Positions 1 through 64,000 of a DNA stretch of 64,000 nt are shown here, one piece after another (within the stretch, counting starts at the first letter, position 1; the number at the start of each line of letters is the position of its first letter). The notes under the pieces are model-generated. The model saw only the letters and a list, made by a program, of their open reading frames with translations. It was not told the origin of the DNA and did not search any database. A program made the position numbers and the translations under genes. This DNA comes from Rhodovulum sp. MB263 (lineage in GTDB: Bacteria > Pseudomonadota > Alphaproteobacteria > Rhodobacterales > Rhodobacteraceae): contig NZ_CP020384.1 in assembly GCF_002073975.1 (NCBI RefSeq), positions 2,418,001 through 2,482,000 on the forward strand, given 5' to 3'.

Positions 1-179
1 AAGACGTGCGACTTGTCTCCAGACCCCGGTTCACTCCGACCTTCGTGCTGCTGCGCGACGGGGTTGAGATCGGCCGTCTCGAAGGGTACCCGGGCGAGGA
101 TTTCTTCTGGGGCCTGATCGGCGCCCTGTTGCAACGACAGCCCGAATGGGCGCAGACGGACGAGGGAGAAGGGGGATGA
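1..179 (+). CDS. soxS: SoxS-like thioredoxin-fold protein, C-terminal fragment
   Basis: This is the 3' end of a gene that begins before the window; the readable frame runs from base 3 to the TGA at 177-179 (58 residues). It contains a thioredoxin-type cis-proline segment (FTPTFVLL), then a short strand pair and a final amphipathic helix (GRLEGYPGEDFFWGLI). The N-terminal CxxC is outside the window. In sox clusters a periplasmic thioredoxin, SoxS, sits directly before the ArsR regulator and keeps the thiosulfate-oxidising SoxYZ carrier reduced. The neighbours here (ArsR repressor, YeeE/YedE permease) fit that. Another small thioredoxin-like protein is possible because most of the gene is missing. 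Confidence 0.6.
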   Translation, partial: DVRLVSRPRFTPTFVLLRDGVEIGRLEGYPGEDFFWGLIGALLQRQPEWAQTDEGEGG

Positions 180-266
180 GCATCCGGCAGGCCAGGGCGC
201 GACGCGCGACAGGCAGCGCCGCAACCGAGGAGAAGACGGGGCGTTGCTGACGCGCCCCGGGAACGT

Positions 267-656
267 ATGGCCACAGATATTGCCCAGACCCAGACCGACG
301 GTTCTCCGTCGATGGATGAAATGCAGGCCCGGGACATGCTCCGGCATGCCGAGAGCGCCTCGAGCTTTCTAAAGGCGCTGTCGCATGAGGGACGGCTGAT
401 GATCCTGTGTCATCTCTCGACCGGCGAGAAATCGGTGACAGAGCTCGAGATGCTTTTGTCCTCGCGTCAGGCCGCGGTCAGCCAGCAGCTGGCCCGGCTG
501 CGGCTCGAGGGGCTGGTCTCCTACCGGCGCGAGGGCAAGGCGATCTATTATTCGCTGGCCGACGAGAAGGCCCGCCGTCTGCTTGAACTGATGCATGACA
601 TGTTCTGCAATGCCACGGCGCCGGCGCAAGCCTCGGCCGCGCGCCCGGGGGACTAG
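267..656 (+). CDS. soxR: ArsR-family persulfide/thiosulfate-responsive repressor (SoxR/SqrR type)
   Basis: 129-residue winged-helix regulator. Residues about 30-105 form the ArsR HTH domain (KALSHEGRLMIL, then SSRQAAVSQQLARLRLEGLV as recognition helix and wing). Two cysteines, Cys48 and Cys114, lie 66 residues apart. This is the spacing of the redox pair Cys41/Cys107 of Rhodobacter SqrR and BigR, which form a polysulfide bridge in the presence of sulfane sulfur and release DNA. The role as repressor of sulfur-oxidation genes is inferred from family and context. It lies between the SoxS-like gene and the sulfur permease. An internal ATG at 312 would remove 15 poorly conserved residues and cannot be excluded. 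Confidence 0.8.
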   Translation: MATDIAQTQTDGSPSMDEMQARDMLRHAESASSFLKALSHEGRLMILCHLSTGEKSVTELEMLLSSRQAAVSQQLARLRLEGLVSYRREGKAIYYSLADEKARRLLELMHDMFCNATAPAQASAARPGD

Positions 657-725
657 AGCGGCGACGGGAGGAGGCGACCGAAAGGAGGCGGCGCCCGCGA
701 ACGGCACCGCCGGAGGGGGAGACGG

Positions 726-1772
726 ATGGAGACGATACCGCCAGGGGCCATTGCCGCGCTGATCGGCCTCGTGACCGGCTGCGTGCTGGGGCTGGCCGCC
801 CGGCTGGGCGATTTCTGCACGCTCGGCGCGATCGAGACCGCGATCTGGGGCGCCGATCAGCGGCGGCTCAGGATGTGGGGGGTGATCCTCGGGGTCGCCA
901 TCGCCACCACCGCGCTGCTGGCGGCGGCAGGCCAGATCGATACCGGCGCCACGATCTATCACACGATCCGCTGGAACCCGGCTGCCAGCATTCTGGGCGG
1001 GCTGACCTTCGGCTATGGCATGGCGCTTGCCGGCAATTGCGGCTTCGGCGCGCTGGCGCGTTTCGGCGGCGGCGATCTGCGCTCGCTGGTCATCGTCGTC
1101 GTGATCTCGATCTTCGGCTTCGTCACCCTGTCGGGCCCGCTGGCGCCCCTGCGCGATCTGGCCTTCCCGCAACAGCCCTCGGACGGGCCGCAAAGCCTTG
1201 CGCTGACGGGGGCGGCCCTGACCGGGCTGCCACCGCTGGCGCTGGCGCTGGGGCTGGCGGCGCTGGCGCTGGGCTGGGGCCTCTGGCACCGGCCGCTCCG
1301 GGCCGAGCCGCACCGCATCGGCTGGGCGGTCGCGGCCGGGCTGGCGGTGAGTGCCGCGCTCTGGGGGACATCGGCGCTGCATGAGGCCACGCTGGGCGCA
1401 GTCGATGTCGAGGGCCACACCTTCACCGCCCCGCTCGGCCGGACGCTGATGTGGATGATGACCTCCTCGGCGGGCGGGCTCTCCTTCTCGGTGGGCTCGG
1501 TGCTGGGGGTGCTGGGCGGCGCCTGGCTCGGCTCGCGGCGGCGCCGGTCGTTCCGCTGGGAAGCCTGCGAGGACCCGCGCGAGCTGGGCCGGCAGGTCGG
1601 CGGGGCCGCGCTGATGGGGATCGGCGGCGTTCTCGCGCTTGGCTGCACCATCGGTCAGGGGCTGACCGCCTTCGCCACGCTGGCCTGGTCGGCGCCGGTG
1701 ACGCTGGCCGCCATCGCCGCGGGCGCGATCTTCGGGCTGCGCCAGTTGATCGCCGGGTACCAGCCCGATTGA
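726..1772 (+). CDS. YeeE/YedE-family sulfur (thiosulfate) permease, SoxT/TsuA-like
   Basis: 348-residue integral membrane protein with about nine hydrophobic segments. It carries the three short cysteine motifs of the YeeE/YedE family: GDFC (Cys31), GNCGFG (Cys105) and GCTIGQG (Cys307). In TsuA such cysteines line the route by which thiosulfate is relayed through the inner membrane. A strong ribosome site (GGAGGGGGAGA) precedes the ATG. Its position behind a SoxS/SoxR-like pair matches soxSRT-type loci, in which the permease supports thiosulfate oxidation. The exact substrate (thiosulfate or another sulfur species) is not shown by sequence. The next gene starts inside its stop codon, so the two are probably co-translated. 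Confidence 0.8.
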   Translation: METIPPGAIAALIGLVTGCVLGLAARLGDFCTLGAIETAIWGADQRRLRMWGVILGVAIATTALLAAAGQIDTGATIYHTIRWNPAASILGGLTFGYGMALAGNCGFGALARFGGGDLRSLVIVVVISIFGFVTLSGPLAPLRDLAFPQQPSDGPQSLALTGAALTGLPPLALALGLAALALGWGLWHRPLRAEPHRIGWAVAAGLAVSAALWGTSALHEATLGAVDVEGHTFTAPLGRTLMWMMTSSAGGLSFSVGSVLGVLGGAWLGSRRRRSFRWEACEDPRELGRQVGGAALMGIGGVLALGCTIGQGLTAFATLAWSAPVTLAAIAAGAIFGLRQLIAGYQPD

Positions 1773-2500
1773 GCGAGGCCCGCCGCAGCCCGGGCCGGAT
1801 CGTCGCCCTCGACCTTGCCCGGAGCGCCGCGCTTCTCGGCATGGTCGTCTTCCATTTCAGCTACGATCTCGAGCTGTTCGGCCATCTGCCGCCGGGCACC
1901 GTCGTCACCGGCGGCTTCCGGCTGCTGTCGGTCGGCGTGGCCTCGGCCTTCCTGGCCCTGGCCGGGGTCAGCCTGCATCTGGCCCATGGCCGGGGGCTGC
2001 GCCCGCGCGCCTTCCTGCGCCGCCTGCTGCGCATCCTGGCTGCGGCCGCGCTGGTGAGCCTCGGCACCTGGGCGGTCTTTCCGGCCTCCTTCGTCTATTT
2101 CGGCATCCTGCATGCCATTGCCGCCGCAAGCCTGCTGGGGCTCTTGCTGGTCAGGCTGCCGCCGCTCGTTCCGGCCGCATTCGCGCTCGGCATGCTCTCG
2201 ATGCCCCGCCCCGGCCCCCTGCCCGACCGCGGCTGGCTCGACTGGACCGGGCTGACCGCGACCCCGCGCCCGAGCGTCGATTTCGAGCCGCTCTTTCCCT
2301 GGGCCGCCGCATTCCTGGCCGGGATGGCGCTGGCCGGGTTTGCAGGCCGGGCCGGGCTCTGGCACCGGCTGTCCGGCCCGCCCGGGCGGCTGAGCGCCCT
2401 GCTGGCCTGGCCCGGACGGCACAGTCTCGCCATCTATCTGCTGCATCAGCCGGTGCTGATCGCGCTGCTCTGGGCCGCGACCCGCTTCGCGCCATTCTGA
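1769..2500 (+). CDS. DUF1624 (heparan-alpha-glucosaminide acetyltransferase-like) membrane protein
   Basis: 243-residue membrane protein read from a TTG at 1769 that overlaps the TGA of the permease (TTGA), the usual sign of translational coupling; no ATG lies near the N-terminus of the domain. It begins with the DUF1624 signature: a polar stretch, then RIVALDLARSAALLGMVVFH, with Asp and His in or near the first membrane segment. Further hydrophobic segments follow up to a C-terminal HSLAIYLLHQPVLIALLW, typical of membrane acyltransferases. Family members are annotated as putative acetyltransferases; the acceptor is unknown. No catalytic role in sulfur metabolism is implied beyond the overlap with the upstream gene. 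Confidence 0.75.
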   Translation: MSEARRSPGRIVALDLARSAALLGMVVFHFSYDLELFGHLPPGTVVTGGFRLLSVGVASAFLALAGVSLHLAHGRGLRPRAFLRRLLRILAAAALVSLGTWAVFPASFVYFGILHAIAAASLLGLLLVRLPPLVPAAFALGMLSMPRPGPLPDRGWLDWTGLTATPRPSVDFEPLFPWAAAFLAGMALAGFAGRAGLWHRLSGPPGRLSALLAWPGRHSLAIYLLHQPVLIALLWAATRFAPF

Positions 2501-2553
2501 ACCGGACCCCGAACAGGGCATACCCCGCCCGCCAAGGGCGATGACAAAGAAAA

Positions 2554-2580
2554 GGCCCCCTTCCGCAATGGAGGGGGGCC
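2554..2580 (-). terminator. Intrinsic terminator of the nrdJ transcription unit
   Basis: An 11-bp GC-rich stem (GGCCCCCTTCC pairing with GGAGGGGGGCC, one G-U pair) encloses a 5-nt loop. On the minus strand it is followed by TTTTCTTTG. It lies about 95 bases past the stop of the small gene downstream of nrdJ and 54 bases past the end of the convergent DUF1624 gene. Confidence 0.85.
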
Positions 2581-2675
2581 GAGGCGCGCCGGTCAGGCTC
2601 TGTCCTTACCGCTCGACACGTCTGGCTTTGCCTGGTCCTTCCCGGCGATAAGGGCGGGCGCACCCGCCCCCGGTC

Positions 2676-2921
2676 TCAATGCATGCTGCGCGCTCCGGTG
2701 CTTTTCAGCGTCACCGTGGTGCTGGCGCCTGCCATCCGGATATCGGTCACGTCGAGCCCGCGCGCCCGGTGCGCGCCGTCCAGCACCTCGATCGAGCGAC
2801 CGACGAAGGTGGCGTCGATCAGCCGCTTGAGCGCATCGCCCGCCAGCTGCGCCTCGATCCCGCCGGGGATGCGACGCAGCCTGGCATTGGCGACGATCTG
2901 GCTTCCGATGATCAGTTGCAA
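2676..2921 (-). CDS. Small conserved-looking protein downstream of nrdJ
   Basis: 81-residue soluble protein that I do not recognise. The frame opens with TTG (TTG CAA CTG) preceded by an AAGGGAAAG stretch; no ATG is available upstream in frame. The protein has alternating short hydrophobic strands and polar turns (IIGSQIVANARLRRIPGG, VGRSIEVLDGA, STTVTLKSTGA) and no cysteine, signal peptide or membrane segment. It lies 81 bases after nrdJ on the same strand and before a strong terminator, so it probably shares the nrdJ transcript. A role linked to the reductase is only a guess from position. Coding status rests on the shared operon, the ribosome site and the terminator beyond it. Confidence 0.55.
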   Translation of the reverse strand: MQLIIGSQIVANARLRRIPGGIEAQLAGDALKRLIDATFVGRSIEVLDGAHRARGLDVTDIRMAGASTTVTLKSTGARSMH

Positions 2922-3002
2922 CGGTCTTTCCCTTCGCAGATGGTCCCGGTCTCAGCCGGTGCCTTAGATATCGTTCCGCCCCGGCGCCCGGGACTGCCGG
3001 TC

Positions 3003-6000
3003 TCAGCTGCAGCCGCTGGTCGCGCCACAGGTATTGCACTTCATGCAGGTGCCGTTCCGCACCAGCGTGTAGTTGCCGCAATCGCCGCAGGGATCGCCCT
3101 CATAGCCCTGCATCCTGGCCTTGACCCGGGCATCCATCGGTACCGTGCCAGAGACGATGGCGGTGGCAGAGGACACCGTCGGCACAGCGGCTGCGGCATT
3201 GCCGGGCACGGCCGCGGCCGGCGCGGCGGCCCCGGCCAGGGCGACCGCATTCATGCCGCCCTGCAGGACCACCAGCTCCTGCGGCAGGCGCTTGCGCAGA
3301 TAGCCGGTCGAGCTGATCTGGCGGAGCACCTCGAGCGATTTCGAGGCGGCACTTTCCGAGACCGGCGTGACATTGGCCTTGCCCTCTTCATGGCCATGGC
3401 CGAGCTCCTCGAAGGCCGCGCCCTTCGGCTTGACATGGGCCAGATCGGTCCGGTCGAGATAGCTGACCGCCAGTTCGCGGAAGATGTAATCGAGGATCGA
3501 GGTCGCGTTCTTGATCGAGTCATTGCCCTGCACGATGCCCGCGGGCTCGAACCGGGTGAAGGTGAAGGCCTCGACGAATTCCTCGAGCGGCACGCCATAT
3601 TGCAGCCCCACGGACACCGCGATGGCGAAATTGTTCATCATCGCCCGGAAGCCCGCGCCTTCCTTGTGCATGTCGATGAAGATCTCGCCCAGCGTCCCGT
3701 CCTGATATTCGCCGGTGCGCAGATAGACCTTGTGGCCGCCGATGATCGCCTTCTGGGTATAGCCCTTGCGCCGGGTCGGCAGCTTCTCGCGGTTGCTGCG
3801 GACGATTTCCTTGACCACCACCTTCTCGACGATCTTCTCGGCCAGGACCTGCGCCTTCTCGGCCGGTGTGCCGGTCTCGAGGATCTCCTCGGCCTCCTCG
3901 TCATCCTCGACCAGCGCGGCTGCCAGCGGCTGGCTGAGCTTCGAGCCGTCGCGGTAAAGCGCATTGGCCTTCACCCCCAGCGACCAGGACAGCTCATAGG
4001 CCGAGAGGCAATCCTCGATGGTCGCGTCATTGGGCATGTTGATCGTCTTCGAGATCGCGCCCGAGATGAAGCTTTGCGCGGCCGCCATCATCCTGATGTG
4101 GCTGTCGACGCTGAGGAAGCGCTTGCCCTTCTTGCCGCAGGGATTGGCGCAATCGAAGACCGGGTAATGCTCGGGCTTGAGATGCGGCGCGCCTTCCAGC
4201 GTCATCGTCCCGCAGACATGGTCGTTGGCGGCCTCGATCTCGGCGCGCGAGAAGCCCAGATGGCGCAGAAGCTCGAAGCCCGGATCGGCCATCTTCGAGG
4301 CCGGAATGCCCAGAACCCTGGTGCAGAACTCCTCGCCCAGCGTCCACTGGTTGAAGACGAAGCGGATGTCGAAGGCCGAGGGCAGCGCCGCCTCGATCTT
4401 GTCGATCTCGGCCTGGCCGAAGCCATGGCCGATCAGCGAGGTGTGGTTGATGCCGGGGCAGTTGCCGAGCGTGCCATGGCCCACCGCATGGCCGATGATC
4501 TCCTCGATCTGGGCCGGGCCATAGCCCAGCACCTCGAGCGCGGCCGGAACCGAGCGGTTGATGATCTTGAAATAACCGCCGCCCGCAAGCTTCTTGAACT
4601 TGACCAGCGCGAAATCGGGCTCGATGCCGGTGGTGTCGCAATCCATCACCAGCCCGATGGTGCCGGTGGGCGCGATCACCGAGACCTGCGCATTGCGGAA
4701 GCCGTGTTTCTCGCCCAGCACCAGCGCCTCGTCCCAGGCCGAGATCGCCATCTCGACCAGGCCTTCATCGGGGCAGTTGGCATGATCGAGCGGCACCGGC
4801 GGCACCGCGAGCCCGTCATAGCCCACAGCCTTGCCCCAGGCCGCGTTGCGGTGGTTGCGGATTACCCGCAGCATCGCCTCGGCATTGCGCTCATGCCCCG
4901 GGAAGGCGCCCAGCTCGCCCGCGATCTCGGCCGAGGTGGCATAGGCGATGCCGGTCAGGATCGCGCTCAGCGCGCCGCAGAGCGCACGGCCCTCGTCGCT
5001 GTCATAGCCGAGCCCCATATTCATCAAGAGCCCGCCGATATTGGCATAGCCAAGACCCAGCGTGCGGAAGTCATAGGAGAGCTGCGCGATTTCCTTCGAC
5101 GGGAACTGCGCCATCATCACCGAGATTTCCAGCGTCAGCGTCCAGAGCCGGGTGGCATGGACATAATCCTCGGCCAGGAAGGCGCCGTCATTCCAGAAGG
5201 CCAGCAGGTTCATCGAGGCCAGATTGCAGGCCGTATCGTCGAGGAACATGTATTCCGAGCAGGGATTCGAGGCGCGGATCTCGCCATCGGCCGGGCAGGT
5301 ATGCCAGGCGTTGATGGTGTCGTGGAACTGGATGCCCGGATCGGCGCAGGACCAGGCGGCATGGCCGACCTGGGCCCAGAGCTCGCGCGCCTTGACGGTC
5401 TTGGCGACCTTGCCGTCGGTGCGGCGCACCAGCTCCCAGTCGGCATCGGCCTTCACCGCCTTCAGGAAGGCGTCGGTGACCCGGACCGAGTTGTTCGAGT
5501 TCTGCCCCGAGACGGTGGCATAGGCCTCGCTGTCCCAGTCGGTGTCATAGGCTGGGAATTCGATCGCGTCATAACCCTGCCGCGCATAGTCGAGCACGCG
5601 CTTGACATAGCCTTCCGGGATCAGCGCCTTCTTGGCGGCACGGATCGCGGCCTTCAGCCCGGCATTGACCTTCGGATCATAGGCATCCTCCGGCTTGCCG
5701 TCCCAGGCGCGGATCGCCTCGAACAGCGCGTTCAGATGGCGCTCATGGGTCTTAGAACCGGCAACGAGGCTCGCGACCTTCTGTTCCTCGATGACCTTCC
5801 AGTTGATGAAGGATTCGATATCGGGGTGATCCATGTCGCAGATCACCATCTTGGCCGCGCGCCGCGTGGTGCCGCCCGACTTGATCGCGCCCGCCGCGCG
5901 GTCGCCGATCCTCAGGAATCCCATCAGCCCCGAGGACTTGCCGCCGCCCGACAGCGACTCGCCCTCGGCGCGGAGCGACGAGAAGTTGGTGCCGGTGCCC

Positions 6001-6686
6001 GAGCCATACTTGAACAGCCGCGCCTCGCGGACCCAGAGGTCCATGATGCCGCCCTCATTGACCAGATCGTCCCTGATCGACTGGATGAAACAGGCATGGG
6101 GCTGCGGGTGTTCATAGGCCGAGGTCGATTTGGTCAGCTCGCCCGACCTGTAATCGACATAGTAATGCCCCTGCCCCGGCCCGTCGATTCCATAGGCCCA
6201 GTGCAGACCGGTATTGAACCATTGCGGGCTGTTCGGCGCGGCCATCTGGCTGGCCAGCATGAAGCGCATCTCGTCGTAATAGGCCCGGGCGTCCTCTTCG
6301 GCGCTGAAATAGCCGCCCTTCCAGCCCCAATAGGTCCAGGCCCCGGCCATCCGGTCGAAGACCTGCCGCGCCGAGGTCTCACCGCCGAAGCGCTCGGCCT
6401 CGGGCAGGGCCTCGAGCGCCCCGGTATCGGGCACCGAGCGCCACAGGAATTCCGGCACGCCCTCTTCGGGGAGCTTCGCCAGCCGGGCCGGCACGCCCGC
6501 CTTGCGGAAATATTTCTGCGCGATCACGTCGCTCGCGACCTGGCTCCAGCCGGCGGGCACTTCGACTTCCTCGAGCCGAAACACCACCTTGCCATCGGGA
6601 TTGCGAATCTCCGAGGTCGTCATCGTGAAATCGAGCGCTCCGTAAGCGCCGGTCTCTTCGGTGGTGAATTTCCGTTCGATCTTCAT
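3003..6686 (-). CDS. nrdJ: Vitamin B12-dependent ribonucleotide reductase (class II, NrdJ)
   Basis: 1227-residue adenosylcobalamin-dependent reductase that makes deoxyribonucleotides in the cytoplasm with or without oxygen. Visible signatures are [12 protein letters not shown] and [10 protein letters not shown] in the N-terminal half, the [11 protein letters not shown] active-site segment near residue 475, and a cysteine-rich tail ([24 protein letters not shown]) of the kind that passes electrons from thioredoxin. Length fits the large alphaproteobacterial NrdJ form. The ATG at 6686 (MKIERKF) follows AAGGACGGGG; the frame is open 39 codons further upstream but without family-like sequence. 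Upstream lie a candidate NrdR box and DnaA-box-like 9-mers. I saw no cobalamin riboswitch. Confidence 0.97.
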
Positions 6687-6873
6687 CGATCTGCCCCGTC
6701 CTTTTTCCCTGCGCCACGCATGACGCGGGCCCTGTTCGCTGACTTGCCTGCCGTCGGGCAAGGACAGCAGGTTCCCGGCCGCGCTCCCTCGGCCCGGTTG
6801 CACCCGCCTGCGCGGCTGCCTGAACTGCCTATGTCCTGTCCTGCCTCTGCGCTGTCACCGATCGTCGGTATCG

Positions 6874-6889
6874 CCACTAGATCTGGTGT
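6874..6889 (-). promoter_or_regulatory. Candidate NrdR box upstream of nrdJ
   Basis: On the minus strand the 16-mer ACACCAGATCTAGTGG is a near-perfect palindrome with central AGATCT and ACAC/GTGG ends. It resembles the 16-bp NrdR box (ACAC-type arms around an AT-rich centre). It lies 188 bases upstream of the nrdJ ATG. NrdR boxes normally come in pairs; I see no convincing second copy one to three helical turns away, which lowers confidence. Confidence 0.5.
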
Positions 6890-6984
6890 CGCTGCGCCAG
6901 GCCCATACAAATTGACGAATTTTTAAGGGAATGGTCAACGCGATTCTTGCGCCGAAGACCAAGTTTTTGGGGTTGACTGAGCAC

Positions 6985-7024
6985 CGGTCCACAACGGGTT
7001 GATTCATCCACAGCTTGTGGAAAA
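6985..7024. promoter_or_regulatory. Cluster of DnaA-box-like 9-mers upstream of nrdJ
   Basis: Two 9-mers differ from the DnaA box TTATCCACA by one base: TCATCCACA at 7004-7012, and TTTTCCACA on the minus strand at 7016-7024. A weaker CGGTCCACA lies at 6985-6993. The two better sites face each other and form the inverted repeat TCCACA-GCT-TGTGGA (7007-7021). The E. coli nrdAB promoter is known to bind DnaA; that this class II gene is similarly coupled to replication is an inference. Confidence 0.45.
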
Positions 7025-7025
7025 A

Positions 7026-7278
7026 CCGGGCACAGCCTGAAAAATCACGCGCACAGAGCGGATTACGCAAATGGTCCGAAAATGTTCCGGCCCCGGAGCA
7101 TGCCCCGCCCCCGGACCGCCGTCGAAAAGCAGAAACACCCCGGAGGGTTAACTAAGCCGGCCGGGTCCTCCCGGAGTTGTCCCGCCCCTTACCGGAGCGC
7201 TTCCCCGCGCCGCCCCGACGCCACAAGATGCGCCATGCGCCCCCCCCTGCATCTTGCGTCAGAGACGTTTTCCGACGC
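7026..7278. other. Non-coding stretch between the nrdJ upstream region and the YiiX-like gene
   Basis: About 250 bases with no supported gene. The only clear structure is an inverted repeat, CAAGATGC (7224-7231) and GCATCTTG (7249-7256), 22 bases past the stop of the minus-strand gene that ends at 7279. Its loop contains a C8 run. No T-tract follows on either strand, so it is not a standard terminator. Confidence 0.4.
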
Positions 7279-8031
7279 TCAGGGAAAGACCCGCTCCAGC
7301 ATCCCCGATCCGATCAGGCTGCCGGTCGTGACGATGGCATGCTGGCCAAGACTGTTGGCCCAGCAGGCCTCGAAGGACAGCTCGTAGCGGCAATATCTGT
7401 GATCTTCCAGACGCGCACGAAGCCCGCGGTCGAGATCGTCGGGATTGGCGGCAAGATCGCTCAGCCGGATCGGGGCGCCCAGCACGATACCGGCGTTTAG
7501 GGCGGCCTCATAGACCAGCTCGGCACTGTAGAACGCGCCGTCGCCCAGCATCAGCCCATCATCGGAGGGCGCCCCGTAAAACACGGTCAAGGCCGGTTGC
7601 GCCAGCGCCCCCGTGTTCATCTGCCCCGTTTCCATCTGTGCCGTGTTCATCTGTGCCGCGTTCATCTGCCCCGGCCGGGCCTGTTCCCGGCCCGCCTCGC
7701 GAACCCGATAGACCGCGTAATCCCGGGCCGAAAGCCCGTCGACATAGACGTAGAGCATCTCTTCGGTCACCCCCTCGGACGGATCGACATAGACCACCCG
7801 GGGACCGCCGCTGCTGGGCCGCAGGATACCGACCGATTCCCACCGAAGACCGAAGGCCCGTTTGATCACGCCGTCGCTCTCGTTGAGCCCGTCCCTGAAA
7901 ATCAGATCGCCGGGGCGCCAGTCCCAGGCCGCCTCGGCCATGAGCGCCGCATCGTCGGTTTCCTGCGCGAGGGCAAAGGGCGCCATCACCGCCGCCAGCC
8001 CCAGTGACAGGGGAAGAAGGACGCCGCGCAT
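7279..8031 (-). CDS. YiiX/YebB-like (permuted NlpC/P60, Peptidase_C92) protein lacking catalytic Cys and His
   Basis: 250 residues with an N-terminal signal peptide (MRGVLLPLSLGLAAVMAPFALAQ). The core resembles E. coli YiiX: WDWRPGDLIFRDG corresponds to the W-x-x-x-x-GD-I-I-F start, WESVGILR to the SHTGML segment, FYSAELVYEA to the YCSEVVW segment, and TTGSLIGSGML to the C-terminal VVSPQAVF segment. At the catalytic positions Ser66 stands where His is expected and Ser159 where Cys is expected, so hydrolase activity is unlikely. Residues 121-140 are four copies of a five-residue repeat (QMN-rich) absent from the family core. The ATG at 8031 begins the signal peptide. A binding or structural role in the envelope is possible. 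Confidence 0.65.
   Translation of the reverse strand: MRGVLLPLSLGLAAVMAPFALAQETDDAALMAEAAWDWRPGDLIFRDGLNESDGVIKRAFGLRWESVGILRPSSGGPRVVYVDPSEGVTEEMLYVYVDGLSARDYAVYRVREAGREQARPGQMNAAQMNTAQMETGQMNTGALAQPALTVFYGAPSDDGLMLGDGAFYSAELVYEAALNAGIVLGAPIRLSDLAANPDDLDRGLRARLEDHRYCRYELSFEACWANSLGQHAIVTTGSLIGSGMLERVFP
7612..7671 (-). repeat. 15-bp tandem repeat, four copies, in frame within the YiiX-like gene
   Basis: Four consecutive 15-mers of the form CG(T/C)(G/T)T(T/C)CATCTG(C/T)(C/G)C start at 7612, 7627, 7642 and 7657. They encode GQMNA, AQMNT, AQMET and GQMNT. Because the unit is a multiple of three, copy-number change would keep the frame. Confidence 0.9.
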
Positions 8032-8202
8032 GAGATCTGCTCCGTTATTGCCCGCGCCGATCATTCCGTCAGCCCGGGCCGAAGGCAAGCCGGCAAACCC
8101 GGGGCCGTGGCATGGCGGCGTCGCGCAACGCCTCTGCGCAGGCCCGAAGGAGCGGATATGACGGAAGAAGGGAAAGCGCCCGATGCGGGGCAAAGCCGGA
8201 TC

Positions 8203-8279
8203 TGGTCGGGGCGGCGGGATTCGAACCCACGACCTACGGCACCCAAAGCCGTCGCGCTACCAGGCTGCGCTACGCCCCG
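8203..8279 (-). tRNA. tRNA-Pro (anticodon UGG)
   Basis: 77 bases on the minus strand, including an encoded CCA end. The acceptor stem is CGGGGCG/CGCCCCG; the D arm contains GCGCAGCCTGGTAGCGC; the anticodon arm is ACGGC-TTTGGGT-GCCGT with TGG at positions 34-36; and the T arm holds GGTTCGAATCC. All four helices can be drawn without mismatch in the anticodon and acceptor stems. It lies between the signal-peptide protein gene and the DUF192 gene. Confidence 0.97.
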
Positions 8280-8331
8280 TCACGGCCTCCTTAGCGCCCG
8301 GACGGGGGCAAGGAAAGAGGCTTCGCGATCT

Positions 8332-8880
8332 CTAGTTGCACGGCCAGGCCGCATCGGGCCCGAAGGCCGGGTGGCGCAGCTCGGTTCCGGGCAGGATGCC
8401 AAGCCGCGCGGCCAGCCCGCCATTGATCTCGAGTACCGCCAGGATGGCCGGGCCGCCATCGATGGGCGTGCGGTCGAGCGGCACCGCATCGGCCGCGACC
8501 CGCTTCACCCGTCCCGCCGCATCGAGAAAGATCATGTCGAGGGGGATCAGGGTGTTTTCCATCCAGAAGGCGACGCGCTGAGGGTGGGGATAGACAAAGA
8601 GCATGCCGGCCGATCCGGCCAGATGCTTGCGGTTCATCAGCCCGCGCGCCCGTTCGGCCTCGTCATCGGCCAGCTCGACGGTGAATCGCGCCGTTCCCCA
8701 GTCGCCGCGCAGATCGACGCGGTTTTCCGCACAGTCCGAGACTTGTGCCGAGGATTGCGCAAAGGCCTGTTCAGAAGATTGTGCCGCCCCCGTCGCCAGA
8801 ATGGCAAAAACAAGACCCGCTGCCGCAGCAGCCCCGGTCATCCAGCCGATGCTCCGCCCGGCCCGAGCGCACTTTCCCAT
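8332..8880 (-). CDS. DUF192 family exported protein
   Basis: 182 residues. The N-terminus is a basic stretch followed by a hydrophobic segment (MTGAAAAAGLVFAILATG), so the protein is probably exported or membrane-anchored. The DUF192 fold follows: FTVELADDEAERARGLMNRKHL, GMLFVYPHPQRVAFWMENTLIPLDMIFLD, and a C-terminal ILPGTELRH. The MxNTxxPLDMIF core is typical of the family, whose function is not established. The ATG at 8880 lies 43 bases inside the end of the upstream cold-shock gene; an alternative start is the Met just before the hydrophobic segment. The overlap implies coupled translation with the cold-shock protein. Confidence 0.85.
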   Translation of the reverse strand: MGKCARAGRSIGWMTGAAAAAGLVFAILATGAAQSSEQAFAQSSAQVSDCAENRVDLRGDWGTARFTVELADDEAERARGLMNRKHLAGSAGMLFVYPHPQRVAFWMENTLIPLDMIFLDAAGRVKRVAADAVPLDRTPIDGGPAILAVLEINGGLAARLGILPGTELRHPAFGPDAAWPCN

Positions 8881-9383
8881 GGACCCACCGATATCGCGAG
8901 GCGTCCGCGCTGGCCCCTGGTGACCCGCACCGCGATGGCCTCGCCCGGCTGCAGATCGGCCAGCCCCGACCGCCGCAGCACCTCGATATGTATGAACACG
9001 TCGTCGTCGCGACCGAAGACATTGGCAAAACCGAAGCCCTTGGCCTTGTCGAACCATTTAACCCGCGCAGGTTCCAACGGCAATGCCGCCACCTCTTCGG
9101 CGGTCAGATGCATGGCATCCTCGAGCGCCGGGGCCCCGGGCGAAACCGGAGGCTCTATCCTGAGCACCTCTGTCGCCTGCAGGCCCCGTGCCGTCCTGTG
9201 TACCACGAGCTCGATTCCGGCCCCGTCCGAGACCGAGTTCTGCCCGAAATTCCGCAATACATTGGCATGCAGCAGAATGTCGGGCCCGCCTTCGTCCGTC
9301 ACGACAAAACCAAAGCCTTTTGTCGGATCGAACCATTTAACACGCCCTTCGACGCGCAACGCCGTGTCGCTGTCCTTGTCCAT
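8838..9383 (-). CDS. Tandem cold-shock-domain protein
   Basis: 181 residues with two cold-shock domains. The first (about 10-75) has VKWFDPTKGFGFV and DILLH; the second (about 107-170) has VKWFDKAKGFGFA and VFIHI. These are the RNP1 and RNP2 nucleic-acid-binding motifs. The domains are joined by an acidic, proline-containing linker. Cold-shock domains bind single-stranded RNA or DNA; double-domain forms are common in alphaproteobacteria and are often linked to general RNA handling or stress. The ATG at 9383 (MDKDSD) starts just before the first domain. The gene ends inside the DUF192 gene that follows on the same strand. Confidence 0.92.
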   Translation of the reverse strand: MDKDSDTALRVEGRVKWFDPTKGFGFVVTDEGGPDILLHANVLRNFGQNSVSDGAGIELVVHRTARGLQATEVLRIEPPVSPGAPALEDAMHLTAEEVAALPLEPARVKWFDKAKGFGFANVFGRDDDVFIHIEVLRRSGLADLQPGEAIAVRVTRGQRGRLAISVGPWESALGPGGASAG

Positions 9384-9543
9384 ACATCCGATCCCGGTCG
9401 TCTTACCGCCTCGGCGGCAAGGAATGCCGTCAGAGACTTCGCTACAGAATTCGACGCCTTTTGCTCCGTCTTTCGACGGCCCGGATCGCCCCTCTGGCAA
9501 TCATCGCCCGCAGACAATCAGGATTGATAATCATTCCTGGCAA

Positions 9544-10149
9544 TCAAGGGTAGAGTCTGTTGATTCTCCACTCTCCGTCAAGTGTATCTCTGCACCAGCG
9601 AAAGCGGTCATGCAGGCGAAATGCCCCATCTGCCCAGAATTCGATTTCGAGAGGCCGTATCCGGAAACCGCCCCAGAAAGGCGGCCGCGCGGGCGCTGTT
9701 CCGCGCCGCGCGGTCACCATTGCCACCTCCGCCATCAATTCGCCCCTCGACGCCAGAGGGCGGGATTGTCGCGAAGCCCAGGCTCCAAGTCTGCTTTTAA
9801 GGGCCCGGGAAGAATAATAGGCATCGGCCTTTTTACCATCTTCCTTTTCAGCAACGCCACGAACCCGAACCTGTCGCCTGAGAGATTTCCAGTGTAACAC
9901 GAAGGCCGCTTTATTCGTTAGGACAATTTCACCCGCCTTTGCACTTTCGTAATTCGTATAGAACACGAATGCATCGTCCTCGATCTCTTTCAACAGAACC
10001 ATTCTCACATTCGGCAGGCCCTGCCCGTCGACCGTCGCAAGCGCGATGGCATTGGGGTCGTTCGGTTCGGTCTTCTCTGCCTCGGCAAGCCAGCTCCGCG
10101 CGATCGCGAACGGATCGTCGCCTGCGAATATGCCCTCTCGGTCGGTCAT
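9544..10149 (-). CDS. pdxH: Pyridoxamine 5'-phosphate oxidase
   Basis: 201 residues, the usual PdxH length. This FMN enzyme oxidises pyridoxine and pyridoxamine 5'-phosphate to pyridoxal 5'-phosphate in the cytoplasm. Family features are visible: [24 protein letters not shown] at the N-terminal FMN-binding barrel, [29 protein letters not shown], the [18 protein letters not shown] substrate/FMN region, and the C-terminal WRINRLYP. The gene is divergent from fabI with a 100-base gap that must carry both promoters. Local AT content is slightly higher than in the neighbours. pdxA, from the same cofactor pathway, lies elsewhere in the window at 39641. Confidence 0.95.
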
Positions 10150-10249
10150 GGGTGGGGGTCTCCTGCTTGATCCTGTCGCACTTGATGGGTCCGAGCATTT
10201 GGCCTACACCGGCGGCAATTTTTTGAACAGGTGGTCGAGGGGACCTCGG

Positions 10250-11074
10250 ATGTCGACAAAACTGATGGAGGGCAAGCGGGGCCTGATCATGGGCCTTGCC
10301 AATGACAAGTCCATCGCCTGGGGAATCGCGCGCCAATGCGCCGAAGCCGGGGCGGAGTTGGCTTTTTCCTACCAGGGCGAGGCGCTTAAGAAGCGCGTGA
10401 TGCCCCTGGCCGAGAGCCTGGGCAGCGATATCGTGCTGGAATGCGACGTCGCCAGCGAAGAGTCGCTCGACGGCCTCTTCTCGGCGCTCGAGGCCCGTTG
10501 GGGCCGGCTCGATTTCATCGTCCACGCCATCGGCTTCTCGGACAAGAACGAGCTGCGCGGCCGCTATGTCGACACCTCGCGGTCGAACTTCCTGATGTCG
10601 ATGGACATTTCCGTATATTCCTTCACCGCCGCCGTGCAGCGCGCGGCCCGGATGATGACCGAGGGCGGCGCGGCGCTGACGCTGACCTATTACGGCGCCG
10701 AGCGGGTCATGCCTCACTATAATGTGATGGGCGTCGCCAAGGCGGCCCTCGAGGCCTCGGTCCGTTACATGGCCGAAGACCTCGGCAAGGACGGAATTCG
10801 GGTCAATGCCATTTCCGCCGGACCGATCAAGACTTTGGCGGCCAGCGGCATCGGCGATTTCCGCTACATTCTGAAATGGAATGAATTGAATTCGCCCTTG
10901 CGGCGCAATGTCACCCAGGAAGAGGTCGGGAAATCGGCACTGTATCTTCTGTCCGATCTGGGCAGCGCGGTGACCGGCGAGGTGCACCATGTCGATGCCG
11001 GCTATCACAGCGTCGGCATGAAAGCCGTCGACGCACCCGATATCGACGCGGTCACCGGGCGCAAGGACAGCTGA
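10250..11074 (+). CDS. fabI: Enoyl-[acyl-carrier-protein] reductase (NADH)
   Basis: 274-residue short-chain dehydrogenase that performs the last reduction of each fatty-acid elongation cycle. The nucleotide-binding start reads [17 protein letters not shown], the FabI variant of the Rossmann motif. The catalytic pair is Tyr157 and Lys164 in the Y-x6-K arrangement (HYNVMGVAK), with the upstream Tyr of YYGAERV also present. The C-terminus has the [19 protein letters not shown] segment. The ATG at 10250 was chosen because the protein then starts [11 protein letters not shown] like other FabI proteins; the longer open frame runs back into the pdxH divergent region. gpt follows 98 bases later. Confidence 0.96.
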
Positions 11075-11172
11075 GCCCGGACGCAGGACCGACACCAGAC
11101 AGGGGCGCCGCGGCGGGATTGACACCTGCGCGGCGCCCCGGCATTTGTCGCACCCACGCACAGGAGACATCG

Positions 11173-11679
11173 ATGGACCCCGACCGCCTGCCTCACGAGA
11201 AAGGCTTCCATGTCAGCTGGGACCAGCTGCACCGCGACGCGCGGGCGCTGGCCTGGAGGCTCGACGGACAGGGTCCCGATAACGGTGCCTGGCGCGCAGT
11301 GGTCGCGATCACCCGCGGCGGCATGGCCCCGGCGATGATCGTCTCGCGCGAGCTCGACATCCGCATGGTCGATACGATCTCTGTCAAGTCCTACAACCAC
11401 CAGGCCCAGAGCGCCCCGGTCATCATCAAGATGCCCGATCGCGAGCTGGTCGGCGACGGCACCGGCGTGGTCATCGTCGACGATCTGGTGGATACCGGGC
11501 GCACCCTCGAAGTGGTGCGGGCGACCATGCCCAAGGCCCATGTCGCCACCGTCTATGCCAAGCCCAAGGGCAAGCCGCAGGTCGACACCTATATCACCGA
11601 GGTGAGCCAGGACACCTGGATCTTCTTCCCCTGGGACATGGCGCTTCAATACGTCAAGCCCTACCGCGCCGGAGAATAG
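11173..11679 (+). CDS. gpt: Xanthine (guanine) phosphoribosyltransferase
   Basis: 168 residues. This enzyme salvages xanthine, guanine or hypoxanthine by coupling the base to PRPP. The PRPP-binding signature [17 protein letters not shown] is present near residue 100, preceded by an N-terminal [19 protein letters not shown] loop; the C-terminal WIFFPWDM segment is typical of Gpt. The start is the ATG at 11173 ([16 protein letters not shown]), preceded by CAGGAGA. The gene is 18 bases upstream of an aminotransferase gene and may be co-transcribed with it, although no functional link is obvious. Confidence 0.94.
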
Positions 11680-11696
11680 GCAACAGGAGGGGCAGG

Positions 11697-12881
11697 ATGG
11701 CCGTCTGTCAGCCACCGCGTGGCGGAACCGCCGCCACCTTCGCCCCGCCGGTCATGCAGGCCCGGCGCTGGCTCGACGGGGTCTCGTTTCCCTCCGACCG
11801 GCCGCTTCTCAATGTCAGCCAGGCCGCGCCGATGGACCCGCCACCCGAGGCGTTGCGCCAGGCTATTGCCGATGCCGCGCTGAACGATCCGGGCGCGCAT
11901 CTCTACGGCCCGGTGCTGGGCCTGCCCGAGCTGCGCGCCGAGATCGCCGCCGAGTGGTCGCGGGCCTATGGCGGCGACATCCGGGCCGAGAGGGTCGCCA
12001 TCACCCAGGGCTGCAACCAGGCCTTCAGCGCCTCGATCACGGCCATCGCCGCGGCGGGCGACGAGGTGATCCTGCCCACACCCTGGTATTTCAACCACAA
12101 GATGTGGCTCGACATGACCGGGATCAGGACGGTGCCGCTTGCGACCGGCGCCAACCTGCTGCCCGAGGTCCAGCGCGCGGCCGGGCTGATCACGCCCCGC
12201 ACCCGCGCCATCGTGCTGGTGACGCCCAACAATCCGACCGGGCTGGAATATCCGGCAGAGCTCGTGGCCGATTTCCTCGCCCTTTGCCGGCGTCACGGGA
12301 TCGCGCTGATCCTCGACGAGACCTATCGCGATTTCGACAGCCGCGACGGCGCTCCGCACCGGCTGTTCGCCGATCCCGACTGGGACGACACGCTGATCCA
12401 TCTCTATTCCTTCTCCAAGGCCTACCGGCTGACCGGCCATCGCGTCGGCGCGCTGATCGCGGGCGGTCCGGTGGTGGCCGAGGCCGAGAAATTCCTCGAC
12501 ACGGTCGCGATCTGCCCCAACCAGCTGGGCCAGCGCGCAGCCCTTTGGGGCCTGCGTCATCTCGGCGCCTGGAAGGCAGATGAACGGGCCGAGATCCTGG
12601 CCCGCCGCGACGCCCTGAGCCGGGGCATGAGCGCCCTGCCCGGCTGGGAGCTGATGGGCGCGGGCGCGTTTTTCGGCTGGCTCCGGCATCCGTTCGGGAT
12701 CGGCTCCGACACCCTGGCCCGGCGCCTGGTCGCCGAAGCGGGCGTGCTGCTTCTGCCGGGCGGAATGTTCCTGCCCGAGACCGATCCGGGCTGCCGCGAC
12801 CAGCTTCGGATCGCCTTTGCCAATATCGACCGGCCGGGTCTTCAGGCACTGTTCGGACGGCTTGCGGCCTTCCGCCCCTGA
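11697..12881 (+). CDS. Class I/II pyridoxal-phosphate aminotransferase
   Basis: 394-residue fold-type I aminotransferase. Seen in order are the glycine-rich LYGPVLGLPELRAEIA segment, ITQGCNQAFSASITAI (phosphate cup region), TPNNPTGLEYP (substrate and cofactor contact), LILDETYRDFD (Asp to the PLP ring nitrogen), and SFSKAYRLTGHRVG with the Schiff-base lysine at position 241. The C-terminal domain ends with a DQLRIAFANID segment. These identify the family but not the amino donor; aspartate/aromatic-type specificity is possible. The ATG at 11697 is preceded by an AGGAGGGG ribosome site. It is followed by the ppiD-like gene after 66 bases. Confidence 0.85.
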   Translation: MAVCQPPRGGTAATFAPPVMQARRWLDGVSFPSDRPLLNVSQAAPMDPPPEALRQAIADAALNDPGAHLYGPVLGLPELRAEIAAEWSRAYGGDIRAERVAITQGCNQAFSASITAIAAAGDEVILPTPWYFNHKMWLDMTGIRTVPLATGANLLPEVQRAAGLITPRTRAIVLVTPNNPTGLEYPAELVADFLALCRRHGIALILDETYRDFDSRDGAPHRLFADPDWDDTLIHLYSFSKAYRLTGHRVGALIAGGPVVAEAEKFLDTVAICPNQLGQRAALWGLRHLGAWKADERAEILARRDALSRGMSALPGWELMGAGAFFGWLRHPFGIGSDTLARRLVAEAGVLLLPGGMFLPETDPGCRDQLRIAFANIDRPGLQALFGRLAAFRP

Positions 12882-12947
12882 CGCTTGCGGGGGACCGCGC
12901 AAAGACCTACACAGCAGCGAACCCAGATCCGGCAGGGAGGCACCACG

Positions 12948-14795
12948 ATGTCCAGATCCAAAGGCAAGCAGTTCTCGAAGACGCTCGTCTGGATGATGCT
13001 GATATTCGTGGTCCTCGGCCTCGGCGGCTTCGGGGTCAGCAATTTCGGCGGCGGCGTCTCGGCGATCGGCCAGGTCGGCGAGACCGAGATCTCGACCGAC
13101 AGCTATGCCCGCGCGCTGCAACGCGAACTTCGCGCCCGCGCCGCCGCGACCGGCCAGAACATGAGCCTTGCCGAGGCGCAGTCCTCCGGTCTGGTCGACG
13201 CCGTGCGCGCCCAGGAGATCTCGAATGCCGCGCTCGACAACGAGATGCACCGGATCGGGGTCTCGGTCGGCGACGCCCAGATCGCGCGCGAGGTGATGCG
13301 GCTCGACGCCTTCAAGGGGCCCGATGGCAGCTTCGACCGCGAGGCCTATCGCTATGTGCTGTCGCAGAACGGCATGACCGAGACCCAGTTCGAGGCCTCG
13401 CTGCGCAAGGACACCGCGCGCTCGTTGCTGCAGACGGCGGTGGTGGCGGGGCTCGACGCCCCCGAGACCTATGTCGACACGCTTTACGACTTCATCGCCG
13501 AGCGGCGCAGCGTCAGCCTCATCCACCTGACGGCGGATGCGCTGGACGCCCCGGTGCCCGATCCGACCGAGGATGAGGTCAAGGCGCAATACGAGGCGAC
13601 GCCCGAGGCCTATACCGCACCGATGACGCGCAAGATCACCTATGTCTGGCTGTCGCCCGAGACCATGGCCGAGACGATCGAGCCCGACGAGGCGCTGCTG
13701 CGCCAGCTTTACGAAGATAATATCGACGAATTCGTGCAGCCCGAGAAACGGCTCGTGGAACGGCTGGTCTTTTCCGACATGGACGAGGCGCAGGCGGTGA
13801 TGGACCGGATCGAGGCGGGCGAGGAAAGCTTCGACGATGCCGTCGCCGAGCGCGGTCTGGCCATCGACGATATCGACATGGGCGATGTCTCCGAGGTGCA
13901 GATCGGCGGCGAGGCAGGCCGCGCGGTCTTCGCGCTGAGCGAACCCGGGCTGGCCGGACCGCTGATGTCAGATCTCGGCCCCGCGATCTTCCGGGTGAAC
14001 GCGATCCTCGCCAAGCAGGAGATCCCGTTCGAGGAGGCCCGCGAGACGCTGGCCCCCGAGGCCGTGCACAGCCGCGCGGTGCGGATGATCGCCGACAAGA
14101 TCAACGAATATGACGACCTGCTGGCCGCAGGCGCGACGCTCGAGGATCTGTCGCGCGAGACCGAGATGCAGCTCGGCCAGATCGACTACACCGCCGACAG
14201 CGATCAGGACATTGCCGCCTATCCCGCCTTCCGCGACGCGGCCGATGCCGCGGTCGAGGGCGATTTCCCCGAGATCAGGGAGCTCGACGATGGCGGCATC
14301 TTCGCGCTTCGGCTCGACCGCGAGATCCCGCCGACCCTGCGCCCGCTCGAGGCGGTGCAGGAGCAGGTGGCCGAGGACTGGCGCCAGGCCGAGACCGCAC
14401 GCCAGCTGACCGCCAGGGCCGAGGCGCTGAAGGCGCGCATCGAGAATGGCGAGGACATGGCCGCGCTGGGCGTCGACGTCACGGCCGAGACCGCGCTGTC
14501 GCGGGGCGGGCTGATGCCGCAGCCGCTGTCGGATGCGCTGTTCCGGATGGCCGAGATCGGCGACACCGCCGTGGTTCCGGCCGCAGGCGATGTCTGGCTC
14601 GTGCGGCTCGACGAGATCCTGCCGCCCGAAGAGAACGATCCCGGCGCCGACATGCTGCGCCAGAACATCGCCGCGCAGGCCGGTCAGGGGCTGTCCCAGG
14701 ATCTTTACGCCTATTTCGCCCAGGCCGTGACCAATGCCGCCGGGCTCTCGCTCGACCAGGCCGCGATCAACGCGGTTCACGCCCAGTTCCGGTAA
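12948..14795 (+). CDS. PpiD-like membrane-anchored periplasmic folding factor
   Basis: 615 residues. A short basic N-terminus (MSRSKGKQFSK) precedes one hydrophobic anchor (TLVWMMLIFVVLGLGGFGV), placing the rest in the periplasm. A SurA/PpiD-type N-terminal region follows (EISTDSYARALQRELRARAAATGQN), then a parvulin-like middle around residues 240-360 (KRLVERLVFSDMDEAQAVMDRIEAGE) and a long acidic C-terminal part. The parvulin domain looks degenerate, so chaperone action rather than prolyl isomerisation is likely. The ATG at 12948 follows GGGAGGCACC. trpE starts six bases after its stop, an order seen in relatives but without a clear functional link. Confidence 0.85.
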   Translation: MSRSKGKQFSKTLVWMMLIFVVLGLGGFGVSNFGGGVSAIGQVGETEISTDSYARALQRELRARAAATGQNMSLAEAQSSGLVDAVRAQEISNAALDNEMHRIGVSVGDAQIAREVMRLDAFKGPDGSFDREAYRYVLSQNGMTETQFEASLRKDTARSLLQTAVVAGLDAPETYVDTLYDFIAERRSVSLIHLTADALDAPVPDPTEDEVKAQYEATPEAYTAPMTRKITYVWLSPETMAETIEPDEALLRQLYEDNIDEFVQPEKRLVERLVFSDMDEAQAVMDRIEAGEESFDDAVAERGLAIDDIDMGDVSEVQIGGEAGRAVFALSEPGLAGPLMSDLGPAIFRVNAILAKQEIPFEEARETLAPEAVHSRAVRMIADKINEYDDLLAAGATLEDLSRETEMQLGQIDYTADSDQDIAAYPAFRDAADAAVEGDFPEIRELDDGGIFALRLDREIPPTLRPLEAVQEQVAEDWRQAETARQLTARAEALKARIENGEDMAALGVDVTAETALSRGGLMPQPLSDALFRMAEIGDTAVVPAAGDVWLVRLDEILPPEENDPGADMLRQNIAAQAGQGLSQDLYAYFAQAVTNAAGLSLDQAAINAVHAQFR

Positions 14796-14801
14796 CTGCC
14801 C

Positions 14802-16316
14802 ATGTCCAGAATCATTCCCGAATTTGCCGCCTTTGAGGCGGGTTACGAGGCCGGCCGCGCCCAGGTCGTCTATGCCCGTTTGGCCGCCGATCTCGATACG
14901 CCGGTCTCGCTGATGCTGAAACTCGCGGGCGCCCGGACCGACAGCTTCATGCTGGAATCGGTCACGGGAGGCGAGGTGCGCGGCCGCTATTCCGTGGTCG
15001 GCCTCAAGCCAGACCTGATCTGGGAGTGCCGGGGCGAGAGCAGCCGCGTCAACCGGATGGCACGCTTCGACCCCGACGCCTTCGAGCCGATGGAGGGCCA
15101 TCCGCTGGCGAGCCTCCGCCAGATCCTTGCCGAAAGCGCCATCGACATGCCCGAGGAACTGCCCTCGATCGCGGCGGGGCTTTACGGCTATCTCGGCTAT
15201 GACATGATCCGGCTGGTCGAGCGGCTGCCGAACGTCAATCCCGACCCGCTGGGCCTGCCCGATGCGCTGATGCTGCGGCCTTCGGTCGTGGCGGTGCTGG
15301 ACGGCGTCAAGGGCGAGGTGACGGTGGTTTCGCCCGCCCGGCCCCAGCCCGGGCTTTCGGCCCGCGCCGCCTATGCCCAGGCCGCCGAGCGGGTGATGGA
15401 TGCGCTGCGCGATCTCGACCGGGCGGTGCCCGCGGAAACGCGCGATTTCGGCGAGGCCCGCGAGATCGGCGAGCCGGTCTCGAACTTCACCCGCGAAAGC
15501 TACATGGCCGCGGTCGAGACCGCGAAGGACTACATCCGCGCGGGCGACATCTTCCAGGTGGTCCCGGCCCAGCGCTGGCGCCAGGACTTTCCGCTGCCGC
15601 CCTTCGCGCTGTATCGAAGCCTCCGGCGCACCAATCCCTCGCCCTTCATGTTCTTCTTCAATTTCGGCGGTTTCCAGGTCGTGGGCGCCAGCCCCGAGAT
15701 CCTGGTGCGGCTGCGCGGCGGCGAGGTCACGATCCGACCCATCGCCGGCACCCGGCCGCGCGGCGCCACGCCCGCCGAGGACCGCGCGCTCGAGGCCGAC
15801 CTGATGGGCGACCAGAAGGAACTGGCCGAACATCTGATGCTGCTCGATCTGGGCCGCAACGATGTCGGCCGGGTCGCGAAGATCGGCACCGTCCATCCGA
15901 CCGAGAAATTCATCATCGAGCGCTATTCCCACGTCATGCATATCGTCTCGAACGTGGTGGGCGAGATCGCCGAGGGCGAGGATGCGCTTTCGGCCCTGCT
16001 GGCCGGTCTGCCCGCGGGCACGGTCTCGGGCGCGCCCAAGGTCCGCGCGATGGAGATCATCGACGAGCTCGAACCCGAAAAGCGCGGCGTCTATGGCGGC
16101 GGCGTCGGCTATTTCGCGGCCGGTGGCGACATGGACATGTGCATCGCGCTGCGCACCGCCGTGGTGAAGGACGAGACGCTGTACATCCAGGCCGGCGGCG
16201 GCGTGGTCTACGATTCCGACCCGGCCGCCGAATGGCAGGAGACCGTCAACAAGTCGAACGCGCTCCGCGCCGCCGCCGCCGAGGCCACCCGTTTCGTGCG
16301 CCGCGGCAACGGCTGA
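14802..16316 (+). CDS. trpE: Anthranilate synthase component I
   Basis: 504 residues, the normal length for TrpE. With TrpG it converts chorismate and glutamine-derived ammonia to anthranilate, the first committed step to tryptophan. The N-terminal regulatory region contains LLESVTGGE-like sequence (SFMLESVTGGEVRGRYSVVG) used for tryptophan feedback. The C-terminal chorismate-binding domain shows PSPFMFFFNFGGFQVVGASPE, HLMLLDLGRNDVGRVA, the AGLPAGTVSGAPKVRAMEII signature, and YIQAGGGVVYDSDP. No trpG, trpD or trpC follows within the window; the next gene is convergent. The start six bases after the ppiD-like stop suggests co-transcription. Confidence 0.96.
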   Translation: MSRIIPEFAAFEAGYEAGRAQVVYARLAADLDTPVSLMLKLAGARTDSFMLESVTGGEVRGRYSVVGLKPDLIWECRGESSRVNRMARFDPDAFEPMEGHPLASLRQILAESAIDMPEELPSIAAGLYGYLGYDMIRLVERLPNVNPDPLGLPDALMLRPSVVAVLDGVKGEVTVVSPARPQPGLSARAAYAQAAERVMDALRDLDRAVPAETRDFGEAREIGEPVSNFTRESYMAAVETAKDYIRAGDIFQVVPAQRWRQDFPLPPFALYRSLRRTNPSPFMFFFNFGGFQVVGASPEILVRLRGGEVTIRPIAGTRPRGATPAEDRALEADLMGDQKELAEHLMLLDLGRNDVGRVAKIGTVHPTEKFIIERYSHVMHIVSNVVGEIAEGEDALSALLAGLPAGTVSGAPKVRAMEIIDELEPEKRGVYGGGVGYFAAGGDMDMCIALRTAVVKDETLYIQAGGGVVYDSDPAAEWQETVNKSNALRAAAAEATRFVRRGNG

Positions 16317-16339
16317 GGCCAGGTCCCTTCCGCGTCCCT

Positions 16340-16361
16340 CCCGCGCCCCTCGGGGCGCGGG
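16340..16361. terminator. GC-rich hairpin between convergent trpE and tamB
   Basis: Perfect 10-base arms, CCCGCGCCCC and GGGGCGCGGG, are separated by two bases, so the realistic loop is six bases. It lies 24 bases after the trpE stop and 25 bases before the tamB stop. There is no T-run on either side, so the terminator call rests on position and stem strength. Confidence 0.55.
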
Positions 16362-16385
16362 CCGTCGCAGGCCCCTGTCCTTATC

Positions 16386-19300
16386 TCAGTAATCGCGCTC
16401 GTAGAAGATCCCGATACCGGTATCGCCCTCGGCCCCGGCATGGCCCTTCAGCGTGACATAGGGCGAGACATCGAGGTTCAGGTTGATCTCGCTCTGGCCC
16501 TTCTGGTTCACCGTCACCTGCGAATAGATCTTGTCCGACAGGTACTTGCCGGCGCTCAGCTCGGTGCCGCCCTCTTCGGTCGAGTTCACGTCGAGATCGT
16601 CGAGCCCGGTCGCGCCGCGCAGCGAGCCAAGGATCCCCTGCCCGCCCTTGCCCATCAGCGTCGCGACCGCCGAAGCCAGTTCGGCCGCCTGCAGGGGCGA
16701 CAGCGTGTCCAGCCCGCGACCGAAGAGGATCCGCGAGACGACCTCTTCCTGCGGCAGTTCCGGCTCGGAGGAGAATTTGATCTCGGGCGCGCTGGCCGGG
16801 CCCTCGACCACGATCCGCGCCGTCACGTCGCCCGACTGGGTCGCCGCCACGAAATAGAGCCGCGGATCGAACGAGCCCGTCAGCGAGACCTGCCCCTCGT
16901 CGAGGGTGAAACGCTGCGCGAGGATATCGAGCCGCCCGCGGATCAGCTCGAACTGCCCCGAGGCCACCACATCGGCGGTGCTGCCGCCCAGCCGCAGCCG
17001 CCCGCCCAGCTCGGCATCGATGCCGCGGCCGCGCACGAAGACCTGCGAGGGCGCGTTGACCGTCAGGTCCAGCGGATAGGGCCGCCCGCCCCCGCCCCCG
17101 CCTTCGGTCGCGACCAGCCCGGCCCGACGGAGCGTCGCCTGCACCGCCGCGGGCGTGCCGCGATGGTCGATCTCGGGCAGCTCGCCGCCGCCGCCAAGCC
17201 CGGTCGAAGGCACGGTGATCTCGGTCCGGCCGATATCGAGCCGCCCCGCGATCCGGGCCCCGCCGGTCAGCGGGCCGGTCACGGTGACGGTGCCGTCGAC
17301 GATGCTCTCGTAAAGCGTGGGATCCAGCAGCCGGGCGCGGCTCAGCCGGATCGCCAGTTCGGCCGGGAAGGCGCCCGACAGCGTGATCGGCCCCGTGACC
17401 GCGACCTGACCGCCGCCGAGCCGCCCGCTCAGATCCAGACGCGCCCGCCCGCCCGCAAGGTCCACCCGGCCGCCGATATCGGTCAGCGCCGCGCCCAGTG
17501 TCGGCGCGGAAAGCCGTGCGCCCGCGGTTGTGGCCCGGCCCGACAGCGACGACAGCCCAAGCGGGCCCTTCAGCGTCAGATCGTAGCTTGCCACGCCGTC
17601 GAGGCTGCGTGGCTCGATGAACGGATTGGCCAGCGACAGCGGCGCGCGCCCCTTGAGGCCCAGATCGGCCGAGGACGCGTCACGCGCCAGCGTCCCCGCG
17701 ATGGCCGCCGTGGTGCCGCTCGGCCCGGTCGCATCCAGCGTCAGGCGCCAGTTTGCACCGTCGGGCCGGGCCTTGCCCCTGAGCGCGACCGGCCCCGGGA
17801 ACCCCTCGACCAGCAGTGCCAGATCGGACAGCCTTGCGGCCAGATCGAGCGTGCCATCGCCCGCGCGATCCTCGGCCTTGACCGTGAGCCGGGGCGTCGC
17901 GATGTCGAGCCGCCCGACCGACAGGGCGCCCGCCTTGCGCGCGCCTTCGGCCGCGATCGTGGTCTTGCCACCGATCAGCCGGTCGATCTGGGCCAGACCG
18001 ATGGCCAGCCCCTGCCCCTCGGCGCTCAGCGTCGCGTCGAAATCGCCCTTGACCGCGCCCTGCCCGCTCAGCGTCGCGTCAAGCGATCCCGACAGCCGCC
18101 GCCCCGCGAGCCCCGAGAAGACCGAGAGCTTCGGCGCGCTCAGCGTCACCTTGCCTTCGGCGGGCAGGGTCGGGTCGCCCGGGGTCAGCGCGCCTTCGGC
18201 CGCAATCTCGGCGCCCGCCGCCGTCGCCTCGAACCGGTCGAGCCGAAGCCGCCCGCCCGCCTCCCAGCCGAAGGCGGTGTCGAGCTTGCCGGGCCCGGTC
18301 AGTTTCGGATCGACCAGTGCCAGATCGGGCACCTGCCCGGTCAGGATCAGCCCGCCCGCCGCAGAGGAAAGATCGCCCTGGCCGTCGAGACGAAGGCCCG
18401 GGGTTTCGACATGCAGCGCCTTCAGCACCGTGCCCTCAGGACCGCGCGCCGCCGAAAGCTGCACCAGCCCCGCCCCGGCCAGAAGCGGATCGAGACGCGG
18501 CGTTCCGGTCTTGAGGTCCGTGGTTTCGGCCGCGAGCGAGAGATCGAAGATCCCGTCGAGAAGGCGATAGTGGCCGGACAGATCGGCCTTGGCCGCACCG
18601 CCCAGCGCCCTTCCCGCCAGCGCGCCGAAGCGCGAGAGATCGCCAAGCGCCGCGCCGATCTCGCCATCGAAGGGAAGCCCGTCGGCGACAGCACCCAGCG
18701 TGCCCCGGGCCGTCAGCCGGGCATCGCCCGCCGCGACCTGCAGATCGCTCAGGCGCAAAGGTGTCCCCGCCTGCCAGACAAGCTGCACACGTCCCTCGGC
18801 CAGCGCCCCCAGAGCCCGCGCGAGGGCCGGATCGGCATGGTCGAGCCCCGTGGCGCGGAAGACCAGATCGGCCTCAAGCGCCGGCGCCTCGGGCCGGATC
18901 GTGCCGGTTCCGGTCAGATCGGCATGGGCCAGTGTCAGCGGACCGCTGGTCAGCCCGTCCAGCGCGATCTCGGCCTGCCAGGCCTCGCCGGTCGCGGCAT
19001 CGAAGCGGGCACGGAGCGTGGCGCCGTCCAGCCGGGTCTCGCCGCCGGAGACCGGCAGCACCACCGGCCCCGAGATCCGCCCCGACAGATCGACCTTCTC
19101 GGGCAGGCCGCTGGGCGCCAGTGCCAGCGTGCCGCCAAGCTGAAGGGCCCCGGTCCCGACCTCGAGCCGCGAGATCTGCAGGCGGCTGTCGGCGCCGCGC
19201 GTGCCTTCGACCGCCAGCTCGGAGGTGTCGCCGAAGAAGGGCCGCAGAGATTCAGCCACCAGCGGCCCGAGATCGCCCGAGAGCGTCGCGGCAAAGGCCC

Positions 19301-20084
19301 GGTCCTCGGGCGCATCCTCCGGGGCGAAGATGGTGAGCCGCCCCTTGACCCGGGGCTCGCCCTCGGTCGCAAGCGCCAGATCGGCCGCGAAATCGCTGAG
19401 CGGGCCATCGCCCTCGACCGTCAGCGCCAGCGGCGGCGCGCCGGGCAGCCCCGCGAGGCTCGACACGATGCCGCCCGCGCCTTCGGTCAGCGAGATGTCC
19501 AGCGACAGGGTCTGGCTGTCATTGGCATAGGCGGCCCGGATCGCGAAATCGCCCTCGGCATCGCTGCGGCGGGCCTCGATATCGGCCCGGCCAGCCCCGC
19601 CGGCAAGGCTCAGGGAACCGTCCAGCGCCAGCTCGGCTTCCTGGCCGATCAGGGCCTCGCCCAGGACCAGCCGTCCGGTCTTCACCCTGCCGATATCGAT
19701 CGAGACCGGCAGATCGGGCAGCGCGAAAGGCGTGGCCTCGGATTGCTCGACGCTGGCGCCCTCGCCCCTGGGCAGGCGCGGCAGCAGGATCTCGTCGGCC
19801 GACAGCTCATCGACCTTGACCTCGCCGCGCAGAAGGGCGGCGCGCGACCAGTCGAGCACGGCGCCGCGCACCGTCAGCCAGACGCCGTCCTCATCGGCGA
19901 TGGTCAGCTCCTTCAGCGTCGCGCGCGAGGACAGCGCGCCCTCGAACCCCTCGATCCGGATCTCGCGTCCGGCCGAGGACAGACGGTCCTCGAGAAAGCG
20001 CACCAGCGCGCCGCGATCGTCCTCCTGGGCGGCCAGCGGCAGCGCGGTGAGGAGAAGCAGAAGAAAACCGAAAACTGCGCGCAT
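16386..20084 (-). CDS. tamB: Translocation and assembly module subunit TamB (DUF490)
   Basis: 1232 residues. The N-terminus (MRAVFGFLLLLLTALPLAAQ) is a signal/anchor. Then comes the long repetitive beta-rich AsmA/TamB body (many GxLxLxGxIxGP-type strands), ending in the conserved DUF490 C-terminus (VRGRGIDAELGGRLRLGG, FTLDEGQVSLTGSFDPRLYF, SRILFGRGLDTLSPLQAAELA, final GIFYERDY). TamB is an inner-membrane protein spanning the periplasm that works with TamA in outer-membrane protein insertion and phospholipid transport. Its ATG overlaps the tamA stop (ATGA at 20084), the expected operon arrangement. A very long open frame on the opposite strand is a GC-skew shadow. Confidence 0.95.
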   Translation of the reverse strand: MRAVFGFLLLLLTALPLAAQEDDRGALVRFLEDRLSSAGREIRIEGFEGALSSRATLKELTIADEDGVWLTVRGAVLDWSRAALLRGEVKVDELSADEILLPRLPRGEGASVEQSEATPFALPDLPVSIDIGRVKTGRLVLGEALIGQEAELALDGSLSLAGGAGRADIEARRSDAEGDFAIRAAYANDSQTLSLDISLTEGAGGIVSSLAGLPGAPPLALTVEGDGPLSDFAADLALATEGEPRVKGRLTIFAPEDAPEDRAFAATLSGDLGPLVAESLRPFFGDTSELAVEGTRGADSRLQISRLEVGTGALQLGGTLALAPSGLPEKVDLSGRISGPVVLPVSGGETRLDGATLRARFDAATGEAWQAEIALDGLTSGPLTLAHADLTGTGTIRPEAPALEADLVFRATGLDHADPALARALGALAEGRVQLVWQAGTPLRLSDLQVAAGDARLTARGTLGAVADGLPFDGEIGAALGDLSRFGALAGRALGGAAKADLSGHYRLLDGIFDLSLAAETTDLKTGTPRLDPLLAGAGLVQLSAARGPEGTVLKALHVETPGLRLDGQGDLSSAAGGLILTGQVPDLALVDPKLTGPGKLDTAFGWEAGGRLRLDRFEATAAGAEIAAEGALTPGDPTLPAEGKVTLSAPKLSVFSGLAGRRLSGSLDATLSGQGAVKGDFDATLSAEGQGLAIGLAQIDRLIGGKTTIAAEGARKAGALSVGRLDIATPRLTVKAEDRAGDGTLDLAARLSDLALLVEGFPGPVALRGKARPDGANWRLTLDATGPSGTTAAIAGTLARDASSADLGLKGRAPLSLANPFIEPRSLDGVASYDLTLKGPLGLSSLSGRATTAGARLSAPTLGAALTDIGGRVDLAGGRARLDLSGRLGGGQVAVTGPITLSGAFPAELAIRLSRARLLDPTLYESIVDGTVTVTGPLTGGARIAGRLDIGRTEITVPSTGLGGGGELPEIDHRGTPAAVQATLRRAGLVATEGGGGGGRPYPLDLTVNAPSQVFVRGRGIDAELGGRLRLGGSTADVVASGQFELIRGRLDILAQRFTLDEGQVSLTGSFDPRLYFVAATQSGDVTARIVVEGPASAPEIKFSSEPELPQEEVVSRILFGRGLDTLSPLQAAELASAVATLMGKGGQGILGSLRGATGLDDLDVNSTEEGGTELSAGKYLSDKIYSQVTVNQKGQSEINLNLDVSPYVTLKGHAGAEGDTGIGIFYERDY

Positions 20085-21883
20085 CAGAAAGCCTGCCCGA
20101 TACCGATATAGATCTGAACCCCGTCGCCGGTATCGCCATCGACCGGCGCCGCGACATCGAAGCGGATCGGGCCGATCCCGGTATTATAGCGCAGCCCCAG
20201 CCCGGCGCCCGACTGCCAGTCGCCATCCGAGACCCAGGAATCGGGCCCGACAAACCCCGCATCATAGAAGGCCACCATCTGGATCGCGCGGGTGACGCCG
20301 ACCCGCGCCTCGCCCGACAGCCCGATGAAGGACCGCCCGCCGATCCGGTCGCCATTCGGCAGATCGACCGCGAGCGACTGGTAGGGCTGGCCGCGCACGG
20401 TGCCGCCGCCGCCCGAGAAGAACAGAAGCGCGGGCGGCACGCCATCGCTCGCGGCGCCGACCACCGAGCCGATCTGCGCCCGCCCTGCCAGCACCAGACG
20501 GCTGCCGAGCTGCTGATAGATGCGGCCATCTGCCTTGATCAGCGCCCCGCTTTCGGCCGCGCCCCCGAGGCCCAGAAGTGGGGTCACGCTGCCGTCGAGA
20601 TAGAAGCCGCTATGGGCGTCGAGCGCATTGTCGCGACGGTCCCAGGTCAGGCTGACGGGGAAGGTCAGATGGGTCATCTGCCGGTCGCCGAGATCGTCGC
20701 TGACATCGGCATAACGCAGCAGAATACCGGCCTCGCCCTTGAGGTCGGAAGAGAACACCCGGGTCAGCCCGCCGCCGATCCGGGCGTTGGTCTCGGTATA
20801 GTCGGGCTCGTCCAGATCCTCGATGCCGCCCAGCAGGTACAGCCCGGTATCGGCATCGATCACCGCGGGCCGGTCGAAGCGGGCCGAGAGCGACAGGTCC
20901 TCGCCGCCGTCATCTTGCCCGCCGATGCCTGCGACCTCGAAGTCGAAGCGCAGGCGCTCGGCCCCGCCCATGAGGTTCCGGTGCATCCAGAAGCCCGAGA
21001 CGGCGGCCCCCTCGAGCGAAGAGAACTCGACCCCCGCCCCGAGGCGTCGCTTCTTCTGGTCGACCACCTCGAGCCCGATATCCATGCTGTTGCCCGGGCC
21101 GAGGGTTTCGGCCTCGCTCAGCCGGACCGAGCGAAAGGCCCCTGTCCGGCGCAACCGCTCGGCGCCTCTGTCCAGCGCCTCCGGATCGAAAGGCTCGCCC
21201 ATCGGCAGCCCCGAAATCGCCCGCAACCTTTCTTCACGCACGCCCGACCCCGAGGCGATGACGAGATCGCCGAAGCGGACAGCCGGACCGGGATCGAGCC
21301 GCAGACGGGCGGCAAGCGTCGCGTCGGGATGATCGGCGATCAGGCTCTGCCCCGCGACCTTCGCCTTGGCATGGCTGGCCGCGCGCCAGCCATCGACGCC
21401 CGCCGTCGCGGCGGCGCGCACGGTCGCGGCCTCGGCGGGCTTGCCGGGGGCAAAGTCCTCGGGCAGCTCGGTGCCGGGGGCCAGCGGTTCGATCCGGGCC
21501 TCGGAGAAGGCGAAGGGCCGTCCCGGCGCGACCCGGATCTCGACCCGGCCGATCCGCGCCGGCACCGACAGGGGCGACAGATCGGCCGCCTCGCGCCCGT
21601 CAAGGGTGACATGCACTTCGGGGCCGTAATAGCCGCGGGCGTAAAGCACGCCGACCAGACGGGCGTAATCGGCGCGGGCGGCGGCGAAGATGTCCTGCGC
21701 ACTGGCATCCGAAGCGCGCGCGGCCTCGAGAGTCAGCGCCGAGGCTTCCAGGGCCTGGCGCAGGTCATCCGAGGCGCCGGGCGCGCTCAGAACGGCCTCG
21801 GTGGCTGCGGCCGGACGCGGGCCGGACGCGAGGACAAGCGCCGTCAGGACGGCCAGTGCGGGAAAGAATCTCGTATCGGTCAC
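20084..21883 (-). CDS. tamA: Translocation and assembly module subunit TamA (Omp85/BamA family)
   Basis: 599 residues: a signal peptide (about 1-27), a POTRA region (about 30-270; e.g. RIGRVEIRVAPGRPFAFSEARIEPL and RLRLDPGPAVRFGDLVIASGSGV) and a C-terminal Omp85 barrel with alternating strands (LGAGVEFSSLEGAAVSGFW, FFSGGGGTVRGQPYQSL with the G-x-x-x-V-R-G-Y/F-like loop, GLGLRYNTGIGPIRFDVA) ending in Phe as outer-membrane barrels usually do. It inserts autotransporter-type and other barrels with TamB. tamB overlaps its stop. The gene follows pucC on the same strand 122 bases later; I see a hairpin in that gap. Confidence 0.95.
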   Translation of the reverse strand: MTDTRFFPALAVLTALVLASGPRPAAATEAVLSAPGASDDLRQALEASALTLEAARASDASAQDIFAAARADYARLVGVLYARGYYGPEVHVTLDGREAADLSPLSVPARIGRVEIRVAPGRPFAFSEARIEPLAPGTELPEDFAPGKPAEAATVRAAATAGVDGWRAASHAKAKVAGQSLIADHPDATLAARLRLDPGPAVRFGDLVIASGSGVREERLRAISGLPMGEPFDPEALDRGAERLRRTGAFRSVRLSEAETLGPGNSMDIGLEVVDQKKRRLGAGVEFSSLEGAAVSGFWMHRNLMGGAERLRFDFEVAGIGGQDDGGEDLSLSARFDRPAVIDADTGLYLLGGIEDLDEPDYTETNARIGGGLTRVFSSDLKGEAGILLRYADVSDDLGDRQMTHLTFPVSLTWDRRDNALDAHSGFYLDGSVTPLLGLGGAAESGALIKADGRIYQQLGSRLVLAGRAQIGSVVGAASDGVPPALLFFSGGGGTVRGQPYQSLAVDLPNGDRIGGRSFIGLSGEARVGVTRAIQMVAFYDAGFVGPDSWVSDGDWQSGAGLGLRYNTGIGPIRFDVAAPVDGDTGDGVQIYIGIGQAF

Positions 21884-21965
21884 AGACAGCCGTCCCCTTT
21901 TCCCGGCAATCTAGCCGAGATGGTCGCGGAGAACACCCCGCGGGAACGGATTTTACCGGAAAGCT

Positions 21966-21997
21966 CCGGCCACCGCCGCAAGGCGGCAGAGGGCCGG
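21966..21997 (-). terminator. Nested hairpin after pucC
   Basis: Outer arms CCGGCC (21966-21971) and GGCCGG (21992-21997) enclose inner arms GCCGC and GCGGC (21975-21979, 21983-21987). It lies nine bases past the pucC stop in the direction of transcription. Only a short T-stretch (CTTTCC) follows, so it may be a weak terminator separating puc from tamA. Confidence 0.5.
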
Positions 21998-22005
21998 AAG
22001 CAAGG

Positions 22006-23415
22006 TCAGTCGGGCGCGTTCTCGATGCCGAAGGCGCCGCTGCGCATCAGCCGGTAGCCGACGATGACGGTCACCACCAGCAGCACCAGTTCGATGGCAT
22101 AGACGAAGAAATAGGGCGTCGCCGCGCCATAGAGATCGCCGATGGGCGAATGCAGCACCGCATCGCGGAACACGCCCCCAAGCGCGATCCCGGCCCCGGC
22201 CGAGCTTGCCTGCACCGCGCCCCAGGCCCCGAGCGCCAATCCGACCTGGGATCTGGGCGCCGAGCGCATCGTGGCGGTCAGCGTGCCATGGCTGAAGAGC
22301 CCCGCACCGAAGCCCGCCAGCATCGTGCCGAAGACGAAGACCGGCTCGGATTGCAGGGTCGCCGAGAAGGTGATGATGGCGAAGGCCGGAAGCCCCACCA
22401 CCGCGCCCCAGCCTGCCATCGCCATCGGGTCGTACCCCCGCGACAGCACGCGCGAGGCCCAGGCGAAGCCCACCAGCGTGCCGCCCGCGACAGAGGCGGT
22501 CAGCTTGGTGGTCGCGGCAACCGACATCTCGAGCACCTGGCCGCCGAAGGGTTCCAGCAGCACGTCCGAGAGGCCGAAGCCCAGCGTGCCGAGCCCGATC
22601 ACCCATAGCAGCCTGCGGGCATTGGGCCCGCGCGTGAACAGCCCCCAGGCCTCGCGGAAGCTCGGGTCGGGTTCGGCCTCGGGTTTCGGCATGGCGCGGG
22701 TGCGGTCGCGCGCCTCCATCTTCCAAAGCGCGATGACGTTGAACACCATGGTCGCAACCGCGGCGCCCTGGATCACCTTGATCAGCTTGGCATGGTAGAA
22801 ATTCTCAAGCCAGATCCCGAACAGGAGTGCGCTGACGATCATGCCGACCAGCAGCATGACATACATCAGCCCCACCACGTTGGGCTGGTCCTCGCGCGGC
22901 GCGAGGTCGGTGGCCAGGGCCAGACCCACGGTCTGCACCGTATGCACACCCGCGCCGACCAGCAGGAACGAGACCGCGGCCGACAGGATGCCGATCCATT
23001 CCGGCGCGCCTGCGGCACTTCCCTGGCCGGACAGCACGATCAGCGCGAAGGGCATGATGGCGAAGCCGCCCCATTGCAGCAGCGTGCCCTTCCAGATGTA
23101 GGGCACCCGTCGCCAGCCCAGCGCCGAGCGGTGGGTATCGGATTTGAAGCCGATCAGCGCGCGGAAGGGCGCGAACAGAAGCGGCAGGGAAATCATGATG
23201 CCGACGATGGAGGCCGGCACGTCGAGTTCGACGATCATCACCCGGTTCAGGGTGCCGACAAGCAGCACCATCGCCATGCCGACTGAGACCTGGAACATCG
23301 ACAGCCGCAACAGGCGGCTGAGGGGCAGGTTTTCGCTGGCGGCTTCTGCAAAGGGGAGGAATCGAGGCCCGACAGTGGCGATGCGGTTGATCGCCATCTT
23401 GCTCAGTCGATTCAT
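22006..23415 (-). CDS. pucC: PucC, light-harvesting complex 2 assembly / BChl delivery protein
   Basis: 469-residue polytopic protein of the BCD/PucC subgroup of the major facilitator superfamily, with about twelve hydrophobic segments. Family landmarks are LPLSRLLRLSMFQVSVGMAMVLLVGTLNRVMIVEL near the N-terminus, FAPFRALIGFKSDTHRSALGWRRVPYIWKGT in the loop after TM3, and GLSDVLLEPFGGQVLEMSV in the middle. PucC is needed for stable LH2 formation in the intracytoplasmic membrane and is thought to shepherd or deliver bacteriochlorophyll. The ATG at 23415 (MNRLSKMAINRIATVGPRFLPF) follows GGAGTG; an in-frame ATG ten codons earlier is possible. The gene is third in pucBAC, separated from pucA by a strong hairpin. 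Confidence 0.96.
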   Translation of the reverse strand: MNRLSKMAINRIATVGPRFLPFAEAASENLPLSRLLRLSMFQVSVGMAMVLLVGTLNRVMIVELDVPASIVGIMISLPLLFAPFRALIGFKSDTHRSALGWRRVPYIWKGTLLQWGGFAIMPFALIVLSGQGSAAGAPEWIGILSAAVSFLLVGAGVHTVQTVGLALATDLAPREDQPNVVGLMYVMLLVGMIVSALLFGIWLENFYHAKLIKVIQGAAVATMVFNVIALWKMEARDRTRAMPKPEAEPDPSFREAWGLFTRGPNARRLLWVIGLGTLGFGLSDVLLEPFGGQVLEMSVAATTKLTASVAGGTLVGFAWASRVLSRGYDPMAMAGWGAVVGLPAFAIITFSATLQSEPVFVFGTMLAGFGAGLFSHGTLTATMRSAPRSQVGLALGAWGAVQASSAGAGIALGGVFRDAVLHSPIGDLYGAATPYFFVYAIELVLLVVTVIVGYRLMRSGAFGIENAPD

Positions 23416-23520
23416 GCGGTCACACTCCGACACGCGGCCCGACACAGGCGGCCCGTGTCCTCTTGCCCGCAGGGGCGCGTTTCCGGTTGGTTCGGAACGT
23501 CACCGTCCCGAAGGCACGAA

Positions 23521-23541
23521 GGCCGGGGCATGACCCCGGCC
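23521..23541 (-). terminator. pucA-pucC intercistronic stem-loop
   Basis: Perfect 8-bp arms, GGCCGGGG and CCCCGGCC, enclose CATGA. It lies 33 bases after the pucA stop, with a smaller AAGCCG-GTA-CGGCTT hairpin directly at the stop. There is no T-run. Stem-loops here are known in puc operons to stabilise an abundant short pucBA message over a minor pucBAC one; partial termination or mRNA protection is inferred. Confidence 0.75.
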
Positions 23542-23573
23542 CTCGCAAGTTCCTGCACGGAAGCCGTACCGGC

Positions 23574-23765
23574 TTACGAGAGCAGCGTGGTGGCGTTGGA
23601 GACCAGCGACGCGGCTTCGAACGAGCCAGCGTAGTAGTCACCCATCCAGCCGGTGGTCAGAACCAGCATCAGGTGCACCAGGAAGGAAGCGATGGCGCAG
23701 GCAACCAGGAAGAGCGGGATACCAACGGTGGGCTTAACGACGAGCCACATTTTCGCGTTGTTCAT
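23574..23765 (-). CDS. pucA: LH2 antenna alpha polypeptide
   Basis: 63 residues with one membrane helix. The N-terminus MNNAKMWLVVKPTVGIPLFL is typical of LH2 alpha chains, whose N-terminal formyl-Met region binds B800 bacteriochlorophyll. His31 in SFLVHLML is the expected B850 magnesium ligand. Tyr44 and Tyr45 (GDYY) occupy the positions whose hydrogen bonds to the B850 acetyl groups give 850-nm absorption. A 15-residue C-terminal tail follows the helix (SFEAASLVSNATTLLS). The gene follows pucB after 21 bases. Transcription should be set by the tandem PpsR/CrtJ sites upstream of pucB. Confidence 0.98.
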   Translation of the reverse strand: MNNAKMWLVVKPTVGIPLFLVACAIASFLVHLMLVLTTGWMGDYYAGSFEAASLVSNATTLLS

Positions 23766-23786
23766 GATCTATATCCTCTCTCTAGA

Positions 23787-23942
23787 TTAGCCGAGCCACG
23801 GGGTGGCGATGGCAGCCAGGAAGTGGGCGAACAGCGCGATCGCACCAAACACGCGGGTGCCGTCGATCAGTTGCTTATGCACTTCTTCGGCTTCGGCAAG
23901 GGTCAGGCCGGTCGGCCAGACTTTGTCCATATCGTCAGTCAT
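23787..23942 (-). CDS. pucB: LH2 antenna beta polypeptide
   Basis: 51 residues, first gene of pucBAC. The polar N-terminus ([25 protein letters not shown]) and the single helix ([21 protein letters not shown]) are typical of LH2 beta chains. His40 in ALFAH is the B850 ligand; His22 and Arg30 are also in conserved positions near the B800 site. The ATG at 23942 follows GGGGAGA. The 5' leader from the candidate promoter is about 130 bases. A 51-residue product pairs with the alpha chain to form the ring subunit in the photosynthetic membrane. Confidence 0.98.
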
Positions 23943-24077
23943 ATTGTCGTCTCCCCAATATGGTTTTCGACTGTGGTACGTGCGGAGCCCGCACGCAGGC
24001 GTCGACAAAGCAGACCGGAGATTTCCTTAGCGATATTCTCGCTGGGCTTCCGACCCGGCATCGTCACGAACAGACGA

Positions 24078-24095
24078 TGTCACAAGCGATTGACG
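24078..24095 (-). promoter_or_regulatory. PpsR/CrtJ-like site 2 (one mismatch)
   Basis: TGT-N12-ACG on the plus strand, one base from the TGT-N12-ACA consensus of the redox/light repressor PpsR (CrtJ). It lies seven bases from a perfect copy, close to the eight-base spacing seen where two CrtJ tetramer sites cooperate. Confidence 0.55.
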
Positions 24096-24102
24096 TTGGC
24101 AA

Positions 24103-24120
24103 TGTCAACGCAGCCTGACA
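24103..24120 (-). promoter_or_regulatory. PpsR/CrtJ site 1 overlapping the puc -35 element
   Basis: Perfect TGT-N12-ACA. Read on the minus strand, its distal half overlaps a consensus -35 hexamer TTGACA at 24104-24109, so a bound repressor would block sigma-70 access. PpsR/CrtJ repression of puc under oxygen and light is established in Rhodobacter. The -10 is not obvious (TTGTGA at 18-base spacing is the best choice). Confidence 0.75.
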
Positions 24121-24333
24121 TGCCCCCAGAATCGTGCGACATATCGAACCCTCTTGACAACGCGTCGCAGCCCCTGCGGCGCCCCGTCCTGCGACCGTGC
24201 GGCCCATTGAAATCCGCACCTTGAGGTGGGGTAATATCAAAGCGCCCTACTGCAATTCGCCGTTCTCGTCGGGCACCGGACCGAGCCTGGCTCATGTCGT
24301 CGACGATCGCGGACGCAACAACCTGGAGGACCT

Positions 24334-24657
24334 ATGAAATATATCTGGGACGACTGGATGCCGAAGCTGTCCAGCAAGCAACGCCTGCTCACCGACGTCG
24401 CGGTCGAGGGCGAAGGCACCACCACGCCCTTCTCGGACGCGCTCGGCTTCAAATGCCTGTCCGAGAATCGCGCCTCGAAGACCGAGCTGATGACCGACAA
24501 TCCGACCCCGCTGTCGCGCCAGATGAACTGGCCCCTGCTGGGCGGCACGGGCGAAGGGCATGTCGAGCTGAAGACCAGCGACCCGACCCCGCTCTCGTCG
24601 CGCATGGGCTGGCCGCTGCTGTCCAAACGCGCCCATTACGGCGTCGCCGCGAAATAA
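24334..24657 (+). CDS. Unrecognised 107-residue protein with three 27-residue repeats, divergent from puc
   Basis: I do not recognise this protein. It is soluble, with no signal peptide or membrane helix, and has a tryptophan-rich start (MKYIWDDWMPKL). Three repeats of exactly 27 residues follow: the TP pairs fall at 31, 58 and 85, and each unit fits TP(L/F)S-x2-(M/L)-(G/N)-(W/F)-x-x-L, with flanking Glu at 51 and 78. Coding status is well supported: a strong GGAGG ribosome site six bases before the ATG and a textbook terminator 24 bases after the stop. A TAATAT at 24232-24237 may be its -10. It starts 391 bases from pucB on the opposite strand, so it shares the regulatory region of the LH2 operon. 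A role in antenna assembly or regulation is only inferred from position. Confidence 0.75.
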   Translation: MKYIWDDWMPKLSSKQRLLTDVAVEGEGTTTPFSDALGFKCLSENRASKTELMTDNPTPLSRQMNWPLLGGTGEGHVELKTSDPTPLSSRMGWPLLSKRAHYGVAAK

Positions 24658-24681
24658 TCCGCCCCCTGACGGATGCAGATA

Positions 24682-24709
24682 CGCTCGCGCCTCCCGCGCG
24701 GGCGTTTTT
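24682..24709 (+). terminator. Intrinsic terminator of the repeat-protein gene
   Basis: Nine-base arms (24682-24690 and 24696-24704, one G-U pair) around a five-base loop, followed by TTTTTCTTTT. It lies 24 bases past the stop at 24657. Confidence 0.92.
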
Positions 24710-24733
24710 CTTTTGATCTGGGCTTGAGACACC

Positions 24734-25390
24734 GAGCCAGCAGATGACGATTGCGGCGAGAGCGATGGCTGACAGGACCACCTTCGCGTAGCGGTCGTCG
24801 CGGGGTGCGATCCGGCGCCAGTCCTTCAGGCGACCGAACCGGATCCCGATCCGGCTGCGCCGCTTTTGGCGCCGCCTGTCATAGGTCACCGGCGTCCTGC
24901 GCTGTTTCCATCCGGGGGGGGGTGAGGGCCGGCAAGATCTGGTCCGGTGGATCAGATCAGCCCGGACCGGCGCGCATCTCTCTGCCTTTCAACCTGTCCC
25001 GGACCCCGTCGGCGTGATAGCCGCGATCCCCGAGCCGCCAGTCGACGGCCGGCACAGAGCCGCATGACGCCCGTGCGCCCACATGGTCGCTGACAGGGCC
25101 TGCCGACATGAAAAGCCCGACGGGGCCGTCCCTTCGCATCCGCAACAGCTTGCAGCCCGGTGTTCCGGCAAGCTTTGGTTCGCCCGATCAGGCGGTCACA
25201 TCCACCTTTTGGCGCCCGGGCTGGACGCCATTCGGTGAGCCTTCAGCTCCTCGCGCAGGCTCGCTCGAACGCATGGCCTTCGGCTGCTCATGTCGATCGA
25301 CACGGTCCGGCCCGCGCGATGCGGCCGATATTCGACAATTTTTCGAGAAAATGTACCGTTCCTGCCGGACCGGCGCCCGGTTTGCCGGGC
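24734..25390 (-). pseudogene. Decayed IS5-family (IS427-group-like) transposase
   Basis: Pieces of one transposase are spread over all three minus-strand frames in the right order. From N to C: a stretch with ELKAHRMASSPGAKR (about 25198-25240), LIGRTKACRNTGLQAVADAKGRP (about 25130-25190), VGLFMSAGPVSDHVGA and DWRLGDRGYHADGVRDRLKG (24957-25125), and the DDE-proximal end RIGIRFGRLKDWRRIAPRDDRYAKV with final AIVICWL at 24734. At least three frameshifts and a stop separate them, so it cannot make an active transposase. I could not find terminal inverted repeats or a target duplication. It lies between the puc-divergent gene and ndk and marks a past insertion next to the antenna locus. Confidence 0.8.
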
Positions 25391-25450
25391 CTGATGAGGG
25401 TATCGGGCACCCCGGACGGGAAGCCCTGCCATCAAGCACAGGAGGCCACC

Positions 25451-25579
25451 ATGGCCAGCGCAACCTCCCAGACCCAAAGCTCTCGTCCGGCCGCGCCGAA
25501 GGAGCCCGCGCGCGACGTCTCGGCCTCCCGGCCGGCTCCGGCCGACAGCTACCGTTTCAAGGACTGGGCCAGCATCTGA
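25451..25579 (+). CDS. Possible 42-residue small protein
   Basis: A short frame MASATSQTQSSRPAAPKEPA... ending in YRFKDWASI. It has a consensus ribosome site (AGGAGG, six bases before the ATG) and is followed ten bases later by a 7-bp hairpin (CGGGTCC/GGACCCG, 25589-25609). The body is Ala/Ser/Pro-rich and low in complexity, with an aromatic C-terminus. I do not recognise it. The ribosome site and hairpin favour a real gene; the composition could also arise by chance in this GC-rich DNA. Confidence 0.45.
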   Translation: MASATSQTQSSRPAAPKEPARDVSASRPAPADSYRFKDWASI

Positions 25580-25643
25580 CCGGCCCGGCGGGTCCGGGGG
25601 ACGGACCCGTATGAAAAGGGGCCCGAATGCCCCCCCCCGCATG

Positions 25644-25674
25644 AAAAAGGGGCCGGTCCCGACGGACCCGCCCC
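25644..25674 (-). terminator. Intrinsic terminator of ndk
   Basis: Eleven-base arms (25649-25659 and 25664-25674, one mismatch) around CGAC, followed on the minus strand by TTTTTCATGC. It lies 55 bases past the ndk stop. A C9 run (25630-25638) lies just beyond. Confidence 0.85.
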
Positions 25675-25729
25675 TTCTTGCTGCCGCGCGCCGTCACGGC
25701 GCCTCGGCGGACCATTCCACCAGACCGGC

Positions 25730-26152
25730 TCAGCCGACCAGTTCGAGACCCGAGAAGAAATAGGAGATTTCTTCCTTGGCGGTGTCTTCGCCATCCGAGC
25801 CATGGACCGAGTTCTCGCCGATCGACAGCGCGAATTCCTTGCGGATGGTGCCTTCGGCGGCTTCGGCCGGGTTGGTCGCGCCCATCACTTCGCGGTTCTT
25901 CGCGATGGCATCCTCGCCTTCCAGCACCTGCACCACGATCGGCTCGGAGGCCATGAATTCGCAGAGTTCGTCGTAGAACGGGCGTTCCTTGTGCACAGCG
26001 TAGAACACGCCGGCCTGGGCCTTGCTCAGGTGAATCCGCTTCTGGGCGATGATGCGCAGGCCAGCCGCCTCGAGCTTGGCATTGATCGCGCCGGTCAGGT
26101 TGCGCTTGGTCGCGTCGGGCTTGATGATCGAGAAGGTGCGTTGAATCGCCAT
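25730..26152 (-). CDS. ndk: Nucleoside diphosphate kinase
   Basis: 140 residues, the normal Ndk length. The enzyme transfers the terminal phosphate of ATP to nucleoside diphosphates through a phosphohistidine. The signature around the active site is [17 protein letters not shown], with His117. The N-terminal [17 protein letters not shown] and the KERPFYDEL segment are also typical. The ATG at 26152 is preceded by AAGAGGACGCAAG. The gene stands alone, divergent from the symporter gene at 26320, with a strong terminator downstream. Confidence 0.97.
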
Positions 26153-26319
26153 GTCTTGCGTCCTCTTGGGCGCCGCCCCGGGGCGGCGGTGAAAAATCGC
26201 GGCCCTGCTAGCACGCGCCCCGACCCTTGAAAACAGGCTTTCGCTGCCCGGCCCGGAACCGATAACGCTGGATCACGTTGTGTCGAGTGTTCGCGCGCGC
26301 CTGTGAAAAGGGTCATTTG

Positions 26320-27765
26320 ATGTCTGTGATTGTCGATTTCCTGAACACCGTGCTCTGGGGCTATGTCCTGATCTGGGGACTGATCGGAGCCGGGCTTTAC
26401 CTCACGATACGCCTCGGCGGGATCCAGTTCCGACATTTTCCCGAATTCATCCGGGTTCTGATCAGCTCGGACGCGTCGGACCGCAGCGGCATCACGCCCT
26501 TGCAGGCACTGACCGTGAGCCTTGCCAGCCGGGTCGGCACCGGCAATCTGGCGGGCGTCGCGGTCGCGATCTATCTCGGCGGGCCGGGCGCGGTGTTCTG
26601 GATGTGGATCGTGGCCCTTGTCGGCATGGCCACGGCCTATGCCGAATCGACGCTGGCCCAGCTTTACAAGGTGCGCAACGCCGACCGCCAGTATCGCGGC
26701 GGCCCCGCCTATTACATCTGGCACGGGCTGGGCGCGAAATGGCTGGGCTATGTGTTCTGCTTCTTCTTCCTCTGTTCCTTCGGGCTGATCTTCAACGCGG
26801 TGCAGTCCAATTCCATCGCCGATGCCGCCGACGGCGCCTTCGGCATCCCGAAACTCGCGACCGGCCTCGTCATCGGTGCGCTGACCGGCATCGTCATCTT
26901 CGGCGGCATCCGCTCGATTGCCAGCGTCGCCGAACGCGTGGTGCCCTTCATGGCCGGGATCTACCTTCTGGTCGCGGCCTATGTGCTGGTCGTCCATGCC
27001 GCCGAGATCCCCGGCCTGCTGGCCCTGATCGTCAAGAGCGCCTTCGGCATCGACCAGGCGGTGGGCGGCTTTGCCGGGGGCTTTGCGGCCGCTGCGCTGA
27101 ACGGGATCAAGCGCGGGCTGTTCTCGAACGAGGCCGGCATGGGCTCGGCCCCCCATATCGCGGCCGTCGCCGTGCCCGACCCGCATCACCCCTCGAGCCA
27201 GGGCATGGTGCAGGGGCTGGGCGTCTTCATCGACACGCTTCTGATCTGTACCGCGACCGCGCTGATGATCCTGCTGTCGGGCGCGGTCGACTATGGCCCC
27301 GACGGGGTCACCGGGACCGAGCTGACCCAGAACGCGCTCTCGGTCCATATCGGCGCCTTCGGCCCGGCCTTCATCGCGGTCGCGATCCTGTTCTTCGCCT
27401 TCACCTCGATCATCGGCAATTATGCCTATTCCGAGAATGTGATGGAGTTTCTGGGGCTCGGCCGCGGCGTACCGCTGACGATCCTTAAGGCTGCCCAGAT
27501 CGGCATGGTGATCTGGGGCGCGGTGCAGCCGGTGACGAAGGTCTTCAACTTCGCCGATGCCTCGATGGCGACCATGGCCACCATCAACCTCGTCGCGCTG
27601 GTTCTGCTGTCGGGCACGGTGATCCGGCTTACGAAGGACTATTTCGAGCAGCGCAAGACCCGGGCTGAACCCTGTTTCCGGCTCTCGCAGCATCCCGAGA
27701 TCGACCCGAGGGGGATCGACCGCACGATCTGGAACGCGGATATCGCCGCCGAGCGGGGCGCCTGA
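26320..27765 (+). CDS. Alanine/glycine:sodium symporter (AGCS family)
   Basis: 481-residue inner-membrane carrier with about eleven hydrophobic segments. AGCS landmarks include LTVSLASRVGTGNLAGVAVAIYLGGPGAVFWMWIVALVGMATAYAEST near residues 60-115, the GPAYYIWHGLG loop, the GFAGGFAAAALNGIKRGLFSNEAGMGSAPH signature in the middle and a C-terminal FTSIIGNYAYSE segment. Members import alanine or glycine with Na+. Start: the ATG at 26320 (MSVIVDFLNTVLWG), 14 codons inside the open frame, is preceded by AAAAGGG and matches the family N-terminus. Substrate preference cannot be read from the sequence. Confidence 0.93.
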   Translation: MSVIVDFLNTVLWGYVLIWGLIGAGLYLTIRLGGIQFRHFPEFIRVLISSDASDRSGITPLQALTVSLASRVGTGNLAGVAVAIYLGGPGAVFWMWIVALVGMATAYAESTLAQLYKVRNADRQYRGGPAYYIWHGLGAKWLGYVFCFFFLCSFGLIFNAVQSNSIADAADGAFGIPKLATGLVIGALTGIVIFGGIRSIASVAERVVPFMAGIYLLVAAYVLVVHAAEIPGLLALIVKSAFGIDQAVGGFAGGFAAAALNGIKRGLFSNEAGMGSAPHIAAVAVPDPHHPSSQGMVQGLGVFIDTLLICTATALMILLSGAVDYGPDGVTGTELTQNALSVHIGAFGPAFIAVAILFFAFTSIIGNYAYSENVMEFLGLGRGVPLTILKAAQIGMVIWGAVQPVTKVFNFADASMATMATINLVALVLLSGTVIRLTKDYFEQRKTRAEPCFRLSQHPEIDPRGIDRTIWNADIAAERGA

Positions 27766-27807
27766 TCGCGCTTCCCCACCGGCCCGTGCCCTGCTAAGGC
27801 ACGGGCC

Positions 27808-29658
27808 ATGCTGCGCATTGACGATCTTCGCTATTCCATCGAGGGGCGCCCTTTGTTCGAGGGAGCCTCCGCCGTCATTCCCGATGGCCACAAGGTGGGT
27901 CTCATCGGCCGGAACGGGGCCGGAAAGACCACGCTGTTCCGGCTGATCCGGGGCGAGCTCACGCTCGATTCGGGCGCGATCTCCTTTCCGCAGCAGGCCC
28001 GGATCGGCGGCGTCGCGCAGGAGGTGCCCTCGTCCTCGACCTCGCTACTGGACACGGTGCTGGAAGCCGATACCGAGCGCGCCAGCCTCATGGCCGAGGC
28101 CGTGACCGCGACCGACCCCCACCGCATCGCCGAGATCCAGACCCGGCTGGCCGATATCGACGCCTGGTCGGCCGAGGCGCGGGCGGCCTCGATCCTGAAG
28201 GGGCTGGGCTTCTCCGAGGCCCAGCAGCACATGCCCTGTTCGGATTTCTCGGGCGGCTGGCGGATGCGGGTGGCGCTGGCGGGCGTGCTCTTCGCCCGCC
28301 CCGATCTGCTGCTTCTGGACGAGCCGACCAACTATCTCGATCTCGAGGGCGCGCTCTGGCTGGAAAACTACCTGGCGCGCTATCCCCATACGGTCCTCCT
28401 GATCTCTCATGACCGCGGGCTTCTGAACCGTGCGGTCGGCCATATCCTGCATCTCGAGAATCGCAAGCTCACGCTTTACGCGGGCGGCTATGACGCCTTC
28501 GCCCGGGCCCGTGCCGAACAGCGCGCGGTGCAGGCCGCCGAGGCCAAGAAGCAGGACCTGCGCCGGGCGCATCTGCAAAGCTTCGTCGACCGCTTCCGCT
28601 ACAAGGCCTCGAAAGCCAAGCAGGCCCAGGCCCGGATCAAGATGCTGGAGAGGATGCCCCCCATCGCCGCGCCCGAGGAGATGGCGCGCGTCGCCTTCAG
28701 CTTCCCCCAGCCCGAGGAGCTGTCGCCGCCGATCGTGGCGATGGAGGGTGTCTCGGTGGGCTATGACGGCAAGGCGGTGCTGCAGCGCCTGTCGCTGAGG
28801 ATCGACCAGGACGACCGGATCGCGCTTCTGGGGCGGAACGGCGAGGGCAAGTCGACCTTCTCGAAACTGCTGGCGGGCAAGCTCGACAAGCTGTCGGGCC
28901 GGGTGACCACGGCCAACAAGCTGAAAATCGGCTATTTCGCCCAGCACCAGGTCGACGAGCTGCATCTGGACGAGACCCCGCTCGAGCATATCCGCCGCGA
29001 ACGGCCCGACGAGGCCCCCGCAAGGCTGCGCGCGCGGCTCGCGGGGTTCGGGCTTGGCGCCGATCAGGCCGAGACCGAGGTCGCGCGGCTGTCGGGCGGG
29101 CAGAAGGCGCGGCTGTCGCTCCTGCTGGCCACGCTCGACGCCCCGCATCTGCTGATCCTCGACGAACCCACCAACCATCTCGACATCGAAAGCCGCGAGG
29201 CGCTGTCCGAGGCGCTGAACGACTATTCGGGCGCGGTGATCCTGGTCAGCCACGACATGCACCTGTTGTCGATGGTGGCCGACCGGCTCTGGCTGGTCGA
29301 GGGCGGGCGCGTCGCGCCCTTCGAGGACGATCTCGACGCCTATCGCAAGATGCTGCTGGGCACCGACACGCCCGAACGGGCCCAGACCGCCAGGGCCGCC
29401 GCGCCCAGGCGCGCCACGCGCGACGAGATCCTGACGCTTCGCACCGAGGTCCGCAAATGCGAGGCCCGGGTTGCGAAACTCGACGAGATGCGCCGGAAGC
29501 TGCAGGAAAAGCTGGCCGATCCGGAGATGTACGACCCCGCCCGCGCCGATGAGCGCCTGCTCTGGCAGAGGAAGTTCGCCGAGGCCGAAGAGGCGATGGA
29601 CCGGGCCGAGGCGCTTTGGATGGATGCGCTTGAAAGCCTTGAGAAAGCAGAGACTTGA
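27808..29658 (+). CDS. ABC-F family ATPase (translation-associated)
   Basis: 616 residues with two ABC domains and no membrane segment. Domain 1: Walker A GRNGAGKTT, signature FSGGWRMR, Walker B LLLLDEPTNYLDL. Domain 2: GRNGEGKST, LSGGQKAR, LLILDEPTNHLDI. The linker (about 240-300) is charged and helical (RAEQRAVQAAEAKKQDLRRAHLQSF), as in ABC-F proteins that enter the ribosomal E site; a C-terminal coiled coil follows (LRTEVRKCEARVAKLDEMRRKLQEKL). The arrangement fits the YheS/ABCF3-like group rather than a transporter. The MarC gene starts four bases after the stop. The specific ribosomal role is not known from sequence. Confidence 0.92.
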   Translation: MLRIDDLRYSIEGRPLFEGASAVIPDGHKVGLIGRNGAGKTTLFRLIRGELTLDSGAISFPQQARIGGVAQEVPSSSTSLLDTVLEADTERASLMAEAVTATDPHRIAEIQTRLADIDAWSAEARAASILKGLGFSEAQQHMPCSDFSGGWRMRVALAGVLFARPDLLLLDEPTNYLDLEGALWLENYLARYPHTVLLISHDRGLLNRAVGHILHLENRKLTLYAGGYDAFARARAEQRAVQAAEAKKQDLRRAHLQSFVDRFRYKASKAKQAQARIKMLERMPPIAAPEEMARVAFSFPQPEELSPPIVAMEGVSVGYDGKAVLQRLSLRIDQDDRIALLGRNGEGKSTFSKLLAGKLDKLSGRVTTANKLKIGYFAQHQVDELHLDETPLEHIRRERPDEAPARLRARLAGFGLGADQAETEVARLSGGQKARLSLLLATLDAPHLLILDEPTNHLDIESREALSEALNDYSGAVILVSHDMHLLSMVADRLWLVEGGRVAPFEDDLDAYRKMLLGTDTPERAQTARAAAPRRATRDEILTLRTEVRKCEARVAKLDEMRRKLQEKLADPEMYDPARADERLLWQRKFAEAEEAMDRAEALWMDALESLEKAET

Positions 29659-29661
29659 GCG

Positions 29662-30282
29662 ATGGAGTTCGGGTTTTACATCAGCGCCCTGGTCACCCTT
29701 TTCGTGATCATCGACCCGATCGGGCTGGCGCCGGTCTTCGTCGCCCTGACCCAGGGCATGTCCGCCCGGCAGCGCCGCGTCGTCGGCCTGCGCGCGGCCG
29801 CCATCTCGGTGGCGGTGCTGACACTGTTCGGGATCTTCGGCGAACAGGTCCTGGTCTTTGCCGGGATCTCGATGCCCGCCTTCCGGATCGCGGGCGGCAT
29901 CCTGCTGTTCCTGACCGCGCTTGAAATGCTGTTCGAGCGGCGCAGCAAGAAGCGCGAGGATCGCGCCCATGAAGAGCTGCCCGATCCGTCGGTCTTTCCG
30001 CTGGCGACGCCGCTGATGGCGGGGCCGGGTGCGATCGCGACGATGGTGCTCCTGACCGGGCAGGTCGACCGGGCGCCGCTCGACATGCTGCTTGTGCATC
30101 TGGCGATGATCGGCGTGATCGGCATCTGTCTCGGGCTGTTCATGACGGCCAGCCTGCTGGAACGCGCGCTGGGCCATACCGGCATCGTCGTCGTCTCGCG
30201 GCTGCTGGGCATGCTGCTGGCCGCGCTTTCGATCCAGTTCATCCTCGACGGGCTGAGGGATTTCGGTCTTGCCCCGGTCTGA
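29662..30282 (+). CDS. MarC/UPF0056 family membrane protein
   Basis: 206 residues with six predicted membrane helices. Typical motifs are LFVIIDPIGLAPVFVALT in the first helix, ILLFLTALEMLF, and the central loop FPLATPLMAGPGAIATMVLLTG, which is diagnostic of the family. Function is uncertain; the historic link to multiple antibiotic resistance in E. coli was not upheld. The ATG at 29662 lies four bases after the ABC-F stop, so the two are probably one transcript. Confidence 0.9.
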   Translation: MEFGFYISALVTLFVIIDPIGLAPVFVALTQGMSARQRRVVGLRAAAISVAVLTLFGIFGEQVLVFAGISMPAFRIAGGILLFLTALEMLFERRSKKREDRAHEELPDPSVFPLATPLMAGPGAIATMVLLTGQVDRAPLDMLLVHLAMIGVIGICLGLFMTASLLERALGHTGIVVVSRLLGMLLAALSIQFILDGLRDFGLAPV

Positions 30283-30342
30283 CGCCCCTCGCGCCGAAGC
30301 GCGGGCACCCTATATCCAAGGGATCAAGGCGAAGGGAGCGTG

Positions 30343-30924
30343 ATGACGGGCGACGATTTCGGACGGCTGATCTATCTGGTTCTGCTGGGCTCGGTGATTG
30401 CGGGGTATTTCCTGCTGTCGAACCGGCAGCGGCTGGGTCAGGTCGCGCAGCAGGCCGCGATCTGGGGGCTGATCTTCATCGGCGCGATTGCCGGCTTCGG
30501 GCTCTGGTCGGACATCCGCCATCAGGTCGCGCCGAGCCAGACCGTATTCGGCGAGGAGCGGCGTGTCGAGGTGCCGCGCGCGCCCGACGGGCATTACTAC
30601 ATGACGGTCGAGGTCAATGGCACGCCGCTTCATTTCGTCGTCGATACCGGGGCGACCGATGTGGTGCTGACCCGCAAGGACGCCACCCGGGTGGGGATCG
30701 ATCCCGACGGGCTGCAATATTTCGGCGAGGCCCATACCGCGAATGGCACCGTCCGGACCGCGCCGGTCCGGCTGGATACCGTCGCGATCGGCCCGATCGT
30801 CGACCGCAACCTGCGCGCCTTCGTCAATGCCGGCCAGATGCGCGACTCGCTTCTGGGCATGGCCTATCTGAATCGCTTCGAACGGATCGAATTCATCCGC
30901 GACCGGATGATTCTGACGCGCTGA
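30343..30924 (+). CDS. Membrane-anchored retropepsin-like aspartic protease (TIGR02281 type)
   Basis: 193 residues. Two N-terminal hydrophobic segments (LIYLVLLGSVIAGYFLLS and AAIWGLIFIGAIAGFGLW) precede a single aspartic-protease domain. Its active-site loop FVVDTGATDVVLTRKDA carries the catalytic DTGA, with the flap region HYYMTVEVNGTPLHF before it and SLLGMAYLNRF near the end. Single-lobed enzymes of this clan act as dimers. Substrate is unknown; the domain should face the periplasm or membrane surface. ATG at 30343 was chosen because of GGGAG at suitable spacing; the GTG one codon earlier is also possible. Confidence 0.85.
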   Translation: MTGDDFGRLIYLVLLGSVIAGYFLLSNRQRLGQVAQQAAIWGLIFIGAIAGFGLWSDIRHQVAPSQTVFGEERRVEVPRAPDGHYYMTVEVNGTPLHFVVDTGATDVVLTRKDATRVGIDPDGLQYFGEAHTANGTVRTAPVRLDTVAIGPIVDRNLRAFVNAGQMRDSLLGMAYLNRFERIEFIRDRMILTR

Positions 30925-30983
30925 GCATCTCGCACCGGACCGCCCGGCCCGCTAGGCTGGTCCGCACAGCGAGGAGACAGCCG

Positions 30984-31460
30984 ATGACAGACGCCCCCAA
31001 GGCCCCCGACAGCACCTCCACCGACAGCACCGCCATGATGGCCGATGACCGGATCGCAGAGATCGCCGCGGCCCAGCCGCCCTTCGCCCGGCTGCTGGGA
31101 CTGAAGATCGTCTCGGCCGCTCCCGGGCGGGTGGTGGCCGATCTGGTGGTGACCGAGGCCCTGACCAACAGGAACGGCACGCTGCATGGCGGCGCGATCA
31201 TGGCGGTGGCCGACAATCTGGGCGGCACCGCAACCTTCCTGAACATCGATCTCGAGGCGGGCGAAGGCACCTCGACCATCGAGAGCAAGACCAATTTCTT
31301 CCGCACCGTGGCGCTCGGAGATACCGCGCGCTGCGAGACCGTGCCGCTGCATCGCGGCCGCAGCACCATGGTCTGGCAGACGACCATCACCCGCGGCGAC
31401 GGCACGCTGGCGGCCAATGTGATCCAGACCCAGATGGTGCTGCGCCCGCGCGCCCGGTAG
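30984..31460 (+). CDS. PaaI-type hotdog-fold thioesterase
   Basis: 158 residues. After a poorly conserved 30-residue start (Thr/Ser/Pro-rich), the hotdog domain is clear: FARLLGLKIVSAAPGRVVADLVV, LTNRNGTLHGGAIMAVADNLGG with the HGG motif and catalytic-type Asp, TSTIESKTNFFRTVALGD and VWQTTITRGDG. Such proteins hydrolyse acyl- or aryl-CoA thioesters. The substrate is not evident. The ATG at 30984 follows GAGGAGACAGCCG; a second in-frame Met (MMADD) closer to the domain is possible. It converges on holC with a 19-base gap. Confidence 0.85.
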   Translation: MTDAPKAPDSTSTDSTAMMADDRIAEIAAAQPPFARLLGLKIVSAAPGRVVADLVVTEALTNRNGTLHGGAIMAVADNLGGTATFLNIDLEAGEGTSTIESKTNFFRTVALGDTARCETVPLHRGRSTMVWQTTITRGDGTLAANVIQTQMVLRPRAR

Positions 31461-31479
31461 CGGACCGGCGGACCGGGCC

Positions 31480-31938
31480 TCAGCCGCCGCTTTCGGCCTT
31501 CTTCTGCCAGCGGCCGCTTTCCTCGGACCAGTATTGCGCGGCCAGCCCCGCGCCGGTCAGCGCGCGCCATTGCTCCCGCGCCCGCTCGACCGCTGTCGGA
31601 TCGTTGCCGTCGAACAGGATGCAGACCCTCTCGAGCGCGCGGGTCTCCTCGGGGCTCACCTCGGCGCCATCGACCGCCATCAGGCAGCGCGCCCCGTTCG
31701 GCATGTCGGGCCCGTCCGTCAGCAGCACCGGCTGATCGGCATCGAAGCCGGTTCCCGCAAGCCCGTGCGGCAGGAAGCCCTCGCCCATCCAGAGCCGCTC
31801 GTCGAGCCGGGCCAGCCGGTCGCGGTCGGATCCGCGCACCGCGACGCGCATGTCACGCTCCAGCGCCTTTCCGAGCAGCATCGGCAGCGTGTCCTCCAGC
31901 GGATGCCGGGTCAGATGATAGAAGAGCGCCTGTCCCAT
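31480..31938 (-). CDS. holC: DNA polymerase III subunit chi
   Basis: 152 residues with the HolC pattern: a N-terminal ALFYHLTRHPLEDTLPMLLGKALERDMRVAV (Rossmann-like first unit), LDERLWMGEGFLPHGLAG, PVLLTDGPDMPNGARCLM and a C-terminal ARERWR-like helix (AREQWRALTGAG). Chi links the clamp loader to single-stranded-DNA-binding protein during replication. In Rhodobacteraceae it usually follows pepA, as here: pepA, a VOC protein and holC are on the minus strand, although the VOC gene is inserted between them. The ATG at 31938 lies just after the VOC stop. Confidence 0.9.
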   Translation of the reverse strand: MGQALFYHLTRHPLEDTLPMLLGKALERDMRVAVRGSDRDRLARLDERLWMGEGFLPHGLAGTGFDADQPVLLTDGPDMPNGARCLMAVDGAEVSPEETRALERVCILFDGNDPTAVERAREQWRALTGAGLAAQYWSEESGRWQKKAESGG

Positions 31939-31946
31939 AGGGCCGG

Positions 31947-32351
31947 TCAGTCCTGCGAAAGCGGATTGTAGCTGCCGAAGGTCCAGACATGGCCCTCGGG
32001 ATCGGCGACCGAGAATGCACTGCCGCCCGGGCCGTCCCCCGAGAGCGGCGCAACGATCCGGGCCCCGGCCTCGCGCACACGCGCATGCAGACGGGCCGGA
32101 TCGGGCACCACGGCATAGATCGTCAGGCTGTCCGGCGCGGCCCTGCCTTCGGGACCGGCCGGAGGCGGACCAAGCCGCCCCTGCCCGGCCGGGCCGCGGA
32201 TCGAGACCAGCCCCTCGCCCAGCCGCAATTCGGCATGGAGAAAGCCGCCTTCGCCATCGCGGCGCACGACATGCTCGTCGAGCCCCAACACCCCCACCAG
32301 AAACAGCAGTGCCGCCTCGGGGTCGCGGTAACGGATCGCAGGAATGATCAT
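31947..32351 (-). CDS. VOC (glyoxalase/bleomycin-resistance) family protein
   Basis: 134 residues forming one vicinal-oxygen-chelate module pair: IPAIRYRDPEAALLFLVGVLGLDEHVVRRDGE, then LTIYAVVPDPARLHARVREAGARIVAPLSGDGPGGSAFSVADPEGHVWTFGSY. The last segment, DPEGHVWTFGSY, is typical of the family (PhnB/glyoxalase-like). Metal ligands are hard to assign and no substrate can be named. It lies between pepA and holC on the same strand, 45 bases after pepA and eight bases before holC, so it is probably co-transcribed. Confidence 0.85.
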   Translation of the reverse strand: MIIPAIRYRDPEAALLFLVGVLGLDEHVVRRDGEGGFLHAELRLGEGLVSIRGPAGQGRLGPPPAGPEGRAAPDSLTIYAVVPDPARLHARVREAGARIVAPLSGDGPGGSAFSVADPEGHVWTFGSYNPLSQD

Positions 32352-32396
32352 CGGGGTCTCCCTCGGCCTCTGCGATCCGATGCTAGCACCGAAGCC

Positions 32397-33866
32397 TCAA
32401 TTCTCGAAGCGCTCGGCCACCAGCCGGTCGAGCGCCAGAACGCCCCAGCCCGTCGCGCCTTTCGGCGCCAGCGGGGTCTCCTCCTGCGTCAGGGCCACGC
32501 CCGCGATGTCGAGATGGATCCAGGGCGTGTCCTCGGCGATGAAGCGCTGCAGGAACTGCGCCGCGGTGATCGAGCCCGCGGGCCGGCCGGCCGAATTCCG
32601 GATATCGGCAAGGCGCGACTTGATCAGCTTGTCATAGGACGCACCCAGAGGCATCCGCCAGGCGCCCTCGCCCTCGGTGGCGGCGGCCTTCAGGAAATCG
32701 GCGCAGAAGGCGTCATCATTGGAAAAGACGCCCGCATTGGCATTGCCGAGCGCGACGATGATCGCCCCGGTCAGGGTGGCCAGATCGATCACGCCCGCGG
32801 GCTTGAACCGGTCCTGGGCGTACCAGAGCACATCGGCCAGCACGAGCCGGCCCTCGGCATCGGTATTGATCACCTCGATCGTGTCGCCCTTCATCGAGCG
32901 CACGATGTCGCCCGGACGCTGGGCGCGCCCGTCGGGCATGTTCTCGACCAGCCCGACCACGCCGACGACATTGGCCCTGGCCTTGCGCAGCGCGAGCGTG
33001 CGCATGACGCCCGCGACCACCGCCGCGCCGCCCATGTCCATGGTCATCTCTTCCATGCCCTGACCGGGCTTGATCGAGATGCCGCCGGTGTCGAACACCA
33101 CGCCCTTGCCGACGAGCGCCAGCGGCGCCTGATCGGGCGCGCCGCCATTCCAGCGCATCACCACCACCTTGGACGGGCTTTCGGACCCCTGCCCCACCGC
33201 CAGCAGCGCGCGCATACCCAGGGCCTTCAGCTCGTCCTCCTCGAGGATCTCGACATCGAGCCCAAGCTCCTGCATCGCCGCCAGCCGCCCGGCAAAATCG
33301 TCGGTGGTCAGCACATTGGCAGGCTCGTTCACCAGATCGCGGGTGAAGAACACGCCCTCGGCCAGCGCCGCCATCGGCCCGGCCGCGCTTGCGGTCTCTT
33401 CGGGCCTGGCGACCATCACCTTCACCGCCCCGGGGATGACCGGGTCCTCGCTCCGATGCGCATCGAAGCTGTAGGCGCGCAGCGCAAAGCCGAAGGCGAT
33501 GTCGGCGGCGCGCGGATGGTTGCCCGCCAGCAGAGTCACATCGGCCTTGCCCTGCCGCCTGGCCAGTTCGGCCCCTGCCCGCCGGGCCTCGGCCTGGCTG
33601 GCCTTGCGGTCGAGCCGCACCACGTCGACCGCTTCGGCCGCAAGCCCGGAGGGCCAGGCCAGCGTCACGATCTCGGCCGGTTTCATCTGCGCGAAGGCCT
33701 CGCTCTCGACGAAGCGCGCCAGCGCGCCGCGGCTCAGGCGGTTGACCCGCCGCGCCCCCGGATCGAGCTTGCCCTCGGCACCGACGAGGACCGCGATGCG
33801 GCCAGCGGAGCCCGCGACCGCTTCGAGATCGGTTTCGGCAAAGGCAATGGCGACGGGGGTGCTCAT
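32397..33866 (-). CDS. pepA: Leucyl (cytosol) aminopeptidase
   Basis: 489 residues of the M17 family, a two-zinc hexameric aminopeptidase. The signature NTDAEGRLVLADVL is present, with the other metal and substrate motifs VGKGVVFDTGGISIKPGQGMEEMTMDMGGAA and GVVGLVENMPDGRAQRPGD. The N-terminal domain is about 150 residues and less conserved. The ATG at 33866 (MSTPVAIAFAE) follows GGAGCCGC and was preferred over an ATG 38 codons upstream with no ribosome site. The gene is divergent from lptF, the usual alphaproteobacterial arrangement. Confidence 0.95.
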   Translation of the reverse strand: MSTPVAIAFAETDLEAVAGSAGRIAVLVGAEGKLDPGARRVNRLSRGALARFVESEAFAQMKPAEIVTLAWPSGLAAEAVDVVRLDRKASQAEARRAGAELARRQGKADVTLLAGNHPRAADIAFGFALRAYSFDAHRSEDPVIPGAVKVMVARPEETASAAGPMAALAEGVFFTRDLVNEPANVLTTDDFAGRLAAMQELGLDVEILEEDELKALGMRALLAVGQGSESPSKVVVMRWNGGAPDQAPLALVGKGVVFDTGGISIKPGQGMEEMTMDMGGAAVVAGVMRTLALRKARANVVGVVGLVENMPDGRAQRPGDIVRSMKGDTIEVINTDAEGRLVLADVLWYAQDRFKPAGVIDLATLTGAIIVALGNANAGVFSNDDAFCADFLKAAATEGEGAWRMPLGASYDKLIKSRLADIRNSAGRPAGSITAAQFLQRFIAEDTPWIHLDIAGVALTQEETPLAPKGATGWGVLALDRLVAERFEN

Positions 33867-33999
33867 CTGCGGCTCCTGCTCTGGCATATCTGTCGGCCCC
33901 ATACCTAGTGCCGCACCCCGCGCTTTACCAGATAGCAGTTTTCCCCCCTGAGCGATTGGTCTAATCTGCCGCCCGATCATGCACCTGCCGAGGATATTC

Positions 34000-35118
34000 G
34001 TGCCCAGATTCGACCGATACCTTCTGGCGCAGCTGACCGTCCTGTTCGGCTTTTTCGCACTCGTTCTGGTCTCGGTCTACTGGGTCAACCGGGGCGTGTC
34101 CCTGTTCGACGACATCATCGGCGACGGCCAGTCGGCGCTGGTCTTCCTGGAATTCGCGGCCCTCACCCTTCCCAACGTGATCCGTCTCGTGCTGCCGGTC
34201 GCGGCCTTCGCGGCCACCGTCTACGTGATCAACCGGCTGACCAATGAAAGCGAGCTGGTGGTGATGCAGGCGCTCGGCTGCAGCCCCTGGAGGCTGGCGC
34301 GGCCGGTCGCGATCTTCGGTCTGCTGGTCGCGATCCCGATCTGCATTCTGACCCATTTCCTGGTGCCCGCCAGCCGCGCCCAGCTCGATCTGAGGCAAGC
34401 CGAGATCTCGCGCGATTTCACCGCCCGCTTCCTGTCGGCCGGGCAGTTCCTGCACCCGGCCGGGGGCATTACCGTCTTCATCCGCGACATCACCCGCAGC
34501 GGCGAGCTGAAGCAGATCTATCTGTCGGACGCCACCACCCCCGGCACCCGCGTCACCTATACCGCGAAGCGCGCCTTCCTCGTGCAAAGCGAGGACGGCC
34601 CGAAACTGGTGATGGTCGACGGCATGGCCCAATGGCTGCGCAAGGAGGACCGGCGGTTGTCGACCGCGACATTCGACGATTTCGCCTATGATATCAGCGG
34701 CCTGATCGGCTCTGCCCGGATCCGCCGCCCGTCGCTCGACGTCATGTCGACGCGCGATCTGCTGTTTCCGAGCCCCGAGCTGATCGAGGCCGCGGGCAAA
34801 TCCCGGGCGGTGTTCCTCTACGAGGGCCATGCCCGTACCGCGCAGGGGTTGCTGGCCGTGGCGGGCGCCCTGATCGGCTATGGGGCGCTCATGATCGGCG
34901 GCTTCTCGCGGTTCGGGCTCGGGCGACAGATCGGGCTTGCAATCACGCTGCTGATCGCGGTCAATTTCCTCAACAACACCGCCGCCGGCTTGGCCCAGCG
35001 CGACGCGAGTTACTGGCCCGTGACCTACCTGCCGCCGCTGGCCGGCATCGGGATCGGGCTCGGGCTGATCTGGCTGTCGGCGATGCGCCACCGCAGGCGG
35101 CGGGAGCGGCCGGCATGA
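34000..35118 (+). CDS. lptF: LPS export ABC transporter permease LptF
   Basis: 372 residues. Two or three N-terminal membrane helices (LLAQLTVLFGFFALVLVSVYW, LTLPNVIRLVLPVAAFAATVYVINRL) are followed by a periplasmic jellyroll region and three C-terminal helices, as in LptF/LptG. The coupling-helix region NESELVVMQALGCSPWRLARPV is typical. With LptG and LptB it extracts LPS from the inner membrane. I chose the GTG at 34000, which has GAGGA seven bases upstream and gives MPRFDRYLL; an in-frame ATG at 33979 without a ribosome site is the alternative. The stop overlaps the lptG ATG (ATGA, 35115-35118). Confidence 0.93.
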   Translation: MPRFDRYLLAQLTVLFGFFALVLVSVYWVNRGVSLFDDIIGDGQSALVFLEFAALTLPNVIRLVLPVAAFAATVYVINRLTNESELVVMQALGCSPWRLARPVAIFGLLVAIPICILTHFLVPASRAQLDLRQAEISRDFTARFLSAGQFLHPAGGITVFIRDITRSGELKQIYLSDATTPGTRVTYTAKRAFLVQSEDGPKLVMVDGMAQWLRKEDRRLSTATFDDFAYDISGLIGSARIRRPSLDVMSTRDLLFPSPELIEAAGKSRAVFLYEGHARTAQGLLAVAGALIGYGALMIGGFSRFGLGRQIGLAITLLIAVNFLNNTAAGLAQRDASYWPVTYLPPLAGIGIGLGLIWLSAMRHRRRRERPA

Positions 35119-36215
35119 CGCTGCATTTCTACATCGCGCGCAAATTCACGCTGTACCTGCTTGGGATCCTGGGCATCTTCGGGACCATCATGGTCCTGAT
35201 CAGCATGGTCGAGGAATTGCGGAATTTCGACCTCGGCCAGATCGGGGTCGGCGGCGCCCTGCATCTGGCCTTGCTGAAGGTGCCCGGCGATCTCTACACC
35301 ATCCTGCCCATGGTCACGGTGATGGCGACGGTGGCGCTGTTTCTGGCACTGGCCCGCAGTTCCGAGCTTGTCGTGACCCGCGCCTCGGGCCGCTCGGCGA
35401 TGCGCATTCTGGGCGCGCCGGTCGCGGTGGCGCTGGTCTACGGCGTGGTCGCGGTGGCGATCTTCAACCCGATCATCGCCGCCACCTCGCGCGAATATGA
35501 CAGCGTGTCTTCGGCCTACAAGGGCCGCGAGGCCAGCCTGCTCTCGGTCAGTTCCGAAGGGCTCTGGCTGCGGCAGGGCTCGCTTGCCGGACAGACCGTG
35601 ATCCGCGCCGCGCGGGCCGATGCCCAGGCCACGCGCTTCTACGACGTCACCTTCCTGGCCTTCGATGCAGAGGGCAATCCGGCCTGGCGGATCGAGGCCG
35701 AGGAAGCCCGGCTCCGCCCCCAGGGCTGGGACATCCGCAATGCCAAGCGCTGGAGCTTCGGGACCGGGATCGACAATCCCGAGGCCCGGGCGGTGGTCTC
35801 GCCGCAACTCGTGCTGCCCTCCGACCTGACCCTTGAACGCATCCGCGACAGCTTTGCCCGCCCGGCTGCGGTCGCGATCTGGGATCTGCCGACCTTCATC
35901 TCGGGGCTTGAGCGTGCCGGCTTCTCGGCGCTTCCGCAACGGGTCTGGTTGCAGATGGAACTGGCCATGCCCGCGGTGATGGTGGCGATGGTGCTGCTGG
36001 GCGCCGCCTTCACCATGCGCCATGTCCGCTTCGGCCGCACCGGTACGATGGTGATGATGGCCCTTGGCCTCGGTCTGGGGCTGTTCTTCCTGCGCAACTT
36101 CGCGCAGGTATTGGGAGAGAATGGCCAGATTCCCGTGGCCCTGGCGGCCTGGAGCCCGCCGCTTGCGGGAATTCTGCTGTCGCTCGGATTGCTGCTGCAC
36201 CTGGAGGACGGTTGA
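35115..36215 (+). CDS. lptG: LPS export ABC transporter permease LptG
   Basis: 366 residues with the same architecture as LptF: an N-terminal helix pair (LYLLGILGIFGTIMVLISMVEELRNF and LLKVPGDLYTILPMVTVMATVALFLAL), the RSSELVVTRASGRSAMRIL coupling region, a periplasmic beta-jellyroll (about 100-260) and C-terminal helices (ELAMPAVMVAMVLLGAAFTM, MALGLGLGLFFLRNFAQVLG). It pairs with LptF around the LPS-binding cavity. It overlaps lptF by four bases, and lptD begins in its stop codon (TGATG), so lptF-lptG-lptD are tightly coupled. Confidence 0.95.
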   Translation: MTLHFYIARKFTLYLLGILGIFGTIMVLISMVEELRNFDLGQIGVGGALHLALLKVPGDLYTILPMVTVMATVALFLALARSSELVVTRASGRSAMRILGAPVAVALVYGVVAVAIFNPIIAATSREYDSVSSAYKGREASLLSVSSEGLWLRQGSLAGQTVIRAARADAQATRFYDVTFLAFDAEGNPAWRIEAEEARLRPQGWDIRNAKRWSFGTGIDNPEARAVVSPQLVLPSDLTLERIRDSFARPAAVAIWDLPTFISGLERAGFSALPQRVWLQMELAMPAVMVAMVLLGAAFTMRHVRFGRTGTMVMMALGLGLGLFFLRNFAQVLGENGQIPVALAAWSPPLAGILLSLGLLLHLEDG

Positions 36216-38383
36216 TGCGGGCCCTTCTTGCCCTCGCCCTGACCACGGCCCTGACCACGGCAAGCCTGTCCTTGCCGGGGCGGCTTTGCGCCGAAGAGAC
36301 CGCCCGCCCGCCCGCGACCCTGATCGCCGACCGGATCGGGGTGGGCGATCTGCGCCAGCTGGTGGCCGATGGAAATGTCGAGGTGCTTTACGGCGAGACC
36401 CGGCTTTCCGCGTCGCGCATCGTCTATGACCGCGACGGCGAGACCCTGGCCATCGACGGGCCGCTCACGCTGACCACCGGGGCCGACACGTTATTCCTGG
36501 CCGACAGCGCCGAACTGTCGGCCGATATGACAGAGGGTATCCTGCGCTCGGCCCGGCTGGTTCTCGATCAGCAATTGCAGATCGCAGCCGCCGACATCCA
36601 GCGCATCGCCGGACGCTACAACCGGCTCGGCGAGACCGTCGCCTCGACCTGCAAGATCTGCGCGAATGGCGAGATGCCGCTCTGGCAGATCCGGGCCAGC
36701 CGCATCATCCATGACGAACAGGAAGGCCAGATCTATTTCGACAATGCCCGGCTCGAGGTCGCGGGCGTGCCGGTCTTCTATCTGCCGCGGCTGCGCATCC
36801 CCGACCCCTCGCGCAAGCGCGCCACGGGCTTCCTGACGCCCTCGACCCGATTCACCGACCAGCTCGGGACCGGCATCAAGATCCCCTATTTCATCGAGCT
36901 GGGGCCCTCGCAGGACCTGACCCTGACGCCCTATATCTCTTCCAGCCGCACCAGAACGCTGGAACTGCGCTATCGCCGCGCCTTCACCAATGGCGAGATC
37001 GAGATCAACGGCGCGGTCTCGCGCGACGACATCCTCAAGGATGAGACCCGGCATTACCTCTTCGCCGAAGGCAGCTTCGAGCTGCCGCGCGACTTCAAGC
37101 TCGAGTTCGACATCGAGACGGTGTCGGACCGGGCCTATCTGCTCGATTACGGCTATTCCGAGCAGGACCGGCTGGAAAGCTCGGTCGAAATCAGCCGCGC
37201 CCGGCGCGACGAGCTGATCCGGGCCGAGATCGGCTATCTCGAGACGCTGCGCGACTCCGAAAGCAATTCCACCATTCCGTCGATCGCCGGCGATGTCGAA
37301 TACCGCCGCCGCGTCGCCCCCGCCCTGCTCGGCGGCATGGCCACGCTCAGCTTCTCGGCCGACGCGCTGCACCGGAATTCGGACGATCCCAATGACGGGC
37401 CCGATTTCGACAGCTATGGCGACGGCATGGACATGGCGCGCCTGACCATCGACGCGGACTGGCGCCGCGACTGGATCCTCGACAATGGCATGGTGCTGGC
37501 CGCGCTTGGCGGGATCACGCTCGACCATTACGAGATCGGCGATGACGCGGTCTATGGCGGCAGCCAGACCCGGCTGACCCCCGGCGCCGCGGTCGAGCTG
37601 CGCTGGCCGCTGGTCAAGGCCGCCGCCGATGGCAGCGCCCAGGTGCTGGAGCCGGTGATCCAGCTGGCCTGGAGCCACGCGGATGATGGCGAGATCCCGA
37701 ACGAGGACAGCGTCCTGGTCGAGTTCGACGAAGGCAACCTGTTCTCGATGTCGCGCTTTGCCGGGGAGGATGCGCGCGAGACCGGGCTGCGCCTCAATGC
37801 CGGGCTGGGCTGGACCCGCTATGCCGCCAGCGGCTGGGCGCTCGGGCTGACCGTCGGGCGGATCTGGCGGGCCGAGGACAGCGACCAGTTCGCCAGCGGC
37901 TCGGGGCTCGACGGCAGCAGCTCGGACTGGCTGACGGCGGTCAAGCTCGATTTCGGCAGCGAGGTCAGCATGACCAACCGCGCGGTCTTCGACGACGCCT
38001 TCGAGCTGACCAAGAACGATCTCAGGATCGATTGGGAAAAGGACGCCTTCGATATCGGCTCGAGCCTGCTCTGGATCGAGGCCAACCCGTCGGAAGATCG
38101 CCTCTCGGACCGCTCGGAATGGCTGGTCGATGCCGCCTACGACTTTCACCGGAACTGGACCGGCAAGGCCAACTGGCGCTACGATTTCGTCGCCGACGAG
38201 GCCGCCAAGGCCGGGATCGGGCTCGAATACAGCAATGAATGCATCAGCGTGGATGTTTCCCTCTCGCGCCGCTTCACCTCGTCCACTAATGTGAACCCGT
38301 CCACCGATTTCGACCTCACGGTCTCACTGGCCGGGTTCGGGTCGCGTGGCAAGAGCGGCGGCGCGCGGCGATGCATGCGCTGA
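36215..38383 (+). CDS. lptD: LPS-assembly protein LptD (OstA)
   Basis: 722 residues. A signal peptide (MRALLALALTTALTTASLSLPGRLCA) precedes an OstA/LptA-like beta-jellyroll (ATLIADRIGVGDLRQLVADGNVEVLYGETRLSASRIVYD) and the large C-terminal outer-membrane barrel (FLTPSTRFTDQLGTGIKIPYFIEL is a family landmark). Cysteines in TCKICANG and near the C-terminus (NECISV, RRCMR) could form disulfides like those needed in E. coli LptD. It inserts LPS in the outer leaflet. The ATG at 36215 shares bases with the lptG TGA and follows GGAGGACGG. surA, its folding factor, is next. Confidence 0.94.
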   Translation: MRALLALALTTALTTASLSLPGRLCAEETARPPATLIADRIGVGDLRQLVADGNVEVLYGETRLSASRIVYDRDGETLAIDGPLTLTTGADTLFLADSAELSADMTEGILRSARLVLDQQLQIAAADIQRIAGRYNRLGETVASTCKICANGEMPLWQIRASRIIHDEQEGQIYFDNARLEVAGVPVFYLPRLRIPDPSRKRATGFLTPSTRFTDQLGTGIKIPYFIELGPSQDLTLTPYISSSRTRTLELRYRRAFTNGEIEINGAVSRDDILKDETRHYLFAEGSFELPRDFKLEFDIETVSDRAYLLDYGYSEQDRLESSVEISRARRDELIRAEIGYLETLRDSESNSTIPSIAGDVEYRRRVAPALLGGMATLSFSADALHRNSDDPNDGPDFDSYGDGMDMARLTIDADWRRDWILDNGMVLAALGGITLDHYEIGDDAVYGGSQTRLTPGAAVELRWPLVKAAADGSAQVLEPVIQLAWSHADDGEIPNEDSVLVEFDEGNLFSMSRFAGEDARETGLRLNAGLGWTRYAASGWALGLTVGRIWRAEDSDQFASGSGLDGSSSDWLTAVKLDFGSEVSMTNRAVFDDAFELTKNDLRIDWEKDAFDIGSSLLWIEANPSEDRLSDRSEWLVDAAYDFHRNWTGKANWRYDFVADEAAKAGIGLEYSNECISVDVSLSRRFTSSTNVNPSTDFDLTVSLAGFGSRGKSGGARRCMR

Positions 38384-38411
38384 TGAGGCAGAAGAATAAC
38401 GGAGGACAGGC

Positions 38412-39644
38412 ATGATCCGACGCGTTGGCCTGGCGGTTGCGGCCGCGGCGATCCTGGTGCTGACCGGCGCCGATGACGGCAGGGCACAGCAGGGCGGCCC
38501 CTTCGCCCCGCGGCTCTATGTCAACGACACGGCGATCACCAATTACGAATTCGAGCAGCGGGTCCGGTTCCTGCGCCTGCTGGGCAACCCGCCCCGGATC
38601 GAGAAGGTCGCGCTTGACGGTCTGATCGACGACCGGCTGAGGATGGACGAGGCCAAGCGGCTGGGCGTCTCGGTCAGCGAAGAGGCGCTGCAGGAAGGCA
38701 TGGAGGAATTCGCCGCGCGCGGGGATCTCGATATCGACCAGTTCGTGGCGGTGATCGGCGAGGCCGGGGTCTCGAAAGAAAGCTTCCGCGATTTCGTCAA
38801 GGCCGGTCTGGCCTGGCGCGAGGTGGTGCGCAGCAAATACGGGCCCCGCACGCAGGTGACCGATGCCGAGATCGACCGCGCGGTGCAGTCGGCCGCAGGC
38901 GGCAGTGGCGGCACGGCCGGCACCCAGGTGCTGTTGTCCGAGATCGTGCTGCGCGCCGATACCCCGGATTACCGGCGCGATGCGTTGGCGCTGGCGCGCC
39001 AGCTGAGCGGCTCGATCAACAGTGCCGACGCCTTTGCCGCTGCGGCGCGCAAGTATTCGGTGTCGCGCTCGCGCGATCAGGGCGGCCGCATGGGCTGGAT
39101 GCCGCTGTCGAAACTGCCGCCCTCGATCGCCGGTCAGGTCCTGGCGCTGGGACCGGGCAAGGTCTCGGAACCGGTCGAGATGGACAATGCCATCGTGCTG
39201 TTCCAGCTGCGCTCTGTGCGCGAGGGCAAGGCCCAGGGCCAGAAGGCCATTGCCGTCGATTATGCGATCTTCACCATCCCCGGCGGCACGCTGGCCGAGG
39301 CGATGAAGGTGCGGATGCGGGCCGATACCTGCGACGATCTTTACGGCGTGGCCCGCGGCCTGCCGCCCGAACGGCTGCTGCGCGAGACCCGGCCGGTGGC
39401 CGACCTGCCCCCGGACCTGGCGCAGGAGCTTGCCAAGCTCGACGAGAACGAAGTGTCCTACGGGCTCAGCTCGCCTGCGGCGGCGTCGGTGCTGATGCTC
39501 TGCGGCCGGACCCCGGATCTGGCAGACCGGGGCGGCATCGACCGCGAAGCGGTGCGGCGGCAACTGTTCGGTCAGCGTCTGGCCGGCTATGCCGACAGCT
39601 ATCTCGCCGAACTGAAGGCCGACGCCATCATCCGCGAGCCATGA
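38412..39644 (+). CDS. surA: SurA-like periplasmic chaperone / peptidyl-prolyl isomerase
   Basis: 410 residues with a signal peptide (MIRRVGLAVAAAAILVLTGADDGRAQ), a SurA N-terminal domain (LYVNDTAITNYEFEQRVRFLRLLGNP, KVALDGLIDDRLRMDEAKRLGVSVSEEALQEGMEEFA), and a parvulin domain around 170-275 (VLLSEIVLRADTP, AAARKYSVSRSRDQGGRMGWMPLSKLPPSI). The second parvulin unit of E. coli SurA is not clearly present. It escorts outer-membrane proteins such as LptD to the Bam complex; its place between lptD and pdxA is the conserved proteobacterial order. Its stop overlaps the pdxA ATG by four bases. Confidence 0.92.
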   Translation: MIRRVGLAVAAAAILVLTGADDGRAQQGGPFAPRLYVNDTAITNYEFEQRVRFLRLLGNPPRIEKVALDGLIDDRLRMDEAKRLGVSVSEEALQEGMEEFAARGDLDIDQFVAVIGEAGVSKESFRDFVKAGLAWREVVRSKYGPRTQVTDAEIDRAVQSAAGGSGGTAGTQVLLSEIVLRADTPDYRRDALALARQLSGSINSADAFAAAARKYSVSRSRDQGGRMGWMPLSKLPPSIAGQVLALGPGKVSEPVEMDNAIVLFQLRSVREGKAQGQKAIAVDYAIFTIPGGTLAEAMKVRMRADTCDDLYGVARGLPPERLLRETRPVADLPPDLAQELAKLDENEVSYGLSSPAAASVLMLCGRTPDLADRGGIDREAVRRQLFGQRLAGYADSYLAELKADAIIREP

Positions 39645-40624
39645 CCGACCTGCCCATCGCGCTGAGCTGCGGCGAGCCGGCCGGGATCGGCCCCGAGATC
39701 GCGGCCCGCGCCTGGCAGAGCCTCGGCGCGCGGCTGCCCTTCTTCTGGATCGGCGATCCCCGGCACCTGCCCGAGGGAACGCCGCATGCCGAGATCCATG
39801 CGCCCGCCGAGGCGATGCATGTGGCTGCGACCGCGCTGCCGGTGCTGCGCCTGCCCTTCCCCGCCCCGGCCGTTCCGGGCCGCCCCGACACGGCCAATGC
39901 GGCGGGCGTGATCGAGGCCATCGCCCGCGGCGTGGCGCTGGTGCAGGAGGGCAAGGCGGCCGCTCTTTGCACCGCGCCGATCCACAAGAAGGCGCTGCAG
40001 GACGGGGCAGGCTTTCCGCATCCTGGCCATACCGAATATCTGGCCCATCTGGCCGGGGTCCGGCGGGTGGTGATGATGCTGGCGGCGCCCGCGCTGAAGG
40101 TGGTGCCGGTGACCATCCATATCCCCCTGAGCGAGGTGCCGCGGGCGCTGAGCGCCGATCTGCTGGACCAGAGCCTGAGGATCACGCAGACCGCGCTGAT
40201 CCGCGATTTCGGGATCGAGAGCCCGCGCCTGGCGGTCGCAGGTCTCAACCCCCATGCCGGAGAGGGCGGCGCGATGGGCGGCGAGGAAATCTCGCTGATC
40301 GCTCCGGTGCTGGAGCGGCTCCGGGCCGAGGGCATGCGGATCGAGGGACCGCTCTCGGCCGACACGATGTTTCACCCAGAGGCGCGGGCGCGCTATGACG
40401 TTGCGGTGGCGATGTATCACGATCAGGCGCTGATCCCGATCAAGACGCTGGATTTCGCGGGAGGTGTGAACGTGACGCTGGGCCTGCCCTTCATCCGCAC
40501 ATCGCCCGATCACGGTACCGCCTTCGACATCGCGGGCACCGGCCGGGCCGATCCGTCGAGCCTGATCGCTGCGCTGAAGCTGGCGCGCGAGATGGCGCTG
40601 ACACGCGCGGCGGGACGGCACTAG
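39641..40624 (+). CDS. pdxA: 4-hydroxythreonine-4-phosphate dehydrogenase
   Basis: 327 residues, matching PdxA. It oxidises 4-phosphohydroxy-L-threonine in the DXP-dependent pyridoxal phosphate pathway. Landmarks: [18 protein letters not shown] at the N-terminus, [38 protein letters not shown] and the metal/substrate region [21 protein letters not shown] with the C-terminal [23 protein letters not shown]. Metal-binding histidines occur in each of the last three. It overlaps surA by four bases and precedes rsmA after 80 bases, the conserved surA-pdxA-rsmA order. Confidence 0.96.
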
Positions 40625-40704
40625 GCCATGCGACCGATGCCGGGGGTTTGCCACCCCCGGACCCCCGGCGGGTATTTTCGCCAAGAAGAAGAAAGGGCGC
40701 GGGC

Positions 40705-41553
40705 ATGAGCACGATCGACGGATTGCCGCCGCTGCGCGAGGTGATCTCGGCGCATGAGCTGTCGGCCAAGAAGGCGCTGGGACAGAATTTCCTGCTGGAT
40801 CTGAACCTGACCGCGAAGATCGCGCGGGTGGCGGGAGATCTGCGCGAAACCGATGTGCTGGAGGTGGGCCCCGGCCCCGGCGGGCTGACCCGGGGCTTGC
40901 TGGCCGAGGGCGCGCGGCGCGTGCTGGCAGTGGAGAAGGATGCGCGCTGTCTGGCCGCGCTGGCCGAGATCGCCGCGGCTTATCCGGGACGTCTGGAGGT
41001 GGTGAATGGCGATGCGCTGGCCATCGATCCGCTGGCCCATCTGGTGGCGCCGGTGAAGATCGTCGCGAACCTGCCCTATAATGTCGGGACCGAGCTTCTG
41101 GTGCGCTGGCTGACCCCCGCGGTCTGGCCGCCTTTCTGGTCGAGCCTGACGCTCATGTTCCAGAAGGAAGTGGCGGAACGGATCGTGGCCGAGCCGGGCA
41201 GCAAGGCCTATGGACGGCTTGCCCTCCTGGCGCAATGGCGGGCGGAGGCGCGGATCGCGCTGCGGCTGCCGCCCGAGGCCTTCACGCCGCCGCCCAAGGT
41301 TTCCTCGGCCGTGGTGCATCTGACCGCCCTGCCCCGCCCGCGTTTCGAGGCCGATCCGGCGGTGCTGGAACGTGTGGTCGCCGCCGCCTTCGGGCAAAGG
41401 CGCAAGATGCTGCGGTCGAGCCTCAAGGGTCTTGCGCCGGATATCGAGGATCTGTTGCGCCAGGCAGGCATCGCCCCGACCGAGCGTGCCGAGCAGATCC
41501 CGCTCGAGGGCTTTTGCGCGCTGGCAAGGGCGCTGGCGAAGGCCCGGTCTTAG
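40705..41553 (+). CDS. rsmA: 16S rRNA (adenine1518/1519-N6)-dimethyltransferase RsmA (KsgA)
   Basis: 282 residues. The methyltransferase core is clear: [14 protein letters not shown] before the SAM loop [30 protein letters not shown], and the catalytic [14 protein letters not shown] (NLPY motif). The C-terminal domain [15 protein letters not shown] is typical. It dimethylates two adjacent adenines of 16S rRNA late in 30S assembly. The ATG at 40705 ([14 protein letters not shown]) follows GAAGAAAGGGCG; an ATG 19 codons upstream lacks support. It ends the lptF-rsmA cluster and converges on the DUF4167 gene. Confidence 0.96.
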
Positions 41554-41569
41554 GCCGGAAACCGGCATG

Positions 41570-41595
41570 AAAAAGGCGGCGCAGGGCGCGCCGCC
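41570..41595 (-). terminator. Intrinsic terminator of the speB-DUF4167 transcription unit
   Basis: Perfect eight-base arms GGCGGCGC and GCGCCGCC (41575-41582, 41588-41595) around five bases, followed on the minus strand by TTTTTCATGC. It lies 47 bases past the DUF4167 stop and 17 bases past the convergent rsmA stop. Confidence 0.88.
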
Positions 41596-41642
41596 GATCA
41601 GTCTTGTCCCGCCATCACTCTGGCGCGGTCACCCTGCTGCAG

Positions 41643-42323
41643 TCACTCTGCCGCAGGGGCCTCGCGTTGGGAGTCCGAGGGCTCCGGGGCTTCGGCGGAA
41701 GCGTCATTGCCGTCCCGCTTGCGCGCGCGCGATTTGGCTTCGTCCGGTTTGCCGTCGCCCGATTTCCCCTCGCCGTCGCTGCCCGGCTCGGCATCGGCCG
41801 CCTCGCCTTTCGGCTTGACCGCGCGCGGCTTGCGGGGACGACGCGGTTTCGGCGTCGGTTTTTCCTCGGGGGTTTCGACCAGGGTGCTTTCCCGTCCGTC
41901 ATCGCCGGCCATGTCGATGACATCGGCACCACCACTGGAACTGGAACCGGAGCTTGGCTGGCTCACCGGCTGCTCGCCCTCATCGGTATTCGTGTTGGTC
42001 TGAGGTTGCTCGTCCCGGTCGCGGTTGCGGGGCTGTTGGGGCTGCTGGGCTTCCTGCTGCTCGCGCCGGGCCTCCTGCTCGCGCTGGGCCTCGCCCAGCA
42101 GGCGTGCGTAATGCTCGGCATGCTGCTGGAAATTCTCGGCGGCGACCCGGTCATTGGCCAGCTGGGCATCGCGTGCGAGCTGGTTGTATTTCTCGATGAT
42201 CTGTTGCGGCGTACCGCGCACTTTCCCCTCGGGGCCCGAACTGTCGAAGACCCGATTGACAATATTGCCCATCGAGCGCGAACGGTTCGACTTGGAGCGC
42301 GAACGTGACTTGGACGGTCTCAT
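41643..42323 (-). CDS. DUF4167 domain protein with low-complexity acidic/basic tail
   Basis: 226 residues. The first 75 or so form the DUF4167 domain: MRPSKSRSRSKSNRSRSMGN, NIVNRVFDSSGPEGKVRGTPQQIIEKYNQLARDAQLANDRVAAENFQQHAEHYARLL. The rest is disordered, with a Gln/Glu/Arg-rich coiled stretch (GEAQREQEARREQQEAQQPQQP) and then mixed Lys/Arg and Glu/Asp blocks. The Arg/Ser-rich start suggests nucleic-acid or ribosome binding; no function is established. The ATG at 42323 starts exactly at the conserved N-terminus. It sits downstream of prmC across a 237-base gap, a conserved alphaproteobacterial neighbourhood. Confidence 0.88.
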   Translation of the reverse strand: MRPSKSRSRSKSNRSRSMGNIVNRVFDSSGPEGKVRGTPQQIIEKYNQLARDAQLANDRVAAENFQQHAEHYARLLGEAQREQEARREQQEAQQPQQPRNRDRDEQPQTNTNTDEGEQPVSQPSSGSSSSGGADVIDMAGDDGRESTLVETPEEKPTPKPRRPRKPRAVKPKGEAADAEPGSDGEGKSGDGKPDEAKSRARKRDGNDASAEAPEPSDSQREAPAAE

Positions 42324-42560
42324 GCGTGTTCTAGTTTCCAGCCTAGTGGTGGTATCTCTGGACAGGGCCACGCGTCTTTTTGCGCGGTTCAAAAATGAAC
42401 CCCTGTCGACCTTTTTTGGCTTGTCTAGCGCGAGCGGCGCCTTCACGGCGCTCCGCCAACGCTCTCTTGAGTAAACACGGGCCGAGGACGCTGGCAAGAG
42501 GTAAATACACCAATTGCGGCCATTTGACGAGGGCCGCGCGCGGCACGCAACATTTTGACG

Positions 42561-43406
42561 TCACGTCCCCGATGCCGCAACGCGGGTCTCGACAACCCGG
42601 TGTCTGCCATCCAGATCGGGCAGCACCGCCAGGATTTCAAGACCGGCCGCCGCAAAGATGCCCGACACCGCCTGCGCCTGGGTCGGGCCGATCTCGACCA
42701 GAAGCCGCCCGCCCGGCGCAAGCCGCGCGCGCGCGCCGGCAGCAATGGCGCGATAGGCCGAGAGCCCGTCGCCGCCATCGGTCAGCGCCCCGCGCGGCTC
42801 ATGAGCAAGCTCGGGAGCAAGGCCCGACATCTCGGCTTCGGCGATATAGGGCGGGTTCGAGACGATGAGATCGAAGCGGCCCTCGACCACCTGATACCAG
42901 TCCGACAGCAGGAACCGCGCGCCCGCCACGCCCAGCCGCCCGGCATTCCCGCGCGCCACGGCCAGCGCCGCGGCCGAGATGTCGGTGCCGAGCCCAAAGG
43001 CCCCGGGGCGTTCGGACAGCAGCGTCAGCAGGATGCAGCCCGAGCCGGTGCCAAGGTCCAACATATTGGAAAACGGGACGGAAAGTGCTGCCTCGATCAG
43101 AATCTCGGTTTCCGGGCGGGGGTCGAGCACATCGCGGGTGACGCGGAAATCGCGGCCCCAGAAGGCGCGGAGCCCGACGATATGCGAGACCGGCTCATGC
43201 GCCTCGCGGCGGAGCAGTGCGGCCTCGAACCGGGCCCGGGCCGCGGCCGGAACCGGCTCGGGCAGAACGAGGGTCAGCCGCCCCGGGGCGATCTCCAGCG
43301 CATGGGCCAGAAGCCGCCGGGCATCGCGCTGGGGATCGCGGATGGCGGCCGCGCGCAGCCGGGCGATGGCCGCGGTCAGCAGGACGGCGCCGGTGGCGGC
43401 GCTCAT
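42561..43406 (-). CDS. prmC: Peptide chain release factor N5-glutamine methyltransferase
   Basis: 281 residues. An N-terminal helical domain ([20 protein letters not shown]) precedes the SAM-binding core [22 protein letters not shown] and the catalytic [12 protein letters not shown] (NPPY), which orients the glutamine amide. It methylates the GGQ glutamine of release factors. Its ATG overlaps the prfA stop (ATGA, 43403-43406), which couples the enzyme to its own substrate gene. Confidence 0.96.
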
Positions 43407-44455
43407 CCCTCCATCTCGGCCAGCATCGTCGCCTGATCGTCGGCGATCAGCGCGTCGATCACTTCATCGAGATCGCCCGCGAGGATCTGCTCGAGCCGGT
43501 AAAGCGTGAGGTTGATGCGGTGGTCGGTCATCCGCCCCTGCGGGAAGTTGTAGGTGCGGATGCGTTCCGAGCGGTCGCCCGAGCCGACCTGGGCCTTGCG
43601 GGTAGCGGCGCGTTCATCTGCGGCTTTCTGACGCTCCAGATCGAAAAGCCGCGCCCGCAGCACCGCCATGGCGATGGCCCGGTTCTGGTGCTGCGATTTT
43701 TCCGAGGAGGTGACGACTATGCCCGTCGGCAGGTGGGTGATGCGCACCGCCGAATCGGTGGTGTTCACATGCTGCCCGCCCGCGCCCGAGGCGCGCATCG
43801 TGTCGATCCGGATGTCCCCGGCCGGAATGTCGATATCGACGTCCTGCGCCTCGGGCAGCACGGCGACGGTCGCGGCCGAGGTGTGGATGCGGCCACCCGA
43901 TTCCGTGGCTGGCACGCGCTGGACGCGGTGCACGCCGGATTCGTATTTGAGGCGCGCGAAGACGCCCTCGCCCTGCACATTGGCGGTGACCTCCTTGATC
44001 CCGCCAAGCTCGGTCTGGTTTTCCTCGAGGATCTCGAAGCGCCAGCCCTTCGCCTCGGCATAGCGCTGATACATCCGCAGCAGATCGCCCGCAAACAGCG
44101 CCGCCTCCTCGCCGCCGGTGCCGGGGCGGATCTCGACGATGGCGGGGCGGGCATCAGCCGCGTCCCTGGGGAGAAGCGCGATCCGAAGCGCCTGTTCCAG
44201 TTCCGGCAGGCGCGCGCGCAAGTCGGGCAGCTCTTCCTCGGCCAGCGCGCGCATCTCGGGGTCTTTCAGCATCGCCTCGGCAGTGTCGATATCCGACAGC
44301 AGCCCGCGATATGCCTCGATCTCGGCGACCACGGGTTTCAGCTCGGCATATTCGCGGCCGAGCTGCGCGAAATCGCCCCCTGCGCCTTCGGCAAGCCGGG
44401 CTTCGAGATAGCCGAAGCGGCGCGAGATCTGTTCAAGTTTGTCTAGCGGGACCAT
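43403..44455 (-). CDS. prfA: Peptide chain release factor 1
   Basis: 350 residues. The catalytic loop reads [28 protein letters not shown], with GGQ reaching the peptidyl-transferase centre. The codon-recognition region ([22 protein letters not shown]) also has the expected sequence, and the N-terminal helical domain contains the long [27 protein letters not shown] segment. It ends translation at UAA and UAG. prmC overlaps its stop by four bases; the DUF1499 gene ends 31 bases upstream of the prfA start on the same strand. Confidence 0.97.
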
Positions 44456-44486
44456 GGCGCTCTGTCGCGCGAAAGCCGGGGGACGG

Positions 44487-44966
44487 TCAAGAGGCTGGCC
44501 GGGCCAGCCGGGCCTCGAGCGCGGCCTGCCAGGCGGTCAGCCGTCTGGCGTTCACGCCAAGATCGGAATGGCCGTAGCGCGAGCGCGAAAAGGCGGCCCA
44601 GCTGGCCCCGCCCTCCTCTGGCAGGATGCGGACCGAGATATAGTCGGGGAAACCCCAGAGCGCGGAGCGCTGGACATAGGTCATGAAGAGATCGCCGGGT
44701 GTGCCCGCGATGCGCAAGGTGCGCGGCTGGGCCAGCGCCATGGCATCAAAGGCCTCGGCCAGCGCCGCGGGCGTGAGGACATAGACCGGCGCCGCGCGGT
44801 CGCCGCCCTCGGGCCGGACAAGCGCGGCATTGGGCGTCGCGGGCTTCGTCGCGGTCAGCGGATCGACATGCCAGACCGCCGGATCGTCGGGCACGGTGCG
44901 GAACCAGACCGCGCCGCCCAGAACGGCAAGCCCGGCCAGCAGCAGGATCAGGGCAAGGATCTTCAT
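44487..44966 (-). CDS. DUF1499 family protein
   Basis: 159 residues with one N-terminal hydrophobic segment ([22 protein letters not shown]) as anchor or signal. The body has the DUF1499 pattern: [25 protein letters not shown] near the start, [34 protein letters not shown] in the middle and [26 protein letters not shown] at the end. Function is unknown. It overlaps the speB stop by four bases and precedes prfA, so it belongs to the same transcription unit. Confidence 0.88.
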
Positions 44967-45943
44967 GCCTCCTCTCCGGTATCGAAGCGGCGGGTCCAGC
45001 CCCAGAGGCAGATCAGCTCGACCGCGACATGCGCCCCGGCAATGGCGGTGACGCCGGTCGGATCATAGGGCGGCGAGACCTCGACCACATCGCCCCCTAC
45101 CATGCTCAGCCCGCGCAGACCCCGCAGGATCGCCGCCGCCTGCGCGCTGCTCAGCCCGCCCCAGACCGGGGTGCCGGTGCCCGGCGCGAAGGCCGGGTCG
45201 AGCGCGTCGATATCGAAGCTGAGATAGGCCGGGGCCTCGCCCACGATCTCGCGCACCCGGGCGGCGATGCCGGCGGGGCCATGGTCATGCACGAAAGGTG
45301 CATCCAGAACGGTGATCCCCATCGTGTCGGGATTGTCGGTGCGGATGCCGATCTGGACCGAGCGCGCCGGATCGATCAGCCCGGCCTTCACGGCCTTGCC
45401 GAACATGGTGCCATGGTCGATCCGGGCCATGTCGTCATCGGCCCAGGTGTCGGTATGGGCATCGAACTGCACCAGCGCGAGCGGCCCGTGTTTGGCCGCG
45501 TGGGCGCGCAGCAGCGGCAAGGACACCGAGTGATCGCCGCCCAGCGCGATACAGGCGGCCCCCGCATCCAGGATGCCCGCGACATGGGCCTCGGCCCGGG
45601 CCGGGAACTCGGCCACGCTGGCATAATCGAAGGCCATGTCACCATAATCGACGATGTCGAAGACCTCGAACGGGTTGTAGCCCCAGCCGAAGGGCCGGTC
45701 GAAGGCCTGCAGCGTGCTGGCCTCGCGGATCGCGCGCGGCCCGAAACGGGTGCCGGGCCGGTTCGTCACCGCCTGATCGAAGGGAATGCCGGTGATGACC
45801 AGATCGACGCCCGCAAGATCCTTGGTCAGGCTGCGGCGCAGGAACGAGGTCACCCCCGCGAAGGCGTTCTCGTAGGCAAGCCCGCGATGCCCCTTGCGGG
45901 TGATCGCCGCGTCGACCTCGGATTTCGCGTCTTCCAGTGCCAT
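44963..45943 (-). CDS. speB: Agmatinase (ureohydrolase family)
   Basis: 326 residues of the arginase/agmatinase family with a two-manganese site. The three metal motifs are visible: ALGGDHSVSLPLL, QFDAHTDTW and SFDIDALDPAFAPGTGTPVWGGL. The length and the FGPRAIREAS segment fit bacterial agmatinase, which splits agmatine to putrescine and urea. Related guanidino hydrolases (guanidinobutyrase, guanidinopropionase) cannot be excluded on sequence alone. It is the first gene of the minus-strand unit speB-DUF1499-prfA-prmC-DUF4167, divergent from mazG. Confidence 0.85.
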   Translation of the reverse strand: MALEDAKSEVDAAITRKGHRGLAYENAFAGVTSFLRRSLTKDLAGVDLVITGIPFDQAVTNRPGTRFGPRAIREASTLQAFDRPFGWGYNPFEVFDIVDYGDMAFDYASVAEFPARAEAHVAGILDAGAACIALGGDHSVSLPLLRAHAAKHGPLALVQFDAHTDTWADDDMARIDHGTMFGKAVKAGLIDPARSVQIGIRTDNPDTMGITVLDAPFVHDHGPAGIAARVREIVGEAPAYLSFDIDALDPAFAPGTGTPVWGGLSSAQAAAILRGLRGLSMVGGDVVEVSPPYDPTGVTAIAGAHVAVELICLWGWTRRFDTGEEA

Positions 45944-46063
45944 GGCCGGACCCTCCTGCGCGCCCCGCGCAGGATAGCGCGCGGGTTCCCTTTCTCCAGC
46001 CCCGGCTTTACACCCCGGCCTGTCTTAGTCCAACTCCTGCCGATGCCAGATTGCGAGGCCCAG

Positions 46064-46891
46064 ATGACCGAGGATTCCGACCGCTTGATCCATGACCCCA
46101 AGGGCGGCCTGCCGCGCCTTCTGGAAATCATGCGGCGCCTGCGCGACCCTGCGACCGGTTGCCCCTGGGATATCGAACAGGATTTCCGCTCGATCGCGCC
46201 CTATACGATCGAAGAGGCCTATGAGGTCGCCGATGCCATCGAGCGCGAGGCCTGGGACGAGCTGGAAGGCGAGCTGGGCGATCTGCTGCTGCAATCGGTC
46301 TATCACGCGCAGATGGGGGCCGAGGCGGGGCTGTTCGACTTCCAGTCGGTGGCGGACCGGGTCTCGGACAAGATGGTGGCGCGGCATCCGCATGTCTTCG
46401 GCAGCGAGGATCGCGGGAAATCGGCCGAGCAGCAGACCCGCGACTGGGAGACGATCAAGGCGGCCGAGCGGGCGGGCAAACAGGCGAAAGGCGTGCTCGA
46501 CGACGTGGCGCTGGCGCTGCCCGCGCTGACCCGGGCGGTCAAGCTGCAGAAACGCGCGGCCCGGGTCGGCTTCGACTGGCCCGAGACGGCGCAGGTCGTC
46601 GACAAGATCGTCGAGGAGGCGCAGGAGCTGGTCGAGGCCCGCGAGACCCTGACCGAGGCCGAGGTGTTCGAGGAATTCGGCGATCTCTTGTTCGTCGTGG
46701 CCAATCTCGCCCGCCACCTGAAGATCGAGCCCGAAGAGGCCCTGCGCGCCGCCAATGCGAAATTCACCCGCCGCTTCGCCGGGGTCGAGGCGCGGCTGGC
46801 GGCCATGGGCAAGCGACCGCAGGAGTCGGACCTGGCCGAGATGGACGCGCTTTGGAACGCGGTGAAGGCCGAGGAAAAGGCCGGTCGCTGA
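46064..46891 (+). CDS. mazG: Nucleoside triphosphate pyrophosphohydrolase
   Basis: 275 residues with two MazG helical repeats. The first (about 18-115) has CPWDIEQDFRSIAPYTIEEAYEVADAI and ELEGELGDLLLQSVYHAQM, the ExxE..ExxD magnesium motif; the second (about 170-250) repeats it in GFDWPETAQVVDKIVEEAQELVEA and EVFEEFGDLLFVVANLARHL. It hydrolyses NTPs to NMP and pyrophosphate for nucleotide-pool cleansing. The ATG at 46064 has GAGG six bases upstream; an in-frame ATG at 46043 lacks a ribosome site. Confidence 0.94.
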   Translation: MTEDSDRLIHDPKGGLPRLLEIMRRLRDPATGCPWDIEQDFRSIAPYTIEEAYEVADAIEREAWDELEGELGDLLLQSVYHAQMGAEAGLFDFQSVADRVSDKMVARHPHVFGSEDRGKSAEQQTRDWETIKAAERAGKQAKGVLDDVALALPALTRAVKLQKRAARVGFDWPETAQVVDKIVEEAQELVEARETLTEAEVFEEFGDLLFVVANLARHLKIEPEEALRAANAKFTRRFAGVEARLAAMGKRPQESDLAEMDALWNAVKAEEKAGR

Positions 46892-47122
46892 ACCGCCCCT
46901 GGGCCCGGGAAAACCGGCCTCAGGAGGGCGACACACAGCCCCGGCGCGGCACGGGCCGTATCTTTGCGTGAAAAGGCTCAAATCTACTTCAGGTTGACTC
47001 AGGCATCCATTTCCCACACACTTAGGCTTGTACAAGTTCCATTTTCGCCAGAAAGACCGGATTGGCGCCACGGTCTGTAAATTACGCTCACTCATGCATT
47101 CCGAAAAAATCGGAGAACAGAC

Positions 47123-47806
47123 ATGATGACATTTGGAAAACTCGCCTCAACCACGGTCCTGGCAACTGTTCTGGCGACGAGCGCAAGCGCGGCGACACTT
47201 ACAGCCGATACTGAATTGGATTTCTTTGACTCCGGGACGGGCCCTCTCCTCGGCCCCTACGGCGGTGATACCGCTGGCGGCGGCTATCCGGTCCTGCTCT
47301 CGGACAGCTCGAACGCTCTTGACGGCGATCTGAGCACGTTCGTGTCATTGCCGACCGGAACCTTCATCACAGTCGGCTTTTCAAGTGGCTACGTCTTCGA
47401 CGGCACGGGAGATGATATATTCGTGAGCGAGGTTGACCGAAACTCGGATGAGGACGCCAATGTGCATGTATCCTCTGACGGTATCGGGTTCACCTTCCTT
47501 GGGACAGTCGGAACAGGAGGAACCGAAACGCTTGATCTTGCATCGATTGGCTTTGCCGACCCGGTGACCGCGATCAGAATCGAAGGGCTGGGGACGGGCG
47601 GCGGTTCGCCGGGCTACGATCTTGCCATGGTGCAGGGGCTTGAGGGGAGCGTGGTCATTACGCCTCCTACCGCGGTTCCTCTTCCCGCCGGTGTCTGGCT
47701 TCTGCTGAGCGGACTTGGGGCAATAGGTCTGGCGCAGAGAAAGCGGACCGGATTCCGACAAGCTGCACCGGCAGAGCGAAATGGGCGGCGCCATAGGCCG
47801 GGCTGA
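47123..47806 (+). CDS. Secreted VPLPA-CTERM sorting-domain protein with discoidin-like body
   Basis: 227 residues. A signal peptide (MMTFGKLASTTVLATVLATSASA) is followed by a Gly/Asp/Thr-rich beta domain of F5/8-type appearance (DSSNALDGDLSTFVSLPTGTFITVGFSSG; DLASIGFADPVTAIRIEGLGTGGG) and a sorting tail: VPLPAGVWLLLSGLGAIGL, then QRKR. This is the VPLPA variant of PEP-CTERM, cleaved by an exosortase. Unusually about 22 residues (TGFRQAAPAERNGRRHRPG) follow the basic cluster, where family members normally stop. Base composition is clearly more AT-rich than its neighbours. No exosortase gene is in the window. Start at 47123 has GGAG seven bases upstream. Confidence 0.85.
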   Translation: MMTFGKLASTTVLATVLATSASAATLTADTELDFFDSGTGPLLGPYGGDTAGGGYPVLLSDSSNALDGDLSTFVSLPTGTFITVGFSSGYVFDGTGDDIFVSEVDRNSDEDANVHVSSDGIGFTFLGTVGTGGTETLDLASIGFADPVTAIRIEGLGTGGGSPGYDLAMVQGLEGSVVITPPTAVPLPAGVWLLLSGLGAIGLAQRKRTGFRQAAPAERNGRRHRPG

Positions 47807-47950
47807 AGGTCGCGCCCGCATTCCAACGACCAGAGCGCCGCCCCTCGCAATGACCTTGCCAGTGGCGCAAATGAAGGGCCTACGGCCGGAACGACCGCGG
47901 ATCACGCCGGATCAAGCGGATGTGAGCGGGCTCCCCCCTCGCCACCTTGA

Positions 47951-47969
47951 CCCGACAAAAATTGTCGGG
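47951..47969 (+). promoter_or_regulatory. Perfect palindromic operator candidate before the iron-type binding-protein gene
   Basis: CCCGACA-AAAAT-TGTCGGG: seven-base perfect arms around five A/T bases, 42 bases upstream of the ATG at 48012. The form and place suit an iron-responsive repressor site, but I cannot match it to a named box. Confidence 0.5.
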
Positions 47970-48011
47970 TTTAACCCTGACCGGAATGCACCAGACCGGA
48001 CAGGAGACCCC

Positions 48012-49019
48012 ATGACCTTGCGCACTGCCCTTGTGGCCACCGCCGCTGCGGCCACGCTGGCCCCGACTGCCCAGGCCGATGTGAATATCTATTCCTATCG
48101 CCAGCCCGAACTGATCCAGCCGATCCTCGACGCCTTTACCGAGGATACCGGCATCGCCACCAATATCGCCTTTCTCAACAAGGGCATGGTCGAGCGGCTT
48201 CAGGCCGAGGGCATGCGCAGCCCGGCCGATATCATCCTGACGGTCGATGTCGCGCGGCTGGCCGAGGCGGTCGATGCGGGCGTGACCCAGGCCGTCGACA
48301 GCGCCGTTCTGACCGAGAAGATCCCGGCGGCCTTCCGCGATGCCGACAATCACTGGTTCGGGGTCACAACCCGCGCCCGGATCGTCTATGCCGCCAAGGA
48401 CCGCGTCGATCCCTCGGAAATCACCACCTATGAGGACCTGGCCAATCCGAAATGGAAGGGCCGGATCTGCACCCGCTCGGGCACCCATGCCTATACGCTG
48501 GCGCTGGTTGCGGCGATGATCCACCACCATGGCGAAGAGGCCGCAAAGACCTGGCTCGAAGGCGTCAAGGCCAACCTCGCGCGCAAGCCCCAGGGCAACG
48601 ACCGCGCGCAGGTCAAGGCGATCTGGGCCGGCGAATGCGATATCTCGCTCGGCAACACCTATTACATGGGCCAGATGCTGAAGGACCCCGAACAGGAGGC
48701 CTGGGCGCAGTCGGTCAACGTGCTGTTCCCGACCTTCGAGACCGGCGGCACCCATGTGAACATCTCGGGCATTGCCATGACCAAGGCCGCGCCGAACCGC
48801 GAGGAGGCGCTGAAATTCATGGAGTACCTCACCTCCGAGCATGCCCAGGAGATCTATGCCGAGGTCAATTACGAATACCCGGTCGTGCCGGGCACCGAGC
48901 CGTCGGATCTGGTGAAAAGCTGGGGCAGCTTCACCGCCGATGACGTGAACCTGATCGCCCTGTCGCGCGACCGTGCGGCGGCGCTCAGGCTGGTCGAGGA
49001 AGTCGATTTCGACGGCTGA
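48012..49019 (+). CDS. Periplasmic iron(III)-type ABC substrate-binding protein
   Basis: 335 residues with a cleavable signal peptide (MTLRTALVATAAAATLAPTAQA) and the FbpA/FutA type II binding-protein fold: VNIYSYRQPELIQPILDAFTEDTGI at the start, TTYEDLANPKWKGRICTR, and GNTYYMGQML with the paired tyrosines that bind ferric iron in this family. Iron uptake is the best inference. No permease or ATPase gene is adjacent, so it is an orphan or works with a distant transporter. The ATG at 48012 follows CAGGAGACCCC. A palindrome lies 42 bases upstream. Confidence 0.88.
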   Translation: MTLRTALVATAAAATLAPTAQADVNIYSYRQPELIQPILDAFTEDTGIATNIAFLNKGMVERLQAEGMRSPADIILTVDVARLAEAVDAGVTQAVDSAVLTEKIPAAFRDADNHWFGVTTRARIVYAAKDRVDPSEITTYEDLANPKWKGRICTRSGTHAYTLALVAAMIHHHGEEAAKTWLEGVKANLARKPQGNDRAQVKAIWAGECDISLGNTYYMGQMLKDPEQEAWAQSVNVLFPTFETGGTHVNISGIAMTKAAPNREEALKFMEYLTSEHAQEIYAEVNYEYPVVPGTEPSDLVKSWGSFTADDVNLIALSRDRAAALRLVEEVDFDG

Positions 49020-49135
49020 ACCGGTTTCGGGCGGCGGCCCCCGCGGGACGGGGCCGCCGCCCCGAAAGGCGGGCGCGCTGGACATACCGGCGCGCCCGCG
49101 CCACGTTGCAGGGCCAGCTTTCCCGGAGACCTCGC

Positions 49136-50071
49136 ATGCCCCGCAAGATCATCATCGACACAGATCCCGGCCAGGACGACGCCGTAGCCATCCTGCTGGC
49201 ACTGGCCAGCCCCGAGATCGAGGTGCTGGGCCTGACCGCCGTCGCCGGCAATGTGCCGCTGGCGCTGACCCAGAAGAATGCGCGCATGGTCTGCGAACTG
49301 GCCGGACGGCGCGACATCCCGGTCTTCGCGGGCTGCGACCGGCCGCTGGCAGGACAGCTCGTCACCGCCGAGCATGTGCATGGCAGAACTGGGCTCGACG
49401 GCCCCACCCTGCCCGAGCCGACCATGCCGCTGCAAGACGCGCATGCCGTCGCCTTCCTGATCGAGACCCTGCGCGCCGCACCCGAGGGCGAGATCACGCT
49501 CTGCCCGCTGGGGCCCCTGACCAATATCGCGACGGCGCTGCGCGAGGCCCCCGAGATCGGCCCGAAGATCCGCGAGATCGTGCTGATGGGCGGCGCCTAT
49601 TTCGAGGTCGGCAACATCACCCCCGCGGCCGAGTTCAACATCTTCGTCGATCCCGAAGCCGCGGCCATCGTCTTCGCCTCGGGCGTGCCGCTGACCGTCA
49701 TGCCGCTGGATGTGACCCACAAGGCGCTGGTCACCAAGCCCCGCAACGACGCGTTCCGCGCGCTCGACACGGCGGTCGGCCAGGCCGTTGCCGCGATGAC
49801 CGATTTCTTCGAACGCTATGACCGCGAGAAATACGGTTCGGAGGGCGCGCCGCTGCACGACCCCTGCGTCATCGCCCATCTGATCAGGCCCGGGCTGTTC
49901 CGCGGCCGCCATGTCAATGTCGAGATAGAGACCGAGGGCCGCTTTACCCGCGGAATGACCGTGGCAGACTGGTGGCGGGTATCGGACCGCGCGCCGAATG
50001 CCACTTTCATGGGCGATCTCGATGCCGATGGCTTCTTCGCGCTGCTGACAGAGCGGCTTGGCCGGCTATGA
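49136..50071 (+). CDS. Inosine-uridine-type nucleoside hydrolase
   Basis: 311 residues. The N-terminal calcium-binding signature IIIDTDPGQDDAVAILLAL identifies the nucleoside N-ribohydrolase family. Also present are ITLCPLGPLTNIATALRE, EIVLMGGAYFEVGNITPAAEFNIFVDPEAA and a C-terminal LHDPCVIAHLIRPGLF with the active-site His region. It releases the base from ribonucleosides for salvage; purine or pyrimidine preference is not certain. The ATG at 49136 (MPRKIIIDTDPG) follows CGGAGACCTCGC. It lies 116 bases after the binding-protein gene and may be independent of it. Confidence 0.92.
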   Translation: MPRKIIIDTDPGQDDAVAILLALASPEIEVLGLTAVAGNVPLALTQKNARMVCELAGRRDIPVFAGCDRPLAGQLVTAEHVHGRTGLDGPTLPEPTMPLQDAHAVAFLIETLRAAPEGEITLCPLGPLTNIATALREAPEIGPKIREIVLMGGAYFEVGNITPAAEFNIFVDPEAAAIVFASGVPLTVMPLDVTHKALVTKPRNDAFRALDTAVGQAVAAMTDFFERYDREKYGSEGAPLHDPCVIAHLIRPGLFRGRHVNVEIETEGRFTRGMTVADWWRVSDRAPNATFMGDLDADGFFALLTERLGRL

Positions 50072-50387
50072 GCCCCGGATCGGAGCCGTCAATTGCGATC
50101 AGGGAATGATTTTTGAAGCCTGTAACAAAGACTTCGCAAAAATCGGAAACAATTTCCACGGCATTGCGAAGAATTCCGTGGTATTCCGGATATCAACTTT
50201 AACGCGACACGCAAAAAGGCAACAAAACCCAAGAATTTGCACGCAAAACGTGAATCGTCAAAGTAACGCCCCGTTTCCTTCGAAAACAAGCCAGATTTGT
50301 TGCTCGAAGAGCCCCTGAATGCTATGAGCATATCGCCTGCATTATTCCACAGGCGCTTCAGATTTTGAAGAAACGGGGAAAATACCA
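50072..50387. other. AT-rich intergenic region before the second VPLPA-CTERM gene
   Basis: 316 bases of clearly lower GC content than the flanks, with no supported gene. The only small structure is CTTCA-GATTT-TGAAG close to the ribosome site of the next gene. It probably holds that gene's promoter, which I cannot pinpoint. Confidence 0.4.
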
Positions 50388-50996
50388 GTGTTCAAGACGT
50401 CTTGTGCCGCGGCAGCCGCGGTCATGCTTATTGGCGGCTCGGCATCAGCCGCCACGTTCGACTTCACCTCAGCATCGCTCGATGCGAACAACCAGCTGAC
50501 CGTCGACGGGGTCACGGTGAGCGCCTATGCCGGCGTCTACCGCGACTTTCCGAACCCGGACACGATCCTGGTGACGGATTGCTCGACCTCGCTGTCCTGC
50601 GACCGCTCTGTCTCTCAGAGCAGTGCCGGGCTCGGTGTCGGCGGGTTCCTCGACAGCTCCGAGATCGACGGCTTCCTCGGCAACGACCTGCTGACCCTGT
50701 CGTTCAGCCAGACCGTCGACTTCTCGCAGGTCCTGTTCTCGTACTGGAGCATGGCCGACAGCTTCGACCTGTTCGTCGACGGCGTGCTGGTCTCTCCCGA
50801 AGAGCGCTCGGGGCCGAACCCCTACCCGCTGAGCGGGCTGACCGGCACCTCGATCAGCTTCGGCGCCGATGGCTGGACGGACTCCTACAAGCTGGCCTCG
50901 ATCACCGTCGCGCCGGTGCCGGTGCCGGCGGCGGGCCTGATGCTGCTGGGCGGGCTCGGCGGCCTGGCCGCGCTGCGTCGCAAGAAGAAAAGCTGA
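50388..50996 (+). CDS. Secreted VPLPA/VPVPA-CTERM sorting-domain protein
   Basis: 202 residues starting with GTG at 50388, preceded by ACGGGGAAA. Signal peptide: [21 protein letters not shown]. The body is beta-rich and Ser/Asp-rich with two cysteines ([12 protein letters not shown]) that could form a small disulfide loop, and an [26 protein letters not shown] segment as in other PEP-CTERM proteins. The tail is [26 protein letters not shown], a normal sorting signal ending in a basic cluster. It is likely anchored or processed by an exosortase and exported with exopolysaccharide. A strong terminator follows 40 bases later, so it is a single-gene unit. Confidence 0.88.
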
Positions 50997-51036
50997 GAGC
51001 CGGCGCGAGCCGTCCTGTTCCGACGCTTCCATGCAG

Positions 51037-51065
51037 AAGGCCCCCGGCACTCACCCGGGGGCCTT
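51037..51065 (+). terminator. Intrinsic terminator after the second VPLPA-CTERM gene
   Basis: An 11-base stem, AAGGCCCCCGG with CCGGGGGCCTT, around a seven-base loop, ending in TTTTCG. It lies 40 bases past the stop at 50996. Confidence 0.9.
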
Positions 51066-51118
51066 TTCGTAGCCATTGCCCGGCTGGAAAGCCACGGCAT
51101 GCGGCCTATCTCGGCGGC

Positions 51119-52558
51119 ATGACCCTTTCGATCCGCTTCGACAATTCCTACGCCCGCCTTCCCGAGCGGTTCTACAGCCGCCAGGCGCCCGAACCGGTGC
51201 GCGCGCCGCGTCTGATCGCGCTGAACGGTTCACTGGCAGAGGCGCTCGGCCTCGACCCCGGGGCGCTGGCCTCGGAGGACGGCGTCCAGATGCTGGCGGG
51301 CAACCGGCTGCCCGAGGGCGCCGATCCGCTGGCGCAGGTCTATGCCGGGCATCAGTTCGGCGGCTTCGTGCCCCGGCTGGGCGATGGCCGGGCGATCCTG
51401 CTGGGCGAGGTCCTGGCCCCCGACGGCACCCGCCATGACATCCAGCTCAAGGGCGCGGGCCGCACCCCCTATTCGCGGATGGGGGACGGCCGGGCCTGGC
51501 TCGGCCCGGTACTGCGCGAATATCTGGTCTCCGAGGCGATGCATGCGCAGGGCATCCCGACCACCCGGGCACTGGCCGCGGTCGAGACCGGCGAGAGGGT
51601 GATCCGCGAGACCGTGCGCCCCGGCGCGGTGCTGACGCGCGTCGCGGCAAGCCATATCCGCGTCGGCACCTTCCAGTATTTCGCCGCGCGCCAGGACAAC
51701 GACGCACTGGAGGCGCTGGCCCGCCATGTGATGGCCCGCCACTACCCCGGGACGGAAACCGTGCTCGACATGCTGCAGGCAGTGCTGGCCGCGCAGGCAC
51801 GGCTGGTCGCGCAATGGATGGGCACGGGCTTCATCCATGGCGTGATGAACACCGACAATACCTCGGTCGCGGGCGAGACCATCGATTACGGCCCCTGCGC
51901 CTTCATGGATGCCTACCGCCCCGACCAGGTCTTCAGCTCGATCGACGCCTATGGCCGCTATGCCTATGACCGCCAGGCCGATATCGCCGCCTGGAACCTG
52001 GCGCAGCTGGCCAGCGCGCTGCTGCCGCTGATCGACCCGGACCGCGACCGCGCGATCGAGCAGGCGACCGCCGCGATGCACGGCTTTCCCGACCTCTTCA
52101 AGGCGGCCTGGCTCGAGGTCTTCCGCCCGAAGATCGGGCTGGCCGGTGCCGAGCCCGGGGATGCCGAACTGATCCACGGGCTCCTGGACCTGATGGCCGC
52201 CGAGCGGGCCGATTTCACCAACACCTTCCGCGATCTGGCCGAGGGCCGCGCAGGAGCGGGCTTCCGCGACCGCGCAGGCTTCGGGGACTGGGCCCGGGAC
52301 TGGACAGCCCGGCTCGGCCGCGAGGCGGCGACGCAGCCAGAGGCCGAGGCCAGGATGCGCGCCGCGAACCCGGCCTACATTCCGCGCAACCACCGGATCG
52401 AGGCTGCGATCTCGGCCGCGATCGAGGGCGATCTCGGCCCGTTCCGGCGCCTGCAAGAGGTCCTGGAACGCCCCTTCGAGACCCGGCCCGGGGCAGAGGA
52501 TCTGCGCGCCCCGCCCGCCCCTCACCAAGAAGTCCTGCAGACCTTCTGCGGCACCTGA
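51119..52558 (+). CDS. selO: SelO/YdiU family protein adenylyltransferase (pseudokinase fold)
   Basis: 479 residues of the SelO family, which transfers AMP to Ser/Thr/Tyr of redox-related proteins. Signatures: [62 protein letters not shown], and [28 protein letters not shown] with the catalytic Asn/Asp. The C-terminus ends FCGT: the cysteine is third from the end, the position of selenocysteine in eukaryotic SelO. The ATG at 51119 starts [21 protein letters not shown]; an overlapping longer frame upstream is noncoding. Confidence 0.95.
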
Positions 52559-52573
52559 TCCGATCCCTGTTCT

Positions 52574-52597
52574 GGGCCCTGATCCGGGCCCTGATCC
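52574..52597 (+). repeat. Two-copy 12-bp direct repeat after selO
   Basis: GGGCCCTGATCC occurs twice in tandem (52574-52585, 52586-52597), with a weaker partial copy before it. A GCCCGC-CGCA-GCGGGC hairpin follows at 52602-52617 without a T-run. Together they lie in the 154-base gap between selO and the antiporter gene. Confidence 0.6.
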
Positions 52598-52712
52598 GCG
52601 CGCCCGCCGCAGCGGGCCGCCGGATATTCTACTTTGCCCGGTCCGGAGTTCGGGCTAGCCATGTCGACAATCCGATATTTTCGACTCCCCTTCCCGATTT
52701 CCGGACAAAGAC

Positions 52713-53984
52713 ATGTCGCTCTTGCAGATCGCCTCGCTTCTGATCGTTCTGGCCGCGCTTTTCGGCACCATAAACTACACGCTCCTTCGTCTGCCCCAGG
52801 CCATCGGCATCCTGCTGGTGGCGCTGATCGTCTCGCTCTCGGCAATGGCGCTCGATGCGCTGCTGCCCGGGCTGGGGCTCGGCACGCGGCTCTCTGCCCT
52901 GGTGCAGGAAATCGACTTCTCGGACACGCTGCTGGAAGGCATGCTGGGGCTTCTGCTCTTTGCCGGGGCGCTGCATGTGAAGATCGAGGATCTGCGCGCC
53001 CAGGCGCTGGGCGTCTTCATCATGGCCACCATCGGGGTGGGGCTTTCGGTTGCGGTGGTGGGGATCGGCTTCTCGTGGCTGACCGGAATGCCGCTTTTGC
53101 TGGCCATGCTGTTCGGCGCCATCGTCTCGCCGACCGACCCGGTCGCGGTGCTGGGCGTGCTGCGCCAGGCACGGCTGAGCCGCTCTCTGGAGACCACCAT
53201 CGCGGGCGAGAGCCTGTTCAATGACGGCGTGGCCTATGTGGTCTTCCTGATCCTTCTGGGGCTGGCCTTCCCCTCGGCCCATGGCGGCCATGGCGCGGCG
53301 CCGGGTGACAGCGCGGCCGCCGCCGCCGCGATGCTGTTTCTGCGCGAGGCGGTGGGCGGCGCGGTTCTGGGCGGGGTTCTGGGCTGGCTGACCTTCCGCG
53401 TCATGCGCCGGATCGACGATTACGCGCTCGAGGTGCTGATCACGCTGGCGCTGGCCTTCGGCGGCTACGAGCTTGCGGTCGCGGCCGGGGTCTCGGCCCC
53501 GATCATGGCGGTGGTGGCGGGCCTCATGATCGGCCATGTCGGCATGAAATACGGCATGTCCGAGGAGACCCGGAAATATGTCGATGCGTTCTGGAAGATG
53601 ATCGACGAGATCCTCAACGCGGTGCTGTTCCTGCTGATCGGCATCGAGGTCTTCGCCGTCGCCTTCGCGCTTGACGGCATCGCGACGCTGGCCGCCGCCA
53701 TCGCCCTGGCATTGCTGGCCCGGCTGATCTCGGTCGCGGTGCCGGTCCTGCTGATCGGACGCCGTCAGGGCCTTGCCCGGGGCACCATCCCGATCATGAC
53801 CTGGGGCGGCCTCAAGGGCGGCATCTCGGTCGCGCTGGCGCTGAGCCTGCCCGAAAGCGACTGGACCCCGCTGATCCTGACCGCGACCTATGTCATCGTG
53901 GTGTTCTCGATCCTCGTGCAGGGGCTGACCGTGGGCAGGCTGGCCCGCCGCTTCAGCCGCGAACCCGAACTGATCCAGCAATGA
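52713..53984 (+). CDS. CPA1-family sodium/proton antiporter
   Basis: 423 residues with about twelve membrane helices. The two ion-binding helices are clear: GAIVSPTDPVAVLGVLRQA (helix 5 region with the TDP) and TTIAGESLFNDGVAYVVFLILL (the ND pair). The C-terminal TWGGLKGGISVALALSLP segment is also typical. A His-rich loop, AHGGHGAAPGD, lies between helices. It exchanges cytoplasmic Na+ for protons. The ATG at 52713 gives MSLLQIASLLIVLAALFG. Its stop overlaps the next gene by four bases (ATGA), so antiport and metal transport may be co-expressed. Confidence 0.92.
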   Translation: MSLLQIASLLIVLAALFGTINYTLLRLPQAIGILLVALIVSLSAMALDALLPGLGLGTRLSALVQEIDFSDTLLEGMLGLLLFAGALHVKIEDLRAQALGVFIMATIGVGLSVAVVGIGFSWLTGMPLLLAMLFGAIVSPTDPVAVLGVLRQARLSRSLETTIAGESLFNDGVAYVVFLILLGLAFPSAHGGHGAAPGDSAAAAAAMLFLREAVGGAVLGGVLGWLTFRVMRRIDDYALEVLITLALAFGGYELAVAAGVSAPIMAVVAGLMIGHVGMKYGMSEETRKYVDAFWKMIDEILNAVLFLLIGIEVFAVAFALDGIATLAAAIALALLARLISVAVPVLLIGRRQGLARGTIPIMTWGGLKGGISVALALSLPESDWTPLILTATYVIVVFSILVQGLTVGRLARRFSREPELIQQ

Positions 53985-54955
53985 GCGCCTCCGCCGCACA
54001 TCCGCTGGCCGCCTTCGACATCGGCGCCGACGGCACCGCCCGCCCCGTCGACGAGCCCTGGCCCGCCGCCACGCCCGGCCCGGGCGCGGCCTGGCGCTGG
54101 CTGCATTTCGCGCTGAGTGACCCGGCGCTGGCCGACTGGACCGAGGCGCATCTGCCCGCGGTGGCGGCCGCCGCGATGGTCCAGACCGAGACCCGGCCGC
54201 GCTGCACCCCGCTCGAAGGCGGGCTCATCGTCAACCTGCGGGGCGTCAACCTCAATCCCGGCGCCGAACCCGAGGACATGGTCTCGCTTCGGCTCTGGAT
54301 CGGCGCCGGGCTGGTGGTCAGCGTGCGCCGCAGCAAGGTCTTCGCGCTCGACGATCTGCGCCGCGCGGCCGAGACCGGCTCCGCGCCGCCAAGCCCCGGC
54401 GCCTTTCTCGCCGAGATCGCCGAGGGGCTGACCGACCGGCTGGAGGCGGTCTCGGTCGAGCTCGAGGACCTGACCGACGCGCTGGAAGAGGCGATCCTCG
54501 AGCGCGAGGAGGGGGACGAGGCCATCGGCCTGGCGCCGCTCCGACGCAGGGCGATCCGGCTGCGCCGCCATGCCGGACCACAGCGCGAGGCGCTGGGCCG
54601 CCTGTCGGACAACCCGAACGGGCTGATCGATGCCGAGGCGCGCATCCTTCTGGGCGAAAGCGCGAACCGGGCCGCCCGCACGGTCGAGGAACTCGACGCG
54701 GTGACGGCACGACTGATCGCGCTGCATGACCATCTGGAAGGCCGGCGCGGCATGCTGATGGCGCGCAACGGATATGTGCTGTCGGTGGTGGCGGCGATCT
54801 TCCTGCCGCTCGGCTTCCTGACCGGGCTGTTCGGGGTGAATGTCGCGGGCATGCCGGGCATCGCCAACCCCTGGGCCTTCGCGCTGCTCTCGGCGGCCAA
54901 TGTCGTCCTGGCGCTGGGGCTGCTGGCGCTGTTCCGCCTGCTGCGCTGGTTGTGA
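53981..54955 (+). CDS. zntB: ZntB/CorA-family metal (zinc) transporter
   Basis: 324 residues. A large cytoplasmic N-terminal domain (about 1-260; e.g. LHFALSDPALADWTEAHLP, IVNLRGVNLNPGAEPEDMVSLRLWI) is followed by two C-terminal helices. The pore loop reads GLFGVNVAGMPG, the GxN-type variant of ZntB rather than the canonical YGMNF of CorA. A long charged helix (LEDLTDALEEAILEREEGDEA) precedes the pore. Zinc movement is the family role; direction is not evident. The start overlaps the antiporter stop. Confidence 0.9.
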   Translation: MSASAAHPLAAFDIGADGTARPVDEPWPAATPGPGAAWRWLHFALSDPALADWTEAHLPAVAAAAMVQTETRPRCTPLEGGLIVNLRGVNLNPGAEPEDMVSLRLWIGAGLVVSVRRSKVFALDDLRRAAETGSAPPSPGAFLAEIAEGLTDRLEAVSVELEDLTDALEEAILEREEGDEAIGLAPLRRRAIRLRRHAGPQREALGRLSDNPNGLIDAEARILLGESANRAARTVEELDAVTARLIALHDHLEGRRGMLMARNGYVLSVVAAIFLPLGFLTGLFGVNVAGMPGIANPWAFALLSAANVVLALGLLALFRLLRWL

Positions 54956-55058
54956 GCCCGGCCCGCGCCCGGCGGCGCGCACACACGGCGATTTCACTTC
55001 CCTCTCACGCCCCGGCCCGATAATCGGAGCCGACACCCTTTCCTGAGGACGCCTGAAA

Positions 55059-57259
<2,201 letters not shown>

Positions 57260-57294
57260 GCCTCGCGGCCCCCGGAAACGGCAATAGAAACGGC

Positions 57295-57327
57295 AAAGGC
57301 GCGGCCCTTCGGGGCACGCGCCTTTTT
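57295..57327 (+). terminator. Intrinsic terminator of eno
   Basis: Stem AAGGCGCG pairing with CGCGCCTT, with an inner GCCC-TTCG-GGGC hairpin, followed by TTTTTCC. It starts 36 bases past the eno stop. Confidence 0.92.
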
Positions 57328-57381
57328 CCTGCCGCCCCGCGACCTGCGGTCGCAGAACGGGCTTGCAGGGCACTGTCTACA

Positions 57382-57611
57382 TCAGTATACCATCTTGTAG
57401 ACGCCATAGGCCGAATCGCGGCTCATCAGGGCGTCGATCAAGGCCTTGCCGTCGGCAGTGGGTTGCCCTTCGTCGTCAAGCCAGCCGCGACCTGGTCGGC
57501 AGGTGCACGGGAAAACCCCATGCAGAACAGGGTAAACCCCAGTATTCGCGACACAATATCGTCGCTCGACAATGTCTCGCGCTGAGTGGGCGCGTCATCT
57601 TTCTTGGTCAT
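57382..57611 (-). pseudogene. Small unknown gene broken by one frameshift
   Basis: From an ATG at 57611 with a good ribosome site (AGAGGA, six bases upstream) the frame reads MTKKDDAPTQRETLSSDDIV, then RILGFTLFCMGFSRAPADQVAA, and afterwards turns into unlikely sequence with a stop at 57438. Shifting frame at about 57484 continues with WLDDEGQPTADGKALIDALM, then SRDSAYGVYKMVY and TGA at 57382-57384. Joined, this gives a smooth 76-residue helical protein, so one base is missing (real mutation or sequencing error). I do not recognise the family. It is convergent with eno and its terminator. Confidence 0.6.
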
Positions 57612-57956
57612 GCTTGTCCTCTGAATCCCCTTGCATGGCGACAACAGGAAAACGCCGCCGATCCGGTCCTGGATCGCCGTTCCCGAAAATGCAGCTTGCG
57701 GAGACGGTTCCGCGCGTTTTCCCGTGTCGTGACGGGACGTTCCATATCACCTTTCGCGTCGGGTTTCATCGGCTCTCGCGTCCTTACCCCGCCGCTCCGG
57801 CAAGGGATGGCCGACCCCCCTGGATGCATCGCGTTGCGCCTTCTCGGGGCGCTTTCTGCAGGGCCCTTTCCCCAGAGGGCCCATCTCGGGGCGCCGCCAC
57901 CGCTCCGGGCCGCAAAACCGCTTTCCGCAAGCCGGGCGCGGGGGTAGGCTCGGCCC
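57612..57956. other. Gap between the broken gene and the DUF985 gene
   Basis: 345 bases with no supported gene. An 11-mer TCTCGGGGCGC occurs twice (57842-57852 and 57884-57894), flanking a GGGCCC...GGGCCC inverted repeat. No promoter could be placed with confidence. Confidence 0.35.
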
Positions 57957-58385
57957 ATGACTGCCGAAGGGATCATCGCACCCCTCGGCCTGACGCCCCA
58001 TCCCGAGGGCGGCTGGTACCGCGAAACCTGGATTGCCCCGGCCGGGCCTGGCGACCGGCCCTCAGGCACCGCCATCTATTACCTGCTGACAAAGGGCCAG
58101 CGCAGCCACTGGCACCGGGTCGATGCAGACGAGATCTGGCTGTATCACGCCGGCGATCCGCTTGAGCTGAGCCTTGCCGAGACCGCCGCAGGCCCTGCCC
58201 GGGATCTCGTGCTCGGGCCCGATCTCGCGGCCGGCGCGCGGCCGCAGGCGGTGGTGCCCGCAGGCCGGTGGCAGGCCGCGCGGCCGCTCGGCGCCTGGAC
58301 GCTGGTAAGCTGCACGGTCAGCCCGGGCTTTCGCTTCGAGGGATTCGAGATGGCGCCGCAGGGGTTCGACATCCCGCGGGCCTGA
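57957..58385 (+). CDS. DUF985 cupin-fold protein
   Basis: 142 residues. The DUF985 start LGLTPHPEGGWYRETW is followed by GTAIYYLLTKGQRSHWHRVDADEIWLYHAGDPLEL, with cupin-like His and Glu (SHWHRVDADE) that could bind a metal, and the end LVSCTVSPGFRFEGFEM. The family has a cupin fold with no settled function. The ATG at 57957 starts eight residues before the conserved motif. The stop lies six bases from the convergent anmK stop. Confidence 0.88.
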   Translation: MTAEGIIAPLGLTPHPEGGWYRETWIAPAGPGDRPSGTAIYYLLTKGQRSHWHRVDADEIWLYHAGDPLELSLAETAAGPARDLVLGPDLAAGARPQAVVPAGRWQAARPLGAWTLVSCTVSPGFRFEGFEMAPQGFDIPRA

Positions 58386-58391
58386 ACCTCC

Positions 58392-59501
58392 TCAGGGCTG
58401 CGAGATCCGCCCGCCCCAGACCGGCGCGGAAACGCCGGTCGTCGCGGGAAACGAGGTCGGCAGCCCGCGCGCCACCCGGACCGCCAGGTAGGCGAAGGCC
58501 TGCGCCTCCAGCATGTCGCCATCAAGCCCCAGCTCTTCGACCGGCACTGCCGCGATACCCATGCGCCCGGCCAGCATCGCCATCAGCACCGGGTTCCGCC
58601 GCCCGCCCCCCGTCACCAGAAGGCGCGCGGGCCGCGACGGGCAGTGATCCAGCGCCACCGCCACGGAAACGGCCGCCGCCGCCGTCAGGGTCGCGGCGGC
58701 ATCCGCATCGGGCAGATCCGCCACCCGCGCCTGAAGCCCCGCGAAATCGTCGCGGTCGAGCGACTTGGGCGGCAGGCGGTCGAAATAGGGATGAGCCAGG
58801 AAGGCCTGCAGCACAGCCTCGTCGGGCTGCCCCGCGCCGGCCAGCGCGCCGTCCCTGTCGAAGGGCAGACCCAGCCGGGCGCCAAGCAGATCGTTCAGCG
58901 GCGCATTGGCCGGGCCGGTATCAAAGGCCAGGAGCGCGCCGGGCGCGCCCGGGTCCGGCTTGCGCGGGTCGAGCCAGGTCAGATTGCCCACACCGCCGAG
59001 GTTCAGGAAGGCGACCGGCTCTGTCAGCCCGGCCCAGCGCGCGCAGGCGAAGTGAAAGACCGGGGCCAGCGGCGCGCCCTGCCCGCCTTCGGCCACATCC
59101 CTGCTGCGGAAATCCCAGACCACCGGCAACCCCAGCCGCTGCGCCAGCGCTGCACCATCGCCCGCCTGATGGGTGCGCGCGCCCTGCCCCTGCACCCCGT
59201 CGGGATCGTGGGCGAGCGTCTGGCCGTGAAAGCCCGCCAGATCGACACCACCGAAGCCCGCCAAAGCTTCGACATGGGCGGCCTCGACCACGCCCGCAGC
59301 CTCGGCCACGCCGGCATCGCCGGGCCAGCGCCCCAGCGCCGCCGCGATCACCCTGCGCTCGGCCTCGGCGTAGGGCCGGTAGGCGGTGTCGCCGAAACCG
59401 AGGATCGCATCGCCATCAGTCGTCACGACCGCCGCGTCGACCCCGTCGAGCGAGGTGCCCGACATGGTTCCCAGCGCCCGCACCGGACCGATCTGCATCA
59501 T
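58392..59501 (-). CDS. anmK: Anhydro-N-acetylmuramic acid kinase
   Basis: 369 residues of the ASKHA ATPase fold. The phosphate-binding start [17 protein letters not shown] is diagnostic; [39 protein letters not shown] and [14 protein letters not shown] complete the family pattern. It phosphorylates and opens 1,6-anhydro-MurNAc released in peptidoglycan turnover, feeding cell-wall recycling. The start MMQIG at 59501 follows GGAAAG; the second ATG one codon later is equivalent. The gene is divergent from tyrS across 66 bases. Confidence 0.95.
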
Positions 59502-59567
59502 GGTCTTTCCCTCACTGCCTGCCGCCGATATATCACGGCGGAACGTGAACCCAAGGGACAAGAGGCA

Positions 59568-60821
59568 ATGACCTACCACCCGAAATCGGACTTCCTGCGC
59601 GTGATGATCGAGCGCGGCTTTCTGGCCGACTGCACCGATTATCAGGGCCTGGACGAGGCTCTGTCGACGGGGGTGGTCACGACCTATATCGGCTATGACG
59701 CCACTGCGGCGTCGCTGCATGTCGGGCATCTGCTCAACATCATGATGCTGCGCTGGCTGCAGAAGACCGGCCACCGGCCGATCACGCTGATGGGCGGCGG
59801 CACCACCAAGGTGGGCGATCCCTCGTTCCGCTCGGATGAACGCCCGCTGCTGACGCCCGAGAAGATCGACGCCAATATCGCCGGGCTGAAAGACGTCTTC
59901 GCCAAATATCTCGACTATGGCGATGGCCCGACCGGCGCCCTGATGCTGAACAATGCCGAATGGCTGGACGGGCTCAACTACCTGGACTTCCTGCGCGATA
60001 TCGGGCGGCATTTCTCGGTCAACCGGATGCTGAGCTTCGAATCCGTGAAGTCGCGGCTCGACCGCGAACAGTCGCTGAGCTTTCTCGAATTCAACTACAT
60101 GATCCTGCAGGCCTATGACTTCCTCGAACTGAACCGGAGATATGGCTGCCGGCTGCAGATGGGCGGCTCGGATCAGTGGGGCAATATCGTCAACGGCATC
60201 GACCTGACCCGCCGCATTCTCGAGAATGATGTCTACGGGCTGACCTCGCCGCTTCTGACCACCTCGGATGGCCGCAAGATGGGCAAAAGCCAGTCGGGCG
60301 CGATCTGGCTGAACGGCGACATGCTGAGCCCCTACGAATTCTGGCAGTTCTGGCGCAACACCACCGATGCCGATGTCGGCCGGTTCCTCAAGCTCTATAC
60401 CGAGCTGCCCGTCGATGAATGCGACCGTCTGGGCGCGTTGGCGGGATCGGAAATCAACGACGCCAAGATCGTGCTCGCCAACGAGGTGACGGCGCTGGCC
60501 CATGGCCGCGCGGCGGCCGAGGCCGCCGAAGCCACCGCACGCGAGGTGTTCGAGAAAGGCGGGACGGGCGAAGATCTGCCGACCGTCGCCCTGAGCGCCG
60601 GCGAATTGGCCGACGGCATCTCGGTGGTGCAGCTCATCACACGGGCCGGGCTTGCCAAATCGGGCAAGGAGGCCAAGCGGCTGATTTCCGAAGGCGGTGC
60701 GCGGCTGAACGATGCGCCGTTGACCGATGCCGGGCTGATGGTCGATGCCGAGATGCTGGCCGAGCCGATCAAGCTGTCGGCGGGCAAGAAGCGCCACGCC
60801 TTGGTGCGGCTGGACGGCTGA
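59568..60821 (+). CDS. tyrS: Tyrosyl-tRNA synthetase
   Basis: 417 residues, class I. The HIGH-type motif is SLHVGHLLN and the KMSKS-type motif is [10 protein letters not shown]. Between them is the tyrosine pocket ([31 protein letters not shown]). A C-terminal S4-like domain ([20 protein letters not shown]) binds tRNA. The ATG at 59568 ([10 protein letters not shown]) follows AAGAGGCA. Anticodon-binding sequence lies between. A hairpin terminator begins 24 bases after the stop. Confidence 0.97.
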
Positions 60822-60844
60822 GCCCAGCGGCAAAGCGAAAGGAC

Positions 60845-60872
60845 GCGCCGCGCCGGGAAACCCGCGCGGCGC
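60845..60872 (+). terminator. Hairpin terminator of tyrS
   Basis: Nine-base arms GCGCCGCGC and GCGCGGCGC with an inner GGG-AAA-CCC extension and one bulged C. A CTTCGTCTTC stretch follows, so the U-tract is imperfect. Confidence 0.7.
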
Positions 60873-60909
60873 CTTCGTCTTCAGCCCCCTGAACGCCCCT
60901 CGGGGCATG

Positions 60910-60938
60910 AAAAAGGGCGAGGCCAGATGGCCCCGCCC
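60910..60938 (-). terminator. Intrinsic terminator of the ppiB-ppiA unit
   Basis: Ten-base arms (60915-60924, 60929-60938, one A-C mismatch) around AGAT, followed on the minus strand by TTTTTCATGC. It lies 24 bases past the stop at 60963. Confidence 0.88.
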
Positions 60939-60962
60939 GATTTCATCTCCTGGCACTGCGCC

Positions 60963-61514
60963 TCAGTCGGTGACGCTGACCTTGACCATGCGGTCGGGCT
61001 GGCCCATCACCTCGCCGTTCCGGCCCGAGCCACGCTTGATCGCATCGACCACGTCCATGCCCTCGGTCACGCGACCGACGACCGTGTACTGGCCGTTCAG
61101 ATGCGGCGCCGGGGCGAACATGATGAAGAACTGCGAATTGGCCGAGTCGGGACTGGCCGAACGCGCCATGCCGACCACGCCGCGATCGAAGCTCTTGTCC
61201 GAGAATTCGGCCTTGAGATCGGGACGGTCCGATCCACCGGTGCCGGCGCGGCGCATGTCCATGCCGAACTTGCCGAATTCGACATCGCCGGTCTGGGCCA
61301 TGAAGCCCTCGATCACCCGGTGAAAGACGACATCGTCATAGGCGCCCTCGCGGGCGAGCTCGGTGATGCGCTGGACATGGCCGGGGGCCACATCCTCCAT
61401 CAGCTCGACATGAACGGTGCCATTCGCGCCCTCGCCCGCGATCTCGATATCGAGCCCGGTCGCCAGCGCCGGCCCCGCCAGCGTGCAGAGCAACGCGACA
61501 AGCAGCTTAGGCAT
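60963..61514 (-). CDS. ppiA: Exported cyclophilin-type peptidyl-prolyl isomerase
   Basis: 183 residues. A signal peptide (MPKLLVALLCTLAGPALA) puts it in the periplasm. The cyclophilin core is complete: VVFHRVIEGFMAQTGDVEFG with the catalytic Arg, ARSASPDSANSQFFIMF, and HLNGQYTVVGRVTEGMDVVDAI. Loops differ from the neighbouring cytoplasmic paralogue. Its ATG lies eight bases inside the end of that gene, so the pair is translationally coupled and looks like a tandem duplication with added export signal. Confidence 0.93.
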   Translation of the reverse strand: MPKLLVALLCTLAGPALATGLDIEIAGEGANGTVHVELMEDVAPGHVQRITELAREGAYDDVVFHRVIEGFMAQTGDVEFGKFGMDMRRAGTGGSDRPDLKAEFSDKSFDRGVVGMARSASPDSANSQFFIMFAPAPHLNGQYTVVGRVTEGMDVVDAIKRGSGRNGEVMGQPDRMVKVSVTD

Positions 61515-62013
61515 CGGCCGCCACCTTGACGCGGATCATGCGGTCGGGATCGGCCGGCGGCTCGCCCCGGACAATGGCGTCGACATGTTCCATGCCCTCG
61601 ATCACGCGGCCATAGACGGTGTACTGGCCGTTGAGGAAATGGTTGTCGGCGAAGTTGATGAAGAACTGCGAATTGGCCGAGTTCGGATTCGCGGAGCGCG
61701 CCGCGCCGAGGGTGCCCCGATCATGCGGCAGCTTGGAGAATTCGGCCGGCAGGTCGGGCAGATCGGAGCCGCCGGTCCCGGCACGGCGGGGGTTGTAGTC
61801 CTTCTCGGCATTGCCGTGTTCCACATCGCCGGTCTGGGCCATGAAGCCCTCGATCACGCGATGAAACACCACATTGTCATAGGCTCCGGCCCGGGCGAGC
61901 GTCTTCATGCGCTCGACATGCTTGGGGGCGACCTCGGGCAGAAGCGCGATGGTGACGTGGCCCCCCTTCAGCTCCATGATGATGGTGTTCTCGGGGTCCT
62001 TGATCTCGGCCAT
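61507..62013 (-). CDS. ppiB: Cytoplasmic cyclophilin-type peptidyl-prolyl isomerase
   Basis: 168 residues with no signal peptide. The cyclophilin core is VVFHRVIEGFMAQTGDVEHG, ARSANPNSANSQFFINFADN, FLNGQYTVYGRVIEGMEHVDAIVRG. Compared with E. coli PpiB it has the long Gly/Asp-rich insert (NPRRAGTGGSDLPDLPAEF) shared with the exported paralogue downstream. It catalyses prolyl cis-trans isomerisation in the cytoplasm. It is divergent from pgk across 146 bases and begins the two-gene unit. Confidence 0.94.
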   Translation of the reverse strand: MAEIKDPENTIIMELKGGHVTIALLPEVAPKHVERMKTLARAGAYDNVVFHRVIEGFMAQTGDVEHGNAEKDYNPRRAGTGGSDLPDLPAEFSKLPHDRGTLGAARSANPNSANSQFFINFADNHFLNGQYTVYGRVIEGMEHVDAIVRGEPPADPDRMIRVKVAADA

Positions 62014-62159
62014 GGCCGGTTCCTCCTGGGATCTCTGTCGGGCCGAGACACTAGTGCGGCGGAAAGGCGATGAAAAGGGGCGCGAATGGGACCGACCATT
62101 GACCTTTCCGACACTTCGGGCGAATTAACGCCAACGTGAGCCCTTCGGGAGTACAATGC

Positions 62160-63350
62160 ATGGCTTGGAAAACCCTCGACGACATGGACCTTGCCGGCAA
62201 GGTGGTCCTGGTGCGTGTGGACATCAACGTACCGGTCGAGGATGGCCGGGTGACCGACGCGACCCGGATCGAACGGATCAAGCCGACGGTGGAGGATATC
62301 CTCGAGGCGGGCGGCAAACCGGTGCTGCTGGCGCATTTCGGTCGCCCCAAGGGCAAGATCGTGCCCGAGATGAGCCTCAAGATCACCCTGCCCGCGCTGG
62401 AAGAGGCGTTCGGCCGCGGCGTGATCTTTGCAGATGACTGCATCGGCCTGCCCGCGAAACAGGCCGTCGCCGCGCTCAGCGAAGGCGATATCCTGCTGCT
62501 GGAAAACACCCGTTTCCACGAGGGCGAAGAGAAGAACGACCCGGCGCTGGCCGCCGCCATGGCCGCGCTCGGTGACATCTACGTGAACGACGCCTTCTCC
62601 GCCGCGCACCGGGCCCATGCCTCGACCGAGGGCATCGCCAAGCTGCTGCCCTCCTGTGCGGGCCGTCTGATGGAGGCCGAACTGACCGCGCTCGAAGGCG
62701 CGCTCGGCAATCCGGCCCGCCCGCTGGTCGCGGTGGTCGGGGGCGCCAAGGTCTCGACCAAGCTCGATCTGCTGGGCAATCTCGTCAGCAAGGTCGATTA
62801 CCTGGTGATCGGCGGCGGCATGGCCAATACCTTCCTTGCCGCCCAGGACATCAATGTCGGCAAATCGCTCTGCGAGCATGACATGACCGGCACCGCGCGC
62901 GACATCAAGGACAAGGCCGACACGGCGGGCTGTCAGATCGTGCTGCCGGTCGATGTCGTGGTGGCGCGCGAATTCCGCGCCGGCGCGGTGAACGAGACCG
63001 TTCCGGCCGATGCCTGCCCTTCGGATGCGATGATCCTCGATGCCGGGCCGCAATCGGTCGAGCTGATCGAGGAGGTCTTCGCCAAGTGCAAGACGCTGAT
63101 CTGGAACGGCCCGCTCGGCGCCTTCGAGATCGACCCGTTCGATGCCGCCACCAATGCGGCCGCTAGGAAGGCCGCCGAGCTGACCGAGGCCGGACAGCTG
63201 GTCTCTGTCGCGGGCGGGGGCGATACCGTCGCGGCGCTGAACGGCGCGGGCGCGGCGGAAAAGTTCAGCTACATCTCGACCGCGGGCGGCGCCTTCCTCG
63301 AATGGATGGAAGGCAAGACCCTGCCCGGCGTCGCGGCACTGGAAGACTGA
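62160..63350 (+). CDS. pgk: Phosphoglycerate kinase
   Basis: 396 residues. It transfers phosphate between 1,3-bisphosphoglycerate and ADP, working in both glycolysis and the Calvin cycle. The signature [18 protein letters not shown] (substrate Asp/Asn) and [11 protein letters not shown] are at the N-terminus; [35 protein letters not shown] and the C-terminal [15 protein letters not shown] nucleotide loop follow. The ATG at 62160 ([11 protein letters not shown]) follows CGGGAG. An out-of-frame ATG four bases earlier is ignored. A nested hairpin lies 17 bases past the stop. Confidence 0.97.
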
Positions 63351-63366
63351 GCTGAACGCCTGAACC

Positions 63367-63404
63367 TGCATGCGCGCACCGGATCGGTCCGGGCCGCGCA
63401 TGCA
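63367..63404 (+). terminator. Nested hairpin after pgk
   Basis: Perfect ten-base arms TGCATGCGCG (63367-63376) and CGCGCATGCA (63395-63404) enclose an inner CCGGA-TCGG-TCCGG stem. Only TTATCG follows, so it may act as a terminator or mRNA stabiliser. Confidence 0.65.
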
Positions 63405-63557
63405 TTATCGTGTCTCTGCCGTGCGCCATGCGCAGCCCCGTTGCCGCGGGCCCTGTTTTTGTGACCGGTGCGTTTCGAGATTTCGATTTCCAACACGAAT
63501 CGGTTGCCCTAGACTGCCGCGAGCCGCGCATGGGGCGCGGCCAGCAGGGGCAGGGTC

Positions 63558-63860
63558 ATGGCCACGACGCGTCTGCGCCCCGCCTGGGGGGCGCTTGTCT
63601 ATATCGGTGTAAGCTTCTCGCTGGCGATGTATTTCACCTTCGCCGCCGTGCAGGGGGATTACGGGTTGTTCCGCCGAATTCAGATCGAAGCGGACGCCGC
63701 CAGGCTCGAGGCGCGCAAGGCCGAGCTCGAAGCCGAGCTCGAGGCCGTGTCGAACAAGACGCATCGGCTGTCCGATGGCTATCTCGACCTCGACCTGCTC
63801 GACGAGCGCGCCCGCAGCGTGCTGGGCCTGATCCGTGCCGACGAAATCGTCGTCCGCTGA
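63558..63860 (+). CDS. ftsB: FtsB/DivIC-like septum formation initiator
   Basis: 100 residues: one membrane segment (WGALVYIGVSFSLAMYFTFAAV), then a coiled coil (RRIQIEADAARLEARKAELEAELEAVSNKTHRL) and a short C-terminal region (YLDLDLLDERARSVLGLIRADEIVV), the FtsB/DivIC layout. It should form the FtsQLB complex at the division septum. In related alphaproteobacteria it lies between eno and pdhA; here it follows pgk, and the next gene is probably pdhA. The ATG at 63558 follows GCAGGGGCAGGGTC. Confidence 0.92.
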   Translation: MATTRLRPAWGALVYIGVSFSLAMYFTFAAVQGDYGLFRRIQIEADAARLEARKAELEAELEAVSNKTHRLSDGYLDLDLLDERARSVLGLIRADEIVVR

Positions 63861-63947
63861 GCCCTCCCCCAGATCCTCTCTGTGTCCGCCAGCCCCCAAC
63901 CGGCCGGGAAAAAGCCCTCGCATTTCTAGAACCGCTCTGATATATTT

Positions 63948-63965
63948 TGGTTTAACGTTAAACCA
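63948..63965 (+). promoter_or_regulatory. Perfect 18-bp palindrome before the last gene
   Basis: TGGTTTAACGTTAAACCA reads the same on both strands, with central CG. It lies 27 bases before the candidate start at 63993 and directly after a TATATT that could be a -10, so a repressor bound here would cover the transcription start. Confidence 0.65.
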
Positions 63966-63992
63966 TCTTCCATACATGGGAGGCGCCGCCAG

Positions 63993-64000
63993 ATGGCACC
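63993..64000 (+). CDS. Start of a gene cut by the window edge, probably pdhA
   Basis: ATG GCA at 63993, with GAGG nine bases upstream. Only two codons and two bases are visible, so identity rests on the usual ftsB-pdhA order in alphaproteobacteria, where pdhA encodes the pyruvate dehydrogenase E1 alpha subunit. Confidence 0.35.

Follow-up and report, generated by a model that had tools for sequence, protein, structure and literature searches.

LH2, one of the best-studied membrane complexes, has been described as a ring composed of alpha-beta pairs. In Rhodovulum sp. MB263 a small open reading frame lies divergent from the genes for these polypeptides, and the question raised by this locus is what its product is and whether it belongs to the antenna. 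The window, meaning the whole stretch of 64,000 nucleotides analysed here, had been read once before from its letters alone, and this sequence-only reading proposed an antenna-assembly, pigment-handling or regulatory factor. The link to the antenna is now strongly supported by puc linkage, but a regulatory role gained no support.

The window gene and its repeats

The open reading frame was found at the place and on the strand assigned to it in the sequence-only reading, and its product has 107 residues and a mass of 11.9 kDa (Table 1). Compared with itself at an offset of 27 residues, the protein scored 84, against at most 45 in 2000 shuffles. The TP pairs begin at residues 31, 58 and 85 and are followed by (L/F)S-x2-(M/L)-(G/N)-(W/F)-x2-L, just as had been written. 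The claim of three exact 27-residue repeats holds for their spacing but not for their sequence; identities out of 27 residues are 13 between repeats 2 and 3, and 4 and 6 between repeat 1 and the others, in agreement with the description of repeats 2 and 3 as close and repeat 1 as diverged. All 16 rows of alignment A1, from which a second copy of genome G299 (L023) was omitted, keep the serines of the TPxS motifs (S34, S61 and S88) and the tryptophan in each of repeats 2 and 3.

The dN/dS values, calculated for the four closest copies, correspond to purifying selection and, together with the GGAGG site and the terminator-like site, indicate a real gene; both sites had been called correctly from the sequence. 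Hydropathy over 19 residues peaks at 0.13, so that the protein contains no hydrophobic stretch. AlphaFold2, run with 16 and 21 alignment rows, gave a mean pLDDT of 50 and pTM values of 0.15 and 0.14; the PLSxxM cores formed short helical turns, and the B protein described below had a helix at its C-terminus. These low-confidence models fit an extended binder and a failed prediction equally, and may merely mirror the shallow alignments. Directly behind the gene, at 24449-24889 on the minus strand, is a frame resembling a transposase remnant (DDE_Tnp_1_2, E 1.8e-4, below the cut-off).

Table 1 Positions in the window of the repeat gene, its parts, its control elements and its puc neighbours
Feature	Position	Strand	Evidence
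Puc-linked repeat-protein gene, 107 residues, stop codon included	24334-24657	+	16/16 Rhodovulum genomes; dN/dS 0.19-0.25
N-terminal segment MKYIWDDWMPKLSSKQRL, residues 1-18	24334-24387	+	Alignment A1; replaces the relatives' ~100-residue domain
Repeat 1, residues 19-45, with TPFSD	24388-24468	+	T31, F33, S34, D35, G38 invariant (16 rows)
Repeat 2, residues 46-72	24469-24549	+	S61, W66, L69 invariant (16 rows)
Repeat 3, residues 73-99	24550-24630	+	P86, L87, S88, G92, W93, L96 invariant (16 rows)
Ribosome-binding site GGAGG	24325-24329	+	GGAGG at most 20 bases before the start in 15/15 puc-linked copies
Promoter-like TTGA-N19-GGTAAT of the repeat gene	24207-24235	+	Kept in 14/15 puc-linked copies
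PpsR/CrtJ-like site TGT-N12-ACA, shared control region	24103-24120	.	15/15 puc-linked copies
Terminator-like stem-loop, 10 pairs, then T-rich tail	24681-24705	+	1 found against a mean of 0.5 in shuffles
pucB (LH2 beta), divergent neighbour	23787-23942	-	PF00556, E 2.6e-9
pucA (LH2 alpha)	23574-23765	-	PF00556, E 7.6e-9
pucC	22006-23445	-	PF03209, E 3.4e-151
Omp85 protein gene, next downstream of pucC	20084-21883		PF01103

The starts of pucB and of the repeat gene are 391 bases apart, as reported before for the control region that the two share. This region holds a PpsR/CrtJ-like site, TGT-N12-ACA. When the 15 intervals were aligned, the TTGA-N19-GGTAAT element was located 116-128 bases before the repeat gene, apart from the TGT-N12-ACA block near puc, and on account of this conserved promoter-like site of its own the repeat gene seems to be a separate transcription unit sharing a control region with puc. 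No sigma-70-type promoter was detected in the window by a generic scan. The Omp85 gene directly follows pucC, and hence no repeat gene lies behind pucC in the window. At 24090-24120, TTGAC-N9-GTCAA forms a perfect inverted repeat that shares bases with the PpsR-like site, and here the sequence TTGACG(T/A)TGGCAATGTCAA is retained in most of the 15 aligned species. A TGCGAC element was not found in the puf region of the same genome.

Distribution and paralogs in Rhodovulum

Matches to the window protein were present in all 16 Rhodovulum genomes, and a protein 88% identical to it is encoded on contigs of Rhodovulum visakhapatnamense and R. kholense. The LHC search returned four matches from each of the 16 genomes, corresponding to two pairs, one of which is pucBA. 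Coordinates place the puc-linked copy next to pucB, in divergent orientation, in 15 genomes; in the exception, G298, the repeat gene is on another contig and the pucBA region is without a copy.

Further copies of the repeat occur in the genus away from puc and puf. These paralogs carry 2-5 repeats, and two more kinds were read, B and D. Repeats number up to five in B proteins, which also share a conserved C-terminal segment near SKFIRQIVTGEVQK (alignment A2, 21 rows; L023, L028, L047, L053, the stop-containing L055 frame and repeat fetches of the same genes were omitted). In D proteins there are two repeats, and the N-terminal stretch resembles that of the puc-linked copy (alignment A3, 6 of 8 copies). 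D copies are situated near Calvin-cycle genes or pntAB and many B copies near dnaG, the names of these neighbours being read from the sequence with no library match. No PpsR-like site was found within 300 bases of any of 23 B and 6 D copies.

Several minor features of the paralog loci were recorded. Around the D copies in L036, L037, L056, L058, L059 and L060, epimerase, FBPase, aldolase, PGK, phosphoglycolate phosphatase or pntAB were read from the sequence, and the D paralogs in L037 and L057 are about 8 kb away from the puc-linked copy. B paralogs near dnaG have a strongly conserved leader right before the ATG, GGTGGACAGGATCAACGTAGGTGGACC, with two copies of GGTGGAC, and further upstream GACGCGGCGAAAA with CTTG after it; this leader is at L035:8073-8120 and at the same place in L024, L025, L026, L052, L053, L054 and others. 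The leader region can be read as a promoter plus a possible RNA-level control element. In three B paralogs the main repeats are preceded by a second type of array, built of 10-residue units TNPQVETKTF (L031:1393-1797, L052:6842-7219 and L054:6432-6803).

Identification of relatives outside Rhodovulum

Library searches with the window protein gave no match in Pfam at E values up to 1, PF00556 included, no match in NCBIfam and no relative in the PDB. Searches of the PDB by sequence and with profiles A1, A2, A4 and A5 reached E values of 0.27 (extended synaptotagmin) and 0.047 (SUMO) at best, which were judged to be chance. Weak Pfam matches among 21 B paralogs, to TPP_enzyme_M_2 in six (best 5e-4), to a BcsR-like family in six (best 0.051) and to GLOD4_N in five (best 0.027), were set aside because the functions are unrelated. 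Full-length Rhodovulum queries of 295 and 394 family genomes likewise found nothing outside Rhodovulum. The family was accordingly first taken to be confined to the genus, a view that was overturned when a profile of repeat pairs found matches elsewhere in the class; the full-length queries had been too specific. The earlier statement that the protein matches no family is therefore right for Pfam and NCBIfam, but the protein does have relatives.

The repeat-pair profile, A4, was built from 56 of 83 repeat pairs picked by a motif that requires Ser, so that an invariant Ser within A4 is circular. Among 385 genomes of the class, 12 gave a match: the window's own genome, three weak cases and eight genomes with long open frames. 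The eight frames, that of G615 among them, carry the same repeat arrays behind an N-terminal domain; the relatives from other families of the class are proteins of about 183-265 residues made of this domain and the repeats. The three weak cases (G726, G807 and G906) are without LHC and were judged to be chance; the match in G726 covers 17 positions (E 0.009), the frame in G807 is DNA-ligase-like and the match in G906 contains a stop codon. Weak matches from the order search (G052, G088, G353, G474, G016 and G330) were rejected as short frames or frames with stops, two of them, whose surroundings were read, being frames of 47 and 52 residues with no array. Searched with NCBIfam, ten relatives gave a single match, at 0.13.

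The LHC search of the same 385 genomes found 27 above the cut-off. Puc-type pairs were judged by the number and spacing of hits and by the motif WPTGLT or WPSGLT, which was unmatched in L126 and L127; 11 LH2-type genomes were counted, the window's own excluded. By search alone, 8 of these 11 had a repeat match, against 3 of the 373 others, all weak (Fisher p 2.4e-12). Reading of the puc regions added G678 and G735, which brings the repeat protein to 10 of the 11; the remaining genome, G715, has no repeat gene. The check suggested in the sequence-only reading, whether homologues lie beside puc, came out clearly in favour of an antenna link: 15 of the 16 Rhodovulum copies adjoin pucB, and all eight convincing matches outside Rhodovulum have an LHC pair no more than about 1 kb away. 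The Rhodovulum paralogs, by contrast, adjoin neither puc nor puf. Homologues scattered through non-phototrophs, named in the sequence-only reading as grounds for doubt, were not seen: of the 358 class genomes with no LHC match above the cut-off, only three gave matches, which are weak and unlike members of the family.

In 7 of the 10 class genomes the gene order is pucBA, repeat gene, pucC, two of the seven having a further puc pair before pucC. The repeat gene is divergent from pucB in G683, as in Rhodovulum, and convergent in G686; in G652 it comes after pucBA, and no match to the pucC motif was obtained there. In G912 and G735 the repeat gene is between two puc pairs (L099:6952-7734 and L104:6939-7628), and the G735 protein contains 12-residue units, SKRHIFGEPKLN, which resemble LH2-gamma units (SGEPLI).

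Profile A7 (19 of 21 rows; the two longest, L110 and L126, omitted) found one match, at puc, in each of nine repeat-positive class genomes. Among 25 genomes in which one LHC pair was found and which were assumed to be LH1-only, the repeat part had no match; G686, a further genome with one pair, turned out to be puc-type and was counted as such. The single matches at puc and the absence from all 25 single-pair genomes indicate that the family follows LH2 and not LH1.

Repeat proteins of Rhodobacteraceae and the pucDE position

LHC genes were found in 54 of 139 Rhodobacteraceae genomes, taken one per genus. Besides Rhodovulum, 17 of these have a second or puc-type LHC place, G083 being less surely LH2-type because it has a single hit, and a repeat-family protein is encoded in 13 of the 17. 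These genes were missed with A4 and were found only with the relatives' profile. In 12 genomes a gene that combines the N-terminal domain with repeated segments such as MANWPIPLLSKRKP is downstream of puc, and in 10 of these 12 regions the pucC motif was matched just before it (alignment A6, 11 of 12 rows; L123, cut by a contig end, omitted). In the thirteenth, G022, the match is on another contig. The whole genomes of G051, G091, G111 and G083 contain no repeat-family gene.

Two papers place pucDE of R. capsulatus in the puc operon with pucB, pucA and pucC and describe these genes as regulated together (PMC5359404, where pudCE is printed; PMC4634722), and a third names pucBACDE as the typical cluster (PMC9231093). 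The domain-plus-repeat genes of the 12 Rhodobacteraceae occupy the pucDE place, the comparison being of gene position alone. The Rhodovulum gene differs from them in being divergent from pucB rather than behind pucC, where an Omp85 gene is found, and in having no N-terminal domain.

A search of the literature found no description of the gene or of such a family, the available portions of the Rhodovulum papers PMC3738892, PMC9230146 and PMC7343832 included; most subscription journals fell outside this search, so older puc papers on R. sulfidophilum (1997) or R. capsulatus may mention it.

The Rhodovulum protein has no N-terminal domain

The window protein is an array of the repeat PxPLSxxxG(W/L)xxLS, as found in the puc-linked family. 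Aligned with hhalign, the puc-linked Rhodovulum set and the class relatives reached 97.7% (score 77.3; 100 column shuffles gave at most 20.8 and the reversed profile 10.9), and the B set and the class relatives 98.7% (score 103). Class relatives and the Rhodobacteraceae set aligned across the N-terminal domain at 99.5%. Between the Rhodobacteraceae set and Rhodovulum the values were 89.8% for B and only 35.5% for the puc-linked set, the latter above all 100 shuffles. A first unit of 25 residues occurs in class relatives, and 5 of the 10 have its Asp, within PLSD; this residue is the mark of repeat 1 in the window protein, where it is D35 and is kept in all 16 rows.

Within the Rhodovulum family, alignment to the relatives' profile starts no earlier than position 92, and the profile's one other match, to positions 39-82 (E 0.084), is to an unrelated frame of G299. 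The N-terminal domain is thus missing in Rhodovulum, and on these alignments the Rhodovulum protein is a truncated variant, or short form, of the puc-linked family without the domain of about 100 residues. In the relatives (L101, L094, L095, L097 and others) this domain has no Pfam match above the cut-off, the best being YflT at 0.1.

Comparison with LH2-gamma and other antenna proteins

The gamma polypeptide of LH2 in Rhodopseudomonas palustris (RPA1495; PDB 7zcu, 7zdi, 7ze3 and 7ze8) is described in PMC9618040 as a protein of about 10 kDa whose six repeats form an extended ribbon outside the ring near the cytoplasmic side, with one Ser per repeat ligating the Mg of an extra bacteriochlorophyll. 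The same paper reports BLASTp matches to gamma in Rhodopseudomonas only and says that LH2 of Rba. sphaeroides is without a gamma-subunit. The window protein is likewise a small, LH2-linked repeat polypeptide with no transmembrane stretch and has one invariant Ser per repeat, at a different offset from the core; a G-x-P-L-(L/I) core is present in most units. The two differ in that gamma has six 16-residue units and the window protein three of 27 (the Rhodovulum period is 26-27), and in that binding of LH2 and bacteriochlorophyll is known for gamma only.

Gamma was compared as chain 7zcu_S. The ten class relatives scored a mean of 45.9 against it, compared with 27.3 for period-keeping shuffles (1/200 as good); the best, from G833, scored 85 (0/200) over about 90 residues with one gap. 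Residue shuffles did as well in 0 of 500 trials for three of the ten relatives and in 1 to 77 for the others. When 17 genomes of the G735 family were searched with gamma, the sole match was the G833 protein (E 0.0065), and hhalign of the relatives with gamma gave 14.9%. The window protein itself has no direct similarity to gamma (64/200 period-keeping shuffles were as good, and 301/1000); nor does the Rhodobacteraceae set (37/200 shuffles; hhalign 0.1%), and the B set has little (7/200). Since several relatives align with gamma better than shuffles do and the window protein does not, a link to gamma would run through intermediates. Core spacing in class relatives is most often 16 (15 of 32), the gamma value, counted with a pattern that was written after the sequences had been seen. 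The relatives' similarity to gamma may also reflect convergence of low-complexity repeats.

LH1-gamma of Blastochloris viridis, according to PMC10214105, is an extra small polypeptide outside an antenna ring, as the window protein would be; it packs as single units between LH1 beta polypeptides, one per subunit, whereas the window protein is a chain of repeats. PucC/LhaA (PF03209) has the same neighbourhood and, according to PMC4949548, a role in LH assembly, but is a large membrane transporter-like protein unrelated in sequence to the window protein. The LHC alpha and beta polypeptides (PF00556) differ from the window protein, which has neither a match to that family nor a hydrophobic stretch.

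Proposed function and alternatives

The window gene is probably the Rhodovulum form of a puc-linked LH2 family, and its product a flexible, multivalent belt that binds LH2 in the manner of the gamma ribbon. Such a protein would have little fold of its own. Each repeat (PTPLSxxMGWPLLS plus linker) would dock on one alpha-beta unit of LH2, probably at the cytoplasmic face, so that a single chain could span about three neighbouring units and stabilise or tune the ring, as the LH2-gamma ribbon does in Rps. palustris. More speculatively, the invariant Ser of each repeat may bind, and ligate, an extra bacteriochlorophyll, as the gamma serines do. Against a belt stand the absence of direct similarity between the window protein and gamma, the low hhalign value of the relatives with gamma, the period of 26-27 instead of 16 and the low value for the Rhodobacteraceae set with the puc-linked set. 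LH2 also occurs without such a gene in G715, G051, G091, G111 and, less surely LH2-type, G083, and in Rhodovulum the paralogs are found at a distance from puc and puf and without a PpsR-like site.

The same repeats might instead serve assembly, holding free PucB and PucA or bacteriochlorophyll near PucC and then leaving, so that the protein would not be a stable part of the complex. We consider this unlikely, though the position of the relatives' genes, between pucBA and pucC or downstream of pucC, agrees with it, PucC being an LH2 assembly factor according to PMC4949548, as does the statement in PMC9618040 that Rba. sphaeroides LH2 has no gamma-subunit. Several relatives, however, resemble gamma, a stable component of the ring, and the range of 2 to 5 repeats among Rhodovulum paralogs is no less compatible with a belt whose length varies. 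The paralogs also bear on a reading in which the partner is something other than LH2 (for example LH1, PucC, or a membrane or metabolic protein), linkage to puc stems solely from shared expression and the paralogs serve other partners. The proximity of D copies to Calvin-cycle genes or pntAB and of many B copies to dnaG, as read from the sequence, would suit such a reading, as would the lack of PpsR-like sites within 300 bases of the 23 B and 6 D copies; the single match at puc in nine class genomes and the absence of the repeats from all 25 single-pair genomes make it improbable.

It is highly improbable that the protein is a regulatory or stress protein in which a YflT-like N-terminal domain of the relatives is the active part and the repeats a linker. 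YflT was matched in two of seven relatives, at E values of 0.1 and 0.27, far below the cut-off, and the control region shared with puc does hold a PpsR-like site, but the window protein has no Pfam match. Rhodovulum, moreover, lost the N-terminal domain and kept the repeats, which indicates that the repeats carry the function, and the domain alone was matched in 3 of the 25 single-pair genomes (G868, G918 and G932), which indicates that it is not the antenna-specific part.

Significance of a proposed LH2-binding belt

A repeat protein of one family is encoded in 23 of the 28 LH2-type genomes counted outside Rhodovulum and in all 16 Rhodovulum genomes, whereas PMC9618040 reports gamma from Rhodopseudomonas only. 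It is possible, although on balance doubtful, that the pigment-binding gamma belt, rather than being peculiar to Rhodopseudomonas, is one member of a group of repeat polypeptides whose genes accompany those of most alphaproteobacterial LH2 antennas, pucDE included, and which have been overlooked because they are lost on purification. Rhodovulum would then have reduced the protein to its repeats and expanded it into a set of chains, each with 2-5 repeats, which enclose different arcs of LH2, and perhaps of LH1, and bring in extra bacteriochlorophylls. Should the protein belong to native LH2, the numbers of pigments, the 800/850 ratio and models of energy transfer would have to be reconsidered for many species, and pucDE would gain a molecular meaning. 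A candidate member of the family is rpa3011 of Rps. palustris, a hypothetical gene beside pucBAd for which PMC6879726 reports elevated levels under low light in 14 or more of 17 strains.
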